Source: Methylococcales bacterium
Lineage (GTDB): Bacteria; Pseudomonadota; Gammaproteobacteria; Methylococcales; Methylomonadaceae
NCBI GenBank assembly: GCA_026399075.1
Contig: JAPLRR010000104.1
Span: 1-44,886 of the forward strand
Direction: 5' to 3'
DNA length: 44,886 nucleotides
The notes under the pieces are model-generated. The model was not told where the DNA came from and did not search any database. It saw nothing but the letters and a program-made list of their open reading frames with translations. Positions within the stretch are counted from its first letter, which is position 1, and every line of letters begins with the position of its first letter. A program made the translations under genes and the position numbers. Of the stretch, positions 1 through 44,886 are shown one piece after another.

Positions 1-117
1 GCGGCTTTGCTTAACCATCAACTGCTCCCTGTCAAACCTGGCCGACCGGAGGCGTGGCCTAGCTTACCGGGAATCAATCAGGCGGCTTGGGTTACTGCGG
101 TTGGGTGCGCGGAGTGA
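1..117 (+). CDS. Transposase, C-terminal fragment (cut by window edge)
   Basis: An open frame runs from base 1 to a TGA at 115-117 and encodes 38 residues that include LLPVKPGRPEAWPSLPG and end in AVGCAE. Its position directly inside the terminal inverted repeat, and the start of a transposase frame in the same orientation at the other end of the window, make it the C-terminus of a transposase. The start and catalytic residues are outside the window, so no family can be given. Confidence 0.55.
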   Translation, partial: AALLNHQLLPVKPGRPEAWPSLPGINQAAWVTAVGCAE

Positions 118-134
118 AAAAACCTACACGTGTA
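1..134 (+). mobile_element. Right-hand end of an insertion sequence (rest lies outside the window)
   Basis: This stretch holds the end of a transposase reading frame followed by a terminal sequence, AAAAACCTACACGTGTAAG at 118-136. The same 19 bp occur in reverse complement at 44758-44776, where a second transposase frame begins. The outermost part, TACACGTGTA, is itself a palindrome, so the exact edge (about 134-136) cannot be fixed. The IS family is not recognised. The element lies in the proline codons of a tonB-like gene that runs the other way. Confidence 0.7.
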
Positions 135-309
135 AGGGGGGCGGGGGTGGCGGCGGTTGTATCATAGTGATTTGTTGCACCACTTTTTTGGTCTGCGGCG
201 GTTTTTGAAATTTATCCTTCAAAACAAATACCGTCACCGCGATTAACACAGTCAACAACCCGCCGAGAATCATCGGCAAGTAACGCAGCCATTTTTTTTT
301 GCTGTCCAT
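124..309 (-). pseudogene. TonB-like protein, truncated by IS insertion
   Basis: The frame starts at ATG 309, 9 nt after exbD. It encodes a short cytoplasmic segment (MDSKKKWLRYLP), one transmembrane helix at about residues 12-30, and the start of a proline-rich periplasmic linker with seven consecutive prolines. This is the N-terminal layout of TonB, the energy transducer that couples the proton-motive force to outer-membrane receptors. The last three codons (LHV) and the TAG stop at 124-126 come from the IS terminus. The C-terminal domain that touches receptors is therefore missing here; it may survive on the far side of the IS. The ExbB-ExbD-TonB order supports the call. Confidence 0.75.
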
Positions 310-318
310 GATGCGCGA

Positions 319-723
319 TTACTTGACCAGTTTTTGCGTGACCAAACCCAGTTGGCTGATTTCTAAGCGCGTCACCACATCCAACACCTCTATCACTTTT
401 TCATATTGGATGGACGCATCGGCTTTTAGCACCACCGGCAAATCCGGCGTGGCGGCTTTGTATTGCGCCAAACGGGTTTCCAGTTCCTGGATGGTGACAG
501 GATAAGTGTCCAAATAAATGGTGCCGTCTGGGGTGATCGAAACTGCTTTGGTTTTGGGTTTTGATAAGGACGGCGAACTGCTGGCTTTAGGCAAATTGAC
601 GGTAATGCCTTGCACGGTCGCCGTGGTCATAATGATAAAAATCAGCAACAACACATAGGCCACGTCCAGCATGGGCGTGATGTTAATGTCGTCATAGACT
701 TTGTCTTCAGCTTCCACTTTCAT
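319..723 (-). CDS. exbD: ExbD/TolR family biopolymer transport protein
   Basis: A 134-residue protein with a short cytoplasmic N-terminus, a single transmembrane helix at about residues 18-38 (MLDVAYVLLLIFIIMTTATV) and a periplasmic domain ending in LVTQKLVK. The aspartate in NITPMLDVAYVLL is the conserved proton-path residue of ExbD/TolR. With ExbB it forms the inner-membrane motor that energises TonB. It starts 2 nt after the ExbB-fusion stop and is followed 9 nt later by the tonB-like gene, so the three are one transcription unit. This set sits behind a two-partner secretion pair instead of an obvious receptor gene, which suggests a specialised motor. Confidence 0.92.
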   Translation of the reverse strand: MKVEAEDKVYDDINITPMLDVAYVLLLIFIIMTTATVQGITVNLPKASSSPSLSKPKTKAVSITPDGTIYLDTYPVTIQELETRLAQYKAATPDLPVVLKADASIQYEKVIEVLDVVTRLEISQLGLVTQKLVK

Positions 724-725
724 GT

Positions 726-2528
726 TTATTCGCTCCGTTCGCTGATGCGGTAAGAAATCATCGCCAAAAATTCGTCGGTAAACACCTGCATATCAGCGGT
801 GATGCCTTTGATTTGGGTCAGCAAATAGTTGTAGGCAAACAAGGCCGGAATCGCCACCGCCAAACCCGCGACCGTCGCCGCCAAGGCACCGGAAATACCG
901 GGGGCTATGGAGTTAATGTTGACATCGCCAGTTGCGGCGATTACCGCGAAGGTAATCATTACCCCCATTACCGTTCCCAATAAGCCTAAAAACGGCCCGC
1001 CGGAAATGGCGATGGTTAGCAGCACCATATTTTTGTTAAGTTTTTGGCTTTCCCTGACCACCGCCGCATCCAAGCGGGCGCGGACTAGATTAAGGGCTTC
1101 TGCGGTCAGCGGCTTATTGCCTGTTAAGGCAAACAATTTTTTCAGCTCTTGGGCGCCAACGTGGTAAACGTGGTAAATCGGCGAGCTTTGGAAATGGTCA
1201 TGCTTGCCGACAATGGCAGACAAAAAGTCCGAATCGGCTAGCTCTTTTTCTTCTTCGGTTTCATCCTGGTCCAAAGCGACGGGGTTAGAGGCATCGATAG
1301 TGCGGTATTGCTCCAAAAAGGCTTTGTTGTCTTTATTGGCGCGTGAAATCGCCAAGCCTTTGGTAATCATCACCAAGGTGCTGATGACCAGCATCACGCC
1401 GCATAAGGCGATCACGACCCAACCGTCAACCGTCAGGCTTTGTAAAATAATGACGAAATAATTGGGGCCTTCACCTGAAGATTTGGATTCATCCTGACCA
1501 AAATTCAGCACGGTAAAATCGGGGCTTTGGCTGCGGAAAGACAGTTTTATCCAATCAGCACTGCGTGCTTTATTGGCGATTTGCACTTCGTCCAATAAGC
1601 CGACCAAGTTTGCGCCATCATCTGCACCCCCGATTACCAAAGCAGGATTGAACGCGGGCAAACTGATCGCCACCGAGCCAGCAGCTTGACCGTCAACAAA
1701 CACCTCTAGCTTGTCTTTGCTGGCCACCAAAGCCACATGTTGCCATTTGCCCAGTTGCAAGGTGGCGGCAGGGGTGGTCGCTGTATTAAAGCGGGCGCTG
1801 AGGTTTACGCCATTAATCGCCAAGCCTAGGCTGTTCGCGCCGTCTTTGGCTTGGAACACCACGGTGTTGGTTTGGGCGGCATCGATTTTTAGCCACGTGC
1901 TGAAAGTCCAGCCGTTATCTGGGTTTACTTGTAATGACGGCGAGGCATTGACGTTAATTGCGCCGCTGCCATCAAACTTTGCCGTCGCGCCTATCCAACC
2001 TGCTGGGTCGATTACGGCTTTTGACGCGCTAGCGTTATTGCCATAAGCGGTGGCATCAGCTGGTGTTGCTGCCGCTTCGGCAAAATGGAACACCAAGGCT
2101 TGGTTGACGTCGTAAATGCTTTTGGCTTCCGAGGCATCCTCGGCAGCGGCATTGCCGTAATACATCCAAAACGATTCAGTGCTGGCCGCGCCTTTAATCG
2201 TGGAGGCCTTGACCCATACCAATCCCATTTCCGCCACTGGGTCGATTTTTTCGACAAAGTATTTGACCGGGGTTTTGTCATCGACCATAAACCGCAGGTC
2301 TTTACCGTTTTCCGCCACTTCGGTGAAATAGCTGAAATTACCCGTATGCAAGCGCAATAACAACGGGAACTCGCTCAGCGTTTCTTGGGTGTCAGCCCCG
2401 GTAATGCTGGCATCGATGGTGATTTGTTTGCGTGATGACCATTCGTCATTCCACCACGCGTAAGCGGCTATCGGTATCAGCAACAACACCAAACCCCACT
2501 GTAAACGGTTATACCAAGATGTTTTCAT
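726..2528 (-). CDS. DUF2341-LamG-MotA/TolQ/ExbB fusion protein
   Basis: A 600-residue inner-membrane protein in three parts. Residues 1-25 are a signal or anchor helix. Residues about 26-150 match the DUF2341 pattern (WWNDEWSSRKQITID, then FWMYYGN). Residues about 170-345 form a LamG/concanavalin-like jelly roll (GWTFSTWLKID, LGKWQHVALVASKDKLEVFV) and would be periplasmic. A transmembrane helix lies at about 370-395. The C-terminal third (about 498-600) is the MotA/TolQ/ExbB proton channel, with ISGGPFLGLLGTVMGVM and GISGALAATVAGLAVAIPA. Canonical ExbB is under half this length. The periplasmic lectin-like head is the added part and could sense or bind a glycan or partner protein. It is followed directly by exbD and tonB. 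Confidence 0.88.
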   Translation of the reverse strand: MKTSWYNRLQWGLVLLLIPIAAYAWWNDEWSSRKQITIDASITGADTQETLSEFPLLLRLHTGNFSYFTEVAENGKDLRFMVDDKTPVKYFVEKIDPVAEMGLVWVKASTIKGAASTESFWMYYGNAAAEDASEAKSIYDVNQALVFHFAEAAATPADATAYGNNASASKAVIDPAGWIGATAKFDGSGAINVNASPSLQVNPDNGWTFSTWLKIDAAQTNTVVFQAKDGANSLGLAINGVNLSARFNTATTPAATLQLGKWQHVALVASKDKLEVFVDGQAAGSVAISLPAFNPALVIGGADDGANLVGLLDEVQIANKARSADWIKLSFRSQSPDFTVLNFGQDESKSSGEGPNYFVIILQSLTVDGWVVIALCGVMLVISTLVMITKGLAISRANKDNKAFLEQYRTIDASNPVALDQDETEEEKELADSDFLSAIVGKHDHFQSSPIYHVYHVGAQELKKLFALTGNKPLTAEALNLVRARLDAAVVRESQKLNKNMVLLTIAISGGPFLGLLGTVMGVMITFAVIAATGDVNINSIAPGISGALAATVAGLAVAIPALFAYNYLLTQIKGITADMQVFTDEFLAMISYRISERSE

Positions 2529-2585
2529 AGACTACGTTTCCCTAAATTAAATGAATGCTTTGTTGCCCTAGACCCCTCACCCCAG

Positions 2586-2667
2586 CCCTCTCCCTAAGGG
2601 AGAGGGAGTTGTGCATACGCCGATAGTTTGGTTGTAAATCTTTTAGCCCTCTCCCCGAGGGAGAGGG
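2586..2667. repeat. Pair of CCCTCTCCC/GGGAGAGGG stem-loops between tpsA and the exbB fusion
   Basis: Two near-identical perfect 9-bp stem-loops occur in the 167-nt gap: 2586-2594 with 2598-2606 (loop TAA) and 2647-2655 with 2659-2667 (loop CGA). A related GC-rich hairpin occurs at 44736-44756. There is no T-run, so they look more like REP-type palindromes than simple terminators. In mRNA they would sit at the 3' end of the giant tpsA message. Confidence 0.75.
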
Positions 2668-2695
2668 AGCTGTTAGCCACTGTGACTTACTCTGT

Positions 2696-5600
2696 TTATT
2701 TACCCGCAGCCTTATCCCCGCAACCCGCCTTGTTGTTGCGTACATCGGCGACACTACAGTCGCCATAAGACACGATGTCAGTGGTAATTGTGCTGGCGGC
2801 TGCCTTGGCCTTTTTATTGGCTTCAGCGTCATCATCATTGGCATCGCTGTTGGCTTCTGTGCTTTTATCCGTCGAGTCACTGGCTGTTTTTGCCGCGCTA
2901 CTGGCGGCACTGCTGGCACCGGAAGGGACAACGGGCGCGGGTGGCGCAGATGGCACACCCACCGTGCCGCCACTGGATTGGATGTTGGATGCACCGACCA
3001 CGGCGGTGGCGGCAATCACGATTTGGCCGCCACTAATTCCCGCTTCGCCCGCATCGACAATGCCTTTGGGGGCGGCGAGCGTCACTTGCCCGTTACCGAT
3101 GGCTTGGATACCACTGCCCGACACTATCGGCGGGAAAATGGTGACGATATTGCCTTTTTCATCAACAGAGGTGACTGGCGGCGGTGCGGCAATGGCGGAT
3201 TTGGCACCTTTACCCGCATCAATACTGCCTTTGGATGACCACACGGTAATATCGCCGCCGCCTAAGGTGAACACCCGCGATTGGTTGACGTTAAAGTCAC
3301 CTGCACTAACGGCGTTTAAAGAGCCTTGTTGTTGTACTACCATGCCCAATTCGTCAGCCGCCTTGCGGATACCACCCAATTGTCCCGCCAAGCCCACGTC
3401 GATTTTGCCGCCGGGTGCAGCTACATTAATGTCGCCGCCATCTAAGGTTTTAATTTGGCTAAACACAAAACTTAAATCGCCGCTGTATTTGTCACCCGGA
3501 AATAAGGCTTTAATCGCATCAAACCCTTGTTGGTAATAGCTGTTGCGTTGGGATTCGGGAACCCTAGCCGCTGCCGAAGCGGATTGCTTTATTTCGGCAA
3601 ACAATACTTGCAGTAACACATCAAGTTTTTGTTGCTGTTCCAGCTCGGTTAAAACGCCAAAACCTTGTAATAGGGCAGGGTACTTAGGGGTGTATTTACT
3701 GATAAACCCCGCATAATCGACTTTGTCGGACAAACCTGCCGCCATGCTGACCGATGCGCCTGTGCTTGCTAAAACGGGGTTGTAAATATTGCCAATGGTT
3801 TGGATACCCACCGCCGCGCCTAAGTTAATGTCACGGCCCGCCAAAACGTAGAGCTGACCCGCACCGCCCAATTGAATTTGGTTGTCATTCGCCAGCACCA
3901 CACCGTCAGAATTGATTTGCGTGTCAAAGAGAATGTCACGCCCTGCTTGGATACGGGTGATGTCATCCGCCAGTAAATTTTGCCCTGACACGCTTAAGTT
4001 GCGGATGTCCCGGCCAGCAACAAAATCAGCGGCGGTCGGGATATGGAAGGTCACTTGCGAGCCCGCATTAAAGGCGATGTCACCCTGCTTGCTGATGACT
4101 TGGCTTTTTAGGGTGCTGCCTTGATGCACAGGGACAGCCGCGTGGATGATATTGGCGGTGGGTGTGGAAGGATCCAGGCGTTCCCGAGTGCGGATCAAAC
4201 CATCATTGACGCTGCCTTCCAAACTCGCGGCAGGATTGTAGGCAGAGGGCAAAAAGCTAACATCGGCGTCCGATACATTGATATTGACGGTTTGGCCTGC
4301 CAAGGCTGAAGAACGGATATTATTGTTGGCGAGCAACTGTAATTGCCCCGCTTGGGCAGGGTATAAAGTCATGGAATTGTTAAGGCTAATGTCGCCAGAA
4401 AACGCCGTGGCTTTTACCGTGCCGGGATAGACTGAATATTCAAAGCTTTGGTCTACCGCATTTTGGAAGACGATGTTGCCTGCGGCTGAGGCAAAACCAA
4501 TCGCCGAGTCCGGGCTATAGGTAAAGAACCGGGATTCGCCGCCCACCACTTGTGCCTGTTTTTGCAAAGTCGGGTTGTAAGCGCCGCCGATAAAGGCTTC
4601 TTTACGCGCTTGTACGGAAACTTGGCTATCCCCTAATTCAAATACCGCGCCCAAACCTGTGGACGTTTGCTGGATGCCGCCGCCCGCAACAATGTTGGCG
4701 GTGCCTTTGCCAGTAAAAAATTCACCCCCGACAATGTCTTTGCCCGCACTGACCTGCATGGTGCCGCCGCCATTAATTGCAGGCGCATTGGCTAGCCATT
4801 GGTTGGCGGTGTCGCTGACCGTGCCTAAGGGTTTGCCGGTGGTTGGCATCATCACCGATAAATTGCTGATATTGCCGCCCGCGCTGACGCTGACATTGCC
4901 GCCACCTAAAGCGCCTACATTTTGGTTAAACGTGCGTATGCCTTTGGCGGTAGGGATGCTGCCTGTTTGGCTGCTACGATCGCCAGAAATATTGATGCCC
5001 CATAAGGTCGGGCGGTTGTTGTCGGTGAGTGTGCCGCTGCGCACCAACCAATCGCTGATTTTCTGCCCTGTGTTGATGCCGTCAATATTGCCGCCCGCCG
5101 TCAAGCTGATATTGCCGCCTTGTTTGGGGAATTCGGCTTTTTGGAACAAGCTGCCGATACGCGTTTCATCTAAATAGCCAAAGCGCAATAACTCGTCCAT
5201 CAACACCGGATCCATGCGGTTTAAATAATGCGCGTCGCTTTCACCTGCTTCCCTAGCAGGTACGCCCGGCACTAAGCCTTGCAACAATTGGCTGCGGGTA
5301 TATTTGCCTGTTGTACCCATGGTATAAACTGCTGCCGAAGCACTGGCGTTAGTGCTGTCTTTAACAAATTGCAGGTTTTTGCCAGCGTCAATAGCTATCG
5401 AACCTGTACCCGTCCTGACCACCAACGGGGTTTTTACCAAGCTGCTAGAGCTGGGGTTTAAGGGGTTTTTGGCTAAATAACTGTTGGCCAAATTGACATC
5501 CGCCCCGGCTTGCAGCTGATAGCTCCATGACCGCCCCGGCTGCAACATATCTTGATACAAACGGCTGCTTTGTCCCGGCAAGCTGTCGGTGGCAAAGGCA

Positions 5601-8600
5601 TCGGTGATGGACGCGTTGATGTTCAGGTTATTGCCCGCTGTTAAGGTCAGAAAGCCTGGCAAACCGTTATAACGCCAGTCGATAAAATCCCAAGCGTCCA
5701 CGAGTGTCAGATCGTTTTGACCGCGAATGTCCAGCCCGGGTAACAAATTGACCACTGCGCCCGAGTTATTGCTAAGGCTAGTTGCGTTGTTCATAAAACT
5801 GTCGGTGTCGCTTTTCCAGATGGCGATGTCCGATTTGCTGATTTGGCTATTGCCCAGATACACGCGGGTTGCCTCAAGATTCGTGCGTTGCGGGTCGGCA
5901 CCGACGATGCGGGTGTTGATGGCACTGACATTGACTAGATTGTCTGCACCCCGTCCAGTACGTAAATGCACCGATCCCCCAACTCCGTCTTTGCCGCCAG
6001 AGACATTAATCACGCCGCCTGCCGCCAAGTTTAACAAGCCGCTAGCCGCATCATCCTGATGCACGGTGTTGAGCGCCACGCTTCCACCTGTCGCGTTATC
6101 TGACGTGGCATGGGCATCTAGTTGGGCGCCAGCACCCAGGATTATGCCGTTACGCGCGTTCAGGCTAATGCTGCCACCATTGGCGGCACTGGCATCAATC
6201 ACGCCATTGACGGTGACGCTGCCCTGATCGGTGCTTAAGCCAAAGCTATGCGCGACCACTTTATCGCTAGCTGCGATCAGTGCATCACGGCTACGCAAGC
6301 GCAGATTAACCGCCTCACGGAAACCTGCTGTTTGCACTTGGCTGTTCAATGCTGAAAAATCCGATTCCAAACGGCTGACATCCATAGCTAAGCTAGCCGC
6401 ACGGACTGCGCCTGTAGCGGCATTGCCGCCCGCATTGACTGTACCCGACCAGTTGAACACACCTTTACTGGCGTTGACTGTTAAACTGCCCGCATCGCCT
6501 ACGGTCTTGTCCGCCAGTGTTGCGCCCGCCAGATTAAGCGTTGCGCCTGTCGCCAAATTGACATTGCCGGTTTGGCTAGCCAACACCACGCGCCCTGCTG
6601 CCGAGGCTTGGCTGACGCTAGCAAATTCCGTCACTTTGCCTGCCACATTAATCGTTGTCCCGGCGTTTAAATCAATATTGCCCAGCGTGGCGAGCAGATC
6701 CAATTGCCCCGAAGGCAAATCAAACCACGCGGTGCTGGTGATGCTGCTACCCGTAATCGACCAGCGTGCACCTAAGCCTCCCAAACCGATGCTGTTGTCG
6801 GTTTTGGCTGATTGCAAAGTCACTGCGCCTGTGGCTGCCAGTGCTGTCGTTGCGCCGTTGCCGCCGATAAATTGCCCGGCGTTTACCCCTAAATTACCGT
6901 TGACTTGCAGCAAACCCGCAGCGGTGTCGCTAGCTACGCCAGACACAGGGTCTATGGTTTGCCCCAAGCCTTTAATGCTGTCGGTGGCGTTAATTTGGGT
7001 TTTGCTAAATCCACTGATGGCTAGGTCACCACCACCCAATTCCAAACGTTTGCCCGCCGCCAAGGTCAAACTGCCGGTGCCGTTACCTGTGCGCTGGCTG
7101 CTTGCGCCGCTGTTACTTAAGGTAATCACTTCAGCGGCAATCGTCACTGCATCGCTAGCTTGGTTATAGCCGTTGATATGGGCGGCATCGATGGCCAACT
7201 GTTGGGTGTTGATGCCGACATTGCCATAAATGTCAAAATCCGAGGCACTGATCAGTTTTAATTCATCTAAAGTAAACGCGGTGTCTTTTAAGACTAGGCC
7301 GGGAGTATTGGCAGGCGCATCGCCCAAGCTGATACGGCTAGACTTTAAGGAGAGCGCGCCACCAGTCATGTCTATCGCCCCGTCAAACACCGTATTTTGC
7401 GTAGAATCCAAAGCCATGGAGCCTTGCGCTTTCAAGGTTGCGCCGCTTTCAACCAGCAATTCCCCGGTTTTGGCGGTGACGGTTTTGTCGCGGATAATAT
7501 CGGCTTGCCCTAAATCCGAGACCCTCAACAAAGCGCCGTCGCTATTGGTGTGGTTGCTGTTTTCCAGCAATAAATCGGTGCCAGCGCTAGTGTTTTTACC
7601 AGTGCTTTCCAGCACTGCGCCACTGCTGACTTTTATTTGGTCACGCGCCACCAGCAAAATTTCTTGCCCAGTCAATTGGCTATCACCCGCCAGAGTCAGG
7701 TTTTGCGTAGCAACCGTGACGCGTTGCCCTTTTTTGTCTTTGCTGCGTACACCACCCAACAGCAAGCTGGGTGCTTTCAGGGCATTCAGGTCGTCATCCC
7801 ACAGGCTAACTGTGCCAATTGGGCTTAAGGCCACATCGTCCTTGTTGCCGACGATGGCCAAGCGATTGGCGCTGATGTCAACCTGACCGCCCACGCCCCC
7901 CAATACCGGACTTGCCAGCAAAGTGGCCCCTAAGCTAAGGCTGTTATTGACGGCAATCGATAATGTCCCGGCATCTTTGGGGAGTTGCGGGCTGTTTGTG
8001 CCAGCGGTAGTGGCTTTGTCGGCAAAAAATGGGTTGGCTAAATAATCCTTAAACTCTGAACGGGTACGGGCCACCGCACCGGTTTCCACGGCAAAGCCTT
8101 GCCAACGGTCGGCTTGGGTATTGGCGGTGGTATTGCCATAGCGGCCTGCAACGATGGTTGCGCCTGCGAAATCTTGCGTGCTTTGCCCAGCAGTAAAATC
8201 CTTAGTCCCAGCTTGGGGGGTGATGAGATAAGCACCAGGCAACAAGGCATATTGGGCAGGCAATAAGGTGTACCAACCGGGCGTTAAACCTGATCCTGAA
8301 TCCAAATAGACGCTATCGCCCACGCTTAAGCCCGATGCGGAAAATAGTTGCGGATCGTAAGGGGTCAGGCTATTGCCGAGCGTCGGCAAAACGGCGTACT
8401 TTTGAGTAAAGCCCGTTGCATTGGTGTCCAACACATTCTGGGAGCCGCCAGGGCCGGGGATAAATTCGTAGGCATACAAATCACCGCCACCCGATAAGTC
8501 CACGCTGGCCCCTGGGCTTAAACTGATGTCCCGCCCTGAAAGTTGCAAACGCTTTTCTGGTGGGGTGTCGATTAACAAATTGATTGCGCCCGTGCTGTCA

Positions 8601-11600
8601 AACGGGAATAACCAATTGATGCCGCCAGACACTTGCCCAAAGGGGATGTTCAAACCGTTGCCGCTGACTGACGTCAAACTGCCGCTGGCCAATTCCAAGC
8701 TATTGCTGGCATTGAGGTTCAGTACACCAAATGGGGCTTTTAGCGTGCCCTGTTGGACAATAGTGGGGGCATTAACCGTCAAACTGCCGCCAGCAGAATA
8801 CACCGCCCCCGGCTTATTGCCACTGCTTAGGAAGGTTGCGGTTTGGTCGCCACCGCCTGTTAAGTTAATCGTATAATCGCTTAAGGTTGCGGGATATAGC
8901 TGGCTGGCTTTGATGGTCAGATTACCCGCCAAATTCAGTTCGCCCAGATAATCGCGGGTATCGCGCAAACCGCGTATGCCGATAGTGCGGACATCGCCTT
9001 GGCTATTTAAGTTGACGGTGTTAAAGCCGTTAAAACTCAGGCCGCCAATTAAATCGATGCCTTTGGCATTGACAGTCAGTTGGCCATCGCCAGCCACGGC
9101 ATCTGGTGCTAAACGGCTAGTGAACACCCCACCGCCCAATTCCGTGTCCAAACGGCTTTGGCTAGCGCCTAATAAGGCATAACTGGTGTTTAGGGCCACC
9201 TGTCCTTGGCTAGTTTTATAAACAGGCGCATCCAAACTGATTTGCCGGTTGGCATTCAATTGCACATTGCCGTCAAATATCAGGCTGCCTGTGTAGTCAT
9301 TACCTGCCGTAGCATCCAGCTTTAGCGACAAGACATCGGCTTTGGCATTGTTTAGCTGCTGGTCATTAAGCAAAACCCGACCATTGAACACTGCCGTATC
9401 GACGTCTGTGCCCTGCACCAAATCACTAGGGATGATTGCGGCGCTATCTGTCCTGACTTCAATGCTGCGGGGTTTTCTGACATTATCGTCATCAGGGAAC
9501 GTGCCACCTGCTATCGGAACTTCAGGCTTGTTACGCAGGCCCCCATTCAAGTCCACGGCTAGCGTACCACCTGCCGCACCGCTGCCACCTTGGGCTTTGA
9601 ATTGGCCATCCAGCAACATGCCTTCACCTGCTTTAAGGCCAAGCGTACCGCCTTCAGAACGGATTAGCCGCGACACTACTTGGGCTTTGCCACCGTTTGG
9701 CGCCGCTTCGATAAAATCTAAAGTAGTCGCTGTCCCAGAGACATCCAGTATTGAACTGGCATCACTGGCGATATAACCCCGGTTGGCCGTCAACTGGATA
9801 GTCCCGCCCGCCAATACATCACCTGTCTTTAAGCCATAGGCATTCAGTTCTGGTTTATAGGCCCCCGATGCGTTGATCCGGCTACCCGCACCTAACCATA
9901 TCCCTTGGCTGGCAAAAAATCCGCCGTCACCTTTCGTGGGTGTGGTGATGGTCAAGTTGACATTACCCGCCGGTGCGTACAAAGAGCCGTTCATAAAAAT
10001 GGAAGTGTCCGAACTAAGGGACAGATTCGCCTGCCTATCCGTGCTGATGCTGGCATTGGTGCCGATAGTCAGCGCCTGGTCGCGGCGTTGACCGGACAAT
10101 TGGGTTAAGGATAAGGACAAATCCGTTGCTTTGCGCACGGCATCCGGCAATTTGACAATAGAACTGATGGCGGCCATTTTCGTGCCGCTGGCTTGGGTGT
10201 AGGCGTTGCCATTTAAAAAACGGTTACGTTGGAATACCGCCACTTGGGTATTATCAGCAACATTAAGCCCATAATAATTCGCGTTGACCTGATAACTGGC
10301 AAAGCCACCTTGGTTGAAAAAATCTGACACCAACAACAATGGCACGGCTCCAGTATCTGGGGTAGGATTGCCGCCCCCAATGAATACTTCATTGGTGCTA
10401 AGGCTTAAGCTCCCGCCTTGGCTTAAACCATAAGCGGACAATTTGCCGTCCAACACCAAACTGGCGATTTTGCCACCCGCCTCATGGCTGGCAGCGGTTA
10501 AGGCTATTGCCCCGCCTTGACCGTCGGTTACCGTGCCATCCGTGTGATACCAAGCGCCACCATTAGCCGTAATTTGGCTACCTTGTTCCAATCGCAAATC
10601 CGCTTGTTCAGCAGTCAGGGTGACTTTCCCGCCCGTAATGGCAACTGTACCTAGCGCTTCATTTTGGCGGCTACTGAGCCAATCATTCACCCACAAACCA
10701 CTGACATCAATTAGCGCCTGGCTACCTAAGGTGATATGGCTAGGGATCAAACCGGAAGCCGCCAAATTGATGGGCTTGATGTTGACTTCACCCGACGGTG
10801 CAACAATAGAACCCAAGAGATCGACACCCACGGCGGACACATTCAGTTTGCCATTTTCCACCAAGCCTATACTGGCGTTTTGTTCCAGCACTATTGAGCC
10901 GTTGGTCTTGATTTCCACATTCTGTACGCCCGAGCGTTTCAACAGCCCCGCCTCCAAGGTCAGGGCCACTGGCTCTTTGCTGCCAGCCTTGCGGGCAATC
11001 GCTTGGTCTAACGCCAAGTCATCCCCTGTATGCCGCTTGGCAAAAACAATATCCTGTTTGCCAAACAAATTATTGTTGTTTAAGTCTATGCTTAAACTAC
11101 TGCCAGCGGCCTGTTGTTCGGGTGTGCGTTGCAAATCCCCGGCGATGGTTTTGGCATTGATGCTGCCATCCAATTGCGCTTCATAACTGCTGATTTTTAA
11201 GCTGCCGCCTGCCTTGCCTTCAACATAACCGGGCTCTTTATAGGCATAACCGTCATTGACCAGGGCCGTGTAATGGCGGTTAGGGTCTGCTTCAGTAATC
11301 GCAAATACTTGGCCATCAGCCACCAGATGCGTGGTTTTAATTGTATCGGCCTGATAGGCTATCGAACCGCCGGACACATCCAACACACTGCCTGACTTAG
11401 TGACCACCGAACCGCTGGAAGCCAAGCTGATATTGCCACCGGAGGTGCTGCGTTCATCAATATTCCGGCTAATCCTATCCACTGCGCCTTTAATATCAGC
11501 CACGGGAATTTTGGCATTGGCTAAATCGCCTGTGCTGGGGTCATAGCTTAAGTTAGCGTCGCGTAAATCCACCAACACCTTTTTGCCGAACAAAATGCCC

Positions 11601-13018
11601 TCGCGCTGTAAGGGTGAATCTTTAAGCTCGTTTTTACGCAATTCCACTTCAACGACATTGCGGGCAACCGACAGTTGGACATTTTTAACCCCGGAGACGT
11701 CGATTTTGCCGCCTTTTTCCAACTGGATACGCGCCGTGCCCTTAATGCGTGGGTCGGCAGGGTTATCAACCGCCGCCAATTTCACATCGCCGGATTTGGC
11801 TTGTATTAGCGAACCATCACGCAAGATGATCCTGTGCCCGGAAATGTCAATTTTGGAACGGTTTTGGGTTTGCGCGTCTATCGCTGAAGCTTGTTTATCC
11901 GTATCCAACGCCACCCGGGTAACACTGCCTTTGGTCAGATTGACGGTTGCGCTAGTGCCTAGACCATCACCGTTATCAGCAGCACGGACGGTCGAACCGG
12001 GCCTTAATTTACCGCCTGTAGAGCCGGGATTTTGGATGCCTTCGCGCGCCAATAAACGCACAGAACCATTTAAACGCACCGAGGTGGTGGCCGAGGCGAT
12101 ACCTTTTTGGTTGACGGCAAAGCCCATCAGGCTAACATTGCCGCGTTCTGCGATCACTTTACCGACATTGGTGGTTTCCCCGCCGGTGCCGACTTCAACC
12201 AATAAGCCACGGATATCCGAATCGCTGCCCGCTTCTTGCAAATACACCTTATCTTGGCTGGCTGCCAAAATGGTTTGGCCATCCGGTGTTTCTATCGTGC
12301 CCGCATTGGTGATGGTAGGGGCAGCAATAATGACGCGGCCACCTTCTCCTTGGGTTTTAATTTTGGCACCTGCTTCCAAAAAGATTTGGATTTTGACTTT
12401 TTGGCCTTTGGCATCGAGGACAAACTGGCCCAGTTCGTTTTTTAGGTAGAGTTGGCCCTTGCCTTCCAAAGCGGCGGCATTGCTGATATCAAAGACTTTG
12501 GTGATACCTTTGCTAAACACTTCATCGCTAATCCCCAAGGTGGTGGCGACTAAGGAATTGACATTAACCTGTGAATTTTTGCCAAACACAAAACCATTTT
12601 GGTTGACCAGATACACTTGGCCATTGGCGTGCAAAGTCCCCATAATTTGGCTGGGGTTCAGGTCATGGATACGGTTAAGCGCTACTGAGGTGGACGAAGG
12701 TTGCTTAAAGTCAACGGCGTTTTTTTCGCCGATATTAAAGCTTTTCCAATCAACGGTAACTTTGTCGCTTTTTTGGACAATATTTAAGGTGTTGCCATTG
12801 ATGGCCGCCGTCGCTTGGCCTATGGTGCCAATATCCACAGGCGAAGTTCCCAAGCTGCCGCCAGCGGTAGGGACAGGCAATTCGGCATACGCCATAGGCA
12901 TCCCCACGCCCATCGCCAAACCGCCTGCCAATAGCAGCCGTATGGCGAGCACCAAGGGTTTCGGTTGATGGCGGGCAGTCTGCCCAGCCGCAAATAAGGG
13001 TTTGTTATGCACGTTCAT
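2696..13018 (-). CDS. TpsA-type giant exoprotein (filamentous haemagglutinin family, DUF3739)
   Basis: A 3440-residue secreted protein. Residues 1-45 form a long signal peptide (MPMAYA before ELPVPTAGG). Residues about 46-170 are the TPS secretion domain, with NPSQIMGTLHANGQVYLVNQ and GFVFGKNSQVNVNSLVATT. The middle is a repetitive beta-helix rich in G, N, S, T and L. Residues about 3080-3220 resemble DUF3739 (GFDAIKALFPGDKYSGDLSF). A flexible A/S/D/K-rich linker leads to a C-terminal GDC-x11-CGD loop; I noticed no other cysteine on reading. Family knowledge: TpsA proteins cross the outer membrane through TpsB and act as adhesins, toxins or scaffolds. No CDI-type VENN motif or toxin tip is visible, so a structural or adhesive role is likelier. 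It starts 9 nt after tpsB. The start is supported by the signal peptide; the ribosome site is weak. Confidence 0.93.
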   Translation of the reverse strand: MNVHNKPLFAAGQTARHQPKPLVLAIRLLLAGGLAMGVGMPMAYAELPVPTAGGSLGTSPVDIGTIGQATAAINGNTLNIVQKSDKVTVDWKSFNIGEKNAVDFKQPSSTSVALNRIHDLNPSQIMGTLHANGQVYLVNQNGFVFGKNSQVNVNSLVATTLGISDEVFSKGITKVFDISNAAALEGKGQLYLKNELGQFVLDAKGQKVKIQIFLEAGAKIKTQGEGGRVIIAAPTITNAGTIETPDGQTILAASQDKVYLQEAGSDSDIRGLLVEVGTGGETTNVGKVIAERGNVSLMGFAVNQKGIASATTSVRLNGSVRLLAREGIQNPGSTGGKLRPGSTVRAADNGDGLGTSATVNLTKGSVTRVALDTDKQASAIDAQTQNRSKIDISGHRIILRDGSLIQAKSGDVKLAAVDNPADPRIKGTARIQLEKGGKIDVSGVKNVQLSVARNVVEVELRKNELKDSPLQREGILFGKKVLVDLRDANLSYDPSTGDLANAKIPVADIKGAVDRISRNIDERSTSGGNISLASSGSVVTKSGSVLDVSGGSIAYQADTIKTTHLVADGQVFAITEADPNRHYTALVNDGYAYKEPGYVEGKAGGSLKISSYEAQLDGSINAKTIAGDLQRTPEQQAAGSSLSIDLNNNNLFGKQDIVFAKRHTGDDLALDQAIARKAGSKEPVALTLEAGLLKRSGVQNVEIKTNGSIVLEQNASIGLVENGKLNVSAVGVDLLGSIVAPSGEVNIKPINLAASGLIPSHITLGSQALIDVSGLWVNDWLSSRQNEALGTVAITGGKVTLTAEQADLRLEQGSQITANGGAWYHTDGTVTDGQGGAIALTAASHEAGGKIASLVLDGKLSAYGLSQGGSLSLSTNEVFIGGGNPTPDTGAVPLLLVSDFFNQGGFASYQVNANYYGLNVADNTQVAVFQRNRFLNGNAYTQASGTKMAAISSIVKLPDAVRKATDLSLSLTQLSGQRRDQALTIGTNASISTDRQANLSLSSDTSIFMNGSLYAPAGNVNLTITTPTKGDGGFFASQGIWLGAGSRINASGAYKPELNAYGLKTGDVLAGGTIQLTANRGYIASDASSILDVSGTATTLDFIEAAPNGGKAQVVSRLIRSEGGTLGLKAGEGMLLDGQFKAQGGSGAAGGTLAVDLNGGLRNKPEVPIAGGTFPDDDNVRKPRSIEVRTDSAAIIPSDLVQGTDVDTAVFNGRVLLNDQQLNNAKADVLSLKLDATAGNDYTGSLIFDGNVQLNANRQISLDAPVYKTSQGQVALNTSYALLGASQSRLDTELGGGVFTSRLAPDAVAGDGQLTVNAKGIDLIGGLSFNGFNTVNLNSQGDVRTIGIRGLRDTRDYLGELNLAGNLTIKASQLYPATLSDYTINLTGGGDQTATFLSSGNKPGAVYSAGGSLTVNAPTIVQQGTLKAPFGVLNLNASNSLELASGSLTSVSGNGLNIPFGQVSGGINWLFPFDSTGAINLLIDTPPEKRLQLSGRDISLSPGASVDLSGGGDLYAYEFIPGPGGSQNVLDTNATGFTQKYAVLPTLGNSLTPYDPQLFSASGLSVGDSVYLDSGSGLTPGWYTLLPAQYALLPGAYLITPQAGTKDFTAGQSTQDFAGATIVAGRYGNTTANTQADRWQGFAVETGAVARTRSEFKDYLANPFFADKATTAGTNSPQLPKDAGTLSIAVNNSLSLGATLLASPVLGGVGGQVDISANRLAIVGNKDDVALSPIGTVSLWDDDLNALKAPSLLLGGVRSKDKKGQRVTVATQNLTLAGDSQLTGQEILLVARDQIKVSSGAVLESTGKNTSAGTDLLLENSNHTNSDGALLRVSDLGQADIIRDKTVTAKTGELLVESGATLKAQGSMALDSTQNTVFDGAIDMTGGALSLKSSRISLGDAPANTPGLVLKDTAFTLDELKLISASDFDIYGNVGINTQQLAIDAAHINGYNQASDAVTIAAEVITLSNSGASSQRTGNGTGSLTLAAGKRLELGGGDLAISGFSKTQINATDSIKGLGQTIDPVSGVASDTAAGLLQVNGNLGVNAGQFIGGNGATTALAATGAVTLQSAKTDNSIGLGGLGARWSITGSSITSTAWFDLPSGQLDLLATLGNIDLNAGTTINVAGKVTEFASVSQASAAGRVVLASQTGNVNLATGATLNLAGATLADKTVGDAGSLTVNASKGVFNWSGTVNAGGNAATGAVRAASLAMDVSRLESDFSALNSQVQTAGFREAVNLRLRSRDALIAASDKVVAHSFGLSTDQGSVTVNGVIDASAANGGSISLNARNGIILGAGAQLDAHATSDNATGGSVALNTVHQDDAASGLLNLAAGGVINVSGGKDGVGGSVHLRTGRGADNLVNVSAINTRIVGADPQRTNLEATRVYLGNSQISKSDIAIWKSDTDSFMNNATSLSNNSGAVVNLLPGLDIRGQNDLTLVDAWDFIDWRYNGLPGFLTLTAGNNLNINASITDAFATDSLPGQSSRLYQDMLQPGRSWSYQLQAGADVNLANSYLAKNPLNPSSSSLVKTPLVVRTGTGSIAIDAGKNLQFVKDSTNASASAAVYTMGTTGKYTRSQLLQGLVPGVPAREAGESDAHYLNRMDPVLMDELLRFGYLDETRIGSLFQKAEFPKQGGNISLTAGGNIDGINTGQKISDWLVRSGTLTDNNRPTLWGINISGDRSSQTGSIPTAKGIRTFNQNVGALGGGNVSVSAGGNISNLSVMMPTTGKPLGTVSDTANQWLANAPAINGGGTMQVSAGKDIVGGEFFTGKGTANIVAGGGIQQTSTGLGAVFELGDSQVSVQARKEAFIGGAYNPTLQKQAQVVGGESRFFTYSPDSAIGFASAAGNIVFQNAVDQSFEYSVYPGTVKATAFSGDISLNNSMTLYPAQAGQLQLLANNNIRSSALAGQTVNINVSDADVSFLPSAYNPAASLEGSVNDGLIRTRERLDPSTPTANIIHAAVPVHQGSTLKSQVISKQGDIAFNAGSQVTFHIPTAADFVAGRDIRNLSVSGQNLLADDITRIQAGRDILFDTQINSDGVVLANDNQIQLGGAGQLYVLAGRDINLGAAVGIQTIGNIYNPVLASTGASVSMAAGLSDKVDYAGFISKYTPKYPALLQGFGVLTELEQQQKLDVLLQVLFAEIKQSASAAARVPESQRNSYYQQGFDAIKALFPGDKYSGDLSFVFSQIKTLDGGDINVAAPGGKIDVGLAGQLGGIRKAADELGMVVQQQGSLNAVSAGDFNVNQSRVFTLGGGDITVWSSKGSIDAGKGAKSAIAAPPPVTSVDEKGNIVTIFPPIVSGSGIQAIGNGQVTLAAPKGIVDAGEAGISGGQIVIAATAVVGASNIQSSGGTVGVPSAPPAPVVPSGASSAASSAAKTASDSTDKSTEANSDANDDDAEANKKAKAAASTITTDIVSYGDCSVADVRNNKAGCGDKAAGK

Positions 13019-13027
13019 CGCACTCTA

Positions 13028-14638
13028 CTAAAACTGGTAAGCCATCAAAAAATCGACCCGTTGATTGCCGACATCAACCGTGCCTTGTTGGTATAAGGGA
13101 TAACCCCAATCAAACTCACCTATCCAGTGTTTGAACAGCTGCATCCGTAAGCCAGCGCCTGCGCCTGCCAAATGATAATAACTGGGGTTGCCTTGTTGTG
13201 GCTGTTGCAGCCAAAGATAGCCGTAGTCGATAAAGGTGTGCGCCCGAAAGTTTTGCACAAAGTCCCAATCAGCCCGTTTAAGTTGCGGGCTTTGCAATTC
13301 CAGCGATAAATTGATGCCGTCATCACCCAGTTGTTGGGTTTGGAAATAACCGCGCACGGTTTGCACACCGCCCAAGGCGAATTGTTCATTGCTGATCAAC
13401 GGTGTGCTGGCGACTTGGCCGGAGATACGGCCTGCCACCCTGACATCTTTAGGCAATTGTTGCAGGTGTTTAAGTTCACCCGTAAGGTAGAGGTAATTGG
13501 TTTCGGCACCCACCCTGCGGTCGGCGAATTGCGCAGGGTCATTACCCAAACCGCGGATTGAAAAATGCAGCGTTGAGCTGAGGGAGGTCGTGGAATTTTC
13601 CAGCGGTAGGTTGCCATCGTAACCTACCTGGAAGCTGGCGTAATCGACAGGCGACGGTTCGGTGTCCTGGCCTTGCACGGTCACACCTTGGTCAAACATT
13701 TTGTAATCAAAGCCAGCCGTTAAGCTGTGGCTGTAATCACCAAACTGGTCTAAGGGTTTCATCAGCCAGGTGCCAAAAATGTAACCTGTACCCAATACCG
13801 ATAAGCCACCAATACTGGTGCCCAAATTGGTGTTTGAGTTAATGCCGATGCCATACAGGGCCAAACGGGTGTCCGCCCAACCAGTCGGCAACACATAAGT
13901 GCCAGACCACACTTCCACTTCGTTGCTGTCTTCGGGGGAGACCAAAAATTGTAGCGAGGCGCTATGGAAGCGCTGCCATAAATTGTCATAACGCAACGAC
14001 GCGTTTAAGCGTAGCCGCGTAGTGCTTTCGTTGTTGCGGCCGTTGAGTTCGACACCGCCATGTAAAGGCAGGCCGTCTTTGACATGCAGTTCAACTTCAG
14101 TTTTACCCGGGGTTGAACCCGCACGGAATACGGGGGTGATTTGACGGTCAGGCGATTCTTCCGCCAGCTGCGCCAATTGGGTTTGCACTTCTGGCATGTT
14201 CGGCACTTGGCCTTTGGCAAGTGCGGGCACGCCCTCCCTGATTTTACCGAGTGAGTAATACCGTGAACCCGTGATCTTCAGCCGTTCCACCGTGCCTTCG
14301 ACCACGTCCAAACGCACGGCATCATCGACCACATCTTGTTCAGGCACTTCAACCACAACCGTTGAATAGCCCTGTTTGGCATAAACCGCTTCCAAGGCTT
14401 GACGTGCTTTTTCCACGTCATCGATCGATTTGTTAGGGCCTAAAAATGGATAAATGGCTTTTTCCACGTCTTTTTGCGCCAACACGGTATTGCCATCAAC
14501 TTGAATCCTGAGCAAGTCGAACGTGGGGGCGGCTGCTTCTTGGGCAGCCGCTTCCGGTGGCGTATCTGCTGCATAAGCCGGCACAAACAAGAGTTTTATT
14601 GCTCCTGCGAACATTAGCTGTCTTAGTAGACTGGGCAT
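13028..14638 (-). CDS. TpsB outer-membrane transporter (ShlB/FhaC/HecB family)
   Basis: A 536-residue Omp85-superfamily protein that exports the adjacent TpsA. It has a signal peptide ending near AYA (residue 23), two POTRA domains (about residues 40-115 and 116-195, the first beginning LLRIQVDGNTVL), then a 16-strand-type beta-barrel starting near GVELNGRNN. The VRGY motif of the conserved lid loop is present (GGVQTVRGYFQ), and the last residue is phenylalanine, as expected for barrel assembly. Length is normal for the family. Only 9 nt separate it from tpsA, so the pair is cotranscribed. A hairpin at 14705-14728 separates it from the upstream PKD gene, so the operon probably starts just upstream of this gene. 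Confidence 0.93.
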   Translation of the reverse strand: MPSLLRQLMFAGAIKLLFVPAYAADTPPEAAAQEAAAPTFDLLRIQVDGNTVLAQKDVEKAIYPFLGPNKSIDDVEKARQALEAVYAKQGYSTVVVEVPEQDVVDDAVRLDVVEGTVERLKITGSRYYSLGKIREGVPALAKGQVPNMPEVQTQLAQLAEESPDRQITPVFRAGSTPGKTEVELHVKDGLPLHGGVELNGRNNESTTRLRLNASLRYDNLWQRFHSASLQFLVSPEDSNEVEVWSGTYVLPTGWADTRLALYGIGINSNTNLGTSIGGLSVLGTGYIFGTWLMKPLDQFGDYSHSLTAGFDYKMFDQGVTVQGQDTEPSPVDYASFQVGYDGNLPLENSTTSLSSTLHFSIRGLGNDPAQFADRRVGAETNYLYLTGELKHLQQLPKDVRVAGRISGQVASTPLISNEQFALGGVQTVRGYFQTQQLGDDGINLSLELQSPQLKRADWDFVQNFRAHTFIDYGYLWLQQPQQGNPSYYHLAGAGAGLRMQLFKHWIGEFDWGYPLYQQGTVDVGNQRVDFLMAYQF

Positions 14639-14704
14639 AACTGTCGATCCATCAGGGTTAAAATAGTTTATCGTCGTGTTTTCTTACGTTTCTTAAAACA
14701 AGGT

Positions 14705-14728
14705 TGGGGGCGGTTTTTGCCGCCCCCA
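14705..14728 (-). terminator. GC-rich stem-loop downstream of the first PKD gene
   Basis: TGGGGGCGG (14705-14713) pairs perfectly with CCGCCCCCA (14720-14728) around a 6-nt loop. On the minus strand it lies after the stop at 14813 and before tpsB, and is followed by a short T-containing stretch. It plausibly ends the upstream cassette transcript. Confidence 0.6.
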
Positions 14729-14748
14729 TTGTGAATGGCCTTCACAAT
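14728..14748. promoter_or_regulatory. Dyad ATTGTGAA-N5-TTCACAAT upstream of tpsB
   Basis: A perfect 8-bp dyad about 90-110 nt upstream of the tpsB start. It resembles a CRP/FNR-family half-site pair (TGTGA and TCACA) but has 7 nt between the cores where CRP sites have 6. It could be a regulator site for the tps-exb operon or a second stem of the terminator region. Confidence 0.35.
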
Positions 14749-14812
14749 TTGTTGACTTACTGGTGTGTCGGCGCGTAGTACCTCACCATTAGTTGCTTAG
14801 CGCCACAGCCTG

Positions 14813-16171
14813 TCAGCTATTACAAGCTGCCAACGGGTCCACGGCTTTGGGCTTGATGGTGACGCTGACGGGATAGCTTTTGCTGTTGCCCTTGGCATCG
14901 GTAATGGTCACGTTAATGCTATAAGTCCCCACCAATTCGTAAAAATGGCTGGCGGTTTTGCTGGCAACACCTGCTGCCAAGGGGAAGGTTTCAGATTTCG
15001 TGTCACCCCAATCAAACTTGACCGTATAAGGGCCAGTGCCACCTGTCACATCAATCTTGGCTTCAGCGGCGGTATTAAAAGTGACCGATGCTTGGGTCAA
15101 TTTGAGCGTGCCGGCCAAGTCAGGAATTTTTGCCACGGTGGTGATCGTAAAGCTTTGCGTCTTAACCAGGTTCTTTGCATCGGTTAGCGTAATCGCCAAG
15201 TTATAAGTGCCCACTTCACTGTAAATATGGTTTACAGTCTTACTGGTCGCCGCAGCCGCCAATGTGGATACATCAGCGGTAGATGTATCGCCCCAATCAA
15301 ACTTCACACTATACGGTTTGGTGCCGCCTGAAATGCTGCTGACACTCGCCGCAACTTGCCCGCCTTGGGTAAAGCTGGTTTGGTCCACTCCAAAGCTGGC
15401 CTTTAGCGGCAGTACGCTGGCAACGGTTACAGTCACCGTGTCAGTGTGTTTAGCTTTGTCGTTATCAATGACCGTCAACTCAAACACCAAGCTGGCATCG
15501 GTATTTGGGCTGGTGAAAGAGGCTTCCACCGCTTTGGGGTTAATCAACTTCACCGTCGTTGCTTTGGTGGCATTCAGTTGTTTCCAGGCATAACTGACCA
15601 GCTTGCCGTCATCATGGCTGGCTGACCCGTTTAGCTTGACCAGTGTATTAAAAACTACCGTTTGGTCGGCGCCCGCATTTGCCACAGGCGCGGCATTGAC
15701 TGGTTTGACGGTTACCACCACTGTGCTGCTGCCTTCCGCCCCCGCCTTATCTTTAACGGTTAATTTAAACGTCAGTTTTACGGCCACAGTCGGTTTGGTG
15801 GTTTTGACAATAGCAGGTGCAACAAAACTAGGTTTTGCCGGATCTGCCCGATTTAAGGTCACAGCCGGGCCTTTCGTTTGTTGCCAACTATAGCTGGTGA
15901 CAGTCTTGTCTTCTTTGTCTGAGCTTTTGCTGCCGTCCAGTGTTACCGTCGCCCCTTCGTTGACCGGGGCAACCGCAGTAATCACCGCCTTTGGTTTGGC
16001 ATTGGCGGCAAGTGCAACAGGCGCATTGAACACCGACCCTGCCAAGACCAACATCGTTAAAGCAAAAAAGCCGGTGCGTGGCAGCCATCTGGCCACCGAT
16101 GCCAATAGCTGGTACGGGCCTAAGATAGGCAAGCCCTGGGCTTGCCCTAATTGTTTGGATAGGTTGGACAT
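14813..16171 (-). CDS. Secreted four-domain PKD protein (copy 1)
   Basis: A 452-residue exported protein with a signal sequence ending near residue 56 (PVALAANAKP). Two PKD/REJ-like domains follow at about 60-160 (VNEGATVTLDGSKSSDKED) and 161-250 (ANAGADQTVVF). Two further PKD domains carry the signature VKFDWGDT near 290 and 385, each with a HxYxxxGTY strand. It ends in DPLAACNS, and that cysteine is the only one in the protein. PKD domains are beta-sandwich modules found in surface and secreted proteins, where they mediate protein or ligand contacts. It lies 23 nt after the PstS-like partner. The start is supported by AAGGA 7 nt upstream of the ATG. Confidence 0.85.
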   Translation of the reverse strand: MSNLSKQLGQAQGLPILGPYQLLASVARWLPRTGFFALTMLVLAGSVFNAPVALAANAKPKAVITAVAPVNEGATVTLDGSKSSDKEDKTVTSYSWQQTKGPAVTLNRADPAKPSFVAPAIVKTTKPTVAVKLTFKLTVKDKAGAEGSSTVVVTVKPVNAAPVANAGADQTVVFNTLVKLNGSASHDDGKLVSYAWKQLNATKATTVKLINPKAVEASFTSPNTDASLVFELTVIDNDKAKHTDTVTVTVASVLPLKASFGVDQTSFTQGGQVAASVSSISGGTKPYSVKFDWGDTSTADVSTLAAAATSKTVNHIYSEVGTYNLAITLTDAKNLVKTQSFTITTVAKIPDLAGTLKLTQASVTFNTAAEAKIDVTGGTGPYTVKFDWGDTKSETFPLAAGVASKTASHFYELVGTYSINVTITDAKGNSKSYPVSVTIKPKAVDPLAACNS

Positions 16172-16194
16172 AGTGGATTCCTTCTGTCTTCTGC

Positions 16195-17850
16195 TTATTT
16201 CAACTGAATTTGCAAACCACCTGTCGCCTTATCATCAGCAACCGGAACGATACCTGTTAAGGTAGAATTGGTCGCCGTGCAAAAGTGCGTCAATGGCACA
16301 ACGGGGTTGTCCGCATTAAACGGAATGGATGCCTTAAAACCACGTGCATCTTTAGTGGTTGCAAAAATGCCGCTAACCCCGAAGGTCAAGGTTGGATTCA
16401 CCGCTTTAGCAATCGTGGGGCTGCCCAAGTTATCAGCGAATATTTTTAACAGCTTGGATTTGTCCGCCCATTTTGCATCTGCGGCTTTGGCAGTACGGTA
16501 TAAGACCACGCCTTCCGCCCAATTCGGGTACACGCCCGCCGCGACGTTTTCAATCGTGGGCGCATAGCCGTCAATTTTCACATAACGCCAGGCCTTGCCC
16601 GGGGTCACGCCATCAGCCGTTGCACCGGGGTTACGGTCGCCGCTGTTCAGCGCCAGTCCCCACACTTTTTGCAATTTGCTGTTCAGGCCCGAGGTGTTAG
16701 TGCCGTTATTCCAGTCAATCAGCAAGTTATCTGTGGCACTTGCCCCGCCGGGTGATTTGACGATAGGTGCAGCGATGTCATCTTCACTGGCGGCGTTGCT
16801 GTCAGCAGGTTTATTGGCGTTGGCCGTACCGGGGTAATTTAAGAGTTTGGCATAGCCAACTGCCCCGATAGCCGCGCCCTTGTTGCGGCGGCCCACGCCA
16901 ACCGGGGATTTGCCATCAATATTTTTAAACGGTGCAGCAACCCCCGCATCCGCCAAAATCGATGCGTCATTCAGGCTTAATGCAGTGTTAGAGGATTTAT
17001 CCACTATCTTCACTTGCTCCCAAGAACCAATTTTTCCGGCAAAAATGGAGGCCAAAAAGTTTCTGCTTAAATTGGGTAAGGCCGCATCTGTATACTGGCC
17101 GACAGTGACAGAAGCTGGCAGGGAACCCGCGCGTTTTTGCGCGGCTTGCAAGGCTTTATATAAATCAGAGGTGACGGCCACGCCATACACCAATCCGCCC
17201 GTAGAGATTAAGGTAAAACCTTCGGGTTTTTTGTTTAAGTCCAAAGGCCAGCCCGCTTCCGGTAAACCGGTGGTTAGTTCGTTGACTTGTTCGGGATAGT
17301 TTTCAGTATTTGGTTGCAACAAAATATCGGGGTCCACACCTAAAAATCCGCCGTCAGAAATAACTTTGGTCAAGTAAGTTGATGCGTTGGCGCTGGAAAT
17401 GTCTTTTTTCCATTTTTTGCCACCAGCTGTGCCATCAACATCCCAAGCCGTTGCTGGCAAACCGACAATATTTAGTTGTTCTAGCGCTAAACCTTCACCG
17501 TTGTTGGCAAACAATGGCACGACGCCGTAACCTGCCGCGCCATAAGAACGTTTGACCAAGATGATTTTTTTGCCTGCCAGCCCAGTCCCTAAATCCGCAT
17601 GGCCTTGAAAGTAAAATGACTGCCAACGGCCACCAATTGTCGTGCCACTGACATCACTAAAGGTGTCCAAGGTGCCAGTTGCCGCCAAGGAGTTTGCAAC
17701 CACACGCGCGATCGCTTGGTCTTGCGCAGCACCGCCTGAGGTGTAGACCACCAGATCGGGGGCACCATCATCCCAAGGTGTTAACGCCAATGCCCCTTGA
17801 GAACCTGCCAATATGGCTATGGCCACGGCCAATTTATTAAGTTTTTTCAT
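16195..17850 (-). CDS. Secreted PstS-like periplasmic-binding-fold protein (copy 1)
   Basis: About 551 residues with a Sec signal peptide cut near LALTPWDDG. The segment DLVVYTSGG starts the mature fold. LSRNFLASIFAGKIGSWEQV matches the hinge motif of PBP-like/PstS proteins (L..IF.GKI..W), and PVGVGRRNKGAA resembles their ligand loop. It is much longer than PstS (about 320-350 residues). The mature part has a single cysteine (THFCTA) near the C-terminus. The ATG at 17850 is preferred over one 15 nt upstream because GGAAGG precedes it and it aligns with the paralogue start. The ligand is unknown; phosphate-, molybdate- or tungstate-like oxyanions are candidates. There is no lipobox and no cognate permease nearby. 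Confidence 0.75.
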   Translation of the reverse strand: MKKLNKLAVAIAILAGSQGALALTPWDDGAPDLVVYTSGGAAQDQAIARVVANSLAATGTLDTFSDVSGTTIGGRWQSFYFQGHADLGTGLAGKKIILVKRSYGAAGYGVVPLFANNGEGLALEQLNIVGLPATAWDVDGTAGGKKWKKDISSANASTYLTKVISDGGFLGVDPDILLQPNTENYPEQVNELTTGLPEAGWPLDLNKKPEGFTLISTGGLVYGVAVTSDLYKALQAAQKRAGSLPASVTVGQYTDAALPNLSRNFLASIFAGKIGSWEQVKIVDKSSNTALSLNDASILADAGVAAPFKNIDGKSPVGVGRRNKGAAIGAVGYAKLLNYPGTANANKPADSNAASEDDIAAPIVKSPGGASATDNLLIDWNNGTNTSGLNSKLQKVWGLALNSGDRNPGATADGVTPGKAWRYVKIDGYAPTIENVAAGVYPNWAEGVVLYRTAKAADAKWADKSKLLKIFADNLGSPTIAKAVNPTLTFGVSGIFATTKDARGFKASIPFNADNPVVPLTHFCTATNSTLTGIVPVADDKATGGLQIQLK

Positions 17851-18058
17851 AACTAACCCTTCCATTAAAATTAAAAATCAGACAGCTGTTTAGCGGGATG
17901 AATGAGGCAGACCGCTACAGTGCGAAAGCCCCGCCTTAACAACAGGCTTAGGCTTTGCCTAGTAAACACCGCGACTGTACAGTAGATTTAGCAAACTACA
18001 TGCCAAACTACAAGCTTATGATTTTATATAGATTTTAGTGGAGCAGTGATGATTAACT

Positions 18059-18104
18059 GTTGATATATCAGCAATCACTGTTGATCTGCTGCTGATATAT
18101 CAAC
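18059..18104. promoter_or_regulatory. Perfect 15-bp inverted repeat with TGATATATCA cores
   Basis: GTTGATATATCAGCA (18059-18073) and its exact reverse complement TGCTGATATATCAAC (18090-18104) flank 16 nt. Each arm contains the palindrome TGATATATCA. It is AT-rich and lacks a T-run, so it resembles a tandem operator more than a terminator. It lies about 210 nt upstream of the copy-1 binding-protein gene and 120 nt beyond the end of the second PKD gene. The remaining bases of this gap show no other recognisable element. Confidence 0.6.
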
Positions 18105-18223
18105 ACTTGAAGCGGGCAAAACTTCAGTTTTTTCTCGGGTACGCAGTACCTATCTTTTCAAACCAACTTATAGGCCAGGTAAAAGGAACGCACAGCGTAC
18201 CTACGGCAAATAAGGCGCATCCC

Positions 18224-19483
18224 TCAACATTCCCCCAAGGGTTCAGCAAGTTGCACACTAATTGGCACGGTAAAGGTTTTTATGCCGTTATTAGCATCCG
18301 ATACCGTGATTTTTAGGCTGAACTCACCATTGGCGGCGTAATTATGGGGGGCGGATTGGCTAGTGATGCCAGCCGCTAAGGCAAATTCTTGGGCAGCTGT
18401 ACCATCGCCCCATTCAAATTTGACTTTATACGTCCCAGTGCCACCGACGATGGCCTTAGCGGTGGCAAGCACCTGGTCACCCACCAACACCGCCGTGCTA
18501 TTCAGCGTGAAATCCGCCGCCAAAGGGACAGGCGGCTGGGCAACCGAGAGCACACTAGCTTGGGATTTCGTTATCCCTTTGGCATCAGTCACGGTCATGT
18601 TTAAGGTAAAGCTGCCCGCCGACAGATAGTTGTGGCTTGCCGATTTGGCGGTTACGCCGCTGGCCAACGCTATTTGCTCCACGGCTGAGCCATCACCCCA
18701 ATCAAACTTAATGGTATAGGGTGCAACACCGCCAGTGATGGCGCTGATGCCGGCAGTTGCCGTATCGCCAATAAGCAGGCTGGTTTTATCAAGGCTAAAG
18801 TTTGCCGACAACACGGGCGGGGCATCTGACACCTTAACCAACACGGTATCTTTGGCCGTTTTCTTGTCGTTATCGGTGACAGTCAGTTGAAATTCCAGCT
18901 CTTCGTTGACTTTGGCGCTGGTAAAAGTGGCTTGCGCTTTGTTGGCATTTTTTAAGGCCACTTTTTTGCCCTTAGTTTGCCGCCAAGCGTAGGCGATTAG
19001 CTTGCCATCATCTGTACTATGGCTGCCATCCAAGGTGACCAGTTTGCTTAAGCCCACCGTCATATCGCTGCCAGCTCGGGCGACAGGCAAGGCATTGACA
19101 GGCTTGACCGTCAGCAACACGGTTTTGCTGCCTACCGCATTTTGCTGATCCGTCACCGTCAGCTTAAACCCCAGGGTAATGGTTTTGGTGGGTGCGGTGG
19201 TTTTGACTATCAATGGCGCAGTAAAACTTGGCTTCGCGGTATCAGCGGCAGTCAAAGCAACCGTTGGGCCTTTGTTTTGCGCCCACGCATACTTGGCGAT
19301 GGCCCCGTCTTTATCGGTACTGCTGCTGCCATCCAAGGTGACTAAGGCACCTTCATTAACGGCCACGATTTTGGCGATGGTGGCAATAGGCGGTTTGTTC
19401 GCCGCAACCGCAATTGGCATGGCGATTAATGCCCAGGCCATGATGAACAAACCTGGTAGGCTATAGTTAGGGTAATTCCACAT
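18224..19483 (-). CDS. Secreted four-domain PKD protein (copy 2)
   Basis: A 419-residue paralogue of the copy-1 PKD protein. It has a signal peptide (about residues 1-28, ending PIAVAA), two PKD/REJ-like domains (VNEGALVTLDGSSSTDKDG; ARAGSDMTVGLSKLVTLDG) and two PKD domains with IKFDWGDG and VKFEWGDG. The final residue is the only cysteine (EPLGEC), matching the C-terminal cysteine of copy 1 in position. It follows its binding-protein partner by 15 nt. GAGGAG upstream of ATG 19483 supports the start. It probably forms a secreted complex with the partner, inferred from the conserved pairing only. Confidence 0.85.
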   Translation of the reverse strand: MWNYPNYSLPGLFIMAWALIAMPIAVAANKPPIATIAKIVAVNEGALVTLDGSSSTDKDGAIAKYAWAQNKGPTVALTAADTAKPSFTAPLIVKTTAPTKTITLGFKLTVTDQQNAVGSKTVLLTVKPVNALPVARAGSDMTVGLSKLVTLDGSHSTDDGKLIAYAWRQTKGKKVALKNANKAQATFTSAKVNEELEFQLTVTDNDKKTAKDTVLVKVSDAPPVLSANFSLDKTSLLIGDTATAGISAITGGVAPYTIKFDWGDGSAVEQIALASGVTAKSASHNYLSAGSFTLNMTVTDAKGITKSQASVLSVAQPPVPLAADFTLNSTAVLVGDQVLATAKAIVGGTGTYKVKFEWGDGTAAQEFALAAGITSQSAPHNYAANGEFSLKITVSDANNGIKTFTVPISVQLAEPLGEC

Positions 19484-19498
19484 GACGCACTCCTCGCC

Positions 19499-21151
19499 TT
19501 ACTTGAGTTGTAATTGCAGGCCACCTGTAGCCGTATCATCCGCGACAGGGACAATTAACGCGCTGGTGGTGGCCGTGCCGACACAATTGTGGGTCATCGG
19601 TACTACGGGGTTATTGGGGTCGAAGGGGACACTGGCCTTAAAGCCACGCGGGTCTTTGGTGGTGGCAAAAATGCCGCTGACCCCAAAAGTCAAAGTGCTG
19701 TTTACCGATTTTGCCAAGGTTGGGCTGCCCATATCTTCAGCAAACACTTTCAACAAGGCTTTCTTTAACCCCCATTGCGGATCGCTAAGTTTTTCGGTCG
19801 GATAAAGCACCGTGCCTTCGGCCCATAGCGGATAAACGCCAGCGGAAACATTTTCAATCGTCGGGGCAGCGCCATCCACTTTGATATAACGCCACGGCTT
19901 GCCACCCACACCCGCCGCCGTTGTGCCAGGGTCACGGTCACCCCCGGTGATGGCAATCCCCCATAATTTGGTCAAGCTTGGGTTGAGTCCTGAAACGTTG
20001 GTGCCGGTTTGCCAGTCGATTAGCAATAAATCGGTCGCGCTTAGGCTGGTCGGTGATTTAACGATCGGCGCGGCAAAACTGTCATCCGTGTTGGGGGTAT
20101 TGGCAGCAGGTGGGTTAGATCGTGGTGTAAACGGATAACCCAGCAACCTTGCATAAGCAACCACTGCAGTGGTTGCGCCTTTATTTCGACGGCCTACGCC
20201 TACAGGACTCACGCCGTCTTTATTGAGCGGTGGCGCAGTGACACCCGCCAAGCTCAAAATACTGGGGTCGGTGAGCGGCAATGCCGTACCCGTGGCTTGC
20301 TCCACCACCTTAATTTGTCCCCAATGGTTGATTTTTCCAGCCAAGAGGGAGGCCAAAAAATTGCGGCTTAAACTGGGCATAGCCGCATCGTTATAAGCAC
20401 CGATGCTAACCGTTGCAGGCAATGCCCCAGATTTTTGCTGCGCCGCTTGTAAAACGCGGTACAAATCCTCGGTAACTTCTACACCATACACATAGCCGCC
20501 AGTGCTGATGACGGTAAAATTGTCGGGGGTTTTACTAATATCTAATGGCCAGTTCGGCTCAAAATCGCCGCTGATTAATTCTTTGACTTGTTCGGGATAA
20601 TTTTCGGTACCGGGTTTTAGCAATGCGACGGGGTCTAAGGCCAAAAATCCCGCATCAGAAATGGTTTTGGTCAAATACGTGCTGGCATTACTGCCAGTCA
20701 GGGCTTTTTTCCATTTTTTGCCGGAGGTGCCGTCGGCATCCCAAGCAGCAGCACCCAAGCTGGCGATGTTCAAATGCTCCAAAGGCAGGCCTTGGCCATT
20801 ATTGGCGTACAAGGGGACAACCCCATAGCCACCCGAACCGTAGGTGCGTTTTTCCAAGATGATTTTTTTACCTGCCAGCGTCGCACCTAAATTGCTGCTG
20901 CCGGTAAAGTAAAAAGCCTGCCAACGGCCACCAATTGTGCCTGTGGAGGCGACATCACTAAACACGTCCACTGAATTGGCGGTAGCCAGCGTATTGCTGA
21001 CTATCTTGGCAATCGCCGAATCCAGGGCAGGGCCACCAGAGGTATAAACGACAAGGTCTGGTGCACCGTCTGTCCAAGGTGTCAAAGCATGGCATAGTTG
21101 GCTACTGCCCACTAAACCCAAAGCGATCGTTAGTTTCTTTAAGTTGTTCAT
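19499..21151 (-). CDS. Secreted PstS-like periplasmic-binding-fold protein (copy 2)
   Basis: 550 residues, collinear with the copy-1 protein over its whole length (ALTPWTDGAPDLVVYTSGG; LSRNFLASLLAGKINHWGQI; SPVGVGRRNKGA; TLTFGVSGIFATTKDPRG). The Sec signal peptide contains one cysteine (SSQLCHA) that would be removed; the mature protein has one cysteine (THNCVG), conserved with copy 1. A GAGAGG ribosome site precedes ATG 21151. A ModE-like dyad lies 82-109 nt upstream of the start, so molybdate repression is likely. Binding of an oxyanion is inferred from the fold and the regulator site, not shown by residues. Confidence 0.77.
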   Translation of the reverse strand: MNNLKKLTIALGLVGSSQLCHALTPWTDGAPDLVVYTSGGPALDSAIAKIVSNTLATANSVDVFSDVASTGTIGGRWQAFYFTGSSNLGATLAGKKIILEKRTYGSGGYGVVPLYANNGQGLPLEHLNIASLGAAAWDADGTSGKKWKKALTGSNASTYLTKTISDAGFLALDPVALLKPGTENYPEQVKELISGDFEPNWPLDISKTPDNFTVISTGGYVYGVEVTEDLYRVLQAAQQKSGALPATVSIGAYNDAAMPSLSRNFLASLLAGKINHWGQIKVVEQATGTALPLTDPSILSLAGVTAPPLNKDGVSPVGVGRRNKGATTAVVAYARLLGYPFTPRSNPPAANTPNTDDSFAAPIVKSPTSLSATDLLLIDWQTGTNVSGLNPSLTKLWGIAITGGDRDPGTTAAGVGGKPWRYIKVDGAAPTIENVSAGVYPLWAEGTVLYPTEKLSDPQWGLKKALLKVFAEDMGSPTLAKSVNSTLTFGVSGIFATTKDPRGFKASVPFDPNNPVVPMTHNCVGTATTSALIVPVADDTATGGLQLQLK

Positions 21152-21232
21152 CAGTTAAACCTCTCATGCTAGAAATAGTGCCCAGTGTATGGATTAGGCA
21201 TTTTTAAGTAAGAACGCGAGATTTAATTGTAT

Positions 21233-21260
21233 ATCATTATGTACTCAAGTAAATAACGAA
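21233..21260. promoter_or_regulatory. ModE-like operator upstream of the copy-2 binding-protein gene
   Basis: ATCATTATGTA (21233-21243), 6 nt, then TAAATAACGAA (21250-21260). Read on the minus strand it is TTCGTTATTTA-N6-TACATAATGAT, an imperfect dyad like the ModE operator type of TATA-rich half-sites ending in AACGA, also with a 6-nt centre. The right half-site is identical to that of the dyad at 22990-23017. Confidence 0.6.
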
Positions 21261-21316
21261 AAGGATAATAGTGAATTACCGATTCGGAAGCAATTGGCTA
21301 GACAGGCGTAAGCCCA

Positions 21317-22450
21317 TCAAGCCGCGCTAAGGCTATAACGGCTTTCGCCGTGGCTGACCACGGGCAAGGCAAGTTCAGACAAATACGTGATGGAATGGGT
21401 CTTGATCAGGCAATAAATTTCTTCACCTTCGGCCAAGCCCATGTTTTTGCATGCGGCAGGGGTTATTTCCACCAGCAAAGTCGAGCCGCAATCGACTTGC
21501 ACCAGCAAGCTTTCGCCGCTGGAAATTAAGGCACAAATCCGGCCTTTCAGTTGGTTTTGGATACTGATGCCCTCTATATAGCGACGCGATAAGGCAATAT
21601 CGTTGGCGCGTATGGACACTTGGGTTTGACTGCCAACTGGCTGGCTGGCACGTAAAGGCAAGGTGAGCAAAACCCCAAAGTTATCAGCCAAGCTAATGCC
21701 TGACGCGTGGTCATGGCCACGCAGCGTTAGCGTCAAGACGTTATCCAATTGGCGTAGACCCAGATAGTGCAACAAGTCTTGGCGTTTGGCGACCTCAAAC
21801 AAACAGCCGCTGTATAACACTTTACCTTGCTGCAACACAATGAGCTGGTCGGTCAGCCCCAGAATTTCGCCCAAGGAATGGCTGGCGTATATCACCGCCA
21901 CGCCCAATTCCTGCTGTAGGCGTTTAAGCAGAGGCAACAAGGGTTGCCGATAGACATTGCCTATAGCGGCAAAAGTCTCATCCAATAATAACAACTGCGG
22001 GGATTTTAACATCGCCCGCGCAAGCGCAACCCGTTGGCGTTCGCCAACGGACAACAAGGCTATGGCTTGCCCTAACACCGTTTCCAACTCCAAAAGCCCA
22101 ATCAAAAAATCCAGGTTAAAAATGCGCCTATGGGCCGGGGTGAGCTGGAATGCCATCGTGAGATTGTTGTGTACCGTTTCCGCCGGATTCGCAAAATCCA
22201 TTTGCAACACCGACCCCACGGGCCGTTGCTCAGGCGGCATAAGTATGCCTTTTTGGCTATCAAACAAAACGCTGTCGTTGAGGACAATCCGCCCGCTTTG
22301 CGGTAACACCGTGCCGGCAATAAACCCCAGCACGGAGCTTTTACCGGCTCCGGATTTGCCAAACAATCCGGTGGCGGGGTGGTGGATAGACAAATGGGTG
22401 CTGAGATCCCGATGGCTTTGCCGTAGTTTTACACTCATTTCCAAGCGCAT
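21317..22450 (-). CDS. modC: Molybdate ABC transporter ATP-binding protein, divergent ModC
   Basis: About 377 residues from the ATG at 22450, which has GGAG 6 nt upstream; an upstream TTG at 22462 is less likely. Numbering from that TTG, the Walker A GKSGAGKS is at 35-42, a Q-loop (VLQMD) near 85, and the H-loop region reads YASHSLGEILGLTDQL, very like ModC. A C-terminal TOBE/Mop-like domain spans about 305-365. Oddities: the signature is LSVGER where LSGGE/Q is expected, Walker B LLLLDE is followed by T where P is usual, and the D-loop aspartate is replaced (AAIG). No ModA or ModB is in the window, so the permease is encoded elsewhere or ModC serves another role. It lies 56 nt after mop. Confidence 0.85.
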   Translation of the reverse strand: MRLEMSVKLRQSHRDLSTHLSIHHPATGLFGKSGAGKSSVLGFIAGTVLPQSGRIVLNDSVLFDSQKGILMPPEQRPVGSVLQMDFANPAETVHNNLTMAFQLTPAHRRIFNLDFLIGLLELETVLGQAIALLSVGERQRVALARAMLKSPQLLLLDETFAAIGNVYRQPLLPLLKRLQQELGVAVIYASHSLGEILGLTDQLIVLQQGKVLYSGCLFEVAKRQDLLHYLGLRQLDNVLTLTLRGHDHASGISLADNFGVLLTLPLRASQPVGSQTQVSIRANDIALSRRYIEGISIQNQLKGRICALISSGESLLVQVDCGSTLLVEITPAACKNMGLAEGEEIYCLIKTHSITYLSELALPVVSHGESRYSLSAA

Positions 22451-22506
22451 GGCGGTCTCCAATGGCTAAGTAGCTTGCTAAAGCGGGTATCAACAAGCCA
22501 ATGGGT

Positions 22507-22935
22507 TTATACAGCCACCGCCAAAATCACCGAACCAGCCTTAAAAATCGCCGTGACCGCCAAGCCAATCCCTAAGCCCAGGGTTTCGGCACTGTCATTG
22601 GTTATTGATGCGGCAACCAATTCCCCGCCAGCGAGTTCTATATCCACCTCGGTATTGACCATGCCAGGCTTTATTTGGGTGATGGTGCCGGGCAGTTGGT
22701 TACGCGCCGAAATGCGGTAACCGCCAAAATCCGTAACCAAAATAATTTGCGGGGCTTTAACCAAGGCAATGACTGCTTTGCCAGATTCGATACCCAAAGT
22801 GTCCACCGAATCTTTGGTGATAGTGGCAATAATGGTAGCGCCTCCTGGCAAGCCAATGTGGACTTCGGCATTCACTGCGCCGATTAACACCGTATTGACG
22901 ATGCCGGAAAATTGATTGCGGGCACTGGTTTTCAT
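22507..22935 (-). CDS. Molbindin with two tandem Mop domains
   Basis: 142 residues made of two Mop/TOBE domains. The first (about 2-68) starts SARNQFSGIVNTVLIGAVNA, and the second (about 75-140) starts SARNQLPGTITQIKPGMVNT. Both carry the SARNQxxG motif that forms the oxyanion site in Mop proteins. Such di-Mop molbindins assemble into cytoplasmic oligomers that store molybdate or tungstate. The ATG at 22935 is chosen (GAGG 6 nt upstream) over a TTG two codons earlier. It is the first gene of the minus-strand block, lies directly downstream of a ModE-like dyad at 22990-23017, and precedes modC. Confidence 0.9.
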   Translation of the reverse strand: MKTSARNQFSGIVNTVLIGAVNAEVHIGLPGGATIIATITKDSVDTLGIESGKAVIALVKAPQIILVTDFGGYRISARNQLPGTITQIKPGMVNTEVDIELAGGELVAASITNDSAETLGLGIGLAVTAIFKAGSVILAVAV

Positions 22936-22989
22936 AAACAACCTCGTTGTAAGTTAAATGGGCTAAGTTGGATTCAATTTTGAGTATAT

Positions 22990-23017
22990 TGCATTATGTA
23001 TAAAAGTAAATAACGAA
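22990..23017. promoter_or_regulatory. ModE-like operator upstream of the molbindin gene
   Basis: TGCATTATGTA (22990-23000), 6 nt, then TAAATAACGAA (23007-23017). The dyad has the same spacing and the same right half-site as the one at 21233-21260. It lies 55-82 nt upstream of the mop start, where a bound repressor could block the promoter. A molybdate-storage gene behind it supports a ModE role. The modE gene itself is not in the window. Confidence 0.65.
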
Positions 23018-23445
23018 ATAAGGAACACTTTATTGCCCTAGACCAAACAATGGCGAATTGCTTGGGTGGATTGGGAAAATCGCGCTTACCAGGCACTATC
23101 AATTTTATAGATAGGTCAATCTAATATTACCGTTTTAACCAACCTTATGAATGCCCTAGTATGTAGGCTGTTATGGGGTAATGGGCTAGCCAAGCTTGTT
23201 GCCCCTATTAATGACAGTTGTCAGGCCACAATTTTAATCGTAGAACCTGAGTACCTTAGTTTTCAAGCCGCCATCTTGCAGCAACAGAACCGACATCAAA
23301 CTGGCCTTTACTGCACAAAGCCAGCACTTGCCGCCATCAATAACGCCAAATTTGATTGGCGGCTTGCGCCCATGATGCGTTTTTAACCGATGATGTTCCT
23401 GCTGAAGGTTCGGCTTACAATTTGCCAAGCAAACGAGCACATACC
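23018..23445. other. Divergent intergenic region between mop and the sigma-54 activator
   Basis: About 430 bp that must hold the activator promoter. I see no clear -35/-10 pair, no sigma-54 site and no convincing gene. A 79-codon frame at 23147-23386 lacks a ribosome site and has no recognisable domain. Confidence 0.4.
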
Positions 23446-24573
23446 ATGGATACCTATTTAAACCGTAATTTTGCAGATGGTCAGGAAGAATTGCCTTCGA
23501 CCCTATTGGCCTTTGATGAATTACAATCACGTTCGCTGTCGCTATCCGTCCGGGCAACCGCCTTGGTTTTTGAAGATCCGGTTTCAAGGCGGTTGTTGGA
23601 GCAAATAGAACGTATTGCCCCCAGTGATGCGACCGTGTTGATCATCGGCGAAACTGGCACCGGTAAAGAACTGGTTGCCCGCCACATCCACGCGCTGAGC
23701 AAACGCAGCAATAATGTCTTTGGCGCATTGAACTGTGCAGCCTTAAGTGAAAACCTGATTGAAAGCGAATTGTTCGGGCATGAGAAAGGCTCATTTACCG
23801 GGGCTTTGACAAATAAAGAAGGCTGGTTTGAAACCGCCAACAAAGGCAGCCTGTTTTTGGATGAAGTGGGCGACCTGCCATTTGCGATGCAGGCTAAATT
23901 ATTGCGTGTCTTGCAGGAGCGTGAAGTGGTCAAAGTGGGCTCCAGGCAAGCCGTGCCTGTGGATGTCAGGATCATTGCCGCCACCAACGTCAATTTGGAA
24001 GAAGCGGTTGCCGCCTCGCATTTTCGGGCGGATTTATATTACCGTTTTAATGTGGCGACCATCCAGCTTAGCCCATTGCGCGAAAGGCCGCGTGACATAT
24101 TGCCTTTGGCGCGGCATTTCTTGAAAATTTACGGCGACCGTTTAGGTTATAGTGAAATCAAATTGTCGCCAGCCACCGAATTGGCTTTGTTGAATTACGA
24201 TTGGCCGGGCAATATCCGGGAATTGGAAAATGCCGTCCACCGTGCGCTGCTGGTATGCCCCGGCAACCGTTTGCGCCCTGAAGACTTTAAACTGTCCGGG
24301 GTCAGGTCTGGGGATCATCTGCCATCGGTGTCTACAGCCTCTTTGGAAAGCGCCTTGCAACGCCTCTGCGAGCAAGCGCCGCCCAAATTATTTGAAATTT
24401 TAGAAGAAACCATGATACGGGTGGCCTTTGAGTTTTGCGAAAAAAACCAAGTCCAAACCGCGCGTATGCTGGACATTAGCCGTAATGTGCTTAGGCATAA
24501 ACTCAGCTTTTACGGGATGCTGCCAAACACAACGAAAAAAGTCCCTGAAATTTTCAATGATGTTGAGGCCTGA
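23446..24573 (+). CDS. Sigma-54-dependent transcriptional activator without a sensor domain
   Basis: 375 residues from ATG 23446; a TTG start 30 codons upstream would add an implausible extension. Residues 1-42 are short and show no receiver, GAF or PAS domain. The AAA+ domain (about 43-280) has Walker A GETGTGKE at 68-75, the sigma-54 contact loop GSFTGA at 115-120 (usual form GAFTGA), Walker B FLDEVGDLP near 137, and FRADLYYRFNV. A Fis-type helix-turn-helix ends the protein (QTARMLDISRNVLRHKL). It hydrolyses ATP to open sigma-54 promoters. Sensorless activators of this kind (PspF, SfnR) are controlled by a partner protein or by their own expression. Two sigma-54 promoters lie downstream at 26049 and 29415, so the receptor cluster is its likely target. 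Confidence 0.9.
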   Translation: MDTYLNRNFADGQEELPSTLLAFDELQSRSLSLSVRATALVFEDPVSRRLLEQIERIAPSDATVLIIGETGTGKELVARHIHALSKRSNNVFGALNCAALSENLIESELFGHEKGSFTGALTNKEGWFETANKGSLFLDEVGDLPFAMQAKLLRVLQEREVVKVGSRQAVPVDVRIIAATNVNLEEAVAASHFRADLYYRFNVATIQLSPLRERPRDILPLARHFLKIYGDRLGYSEIKLSPATELALLNYDWPGNIRELENAVHRALLVCPGNRLRPEDFKLSGVRSGDHLPSVSTASLESALQRLCEQAPPKLFEILEETMIRVAFEFCEKNQVQTARMLDISRNVLRHKLSFYGMLPNTTKKVPEIFNDVEA

Positions 24574-24576
24574 AAG

Positions 24577-24605
24577 CCGTGCTTAAGGTTGGGCGTTAAG
24601 CACGG
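24577..24605 (+). terminator. Stem-loop after the sigma-54 activator gene
   Basis: CCGTGCTTAA (24577-24586) pairs with TTAAGCACGG (24596-24605), a perfect 10-bp stem 3 nt after the stop codon. There is no T-run, so it may act as an mRNA 3' end stabiliser or weak terminator. Confidence 0.5.
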
Positions 24606-24633
24606 GAGTCGATGTATCGGGTTAGCTGGGTAG

Positions 24634-24699
24634 GGTGCGCATCGCGCACCACTAACGTGGCCAGGAAATCTCGTTCCCAAACCAGAGCTTAGGAACGAG
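24634..24699. repeat. REP-like palindromes
   Basis: GGTGCGC-ATC-GCGCACC (24634-24650) is followed by CTCGTTCC (24670-24677) pairing with GGAACGAG (24692-24699). A GGTGCGCGATGCGCAC variant occurs near 25809. These look like dispersed intergenic palindromes, not parts of a gene. Confidence 0.5.
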
Positions 24700-24725
24700 G
24701 CATCTGGCTTAAGACCCTACCCGTT

Positions 24726-25067
24726 TTAAAGCTGCAAACTTATCAATGTGCTTAATTTTTGCACGACTTCATTATAAATGGCGGCTGGTAACTGACAGCT
24801 GAATTTTGCCTGTCGAGCTTTCCAGTCCAGACTTTTAACTTGGTCAGATAAAACCGCACCGCCAACTTCTAAGCCTTAGCGGATTTTGACCTCAAAAGGA
24901 TACCCTTTGACTTGGCTGGTAATCGGGCAGAGGATGGCCAAATCAACTTTGACGTTATAAGCCTTAGGGGACAAAACTAGTGCAGGTCTGTAACCCGCTT
25001 GCTCGTGCCCTGCTTGTGGATTAAACCAAATCCAAACAATATCGCCACTATCCGGTATGTAGGCCAT
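24726..25067 (-). pseudogene. mazF: MazF/PemK-type endoribonuclease toxin, interrupted by an in-frame stop
   Basis: From ATG 25067 the frame reads MAYIPDSGDIVWIWFNPQAG, then the MazF-like RPALVLSPKAYN and CPITSQVKGYPFEVKIR, and stops at TAA 24876-24878. Read through that single codon, the same frame continues 49 codons with GLEVGGAVLSDQVKSLDWKA, KFSCQLP and a C-terminal helix to TAA at 24726-24728. That is the normal MazF C-terminal half. The gene therefore carries one nonsense mutation, leaving about 63 residues without the second half of the fold. MazF normally cuts mRNA at short sequences. It begins 4 nt after mazE, as in intact mazEF operons. A sequencing error is possible but would have to create exactly a stop codon. 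Confidence 0.8.
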
Positions 25068-25071
25068 CGAA

Positions 25072-25314
25072 TTACAAGGCCTCATTTCCTATGGCGACAC
25101 CCGTATCCGTTTCACTGTGACGATTATTGCCGTCAATACCAGCCAGTAATTCTTCAAGCGTCCACTCTGGCGCAAGCACGGGCGTAATAATAATTTGACC
25201 TTCAGCCATACGCATGTCCACTAGGGAATCGTTTTCTAATTGGGCATCTAGGGCAAATGTTTTTGGTATTCGTAAGGCAAGACTGTTGCCCCATTTTTGA
25301 ACTTTTGTAAGCAT
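25072..25314 (-). CDS. mazE: MazE-type antitoxin (AbrB-fold)
   Basis: 80 residues. The N-terminal half is a swapped-hairpin AbrB/MazE DNA-binding domain (MLTKVQKWGNSLALRIPK, then DMRMAEGQIIITPV). The C-terminal tail (PEWTLEELLAGIDGNN) is the acidic, hydrophobic segment that wraps and blocks MazF. GAGGG precedes ATG 25314 by 8-9 nt. MazE represses its own operon together with MazF. The partner toxin is broken by a stop codon, so this antitoxin may be left without a target, or may still guard against related toxins. Confidence 0.88.
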   Translation of the reverse strand: MLTKVQKWGNSLALRIPKTFALDAQLENDSLVDMRMAEGQIIITPVLAPEWTLEELLAGIDGNNRHSETDTGVAIGNEAL

Positions 25315-25441
25315 AATGTTTCCCTCTGTTCGTTTCTACAAAAGATATACTTTGTTGTCCAATTAATCAAGCTGGCTAGGGTACTTGCGCCTACCATTAC
25401 CCACATCCAACACGGGCGCACAATGTGCCCAACCTAGCTTT

Positions 25442-25561
25442 GTAGGCAGGAATAAGCCGCTTTGAGCGGGAGCAAAAAGCGGTGTTTCCGGAAAATCGTG
25501 GGTGCGGTGTGACGGAAACGCCCGTTTTCACTTGCGTTCAAACGGCCTTATTCCGACCTAC
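25442..25561. repeat. Palindromic MITE-like repeat, diverged copy
   Basis: GTAGGCAGGAATAAG (25442-25456) and CTTATTCCGACCTAC (25547-25561) form terminal inverted repeats that match at 13 of 15 positions. Inside are GTTTCCGG/CGGAAAC and TTTGAGCG/CGTTCAAA pairs. The layout matches the element at 38047-38189. It is non-coding. Confidence 0.7.
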
Positions 25562-25612
25562 GCGGTTTATGGCTAGTCACAGCGCGTCTAACCAAGCCTG
25601 CACCTTTTTATA

Positions 25613-25738
25613 GTTCCCACGCTCCGCGTGGGAATTCATCCCGCAACGCTCCAGCGTTGCGGTGCTTATGCGCAAGGAAAAAAAGCCAAGAAGACGCTGG
25701 AGCGTCTGTTCCTGCATTCCCACGCAGAGCGTGGGAAC
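25613..25738. repeat. Cluster of REP palindromes (GTTCCCACGC family)
   Basis: Outer arms at 25613-25635 and 25716-25738 are each palindromic around GTTCCCACGCNNNGCGTGGGAA and are inverted copies of one another. Two inner palindromes lie at about 25643-25662 (CGCAACGCTCCAGCGTTGCG) and 25691-25706 (AGACGCTGGAGCGTCT). This is a compound REP/BIME-like element. It could be a target for a REP-associated transposase or gyrase. No coding sense is visible. Confidence 0.7.
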
Positions 25739-25988
25739 GATGAAAAACCAAAATCGGCCGCCGTAGATTGTGGCATAAAGGTAATTTGTCCCCTATCGAA
25801 GGTTTAAGGTGCGCGATGCGCACACTACAAGTCTCCCCCGCATAAAAAGGTTCTACATGCTGAATATCAAGCACGGCAGCAACAGGGGCTGCCTACCGAA
25901 AAGCAAATGGAGCTGTAAATAGGCTTCCCCACCTTGCGCTTAAACGAAAACCAACCCGCAATCCTGTAAATTCTTATCATTTATTTAC

Positions 25989-25998
25989 CAATCACTTA
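25989..25998 (+). promoter_or_regulatory. Candidate activator binding site CAATCACTTA (first copy)
   Basis: This 10-mer begins 60 nt before the TGG of the sigma-54 promoter at 26049. The identical 10-mer begins 59 nt before the TGG of the promoter at 29416. The shared sequence and position suggest an upstream activator sequence. Confidence 0.5.
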
Positions 25999-26048
25999 CG
26001 TGAATATCCCCCACTTATTTTAACCAATTTCTCCGTCCTTAATAGAAA

Positions 26049-26064
26049 TGGCACATGCCTTGCC
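26049..26064 (+). promoter_or_regulatory. Sigma-54 promoter upstream of the TonB-dependent receptor
   Basis: TGGCAC-ATGCC-TTGC gives GG at 26050-26051 and GC at 26062-26063 with exactly 10 nt between, matching the -24/-12 consensus TGGCAC-N5-TTGC. Transcription would begin near 26075, about 94 nt before the receptor start. Confidence 0.8.
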
Positions 26065-26168
26065 ATGTTACTTAACAAGCCTGCTTGTCACGGGGACTAC
26101 ACCAGTTACAACGCCCGTCCAAACATGTGGGGCAATGGTTAAAGGTAATTTTAAATTAAGGGGAAGAG

Positions 26169-29117
26169 ATGATGAAAGATGAATGGGTAAGCAATTTTTC
26201 AGGGGGCAAGCGACAGCAGGAACTCCCGCCGACGGTTAGCCGTCGCCGCACGCTTTCGGTTTGTGTCGCCACTGCCATGCTCGGCGTTTCGCTAATCGCT
26301 GTCCATGATGCGCAAGCGGCAGGTGGCAAAAAGAAATCGAAGCATAAAGCGCCTAGCTCAAAAGAGGTCAATGAATTACGGGAGGAAAACCAGCGTTTGC
26401 AAGAACAAATCCAACAATTGTTGAATGCGCAAAACAACGGCGGCGCGGTTGCGGCGCCTGTTGAAGGTGGCTTGCCCGCAGCAGCAGGCGAAGCACAGCC
26501 AGAGGCGGTGGCAGAAGCCGTCCAAGAACCTGTGGAAGAAACCAAGGATTTAGGCGAGGTGGTGGTCAGTGCCCGCCGCGCACCTTCGCGCTTGGCGCGT
26601 TTGAAAGAAGTGCCGTCTTCATCTTCGGTGGTGACGGGCCAACGTTTGAACCAGCAAATAACCCAAGATATGCAGGGCATTTTACAGCGGGCGGGCAACG
26701 TCAGATGGAACCCCGGCAACTCACGTACCAGCAGCTTGTCTATCCGTGGTGTCGGCCAGCAAGCGCAAACAGATGCCATGGATCCCAGCGTGGGCACGGC
26801 ACTCGACGGCGTACCTTATGCCTACAACCCGCTGACCAGTTTTGACCAATTCGATGTGGATCAAGTGGAAGTTGATCGCGGCCCGCAAGGCACTAAGGGT
26901 GGTAAAAATGCCAATATGGGTGCCATACGCATCAATAGCAGACGGCCAACTTTCACGCGTGAAGCCGAAGGCTCGCTCAGCTATGGCGATTACAACACGT
27001 ATATTGCCAATGCGGCTTTGGGCGGCGCGGTTATTGATGACTTGCTGGCTTGGCGCGGTGCGATACATGTCAACAAGTCTGACGGCGCCACCCCTAACCA
27101 TTATAACGAAGACCAAACCTGGTATAACCGGGATCGGGTGGCTGGCCGCATCCAATTTTTGCTGACGCCGGTTGAAAATTTCAATGCCCGGTTCAGTTTT
27201 GATATGCAGCCTGAAACCAAGGAATTTTACAACGGCAACTCAATTTATACCCCAACGCCAAAGAACTATATAAACGGCGCGGTAAACCCACTATCAACCG
27301 ATGCGTCAACCCGTTTAGGCAGGCGCTGGTTCACCAAGGGCGACCCGAATTACACGTATGAAGCTGATTACCTGTACGGCGGCGTGAATAACAAGGGCAA
27401 TAATGGCAAGGTTGGCTTTAACATGGACAACCAGTTCCCGCTGGTTACATCCAGTAAAGGCGGTTCGGTTGATTTAAATTGGACTTTGGGCGATGTTAAG
27501 CTCCAGTCTATCACTGGCGTTCGGGATTATGAGTTCCAGGCCCGTAATGATGAAGGTACGCCTTTCGATATTAGCAAAAACGGCGGCGGTGCTGTACCTA
27601 ATTTTTTACAAGTCAGCCAAGAATTGCGCTTAGAATCAAAATTCCGCAATTTGCTTGATTATTCGGCTGGCTATTTGTACTTGGACAGGGAGCAAACCAA
27701 AGGCAACCGGGTAGGGTTTGGGGAGTCGGCTGGCGCTTGGTTTGCCTCTAACTCCCAATACAAAATCCTGGATGCCACCACCGGTAAATATGCACCTTAT
27801 GTGGCCAGTGGCAATTTGCTGATGACCAATTCCTTGAATGGCTTGGATACCAATGGCCCTTACTTTATCCATAATCAGAGCAACGCCATTTTTGGTAACA
27901 CCAAGTGGCATGTCACTGATGAGTTAGCCCTGACAGCGGGGGTGCGTTTCAGTAAAGAAACACGCGAACAGGCAACCCAAAAACTAATCGTCAACAATGG
28001 CGCTGGTGCGGCGCTAAACCCCGTATTTGTGAACAATGTCCAAACTGGGGGTTTTGACTCAAACGCAGCTGGCAACTTGGTGGCAGGCAACAGCGCCGAG
28101 CAAATAGCTTTGGCAAACTCTGTGGCCAAACAGTATTTTAATGTCGCAACCTACGCAGGCCTTAATGCGACGCAAAAAACCATGGTGGCCACGGCCAAAA
28201 ACCTCCGCAAGACTAATATGGGTAACCTATGGCAATATGAACCTGGGGTGGGTTATAACGCCATCCAACCTTCTTATGTTGTCAGCCCCAGTTACAAGAT
28301 CAACGAGGATATAAGCACCTATGTGTCGTGGCAATATGGTGAAAAGGCCGGTTTTTCCCAAACACCGAATGGCATCGCGTTAAGGGTTGAGCCCGAAAAA
28401 GCCAGCTCCTATGAAATAGGCCTGAAGTCCACGTTATTTGACAAGTCATTGACCTTTAATGTGGATTTCTTTTACACCGGCATCACCAACTACCAGCAGG
28501 CGGTGCAAGTTGTGGATCAATACGCCACCGATCTCGCCCGCCAATCCAACCCCAGTGCACCGGCCACTTATATATCCACCACCGGTAACGCTGCCGGGGT
28601 ACGGGCCTTGGGCGTGGAAATTGACGGCTCCTATACCGGCATACCCTATACCAGCATCAATTTTAGCGGGGCGTTCAATGATGCCATTTATACTGACTTT
28701 AAGAACAGCGCCAAACCACCTGAACAAAACTTCCCCGGTTCTTCGCCTTATCGGGATGTTACGGGCATGACACTGCCGGGCGCATCCCAGTTTACCTTCA
28801 ATATAGGCCCGGAATTTAGGATACCGTTGGAGGCTTTAAACTTGCCGTACTTGAACAAAACGGAGTTCCATACCAGCTTCAACACGTCGTTTACCAGCAG
28901 TTACAACAGTGATGTGACTTTGTCAGCCTATAGTTATATCCATGCGAGCAGTTACACCGATTTCGCCATCGGTGTGGGCCGACGCGATAAGCTGTTTGAC
29001 ATTTCTTTTGTGTCGAAAAACCTGTTCAACAACACCACGCCATCCGCAGTGACGTGGAACTCTTACTCGCCCGGTATGCCCCAATGGTTTGGGGTGTTGG
29101 TCAGCGGCAAGCTGTAA
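26169..29117 (+). CDS. TonB-dependent outer-membrane receptor with N-terminal coiled coil
   Basis: 982 residues. The signal peptide has an unusually long n-region (residues 1-50, SRRRTLSVCVATAMLGVSL, cut near AQA-AGG). A Lys-rich patch, a predicted coiled coil (64-88, KEVNELREENQRLQEQIQQL) and an Ala/Pro/Glu linker come before the TonB box DLGEVVVSA (127-135). The plug domain (about 140-260) includes LSIRGVG and VEVDRGPQGTKGGKNANMGA. A 22-strand-type barrel fills the rest, ending WFGVLVSGKL. It takes up an unknown ligand across the outer membrane using TonB energy. GGGGAAGAG precedes the start. A sigma-54 promoter lies 94-120 nt upstream and a terminator follows, so it is a single-gene transcript next to the rhodanese/DUF1501 operon. 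Iron complexes or organosulfur compounds are possible ligands, without direct evidence. Confidence 0.93.
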   Translation: MMKDEWVSNFSGGKRQQELPPTVSRRRTLSVCVATAMLGVSLIAVHDAQAAGGKKKSKHKAPSSKEVNELREENQRLQEQIQQLLNAQNNGGAVAAPVEGGLPAAAGEAQPEAVAEAVQEPVEETKDLGEVVVSARRAPSRLARLKEVPSSSSVVTGQRLNQQITQDMQGILQRAGNVRWNPGNSRTSSLSIRGVGQQAQTDAMDPSVGTALDGVPYAYNPLTSFDQFDVDQVEVDRGPQGTKGGKNANMGAIRINSRRPTFTREAEGSLSYGDYNTYIANAALGGAVIDDLLAWRGAIHVNKSDGATPNHYNEDQTWYNRDRVAGRIQFLLTPVENFNARFSFDMQPETKEFYNGNSIYTPTPKNYINGAVNPLSTDASTRLGRRWFTKGDPNYTYEADYLYGGVNNKGNNGKVGFNMDNQFPLVTSSKGGSVDLNWTLGDVKLQSITGVRDYEFQARNDEGTPFDISKNGGGAVPNFLQVSQELRLESKFRNLLDYSAGYLYLDREQTKGNRVGFGESAGAWFASNSQYKILDATTGKYAPYVASGNLLMTNSLNGLDTNGPYFIHNQSNAIFGNTKWHVTDELALTAGVRFSKETREQATQKLIVNNGAGAALNPVFVNNVQTGGFDSNAAGNLVAGNSAEQIALANSVAKQYFNVATYAGLNATQKTMVATAKNLRKTNMGNLWQYEPGVGYNAIQPSYVVSPSYKINEDISTYVSWQYGEKAGFSQTPNGIALRVEPEKASSYEIGLKSTLFDKSLTFNVDFFYTGITNYQQAVQVVDQYATDLARQSNPSAPATYISTTGNAAGVRALGVEIDGSYTGIPYTSINFSGAFNDAIYTDFKNSAKPPEQNFPGSSPYRDVTGMTLPGASQFTFNIGPEFRIPLEALNLPYLNKTEFHTSFNTSFTSSYNSDVTLSAYSYIHASSYTDFAIGVGRRDKLFDISFVSKNLFNNTTPSAVTWNSYSPGMPQWFGVLVSGKL

Positions 29118-29152
29118 TTATCTATTCTCAAGCTAAGGTTGCTTCAAGACTC

Positions 29153-29179
29153 GCCCGGGTTTATCCCGGGCTTTTTTTT
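29153..29179 (+). terminator. Rho-independent terminator of the receptor gene
   Basis: GCCCGGG (29153-29159) pairs with CCCGGGC (29165-29171) around TTTAT, followed by eight T residues (29172-29179). A classic intrinsic terminator 36 nt after the stop codon. Confidence 0.9.
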
Positions 29180-29356
29180 GCCCGCCAACATGCGATTAAC
29201 GCCTACAGCCAACGCTTGCCTTATGGGCTGTTCATAGAATAACAGTGGGTGTTACTAAACTGTTGTTTTATTAGCAGCAAATTGCTTGGCTTGCTAGGTT
29301 GGTCTAGCAGCTTGGCCGGACTACACCAAAAACTTGAAAAACTTACATTGCACAAT

Positions 29357-29366
29357 CAATCACTTA
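29357..29366 (+). promoter_or_regulatory. Candidate activator binding site CAATCACTTA (second copy)
   Basis: Identical to 25989-25998 and placed 59 nt before the TGG of the second sigma-54 promoter. Here the site extends to CAATCACTTATTG, a CAAT/ATTG dyad. Confidence 0.5.
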
Positions 29367-29414
29367 TTGGCTGTATCACGCATTAGCTCGATCAGGCTGG
29401 CCTGCATTCTGACA

Positions 29415-29432
29415 TTGGCACAATAGCTGCTT
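29415..29432 (+). promoter_or_regulatory. Sigma-54 promoter upstream of the rhodanese/PSD1/DUF1501 operon
   Basis: TTGGCAC-AATAG-CTGCTT has GG at 29417-29418 and GC at 29429-29430, with 10 nt between. It differs from consensus mainly by C for T in TTGC. Transcription would begin near 29442, about 54 nt before the rhodanese start. Confidence 0.7.
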
Positions 29433-29495
29433 TAACCCTATTGAAGCTTAGCTACACACGGCATTATTATTTTTTATTACTAAAGGCAAATCCCG

Positions 29496-29948
29496 ATGAA
29501 AACACCAACAAAACTACTCCTGATGTTATTGCTATTAAGCCCGACGATGAGTTTCGCGGCAGAGCATAGTCAACATGCCCAAGCACCAGCAGCGGCCAGT
29601 GAATACAAGTACAAAACACCAAAATTGAACCGTGCCCAGTTTGATGCGCTGCTGCTTAAGCCAGCCGAATTAGTCGTCATCGACGTAAGACGTCCTGATG
29701 AACTTACCACAAAAGGCGGCTTTCCTGTTTATTTAAGCATTCAGGCGACTGAGATTGAAAAAAGCGTGGATTTCATCCCTAAAGACCGGAGCATTGTAAC
29801 GGTATCTAACCATGCAGGCCGTGCGGGTGCGGCGGCTGACTTATTGGCGGCTAAAGGCTTCAAAGTGGTAGGTGCGGTGGGCGCACTGAACTATGAAGAA
29901 GAAGGTGGCAAGCTAACTAAAATTGCACCCGTTAAACCAAAGAGTTAG
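29496..29948 (+). CDS. Secreted rhodanese-like domain protein lacking the catalytic cysteine
   Basis: 150 residues: a Sec signal peptide (1-21, LLSPTMSFAAEH) and one rhodanese domain (about 43-145), with VIDVRRPDELTTKGGFP at the usual substrate-side position. The active-site loop reads TVSNHAGRAGAAADLL. Family members have C in place of N in the motif C-x-x-G-x-R-A, so the persulfide-forming cysteine is absent. Sulfur transfer is therefore unlikely; binding or scaffolding is more plausible. It is the first gene behind the second sigma-54 promoter and precedes the PSD1 gene by about 56 nt. Confidence 0.85.
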   Translation: MKTPTKLLLMLLLLSPTMSFAAEHSQHAQAPAAASEYKYKTPKLNRAQFDALLLKPAELVVIDVRRPDELTTKGGFPVYLSIQATEIEKSVDFIPKDRSIVTVSNHAGRAGAAADLLAAKGFKVVGAVGALNYEEEGGKLTKIAPVKPKS

Positions 29949-30004
29949 TGATGGGCTGTTGGGGTCGGCAATGATCCCTTATTTTGTTTTTTGGGAGTAA
30001 ATCC

Positions 30005-32467
30005 ATGCGTACAAAACTATATTCCGCTATTTTCTTTGGGCTGTCAGTCTTGGTGGCCCAAGAGTCAGGTTCCTCAGTGGATCTGTTCAATAATCCCGTT
30101 GGTGCCATAGGCCAGGTCACTAAACCAGACTTGTTCAACAATCCGGTTGGCCAGATTGGTGTGGCTGACACTAAACCAGCACCCGTTCAGACGGCAGCTG
30201 CCCAAGTCGCTCCACCAGCAAGCCAAGTGGCGGCTGCGGCAACAACGCCAACCACCGTTGCCGCACCGAAGAAATCCAAGCATTGGGCATACCAAGCGAT
30301 CAAATCTCCGGCCCAACCCAACGTAAACAACAAAGCCTGGGTACGTACGCCGATTGATGCCTTCGTATTGGCGCCTTTGGAAACCAAAGGGCTTGCCCCC
30401 TCACCTGATGCCGACCGTGCCGCTTTTGTGCGGCGGGCAACATTAGATGCCTGGGGCGTTATCCCAACCCCTGAGGACGTTGCCGCGTTTGTCAGCGACA
30501 CCTCGCCAAATGCCTATGAAAAACTTGCTGACCGCTTGTTGGAATCGCCAAAATACGGCGAACGTCAAGCACGGCGCTGGTTGGATTTGGCCCGCTATGC
30601 CGACAGTTCCGGCTTTACCAACGATGAAACCCGTGAAAACTTGTGGCGTTACCGTGACTATGTCATTAACGCCTTCAACCACGACAAGCCATATAACCAA
30701 TTTGTCTCAGAACAGTTGGCCGGGGACGAAATTGCACCGGGCAACTCGGAGGCCTTAATTGCCACCGGATTTTTGAGAAGCTACCCTGATGACAGCAACT
30801 CCCGTGATTTGGTGCAGAAAAAATTCCAAAACACCACCGACATCACTGACACGGTTGGCGAGGTATTTTTAGCCCAGACTGTGGGCTGTGCTAGATGCCA
30901 TAACCATAAGTTCGATAATATCTCCATGAAAGAGTATTACTCGTTACAGTCATTTTTTGCCAATGTCCATGCCGTAGACAATATTCCTGCCCCGAAAGGC
31001 GCATTGGAAAAAAGTTATGAAGCGCAATTAAGCAAATGGGAAGAAGCCAGAAAAGAAGTTCTCGCTAAGAAACTAGCGCTGCTGGATCCGATTCGTGATG
31101 CGGGCCGTAAATACAATTACGAGCGGTTCTCCTTGGCCACACAGGCCGCGCTTAATAAGCCTAAAGAACAGTGGACACCAGAAGACCGTTGGGTTAACCA
31201 CCGTTATGACTCGAATGCCAAGGAAGAAGATCTGGTGGCATTCTATACGGATAACTCAGACAAATCCGCTAAGAACTACCAGCCTGATTATGCAGATAAA
31301 GCAAAACAGATCAAAGCACTGGATAAGGAATTGAAAAAGTTCGATAAACTTAAACCCGTAGCTGGTTCTGCGACTATCTCCGCCGTGACAGAGCTTGGTT
31401 ACAAAGATGCACCAGCCACCCATGTACGCTTTTCAGGGGTGTTTGACCGTCCTTTAGAAGAAGTGCAACCAGGATTTATTGCCGCAATCAATGACGAAAA
31501 ACCTGAGATTCTGCAATTGGAGTTTTCATCTGGACGTCGGGCGGCGTTGGCCAAATGGATAGCCAGTGCCAATAATCCACTGACTGCACGGGTATTTGTG
31601 AACCGGGTTTGGGCGCAATACTTTGGACGTGGCATTGTGGAAACCGTCAGTGACTTTGGTAAAGCCGGAAAAAAACCCAGCAATCCTGAATTGTTGGATT
31701 ACTTGGCCGATAACTTCATCAAACAAGGTTGGAGCATCAAAAAACTGCATAAAGAAATCCTGTTGTCCAGTGTCTATCGCCAATCATCTGATGCGCGTGA
31801 AGACTTGGCCAAGGCAGACCCTGAAAACAAACTGCTGGGCGTGTTCCCAAGGCAGCGTTTGGAAGCGGAAGAAATCCGTGACTCCTTGCTGGTTGCCTCC
31901 GGCAAACTGGAAGGCAATGTTGGCGGCCCTAGCGTATTCCCTCCCGTACCGTCAAATCTGGGGGCAGGGGATAAATGGCAGGTCTCTAAAGATCCACACG
32001 ACCAAAACCGCCGCAGCTTGTATATCTTTACCCGCCGCAGCGTCCCTTATCCCTTGCTGCAAACTTTTGACATGGCATCTGCGCAACAAGTGCACAGCAA
32101 GCGTGACGTAACCACCACCCCGTTACAAGCCCTTGCCTTGTTTAACAGCGACACCGTGTTTGAATGGTCACAAGCCTTGGCAGGCCGGGTTATCAGTGAA
32201 GCTGGCGACAACGAGACGGCCCAGTTGGACAGGCTTTATCAGATTTTATTTTCCCGTTCACCTAACGATGCTGAAAAAGCCGCGTTACAGGCATTTTTGG
32301 GCAGCCAAGAAAAAAACATCCTGGAAAAAGCCGCAACGGGTAAGTTTGCTGTCAGTATCCCGACGGGTTTAAAGGACACCAAAGCAATCAACCCCGTCAG
32401 GGCAGCGGCTTTTGTTGATCTGGTCCATACGGTTGCCAACTCCAATGAGTTCAGTTACCGGTTTTAA
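30005..32467 (+). CDS. PSCyt2 (DUF1549) and PSD1 (DUF1553) domain protein with a CXXCH motif
   Basis: 820 residues from ATG 30005 (GGGAG 8 nt upstream); a TTG seven codons earlier is rejected. After a Sec signal come two copies of a DLFNNPVGxIG repeat (about 23-50) and an Ala/Pro/Val linker. PSCyt2 spans about 90-330 (RRATLDAWGVIPTPEDVAAF, RARRWLDLARYADS-like text) and holds CARCHNHKFD, a c-type haem motif. PSD1 occupies about 500-760 (FVNRVWAQYFGRGIVETVSDF, LHKEILLSSVYRQS, FPRQRLEAEEIRDSLL, FDMASAQQVHSKRDVTTTPLQ). These domains are typical of Planctomycetes and usually precede a DUF1501 protein, as here (30 nt downstream). Substrate and reaction are unknown. Confidence 0.9.
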   Translation: MRTKLYSAIFFGLSVLVAQESGSSVDLFNNPVGAIGQVTKPDLFNNPVGQIGVADTKPAPVQTAAAQVAPPASQVAAAATTPTTVAAPKKSKHWAYQAIKSPAQPNVNNKAWVRTPIDAFVLAPLETKGLAPSPDADRAAFVRRATLDAWGVIPTPEDVAAFVSDTSPNAYEKLADRLLESPKYGERQARRWLDLARYADSSGFTNDETRENLWRYRDYVINAFNHDKPYNQFVSEQLAGDEIAPGNSEALIATGFLRSYPDDSNSRDLVQKKFQNTTDITDTVGEVFLAQTVGCARCHNHKFDNISMKEYYSLQSFFANVHAVDNIPAPKGALEKSYEAQLSKWEEARKEVLAKKLALLDPIRDAGRKYNYERFSLATQAALNKPKEQWTPEDRWVNHRYDSNAKEEDLVAFYTDNSDKSAKNYQPDYADKAKQIKALDKELKKFDKLKPVAGSATISAVTELGYKDAPATHVRFSGVFDRPLEEVQPGFIAAINDEKPEILQLEFSSGRRAALAKWIASANNPLTARVFVNRVWAQYFGRGIVETVSDFGKAGKKPSNPELLDYLADNFIKQGWSIKKLHKEILLSSVYRQSSDAREDLAKADPENKLLGVFPRQRLEAEEIRDSLLVASGKLEGNVGGPSVFPPVPSNLGAGDKWQVSKDPHDQNRRSLYIFTRRSVPYPLLQTFDMASAQQVHSKRDVTTTPLQALALFNSDTVFEWSQALAGRVISEAGDNETAQLDRLYQILFSRSPNDAEKAALQAFLGSQEKNILEKAATGKFAVSIPTGLKDTKAINPVRAAAFVDLVHTVANSNEFSYRF

Positions 32468-32497
32468 TGGCATTCACTTTTTATTAGGAAAAACATC

Positions 32498-33943
32498 ATG
32501 AACAATCAATCACGCAGAGACTTTTTAGTCAAAACAGGTTACGGACTGGGCGGTCTGGCCGCCAGCACCCTACTTCCTGGCGGGGGCATGTTTTCAGCGG
32601 CCATGGCGGCTGAATTGGCAGACCCGCTAGCGCCCAAACAACCCCACTTTCCTGCCAAGGTTAAGTCGGTCATTTGGTTACACATGGATGGCGCACCCAG
32701 CACCATAGACTTATATGATTACAAGCCCGAACTGATCAAGCTGTCCGGGCAGGACATCCCGCCCTCATTTATGAAAGGCATCAAGGAAGGCGTAAGAGGT
32801 GGCACAGGCAAACTGTTTACCACCAACCGGACGTGGAAACAACACGGCGAAAGTGGTGCTTGGTTTTCTGACCTGCTGCCTAATCTGGCACAACATGCGG
32901 ATAAACTCGCCTTCGTCAAGTCCAGTGTCACCATCGGCGCGACCCATAATATTTCTATCCTCAAACTAAACACCGGGGATTTAAACCCCGGTCGTCCATC
33001 CTTGGGTGCATGGATTCAATACGCGCTGGGTACTGCCAACCCGGATTTGCCTGCTTATGTCGTGCTTTATAATGACAAAAAAGAGCCGACAGGTGGCTCG
33101 ATTAACTGGAGTTCTGGATTTTTGCCAGCTGTATACCAAGGTGCAGCTTTCCGTCCAGGGGATTCGCCTATCCTGTTCTTGGAACGCCCAGAATTGGAAT
33201 CGGCTAAACAGCAACGTGGCGCATTGGATTTATTGAAGCGTTTGAACGAGCAAAGTGGTGCCCGCTATCCGAATGACTCGGAACTCCAAGCGCGTATCCA
33301 ATCTTACGAACTGGCCGCGCGTATGCAAACCACCGCGCCCGAAGCCGTTGACCTGAAGAAGGAGTCCGATGCCACGAAAGAGCTTTATGGCTTGAATGAT
33401 GAAGGCAGCAAAAGCTACGGGGAAACCTTATTGCGGGCCAGACGCTTGGTTGAGCGGGGTGTGCGTTTCATACAAGTTATCTCCGGGCCGCAAGAAGTGG
33501 CTGGCGACAGCCGCAATTGGGATGGCCACACCAACCTTGAAGAAAACCACAGCAAACATGCGCGGGCGGTGGACAAACCGATTGCCGGACTGCTGGCGGA
33601 CTTGAAAGACCGTGGCCTGCTGGATTCCACGCTGGTGGTATGGACCTCTGAATTTGGCCGGACTTCCTACGGCCAAAGCGGTAATGGCCGTGACCATAAC
33701 CCGTGGGGCTATACACAATGGTTGGCTGGCGGTGGCGTAAATGCGGGCACCACTTATGGCGCAACCGATGAAATCGGCCTGCAAGTGGCCGACAAGACCA
33801 AAGCGGTAGACACCTATGATCTCCATGCAACCGTCTTGCAATTGATGGGCTTGGATCACTTAAAAACCACTTATCTGCATAATGGCCGTTCCGAACGTCC
33901 TACGGTGGTTTATGGCAAGGTGATCAAGGAACTCATCGCCTAG
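32498..33943 (+). CDS. DUF1501 family protein, Tat-exported
   Basis: 481 residues with a twin-arginine signal (SRRDFLVKTGYGLGGLAAST), implying export folded, often with a cofactor. The body matches DUF1501, a family related to the alkaline phosphatase/sulfatase fold: WLHMDGAPSTIDLYDYKPEL near the N-terminus, VRFIQVISG, WDGHTNLEENHSKHAR, VVWTSEFGRT and GRDHNPWGYTQWLAGGG. The His/Asp/Glu-rich C-terminal motifs are the expected metal ligands. It closes the sigma-54 operon; a terminator follows 15 nt after the stop. Pairing with PSCyt2/PSD1 is a known genomic theme, but no enzyme activity is established for the pair. Confidence 0.92.
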   Translation: MNNQSRRDFLVKTGYGLGGLAASTLLPGGGMFSAAMAAELADPLAPKQPHFPAKVKSVIWLHMDGAPSTIDLYDYKPELIKLSGQDIPPSFMKGIKEGVRGGTGKLFTTNRTWKQHGESGAWFSDLLPNLAQHADKLAFVKSSVTIGATHNISILKLNTGDLNPGRPSLGAWIQYALGTANPDLPAYVVLYNDKKEPTGGSINWSSGFLPAVYQGAAFRPGDSPILFLERPELESAKQQRGALDLLKRLNEQSGARYPNDSELQARIQSYELAARMQTTAPEAVDLKKESDATKELYGLNDEGSKSYGETLLRARRLVERGVRFIQVISGPQEVAGDSRNWDGHTNLEENHSKHARAVDKPIAGLLADLKDRGLLDSTLVVWTSEFGRTSYGQSGNGRDHNPWGYTQWLAGGGVNAGTTYGATDEIGLQVADKTKAVDTYDLHATVLQLMGLDHLKTTYLHNGRSERPTVVYGKVIKELIA

Positions 33944-33957
33944 TTGGGGAAAGCGGC

Positions 33958-33995
33958 AACCCGGAGGACGATTAGGTTCCTCCGGGTTTATTTTT
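33958..33995 (+). terminator. Rho-independent terminator after the DUF1501 gene
   Basis: AACCCGGAGGA (33958-33968) pairs with TCCTCCGGGTT (33978-33988), an 11-bp stem followed by TATTTTT. It ends the rhodanese-PSD1-DUF1501 transcript. Confidence 0.9.
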
Positions 33996-34077
33996 GAGCA
34001 TAAAACCGCTTTTTTTCATTTATCAAGAGGCACATTCTAGGCTAAGCCACACTGCCCACAGTTAAGAAATTACCGCT

Positions 34078-34151
34078 GGAGTGCAATGGCTTTAGACATT
34101 GCCGTGTCGGCAATAAAACCGCGAGTACAAGGTCTAAAGCCTTTGTACTCC
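34078..34151. repeat. 74-bp palindromic element with inner hairpin
   Basis: The 20-bp arms at 34078-34097 and 34132-34151 match at 18 of 20 positions as inverted repeats (core GGCTTTAGAC/GTCTAAAGCC). Between them is ATTGCCG-TGT-CGGCAAT (34098-34114). The shape is that of a small non-autonomous palindromic repeat. It lies upstream of the cytochrome operon, and its RNA could fold strongly. Confidence 0.7.
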
Positions 34152-34244
34152 ACTTCACTAAGGTCATGGGGCTTTACTGGGCTGTGTTAATCACTGAACA
34201 ACATGAAGGATGACATTAACCGTCCCCTCAAGGATTACCAGAAA

Positions 34245-34631
34245 ATGCGCAACAAACTTACTCTTTGCGGAATTATTTTCCTGCTGGCCACCCACATTGT
34301 CTATGCGGAAGCCGAATTTGATTTTGAAGAGTTGATGGAGTCTATCGACAACAACTCCCATAACTTACAGGGCAATATTGCCAATAAAGATGCCGCCGCA
34401 TCGACTGCCCTTGCCAAAGAAATGCAAAGCCAATTCAAGCTGGTCGAAGGTTTTTTTGAAAAACGGGGCAATGCCGCCGATGCTGTCACTGACGCAAAAA
34501 AATACGAAGATTTGGCCGCACAAATTGTTAAATATGTCGAAGCCAATGATTACAACTCGGCTTCCAATTCGGCCATTGAAATATCCAAGGCTTGCGATAC
34601 GGCTTGTCACGATACCTATAAACCACTTTAA
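34245..34631 (+). CDS. Small secreted cytochrome-like protein with a CX3CH motif
   Basis: About 128 residues from ATG 34245 (AAGGA about 10 nt upstream), chosen because it gives a clean signal peptide (MRNKLTLCGIIFLLATHIVYA). An ATG 14 codons upstream would add a hydrophilic tail. The mature protein is helical and acidic, like the four-helix cytochrome c' / c556 group, and ends SKACDTACHDTYKPL. The usual haem site CXXCH is replaced by C-D-T-A-C-H, that is CX3CH. The C-terminal position is right for cytochrome c'-type proteins. Whether haem is attached by the standard machinery is unclear. It is the first gene of a run with peroxiredoxin, cytochrome c4 and PepSY genes. Confidence 0.75.
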   Translation: MRNKLTLCGIIFLLATHIVYAEAEFDFEELMESIDNNSHNLQGNIANKDAAASTALAKEMQSQFKLVEGFFEKRGNAADAVTDAKKYEDLAAQIVKYVEANDYNSASNSAIEISKACDTACHDTYKPL

Positions 34632-34645
34632 AAAACAGGGACACT

Positions 34646-35224
34646 ATGAAACGCTTACTGCTGGGCTTCTTATTATCGGGTGCAACCGCACTACCGGCCA
34701 TTGCGGCCTTGCCACAAGGCCATCCGGCACCGGATTTCCAAACCCAAGCCTCATTGGCTGGCAAGGCTTTTGATTTTTCATTGAAAGCCGCATTGCAAAA
34801 AGGCCCGGTGGTCATCTATTTTTATCCGTCGGCTTATACAGGCGGCTGCAATATCCAGGCGCACACTTTTGCCATTAATAGTGACAAATTTGCCGCCGCC
34901 GGGGCAACCGTTGTCGGTGTGTCCCTAGACAGCATAGACCGGCTTAACGACTTTTCGGCAGACCCTGAGTATTGCGCAGGCAAAGTTGCCGTGGCCTCTG
35001 ATGTCGACGGCGCAATTGCCAAATCCTACGATTTGGCGATTAGGGACGCAGCGCCCGGGAAAAAAGATTCGCGCGGTATTGAAATCACCCATGGTTTTGC
35101 CGAACGCACCACATTTATTGTCACGGCTGACGGTAAAATCGCCGCCACCCTGACTGGCCTAAAACCCGCTGAAAATGTCGCCAAGGCACTGGAAACCGTG
35201 CAACAGCTTGCGGCCGCGAAGTAG
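34646..35224 (+). CDS. Secreted peroxiredoxin (AhpC/TSA, 1-Cys type)
   Basis: 192 residues: a Sec signal (1-20, ALPAIAA) and a thioredoxin-fold peroxiredoxin domain. The peroxidatic cysteine is in YPSAYTGGCNIQAHTF, with the T-x-x-C motif intact. PrxQ/Bcp enzymes have the resolving cysteine five residues later; here that position is histidine, so a 1-Cys mechanism or a distant partner (a cysteine at EYCAGK) is implied. It would reduce hydrogen or organic peroxides in the periplasm with electrons from an unknown donor. It lies 14 nt after the cytochrome and 2 nt before the next cytochrome gene, so electron supply from these cytochromes is conceivable. Confidence 0.88.
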   Translation: MKRLLLGFLLSGATALPAIAALPQGHPAPDFQTQASLAGKAFDFSLKAALQKGPVVIYFYPSAYTGGCNIQAHTFAINSDKFAAAGATVVGVSLDSIDRLNDFSADPEYCAGKVAVASDVDGAIAKSYDLAIRDAAPGKKDSRGIEITHGFAERTTFIVTADGKIAATLTGLKPAENVAKALETVQQLAAAK

Positions 35225-35226
35225 GC

Positions 35227-35958
35227 ATGGGTTTATCGCGTTTAGTAATGCCCCTTAGCAGCGAACCTTTGCGGCTAGGGTTTAGTTGGCAAAGGCAACG
35301 GCGCTGGAAAAAGAAGGCCCTGTTTGTCGTCAGTGCCTTCGCGCTAATGGCATCGGTCAAGGCCTTGGCGGCTGGCAATGACGACGGGCTTAACGCGCAA
35401 CGCGTAGGCTCCGGCAACCCGGTTGCCGGCAAAGAAAAATCCGAAGCCGGACGCTGCCAAGAATGCCATGGCATAGACGGTATTAGTAGCGATGCCAAGA
35501 TACCCAACCATGCTGGCCAGTATGCGGATTACCTCGTCAAACAGCTGCGTGATTTCCAGTCCGGCGAACGCAGCCACGCCACCATGTCCATCATGGCCGA
35601 AGACTTAAGCGCCACTGATATGGCCGATATTGCCGCCTATTTTGCAAGCCTACCCATCATGCCGGGTAGTGGCGCAGCCGAGAACCCTTGGGCAAGCAAT
35701 TTGTTCAAAAACGGCGACCTAGCCCGTGGCATACCGGCCTGTCGCAGTTGCCACGGTGACAAAGGCAAAGGCAGGCTTGCCGACTCCGTGGTTTATCCTT
35801 TGATTGGCGGCCAACGGGCGGTTTATTTACGTTCCCAATTGGTCAATTGGAAGCTGGGCAGCCGTACCAACAGCCCGCACGGCATCATGAACACTATCGC
35901 CAAAACACTGGGCGATGATGAGATCAGTGTGCTGGCCGATTACCTTTCTGGACTTTAA
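35227..35958 (+). CDS. Dihaem cytochrome c4-like protein
   Basis: 243 residues with an extended positively charged n-region (WQRQRRWKKK) before the signal helix (ALFVVSAFALMASVKALAAG). Two class I cytochrome c domains follow. The first haem site is CQECHGIDG (about residue 77) and the second CRSCHGDKG (about 175). Methionine ligands are likely in MSIMAEDLSATDM and HGIMNTIAKTL. Members shuttle electrons in the periplasm, often to terminal oxidases. The start at 35227 lies 2 nt after the peroxiredoxin stop, so coupling is likely; an internal ATG at 35248 is possible. Confidence 0.9.
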   Translation: MGLSRLVMPLSSEPLRLGFSWQRQRRWKKKALFVVSAFALMASVKALAAGNDDGLNAQRVGSGNPVAGKEKSEAGRCQECHGIDGISSDAKIPNHAGQYADYLVKQLRDFQSGERSHATMSIMAEDLSATDMADIAAYFASLPIMPGSGAAENPWASNLFKNGDLARGIPACRSCHGDKGKGRLADSVVYPLIGGQRAVYLRSQLVNWKLGSRTNSPHGIMNTIAKTLGDDEISVLADYLSGL

Positions 35959-36011
35959 CAAGGCAGGCCTGACTGGCCGTCAAGATTCATTTACATTTTT
36001 AGAGGTCAACA

Positions 36012-37685
36012 ATGAAATCGTTAAATTGGCTGCTGTATCAAGTCCACCGCTGGCTAGGATTGGTGCTGGCTTTATTCATGTTTTTTTGGTTTTTCACGGG
36101 TTTGGTCATTATGTATTCGACCCCGACCACGCAAAACCGCAGCCAACAACTTGCCCATGCCGAAACCTTGGCGCCCGAAATCGGCTGGTTAAGCCTAGGC
36201 GAGGCTTGGTCACTTAGCGCCCAGCAACGCCAGCTCGCCGTAGCAAATAAAGCCAAACCCGCTGACGCGCCACCCGCACAAAAAACGGCTAAGCAAGGAC
36301 AGGAAAACCAAGACAATATTATTGATGCCCGCTTAGTGCGCAGTGCGGGTGAAGCCGTCTGGCTGGTTGAAGATAGCCAAGGCCAGCGGTTTGCCTTATC
36401 CGCAATCGACGGCCAGCTACGCGAAACAACACCCGCCCAAGCCGTAATCATTGCCGAAAACTGGTTTAACGCAAATAACAGCACCGACCTAATCACCGCA
36501 AGCTACGTCGAAACAGTCGAAAAACCCATCATTTTGCGCAACCAAGATGCCTTAAGCCCTTTTCACCGCATAGCCATCAACCAAGACGGCGGCGAATTGC
36601 TGATCTCTTCGCGTACTGGCGAAGTGTTGCACGCCTCCACGCGCGTAGACCGGGCTTTCTATTGGGCGGGTAATTGGTTACATTTATTAAAACCCATGGA
36701 GGCAATCGGCTTGGGCAAATACCGCAACGATGCGCAGCTATGGTTAGGTTTGTTTGCAACCATCGCGACATTGACCGGGCTGATTATCGGCTGGTTGCGC
36801 TGGCGGCCAGGTTTTGGCGGCAAGCGCACCTATTCCCAAGGCCGCACCCAACCTTACCGTGAATTCTGGCTAAAATGGCATTTTTGGAGCGGGTTAATTG
36901 GCGGTACTGTAGTACTGTTTTGGGCGCTCAGTGGTTTCCTCGACACCAATCCAGGGAAGCTATTTTCGCAGGCCAATCCTAGCAAGCAAGAAATTAACCG
37001 CTACTTGGGTAACAACACCCCTGAGGTCATCCAAAATTGGCAACCGGTTCTACCCCTGCTATTGTCCTTGTCGGTTGGCGGAGCGGATATTGTTGAGCTC
37101 AGTTGGCGACGACTGGGCGATGATGCCGTGCTGTTGGCACATACCCGTGATGGTCGGCGCTTGCCGCAATTGCCCTACGGCACATCCGCCAAATTCAGCG
37201 ACGATAACCTGATGGCGGCAATCACGCGGGTGGCAGGCAAAACCAAAGTGGCATCCAAAGAAATTTTGACCGGATACGACAACTATTACTATCCCAGACA
37301 CCATCAAAGTCTGGTGGAAAAACCCTTGCCCGTGGTGTTGGTGACCTTGGCCGACGAGGCAGGTACACGCTATTATTTGGATCCCCAAGATGGAAAATTG
37401 CTGAGCAAACTTGACCGTAGTGGGCGGGTCTTACGCTGGCTATATTCTGGCCTGCATCATTGGGATTTTGGATGGCTTTATTACCGCCCGTTATGGGATC
37501 TTTGGATGCTAACCTGGGTTGCCTTCGGTTTGGTGCTAGGTGGCAGTTCCTTGGTGGTTGGCTGGCGGCTACTTAAACGTACCGTGTTACCTAAAAAAGC
37601 CGTACGCACCACAACGCCCCCCATTCGCACCGTCCGTAAACGGACACCCGCCAAACAGGTTGCCACCAAACAAAGGTATTTATGA
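36012..37685 (+). CDS. PepSY-associated transmembrane protein
   Basis: 557 residues with four predicted membrane helices at about 12-35 (HRWLGLVLALFMFFWFFTG), 235-257, 285-305 (SGLIGGTVVLFWALSGF) and 505-530. A large periplasmic loop with PepSY-like segments lies between helices 1 and 2 and another between 3 and 4. Histidines near helix ends (VHRWLG, HHWDFGW) are candidate haem ligands. The C-terminal tail is Lys/Arg-rich and cytoplasmic. Members are often next to TonB-dependent receptor genes and are linked to reduction of imported ferric complexes. AGAGG precedes the start. It ends the redox operon and is followed by a hairpin at 37721-37743. Confidence 0.88.
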   Translation: MKSLNWLLYQVHRWLGLVLALFMFFWFFTGLVIMYSTPTTQNRSQQLAHAETLAPEIGWLSLGEAWSLSAQQRQLAVANKAKPADAPPAQKTAKQGQENQDNIIDARLVRSAGEAVWLVEDSQGQRFALSAIDGQLRETTPAQAVIIAENWFNANNSTDLITASYVETVEKPIILRNQDALSPFHRIAINQDGGELLISSRTGEVLHASTRVDRAFYWAGNWLHLLKPMEAIGLGKYRNDAQLWLGLFATIATLTGLIIGWLRWRPGFGGKRTYSQGRTQPYREFWLKWHFWSGLIGGTVVLFWALSGFLDTNPGKLFSQANPSKQEINRYLGNNTPEVIQNWQPVLPLLLSLSVGGADIVELSWRRLGDDAVLLAHTRDGRRLPQLPYGTSAKFSDDNLMAAITRVAGKTKVASKEILTGYDNYYYPRHHQSLVEKPLPVVLVTLADEAGTRYYLDPQDGKLLSKLDRSGRVLRWLYSGLHHWDFGWLYYRPLWDLWMLTWVAFGLVLGGSSLVVGWRLLKRTVLPKKAVRTTTPPIRTVRKRTPAKQVATKQRYL

Positions 37686-37720
37686 GTGTTCTGACCTTGT
37701 AAACCCCCACCACAAAGTGT

Positions 37721-37743
37721 TTAGCCGCGACAATCGCGGCTAA
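37721..37743 (+). terminator. Stem-loop after the PepSY gene
   Basis: TTAGCCGCG (37721-37729) pairs with CGCGGCTAA (37735-37743), loop ACAAT. A perfect 9-bp stem without a T-run, 36 nt after the stop; a probable transcript end. Confidence 0.55.
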
Positions 37744-37764
37744 AGCCACCCATATTTGCATCAG

Positions 37765-37833
37765 ACCTGTAGGCCGAACGTGAGTGAAAACTGCCGTTTC
37801 TGGCACACCACGCTAAAGTGCCGGAAACGTACA
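37765..37833. repeat. Partial copy of the 143-bp palindromic repeat
   Basis: ACCTGTAGGCCGAACGTGAG and the following GTGAAAACTGCCGTTTC, GGCACACCACG and GTGCCGGAAACG match the left half of 38047-38189, with a deletion of the GGAATAAGGTAGTTT part. It is a decayed or internally deleted copy. Confidence 0.65.
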
Positions 37834-37847
37834 TTTAAGCAACAACG

Positions 37848-37884
37848 GAAGACCTGCGAGGTTTTATAAACCTCGCAGGTCTTC
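37848..37884. repeat. Perfect 17-bp stem-loop
   Basis: GAAGACCTGCGAGGTTT (37848-37864) and its exact reverse complement (37868-37884) enclose a TAT loop. Palindromes of this GACCTGCGAGGT type occur widely as intergenic repeats. No gene lies directly upstream. Confidence 0.75.
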
Positions 37885-37904
37885 ATCCTGCCACTAATGA
37901 GAAG

Positions 37905-37933
37905 TTACGAAACAACGGCGCTATTGTTATAAT
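37905..37933 (+). promoter_or_regulatory. Sigma-70 type promoter of the FitA-like gene fragment
   Basis: TTACGA (37905-37910), 17 nt, then TATAAT (37928-37933), a perfect -10 with optimal spacing. It is about 36 nt upstream of ATG 37970. It may now drive transcription into the type III restriction operon. Confidence 0.6.
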
Positions 37934-37969
37934 CTAAACGGTAGCCATAATGCCTGTTGAGGAACACCC

Positions 37970-38051
37970 ATGCCTGCACTGACCATAGAAAACCTTCCTG
38001 ATGCCCTTTATCAACAGCTCAAGACAGCCGCTGAATTGCATAAACGCAGCC
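37970..38051 (+). pseudogene. FitA/VapB-like antitoxin N-terminus, cut by a palindromic repeat
   Basis: ATG 37970 (GAGGA 7 nt upstream) opens MPALTIENLPDALYQQLKTA followed by AELHKRS, the ribbon-helix-helix N-terminus of FitA-type antitoxins, which normally continues with a C-terminal toxin-binding tail. At about 38047 the sequence runs into the left arm of a 143-bp inverted-repeat element, adding PVGRNKVV and a stop. No remainder of the antitoxin and no PIN-domain toxin gene follow the repeat. It is a remnant of a lost toxin-antitoxin pair. Confidence 0.65.
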
Positions 38052-38189
38052 CTGTAGGCCGGAATAAGGTAGTTTGAACGTGAGTGAAAACTGCCGTTTC
38101 CGGCACACCACGCAGCCGATAAGTCTGTTGTGCCGGAAACGCCGCTTTTCGCTATCGCTCAAAGCAGCTTATTCCGGCCTACAGGGCTG
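38047..38189. mobile_element. MITE-like element with 22-bp perfect terminal inverted repeats
   Basis: The arms at 38047-38068 and 38168-38189 are perfect inverted repeats (outer part CAGCCCTGTAGGCCGG). Nested inside are CGTTTCCGGCACA and TGTGCCGGAAACG, and GAACGTGAGTGAAAA with its imperfect complement, so the whole 143 bp folds as one long hairpin. It codes for nothing. A diverged copy is at 25442-25561 and a partial copy at 37765-37833. This copy disrupts the FitA-like gene. Confidence 0.8.
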
Positions 38190-38241
38190 TGGCTGGACAA
38201 ACAAAGTCAAGCCATCCCCTTTTTGAAAAGTGAACAGCAAC

Positions 38242-39966
38242 ATGAGTAAAACCAAACTGGAATTGACCTGGATAGGCAAGGATAAGCGGCCTAAGCTGGA
38301 GCCACGTATTTTGTTGGAAGATAAGGATTTGTCGTATCACGCTAAATTTAGGCGGCAGCCTGTGGGTGCGGATAAATCCGCACCTATGCCGGATATTTTT
38401 GACAACAAGCTGATTTTTGGTGACAACCTGCTGGCTTTGAAAGCCTTGGAACAGGATTATGCGGGGCAGGTGAAGTGTGTGTTTATTGATCCGCCGTATA
38501 ACACGGGTAGCGCGTTTACCCATTATGACGATGGGCTGGAGCATTCGATTTGGTTGTCGCTGATGCGTGACCGTCTGGAAATCATCCGTTCCTTGTTGTC
38601 GGATGACGGTTCCTTGTGGATTACCATTGATGACAACGAAGCGCATTATTTGAAGGTGTTGTGTGATGAGGTGTTTGGAAGGGGGAATTTTGTGGCGAAT
38701 GTGGTTTGGCAGAAAAAATCATCCCCGCAAGCCAATGCAGTTTGGCTATCAGACTCTCACGATCATGTTCTTGTCTTCGCCAAAAATAAAACCGTTTGGC
38801 GACCTAAGCTATTACAACGTACCGAGGAAGCCGATGCGCGATTCACAAATCCAGATAACGACTCGCGCGGTCTTTGGATGTCGAGTGATTTCACTATCAG
38901 CTTGACTGGCGGACAGCGCGGTGCTGCATACGCAAGAACCGGAGTCAGTGAAAATATCTTTGATATTACCACGCCATCGGGGCGAGTCATTTCCCCAACA
39001 AAAGGACGCTGCTGGGGAAGTTCCAAAAGCAGATTCGCTGAATTGGTCGCTGATAACAGAATTTGGTTTGGTGAATCTGGTAATAATGTTCCGAGACTAA
39101 AAAGATTTTTGTCTGAGGTTCAAAATGGAATTGTGGCAACGACTTGGTGGCCAAGAACTGAGGCTGGTGACAACCAAGAATCGAAACGGGAGACTTCAAA
39201 ATTCAACGAGGTTGATGTTTTTTCTACTCCTAAGCCTGAAAAACTCTTGAAGCGAATTATTGAACTCGCCACCAACCCCAACGACCTAATCCTAGACTCC
39301 TTCGCAGGTTCAGGCACCACCGGCGCAGTCGCCCACAAAATGGGGCGGCGTTGGATTATGATAGAGCTGGGCGAGCATTGCCATACGCACATCATCCCCC
39401 GTTTAAAAAAAGTCATAGACGGCGACGATCAGGGCGGTATTTCCAAAGCCGTGAACTGGCAAGGTGGCGGCGGTTTCCGCTATTACCGCCTAGCGCCGTC
39501 TTTATTGGAACAAGACCGCTGGGGTAATTGGGTGGTCAATAAAAATTACAATGCCGCGATGTTGGCCCAAGCCTTATGCAAACTCGAAGGCTTTACTTAC
39601 GCGCCCTCGGATAGCCGATGGTGGCAGCACGGCTATTCCTCCGAACAGGATTTTATTTATGTCACCACCCAAAACTTGTCGCAGCTACAATTGCAAGACT
39701 TGTCCGATGAAGTCGGTGGCACGGGCACGTTGTTAGTGTGTTGCGCGGCATTTCGCGGTCAGCCCGATGCCTTTGCCAATCTCACGCTGAAAAAAATCCC
39801 GAAAATGGTGTTGTCGCGTTGCGAATGGGGACACGATGATTACAGCCTGAATGTCGCGAATTTGCCGATGGCAGCCGTTGGGCCGGTTAGCAACCAGCCG
39901 CCAATAAACCCAAAACGCAAGCCCGTGAACACGGCACAAGATGATTTTTTTGGTGATGGGTCATGA
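38242..39966 (+). CDS. mod: Type III restriction-modification DNA methyltransferase (Mod)
   Basis: 574 residues from ATG 38242; a GTG four codons upstream is possible. The N-terminus KLELTWIGKDKRPKLEPRIL is typical of type III Mod. The beta-class order is seen: catalytic DPPY (83-86, FIDPPYNTGSAF) before the AdoMet motif FAGSGTTGA (about 354). The variable target-recognition region lies between, about 150-330. It methylates an adenine in an asymmetric site and also provides sequence recognition for Res. The TRD stretch (about 38700-39240) uses visibly more A/T-rich codons than the flanks. It overlaps the next gene by ATGA at 39963. Confidence 0.93.
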   Translation: MSKTKLELTWIGKDKRPKLEPRILLEDKDLSYHAKFRRQPVGADKSAPMPDIFDNKLIFGDNLLALKALEQDYAGQVKCVFIDPPYNTGSAFTHYDDGLEHSIWLSLMRDRLEIIRSLLSDDGSLWITIDDNEAHYLKVLCDEVFGRGNFVANVVWQKKSSPQANAVWLSDSHDHVLVFAKNKTVWRPKLLQRTEEADARFTNPDNDSRGLWMSSDFTISLTGGQRGAAYARTGVSENIFDITTPSGRVISPTKGRCWGSSKSRFAELVADNRIWFGESGNNVPRLKRFLSEVQNGIVATTWWPRTEAGDNQESKRETSKFNEVDVFSTPKPEKLLKRIIELATNPNDLILDSFAGSGTTGAVAHKMGRRWIMIELGEHCHTHIIPRLKKVIDGDDQGGISKAVNWQGGGGFRYYRLAPSLLEQDRWGNWVVNKNYNAAMLAQALCKLEGFTYAPSDSRWWQHGYSSEQDFIYVTTQNLSQLQLQDLSDEVGGTGTLLVCCAAFRGQPDAFANLTLKKIPKMVLSRCEWGHDDYSLNVANLPMAAVGPVSNQPPINPKRKPVNTAQDDFFGDGS

Positions 39967-40202
39967 CTTACGAACTCACCGTACACGCACGTGAAAGTTT
40001 GCGTAAGCGGACGAATATCCGCTTGGAATGGTTGGAGCAAGTTATTGCACATCCGCAACTCGTTCATGCCGACCCCATAGATTCCGAATTAGAACATCGC
40101 CTGAGTATAATTGACGATTTCGAGGGGCGGGTATTGCGCGTTATCGTTAACCCAAACGTAGATCCAACCCGCGTTATTACCGCAATTTCGACCGTAACAT
40201 GA
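39963..40202 (+). CDS. DUF4258 protein, C-terminus altered by a probable frameshift
   Basis: 79 residues with the DUF4258 pattern (HARESLRKRTNIRLEWLEQV, EHRLSIIDDFEGRVLRVIVN). The family usually ends TAYFDR plus basic residues. Here the frame reads TAISTVT and stops, but one extra base near 40185 would give TAYFDRNMRNKL with a stop at 40214-40216, overlapping the next ATG (40213) by ATGA. A one-base deletion, or a sequencing error, is therefore likely. It starts inside the mod stop codon. DUF4258/DUF2283 pairs are suspected toxin-antitoxin modules, so it may be a toxin-like partner. Confidence 0.75.
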   Translation: MTYELTVHARESLRKRTNIRLEWLEQVIAHPQLVHADPIDSELEHRLSIIDDFEGRVLRVIVNPNVDPTRVITAISTVT

Positions 40203-40212
40203 GAAATAAATT

Positions 40213-40452
40213 ATGAAACTGAATATTGATGAATCAGCTGATGCTTTGCATTTGCAACTGGTAGATATTGAGGTAATCGAATCGGAAGAAGTGGCGCCGG
40301 GCATTATTGTTGATTACGATGCCGCTGGTGAAATCGTAGGTTTGGAAGTTTTACATTTAAGCAAACGCCAACATCCGGTTGATTTGTCTGACTTTCAATT
40401 CCAGTCTTACCGAAAACCAAAGAATGTGGCCGTCCCTGTGGCTGCTGCCTAG
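40213..40452 (+). CDS. DUF2283 domain protein
   Basis: 79 residues: MKLNIDESADALHLQLVDIE, then VAPGIIVDYDAAGEIVGLEV, the full DUF2283 beta-rich pattern, and a tail ending AVPVAAA. DUF2283 proteins are small cytoplasmic proteins of unknown biochemistry, commonly next to DUF4258 genes, as here. A role as antitoxin to the preceding protein is an inference from that pairing. It lies between mod and res in one operon, so it is coexpressed with the restriction system. Confidence 0.85.
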   Translation: MKLNIDESADALHLQLVDIEVIESEEVAPGIIVDYDAAGEIVGLEVLHLSKRQHPVDLSDFQFQSYRKPKNVAVPVAAA

Positions 40453-40459
40453 AAAGCGC

Positions 40460-40600
40460 ATGCAAGCTTCCGAATTACAGCAAGCCAAAAATCCAGACCT
40501 TATTGCTTCCCTTGAAGCTTATAAACGTGCGGCGTATTTGGCAAGGCAAACGGCAATACAAACGAATACGGAAGAACCCAAACAACAGGAACAGGTATGA
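40460..40600 (+). CDS. 46-residue ORF translationally coupled to res
   Basis: MQASELQQAKNPDLIASLEA followed by YKRAAYLARQTAIQTNTEEP, from ATG 40460 to a TGA at 40598-40600 that overlaps the res ATG at 40597. It is hydrophilic and probably helical. It lies 7 nt after the DUF2283 stop, with AGAAAG as a weak ribosome site. I do not recognise a family. Its position suggests a small accessory subunit or a coupling leader for res. It may also simply be a translational bridge. Confidence 0.5.
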   Translation: MQASELQQAKNPDLIASLEAYKRAAYLARQTAIQTNTEEPKQQEQV

Positions 40601-43287
40601 GCGAAAAAGTCTTGCAAGCCGTTTCAGGTCGTTTGAGTTTACGCGCGCCACAACGCGATGCTTTACGGGCTTTGCAACAAGCCATTGCTGCCGCGCCAGA
40701 CATGCTGCATTCAAAACGTGAAGTGGCGAATGTACTGGAGATTTTAAAATCCGAATTTCCAACGCTCAGCGATTTTGAACGGGACTTTCCGTCGCTGTGT
40801 TTTGCCTTGGCGACAGGCGTGGGTAAAACCCGTTTGATGGGTGCGTTTATCAGTTATTTGCATTTGGCGCATGGCATCAGCAATTTTTTTGTGCTCGCGC
40901 CTAACTTAACAATTTATAACAAGCTGATTGCCGACTTTACACCCAATACGCCCAAGTATGTGTTTAAGGGCATTGCTGAATTTGCCGGTAATTCGCCGGT
41001 GATTATTACCGGGGATGATTACGAGGTAAAAGGCCGTCATGCGGGTAGTTTGTTTTCATCGGTGTCTATCAATATCTTCAACATTTCAAAAATCAATTCG
41101 GAAGTACGCGGCGGTAAGTCGCCACGCATTAAACGCTTGTCTGAATATTTGGGCGATAGTTATTTCAATTATTTGGCCCAGTTGCCGGATTTGGTGTTAT
41201 TGATGGACGAATCACACCGTTACCGTGCTGATGCCGGGGTGCGGGCCTTGAATGAGTTAAATCCTTTACTGGGGCTGGAGCTGACGGCAACCCCGTTTAC
41301 TGAAGGCAGTAAAGGCACTGTGCCGTTTAAGAATGTGGTGGTGGATTATCCTTTGGCCAAAGCCATGGATGATGGTTTTGTCAAAGAACCTGCGGTGGTC
41401 ACGCAACGCAATTTTGATGCGAGCCAGTATTCCAAAGAAGCGCTGGAAAAAATCAAGCTGATGGATGGGATACGTTTGCATGAAGCCACCAAGGTGGAGC
41501 TGTTGACCTATGCGCGGGAAAACGGTTTGGCGATTGTTAAACCGTTTATGTTGGTGATTGCCCGTGATACCAGCCATGCTTCGCATTTGCTTGGATTAAT
41601 GGGGTCGGCGGCATTTTTTGGTGGCCGTTATCAGGGCAAAACCATTCAGGTGGATAGCAGCCGGATAGGTGCTGCCGAAGAGGAAATGATTAACCGTTTG
41701 TTGGCGGTTGAAAGCCACGATGAACCGACTGAGGTGGTGATTCACGTCAACATGCTGAAAGAAGGTTGGGATGTCACCAATCTTTATACCATTGTGCCAC
41801 TACGCGCCGCCAATGCCAGAACGTTAATTGAGCAATCCATAGGGCGGGGTTTGCGCTTGCCTTATGGAAAGCGTACTGGTGTTACGGCGGTGGATCGCTT
41901 AAACATTGTCGCGCATGACCGTTTTCAGGAAATTATTGATGAAGCCAATAATCCGAATAATCCCTTGCGTTTAAAGCAAGTGATACTCGATGCGCCTGCC
42001 GACGAGGTGCAAACCGAAAGTGTTGCAGTCGTCCCTAATCTGGACACTATGATTGGCGGGAACACGACTGAAGCCACTTATCCCGCTGGCGGGACAGACA
42101 CAACCCCCCAGTTTAATGTTGCTGAACAAACGGTGGCCTATCTTGCGTTGGCTGAAATGAACAAGTTACAACATAGCCCAAAAACAGTGACAACCAGTAA
42201 GGCGTTGTTGAATACGGAAATACAACAAGCCGTGGTTCAGGCGGTTATTGGGCAGTTGGCCAGTGGCCAGCAGTCATTATCCGATATGGAAAATCCGCTT
42301 GATGTGGCCGCCATTGTTGCCAAAACGGCTGCATTGATGGTTCAACAAACCATTGATATTCCACGGGTGTTGGTGGTTCCAAAAGGTGAGGTGAGTTATG
42401 GCTATAAACCTTTTACGCTGGATTTAAGCGGCTTGAATCTACAACCTTTGGAACAGGATATTTTGATCCAGAGTTTGCAAACCAATCGACAAGTAACCAT
42501 GGCGGCCCAGGCAATTGTGGGGGAAGTAAAGCCAGAAGACACTATTGTCCACGCGCTGATTGATTATGACGATATTTCTTATGATGACCACGCTGAGTTG
42601 ATTTATGGCTTAGCCGAACAAGTCGTTGGGCATTTTAGTGCGCAAAACTTATCGGCTGATGAAATCAACAATGTGTTGGCTAATCATCGTGGCTTGCTCG
42701 CTAAAACCCTGCATGCACAAATGGCAGAACATTTTTGGGAACAGGCCGACAGCTATGAAGTGGAAGTGCGTAGTGGTTTTACCCCATTGAAGCCTTGTGC
42801 CTATACCGTTGCTGCTGGTCAACCCGTGCATTGTTACCGGGATACGGTGGGCGATAAAAGTCGGATCAAGCAGTTGTTGTTTGGCCAATTCAGTAACTGT
42901 TTGTACCCCGTACAAAAATTTGATTCTGACACAGAGCGCCGTTTTGCCGTTATTCTGGAACGCGATGCCTTAAAATGGTTTAAACCTGCTAAAGGCCAGT
43001 TTCAAATTTTTTATAAAGACGGTGCGGATCACCATGAATATATCCCGGACTTTGTGGCTGAAACTAAAAGCCTGGTGTTAATGGTAGAAACCAAATCACA
43101 AGCTGAAATGAATGCTGCCAACGTACAAGCCAAAGCCGATGCCGCCGCTGTGTGGTGTGAAAATGCCAGTGCATATTTACTGAAAAATGGCGGCAAGGCG
43201 TGGACGTATTTGCTAATTCCGCATGATGAAGTGCAGGAGAATTTTCAGTTGGGGGATTACGTGCGTAAATTTGGGCGATCAGGCTAA
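40597..43287 (+). CDS. res: Type III restriction endonuclease subunit (Res)
   Basis: 896 residues. The SF2 helicase motor holds Walker A (LATGVGKTRLMGAF, 71-84), motif II MDESH near 203, motif III-like LTATPF near 230, and motif VI in LIEQSIGRGLRLPYG near 415. The C-terminal PD-(D/E)XK nuclease is at about 815-835 (YIPDFVAETKSLVLMVETKS), with P-D, E and the K of ETK in place. Res uses ATP to communicate between two head-to-head sites and cuts about 25 bp from one of them, but only in complex with Mod. It overlaps the small upstream ORF by ATGA. All key residues are present, so the enzyme looks intact. Confidence 0.93.
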   Translation: MSEKVLQAVSGRLSLRAPQRDALRALQQAIAAAPDMLHSKREVANVLEILKSEFPTLSDFERDFPSLCFALATGVGKTRLMGAFISYLHLAHGISNFFVLAPNLTIYNKLIADFTPNTPKYVFKGIAEFAGNSPVIITGDDYEVKGRHAGSLFSSVSINIFNISKINSEVRGGKSPRIKRLSEYLGDSYFNYLAQLPDLVLLMDESHRYRADAGVRALNELNPLLGLELTATPFTEGSKGTVPFKNVVVDYPLAKAMDDGFVKEPAVVTQRNFDASQYSKEALEKIKLMDGIRLHEATKVELLTYARENGLAIVKPFMLVIARDTSHASHLLGLMGSAAFFGGRYQGKTIQVDSSRIGAAEEEMINRLLAVESHDEPTEVVIHVNMLKEGWDVTNLYTIVPLRAANARTLIEQSIGRGLRLPYGKRTGVTAVDRLNIVAHDRFQEIIDEANNPNNPLRLKQVILDAPADEVQTESVAVVPNLDTMIGGNTTEATYPAGGTDTTPQFNVAEQTVAYLALAEMNKLQHSPKTVTTSKALLNTEIQQAVVQAVIGQLASGQQSLSDMENPLDVAAIVAKTAALMVQQTIDIPRVLVVPKGEVSYGYKPFTLDLSGLNLQPLEQDILIQSLQTNRQVTMAAQAIVGEVKPEDTIVHALIDYDDISYDDHAELIYGLAEQVVGHFSAQNLSADEINNVLANHRGLLAKTLHAQMAEHFWEQADSYEVEVRSGFTPLKPCAYTVAAGQPVHCYRDTVGDKSRIKQLLFGQFSNCLYPVQKFDSDTERRFAVILERDALKWFKPAKGQFQIFYKDGADHHEYIPDFVAETKSLVLMVETKSQAEMNAANVQAKADAAAVWCENASAYLLKNGGKAWTYLLIPHDEVQENFQLGDYVRKFGRSG

Positions 43288-43326
43288 GGTAACTTAGTGG
43301 TGTGCACAATGGGCATCTACACAAGT

Positions 43327-43363
43327 CAACAGCCCCTTCGCCTTCGGGGAGATGGGGCTGTTG
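43327..43363. terminator. Stem-loop between convergent res and the RND adaptor gene
   Basis: CAACAGCCCC (43327-43336) pairs with GGGGCTGTTG (43354-43363), with CCTTCGGGG inside. It sits in the 108-nt gap between convergent genes and could end both transcripts. Confidence 0.6.
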
Positions 43364-43395
43364 CACCGTGCAAATTAAGGTTGTTTGGGCCTTTG

Positions 43396-44532
43396 CTACT
43401 CCAGTTTCCTAACCACTTGCCCTTCTTGCAATTTGCTGACACCGCTGATGGCGATCACTTCATCTGGGCTTAAGCCAGTTGTGACTTTAATGCTGTCAGT
43501 TCCGGTCAAATCACCTGTGGTGATTTCGCGGCGATGTACCGCCCAAGTAGTGGTGTCCACCACCCAAGCCGTCGCATGGCCGGCATCATTGGCGGTCACG
43601 GCTATGGCAGGGATGATCATGCTGGCTTCATCGACGGGGAGGGTGGCGAACTCAAAGGCGACTGTGGCAGACATGCCCGGCAAAATGCGGATGTCGGTGG
43701 GGGCGGCCATGACCAGTACAACTTGGTAGGTTTGGGTCAAATTATCGGCTTGCAAGGCGGCTTCTTTGAGCTTGAGTTCAAAACGCCGGGTAGGGTCTGC
43801 GGAAAATTCGGCATAAATGGTGGGTTTGGTTTTTCGTATCGGCACCATCATGGCTTCAGGCACGGCCACCAACAGTTCGACATCGGTCATATTTTGCAGG
43901 CTTAAGATGGGTTCTTTGACCGTGACTTCTTGGTAATTGTCCACATATTTGCGGGCAATCACGCCAGAAAATGGCGCGCGTAATTGGGTGTAGGCCAATT
44001 GGTCTTCGGCAGCAGCCAGTCCGGCTTGTGCTGATTGCAAATCAGCCCGCGCCACGCTTTGTGCGGTCTGTTTTAGGGACACCACAGAATCGCTGACCGC
44101 GCCTGCGTCGGTAGCCTTTACGTTAAGATAGCGTTTGTATTCGGCCACGGCATAGTCAACGGCGGCTTTGGCTTTAGCAACGGCACCCTTGGCATTGAGC
44201 AGGTTGGTTTGGTAGTCTTGCGGGTCAATTCTGGCCAGTAAATCGCCTTTTTTAACGCGCTGGCCTTCTTTAACCGGCAGTTCGATTAAGGGCCCAGCCA
44301 CTTGAAATGCCAAATCAACCCGGTCTGTCGCCCTGACAGTGCCAGGCAATTTCCGGGTCTGCCCAGTTAGCGCGGCGCCTATGGTCATCATTTTGATGGG
44401 CCGTATCGGTTTGGCTTGGTTTTTTTCTTCCTCTTTTTGGGTACAGGAAGCCAACGTTAATCCCAGCAGGCCAGCCAGAAAAATGGCTTTGACGGGGTTT
44501 GTGGTGATAAGTGGACTATTTCTGGTTTGCAT
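43396..44532 (-). CDS. RND efflux periplasmic adaptor (membrane fusion lipoprotein)
   Basis: 378 residues with a lipoprotein signal (GLLGLTLASC, cysteine near residue 30). The order of domains is that of HlyD/AcrA-type adaptors: barrel-sandwich part 1 (VAGPLIELPVKEGQRVKKGD), an alpha-helical hairpin (about 110-190, AKAAVDYAVAEYKRYL), the second lipoyl half (LRAPFSGVIARKYVDNYQEV), a beta-barrel and a membrane-proximal domain (IIPAIAVTANDAGHATAWVV). It would link an inner-membrane RND pump to an outer-membrane channel. Pump genes normally follow directly; here the convergent res gene does. The adaptor is therefore an orphan in this window. Upstream sequence to 44757 holds only a REP hairpin and its presumed promoter. 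Confidence 0.92.
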   Translation of the reverse strand: MQTRNSPLITTNPVKAIFLAGLLGLTLASCTQKEEEKNQAKPIRPIKMMTIGAALTGQTRKLPGTVRATDRVDLAFQVAGPLIELPVKEGQRVKKGDLLARIDPQDYQTNLLNAKGAVAKAKAAVDYAVAEYKRYLNVKATDAGAVSDSVVSLKQTAQSVARADLQSAQAGLAAAEDQLAYTQLRAPFSGVIARKYVDNYQEVTVKEPILSLQNMTDVELLVAVPEAMMVPIRKTKPTIYAEFSADPTRRFELKLKEAALQADNLTQTYQVVLVMAAPTDIRILPGMSATVAFEFATLPVDEASMIIPAIAVTANDAGHATAWVVDTTTWAVHRREITTGDLTGTDSIKVTTGLSPDEVIAISGVSKLQEGQVVRKLE

Positions 44533-44735
44533 CAGGATACCCGTGGGAACGCTTAAAAGAAAAGGCTTACAGGATAATGATTAGCCGTAAGGCTGTAAAG
44601 GGATAGGCGGTAATTATTCTGTGCCGGATGAGGGTAGAAGTTTGGGGGAGCGTTTCCATTAAAGACAAGTTGGGATGCCTAAAGCCGTTGCATTTTAGCG
44701 AGTATAGAGTCCGAAGCTGATTAATCTACATTAAA

Positions 44736-44756
44736 CTCCCTCCCTCAGGGAGAGGG
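44736..44756. repeat. CTCCCTCCCTCAGGGAGAGGG hairpin next to the IS
   Basis: An imperfect palindrome of the same CCCTC/GAGGG type as the pair at 2586-2667. It directly abuts the IS terminus, suggesting that the IS inserted beside or into a REP element. Confidence 0.5.
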
Positions 44757-44757
44757 T

Positions 44758-44886
44758 CTTACACGTGTAGGTTTTTAATAAAAAGTATGACGAGACAGTG
44801 CGTTGAGGTAAATTGATGAGAGTCATCAACATCTATTTACCGAAGGTACCGCCATGTCTCGCCACCCAGAACTATACCAATGGATC
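44758..44886 (+). mobile_element. Left-hand end of an insertion sequence (rest lies outside the window)
   Basis: It begins with CTTACACGTGTAGGTTTTT, the reverse complement of 118-136 at the other window end. A leader with GGTAAAT/ATTTACC arms follows, then a transposase start at 44854. Both IS fragments have the transposase on the plus strand, so they read as two directly oriented copies. Confidence 0.7.
44854..44886 (+). CDS. Transposase, N-terminal fragment (cut by window edge)
   Basis: ATG 44854 with GAAGGT upstream encodes MSRHPELYQWI before the window ends. Its place just inside the IS terminus, and the matching C-terminal fragment at 1-117, support a transposase. Eleven residues do not allow a family assignment. 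Confidence 0.5.
   Translation, partial: MSRHPELYQWI

Follow-up and report, generated by a model that had tools for sequence, protein, structure and literature searches.

The window (the whole stretch of 44,886 nt analysed here) comes from a host genome of 4.08 Mb in 111 contigs (93% complete). It holds a series of minus-strand genes that reads, in order, molbindin, a modC-like ATPase (modC'), a ModE box, PBP1, PKD1, PBP2, PKD2, TpsB, TpsA, ExbB and ExbD (Table 1). The modC-like gene, which stands between two box-like dyads, was absent from the initial annotation, and it shares 65-67% identity with a gene of the modE/mop clusters of relatives (L127/L193 and L139/L192; L, G and C numbers are our handles for loci, genomes and contigs). 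In L192 this gene is contained in the order modE<-box->mop-modC'-modA, and in L193 porin pieces, a further ORF and modABC come after mop-modC'. At the other end of the series, a TpsB with POTRA_2 and ShlB domains adjoins a TpsA with a TPS domain, the pair that defines two-partner secretion (type Vb). A profile search found no sensor domain in the sigma54 activator. A further cassette was seen at L105 (G000:C73:50000-60000), where PKD-like, distant PBP (33% identity), TpsB-like and, by eye, TpsA-like genes stand together and no Mo gene was seen within 10 kb.

Table 1. Features of the window discussed in the text (minus-strand genes from the molbindin downstream, then the plus-strand gene)
Feature	Coordinates	Strand	Remarks
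ModE-box dyad	22990..23017	.	upstream of molbindin gene; overlaps -35 hexamer of sigma70-type promoter (23010..22983, minus)
di-Mop molbindin	22507..22941	-	ATG at 22935; PF03459 and TIGR00638, each in two stretches
modC-like ABC ATPase	21317..22462	-	TIGR02142 261.7 bits, under cut-off 285
ModE-box dyad	21233..21260	.	upstream of PBP1; overlaps -35 hexamer of sigma70-type promoter (21253..21226, minus)
PBP1, secreted 550-aa protein, PstS-like fold	19499..21151	-	structure model and fold search
PKD1, PKD-domain protein adjoining PBP1	18224..19483	-	PF22352, PF18911
Paired palindromes TTGATATATCA	18060..18103	.	candidate enhancer site; exact pair once in genome
sigma54-type -24/-12 element upstream of PBP2	17991..18005	-	TGGCATGTAGTTTGC
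PBP2, PBP1 paralogue, 64% identical	16195..17865	-	without ModE box
PKD2	14813..16171	-	profile search
TpsB transporter	13028..14638	-	POTRA_2 and ShlB
TpsA exoprotein, 3440 aa	2696..13018	-	TPS domain, DUF3739
ExbB/TolQ, N-terminal DUF2341 and laminin-G-like domain	726..2528	-	
ExbD	319..723	-	
sigma54 activator	23446..24573	+	AAA; Fis-type HTH slightly under cut-off

Each dyad is 28 bp long with an 11-6-11 layout, and both 28-mers were recovered in the window with the coordinates, half-sites and 6-nt centre that the initial annotation had given. It had placed one dyad before a di-Mop molbindin and the other before a secreted binding protein with its PKD partner, and the gene positions agree: the molbindin ATG lies 54 nt from the site at 22990, and the ATG of the 550-aa gene lies 81 nt from the site at 21233. 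The two sites are near-identical, 1.76 kb apart and in the same orientation. The pattern common to both, CATTATGTA-N6-TAAATAACGAA, occurs at two places in the window when up to 3 mismatches are allowed, both of them exact, while 0 of 100 dinucleotide shuffles of the window contain it and the whole genome adds one match, at 3 mismatches. The palindromic version CGTTATNTANNNNNNTANATAACG is found at three places in the genome with at most 1 mismatch, namely at both dyads and at C62:2780-2803. When up to 3 mismatches are tolerated it shows no excess in the genome (16 places vs 28 for the reversed-pattern control), so weight was given to close matches alone. Boxes with up to 2 mismatches are hardly in excess across 37 genomes either (119 places vs 104 for the reversed control), and the analysis was therefore restricted to close matches or a matrix. 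The published E. coli ModE consensus, ATCGNTATATA-N6-TATATANCGAT, has the layout 11-6-11 as well (PMC545781). At its 20 fixed positions the site at 21233 agrees in 16, the top score in the window, and the site at 22990 in 14, a score that 2 further places in the window also reach; with this layout and these scores, the ModE-like character proposed for the dyads stands.

The genome encodes a full-length ModE with an HTH and two Mop domains, the regulator whose presence the initial annotation had named as decisive. It scores 100.6 bits with TIGR00637 in one scan and 98.5 bits, exactly the cut-off, in another, and TIGR00638 is matched in two stretches. The gene lies on contig C78, divergent from a second molbindin gene, and no close box was found in the locus around it (L001). 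The motif does occur at mod genes of the same genome, before the molbindin and before a porin-modA pair, where the box at C62:2780-2803 precedes a 572-aa ORF of the Alginate_exp family and the host modA, located on C62, comes next. This porin (G000:C62:1036-2754, L124), with the ModE box upstream and modA directly after it, is a candidate outer-membrane route for molybdate; Alginate_exp porins behind ModE boxes, recognised by BLAST to the host copy, are also seen in L134-L138 and L141.

The two window boxes each overlie the -35 hexamer of a promoter with one common layout, TTTACT-N16-TATACT or TACAAT. In the region as a whole, a promoter scan returned 5 promoters vs 7.7 in shuffles, which is no excess. 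The position of the boxes on the -35 of a sigma70-type promoter fits repression by Mo-ModE, and the sequence thus suggests that Mo-ModE represses at both window boxes.

To our knowledge, how methanotrophs acquire scarce molybdenum beyond ModABC has been little explored. A PBP1 homologue, near or distant, is present in 85 of 201 family genomes, and a scan of genome contigs gave 69 PBP loci, many of them titled Methylococcaceae, Methylococcales, Methylovulum or Methylobacter, two Nitrosomonas, with distant ones from other groups. Conservation of the dyad upstream of orthologues had also been named beforehand as a deciding point, and the dyad is retained upstream of the nearest orthologues (L035, L036) as well as of PBP copies in other parts of the tree. 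In L035, whose PBP1 is 91% identical, the order is modE<-box->mop-box-PBP1-PKD1-modABC; in L063 and L064 it is modE<-box->mop-PBP-modABC, and L070 starts in the same way on a truncated contig. The binding-protein gene is thereby part of a modE/mop/modABC cluster in L035, L063 and L064. In L035, modA and modC are recognised by their respective equivalog models. SBP_bac_11 recognises modA in L063 and L064, and BPD_transp_1 recognises modB in each of the three loci.

For counting, 15 boxes taken from the promoters of modE, mop and porin genes were made into a matrix, which was used to score the 600 bp before the gene in 59 close rows (58 distinct loci, L030/L071 being duplicates) and 41 distant rows (40 distinct, L084/L157 being duplicates). 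The count omits L037 and L038, which have too little upstream sequence, the fragments L080-L083, L086 and L087, the distant loci L091, L096, L097, L100 and L103, and distant homologues without upstream sequence. Scores above 12 bits were obtained upstream of 22 of the 58 distinct close PBP loci, the next score being 6.1 and the reversed-matrix control reaching 6.8 at most; three of the 22 (L063, L064, L070) are training sites, so that the independent count is 19 of 55. In the same scan 36 of the 58 close loci have no box, Methylomonas and Nitrosomonas copies among them, and neither has any of the 40 distinct distant cassettes, none of which exceeds 2 bits. Fourteen boxes stand 42-113 nt upstream of the PBP start, and that of L058 stands 340 nt away. 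In L056, L059, L061 and L062 the box is 280-380 nt away from the PBP gene, and a divergent ORF of 182-188 aa that begins 0-14 nt from it may be the gene that it really serves. In L059 this ORF (L059:13641-14189) resembles a molybdopterin-binding oxidoreductase domain, with a score below the threshold (18.6 vs 24 bits). Elsewhere in relatives the motif precedes modE, mop, modA or porin genes, and it sits between modE and mop or porin. With at most 1 mismatch, at least 25 places were found across the 37 genomes, and those listed comprise 15 at Mo genes, 7 at PBP/TpsA genes and 3 others; among the 15 Mo-gene places listed, the one in Methylovulum miyakonense stands at the head of a TpsA cassette as well, and the one in G161 at the head of a mop-PBP operon.

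The M. miyakonense case offers a parallel with other binding proteins. In strain HT12 (L203:1501-10001) the genes of two SBP_bac_11 binding proteins come first after the box; next are a sigma54-type element and the genes of an exoprotein with a TPS domain, a transporter with POTRA_2 and ShlB, and a TonB protein. These ModA-type proteins score 22.0 and 56.4 bits with the modA model, under the cut-off of 62.5. The cassette supports the view that Mo-regulated binding proteins and TPS exoproteins belong together.

The initial annotation had predicted that a surface or periplasmic cassette belongs to the molybdate regulon, and this is supported for PBP1-PKD1, which has the box, and not for PBP2 onward. 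No ModE box was found in the window for PBP2, PKD2, TpsB, TpsA and ExbBD, and these genes have a sigma54-type promoter of their own, so direct ModE control would be limited to PBP1-PKD1. The PBP2 element lies at 18005, with the palindromes TTGATATATCA about 68 and 100 nt upstream; no sigma54 element was found upstream of the window PBP1. The paired palindromes are a possible enhancer site for a sigma54 activator, and L040 and L042 have similar ones at a distance of about 100 nt upstream of their elements (3 of the 18 sites examined, the window included). The single palindrome TGATATATCA is not rare, since 13 of 100 window shuffles have two or more when 1 mismatch is allowed. Among PBP upstreams in general, the strict sigma54 pattern has no match, and the relaxed form is present in 15 of 59 close and 1 of 41 distant upstreams vs 1.6% of shuffles; at up to 3 mismatches, elements are present in 25 of 59 close and 6 of 41 distant upstreams vs 3% of close-set shuffles. 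In six relatives (L046, L049, L057, L058, L060, L075) the box ends 6-7 nt before the sigma54 -24 element of the PBP gene. Homologues of the sigma54 activator are divergent from PBP genes in 9 loci (L042, L045, L047, L049, L050, L053, L059, L066 and L069, the last in two pieces), and the window copy is a candidate activator of PBP2. Near it, two more sigma54-type elements were noticed on the plus strand, one at 26049-26063, 120 nt before a TonB-dependent receptor gene (26169), and one at 29416-29430, 80 nt before a rhodanese-like gene (29496).

The structure model of PBP1 is of high score (pLDDT 91.9, pTM 0.89), and the fold search with it gave 25 PDB matches at E <= 0.001, all named as phosphate-binding or phosphate-transport proteins. 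The best E value belongs to 4exl (1.2e-8), TM by target reaches up to 0.64, and none of the 50 PDB fold neighbours listed is named as ModA. By sequence, PBP1 matches 0 Pfam and 0 NCBIfam families at E 0.01, has no match to TIGR01256 (ModA), and gave one unconvincing match in a PDB sequence search (E 0.6); hhalign against the host PstS gives a probability of 1.5%. The earlier label "PstS-like" is therefore right for the fold and does not extend to the sequence family. Profile mapping of pocket residues onto PstS failed, and what we call the pocket loop is assigned by motif position and fold alone.

The boxed copies fall in three lineages of the PBP tree. A tree of 50 rows needs 4 changes of box label, 3 of them forced by starred branches, compared with a shuffled mean of 15.4; the three changes can also be read as one gain and two losses. 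The 18 rows that represent the three boxed lineages depart from the residue conserved in non-box rows at columns 41, 106, 107 and 369. This test used 18 of the 22 boxed rows: the partial genes L070, L075 and L079 were omitted, and L051, whose box is weak and whose residues are the usual ones, was counted as non-box. With the distant rows L084 and L085 removed, the non-box reference had 31 rows with at most one deviating row per column, which gave 124 columns. The 4 shared columns compare with 0.12 expected and with 0 of 200,000 random draws, under a column restriction picked after seeing the data and on the assumption of three independent lineages; of 20 control triples, 18 have no such column and 2 have one. 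Two earlier, less strict forms of the test were discarded. The first (6 columns vs 0.37 expected) was too generous. In the second (5 vs 0.27 for the boxed triple) non-box triples reached observed/expected ratios up to 23, and permuting the labels did not set the boxed triple apart (4, other triples up to 6), partly because several of these non-box lineages share ancestry.

Several known systems share parts of this arrangement. ModE targets include molybdate transport and nitrogenase regulators (PMC545781, PMC9542535), and predicted targets in G. sulfurreducens extend to a CoA-transferase, a tRNA, transport systems and nucleases (PMC2700814). The locus has in common with the ModE regulons of E. 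coli, Geobacter and Azotobacter the 11-6-11 operator, a full-length ModE, boxes at mod genes and presumed Mo-dependent repression, whereas the accessible parts of these three papers describe no target that is a secreted PstS-fold/PKD unit linked to two-partner secretion. Judged by title and the start of the abstract, none of the open-licence literature matches listed links ModE to a secreted binding-protein cassette. A sigma54 promoter under a Mo-box is described for R. capsulatus morAB, morA being a ModA-like binding protein (PMC6925177), and a sigma54 promoter combined with a Mo-box for A. vinelandii anfA (PMC9542535). As far as these sources describe them, such promoters resemble those before the PBP genes of the six relatives, with the box next to a sigma54 element, but the window PBP1 has a sigma70-type promoter and the sigma54 element belongs to PBP2. 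PBP1 shares its fold with PstS phosphate-binding proteins, but it lacks a family-model match and has 550 aa vs about 300 spanned by the host PstS-family match, which lies on another contig. The HxuCBA haem-capture system uses a TPS exoprotein and a separate receptor for nutrient capture (PMC4873976); from what that source describes, the likeness is one of layout, an analogy, while the window cluster differs in its binding proteins and ExbB fusion and its nutrient is a presumed one. In M. capsulatus Bath, MCA2224-MCA2227 are predicted secreted proteins, with TpsA a likely adhesin (PMC4257694). Their locus numbers place a PKD protein, TpsB and a 3349-aa hemagglutinin-like TpsA near one another, as in the window to which we liken them by description, but the accessible part of that report describes no Mo link.

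Taking these results together, we read the dyads as operators of the host ModE over molbindin-modC' and PBP1-PKD1, with PBP1 capturing molybdate or a related oxyanion together with the surface machinery encoded downstream, and give this reading a probability of roughly 0.7. Molybdate-loaded ModE would sit on the -35 region of both window promoters and shut off molbindin-modC' and PBP1-PKD1, and when molybdate is scarce both would be made. PBP1, secreted and with a PstS fold, would then act outside the inner membrane, most likely capturing molybdate or a related oxyanion there, and work with the machinery from PBP2-PKD2-TpsB-TpsA-ExbBD, which the sigma54 promoter and the nearby activator would switch on. 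The parts differ in strength: the box, the ModE gene, conservation, the operon links and the modelled fold are observed, whereas repression, the ligand, cooperation with TpsA/ExbBD and the role of the activator are deduced from them. That PBP1-PKD1 is under ModE control is very probable and well supported by sequence. That PBP1 itself binds molybdate is a reasonable expectation with nearly even chances, and the gene order suggests that it may work jointly with TpsA and ExbBD.

Alternatively, PBP1 could be ModE-controlled without binding molybdate, having phosphate or another ligand or a structural role, with Mo status serving as a cue, e.g. for nitrogen fixation. Some methanotrophs carry Mo-nitrogenase genes, and the host genome has two nitrogenase-family genes (PF00148), nifE and nifN as read by eye. 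The phosphate-related names of all 25 fold matches also suit this explanation, and most close relatives are without a box, which leaves room for a basic role of the family unconnected with Mo. Set against this are the operon links within the modABC clusters of L035, L063 and L064, the loop changes common to boxed copies and absent from non-box copies, and the ModA-type proteins at a similar place in M. miyakonense; on balance we hold the explanation unlikely. It is very improbable that a regulator other than ModE binds the dyad: ModE binding is a prediction, no box was found around the host modE, and the site at 22990 fits the E. coli consensus no better than 2 other window places, but the layout is that of the ModE consensus, the motif lies between modE and mop or porin in relatives, and the host has modE. 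Least probable of all is that the PBP1 box is a functionless by-product of a local duplication of the molbindin promoter, as the close likeness, spacing and common orientation of the sites might suggest, since boxes also precede the PBP1 orthologues in L035 and L036 and PBP copies of other lineages.

Returning to the ModE-operator reading, a ModE switch before a secreted binding-protein gene, recurring in relatives, points to an undescribed extracellular response to Mo shortage, and it offers a testable list of genes behind ModE boxes: PBP1-PKD1, the porin preceding modA and, in one species, ModA-type proteins beside TpsA-TpsB-TonB. A more far-reaching idea, which we put forward as tentative and somewhat doubtful, is an undescribed system of surface molybdate/tungstate acquisition built from PstS-fold proteins, giant two-partner-secreted proteins and ExbBD, whose duplicates were drawn into the ModE regulon in three lineages with a ligand switch. 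If so, the same four positions in the loops with the binding motifs, changed in each boxed lineage, would mark the switch towards molybdate, and these common changes would allow a direct test of how a binding protein changes its ligand.

Some boxes were also seen in other settings. They stand upstream of TpsA genes in L204:1184-14586, where the box lies between a divergent TpsA and a distant PBP-like gene, and in L198 (G199). At L200:1023-2001 (G115:C1) a 1-mismatch box is located just upstream of the gene of a LysR-type regulator, which has a molybdopterin oxidoreductase gene next to it. A palindrome that mimics a 2-mismatch box, CGTTATGCAAAGCTTTGCATAACG, recurs in G041:C158, G055:C1, G120:C5 and C10, and G027:C1, and is probably another element.
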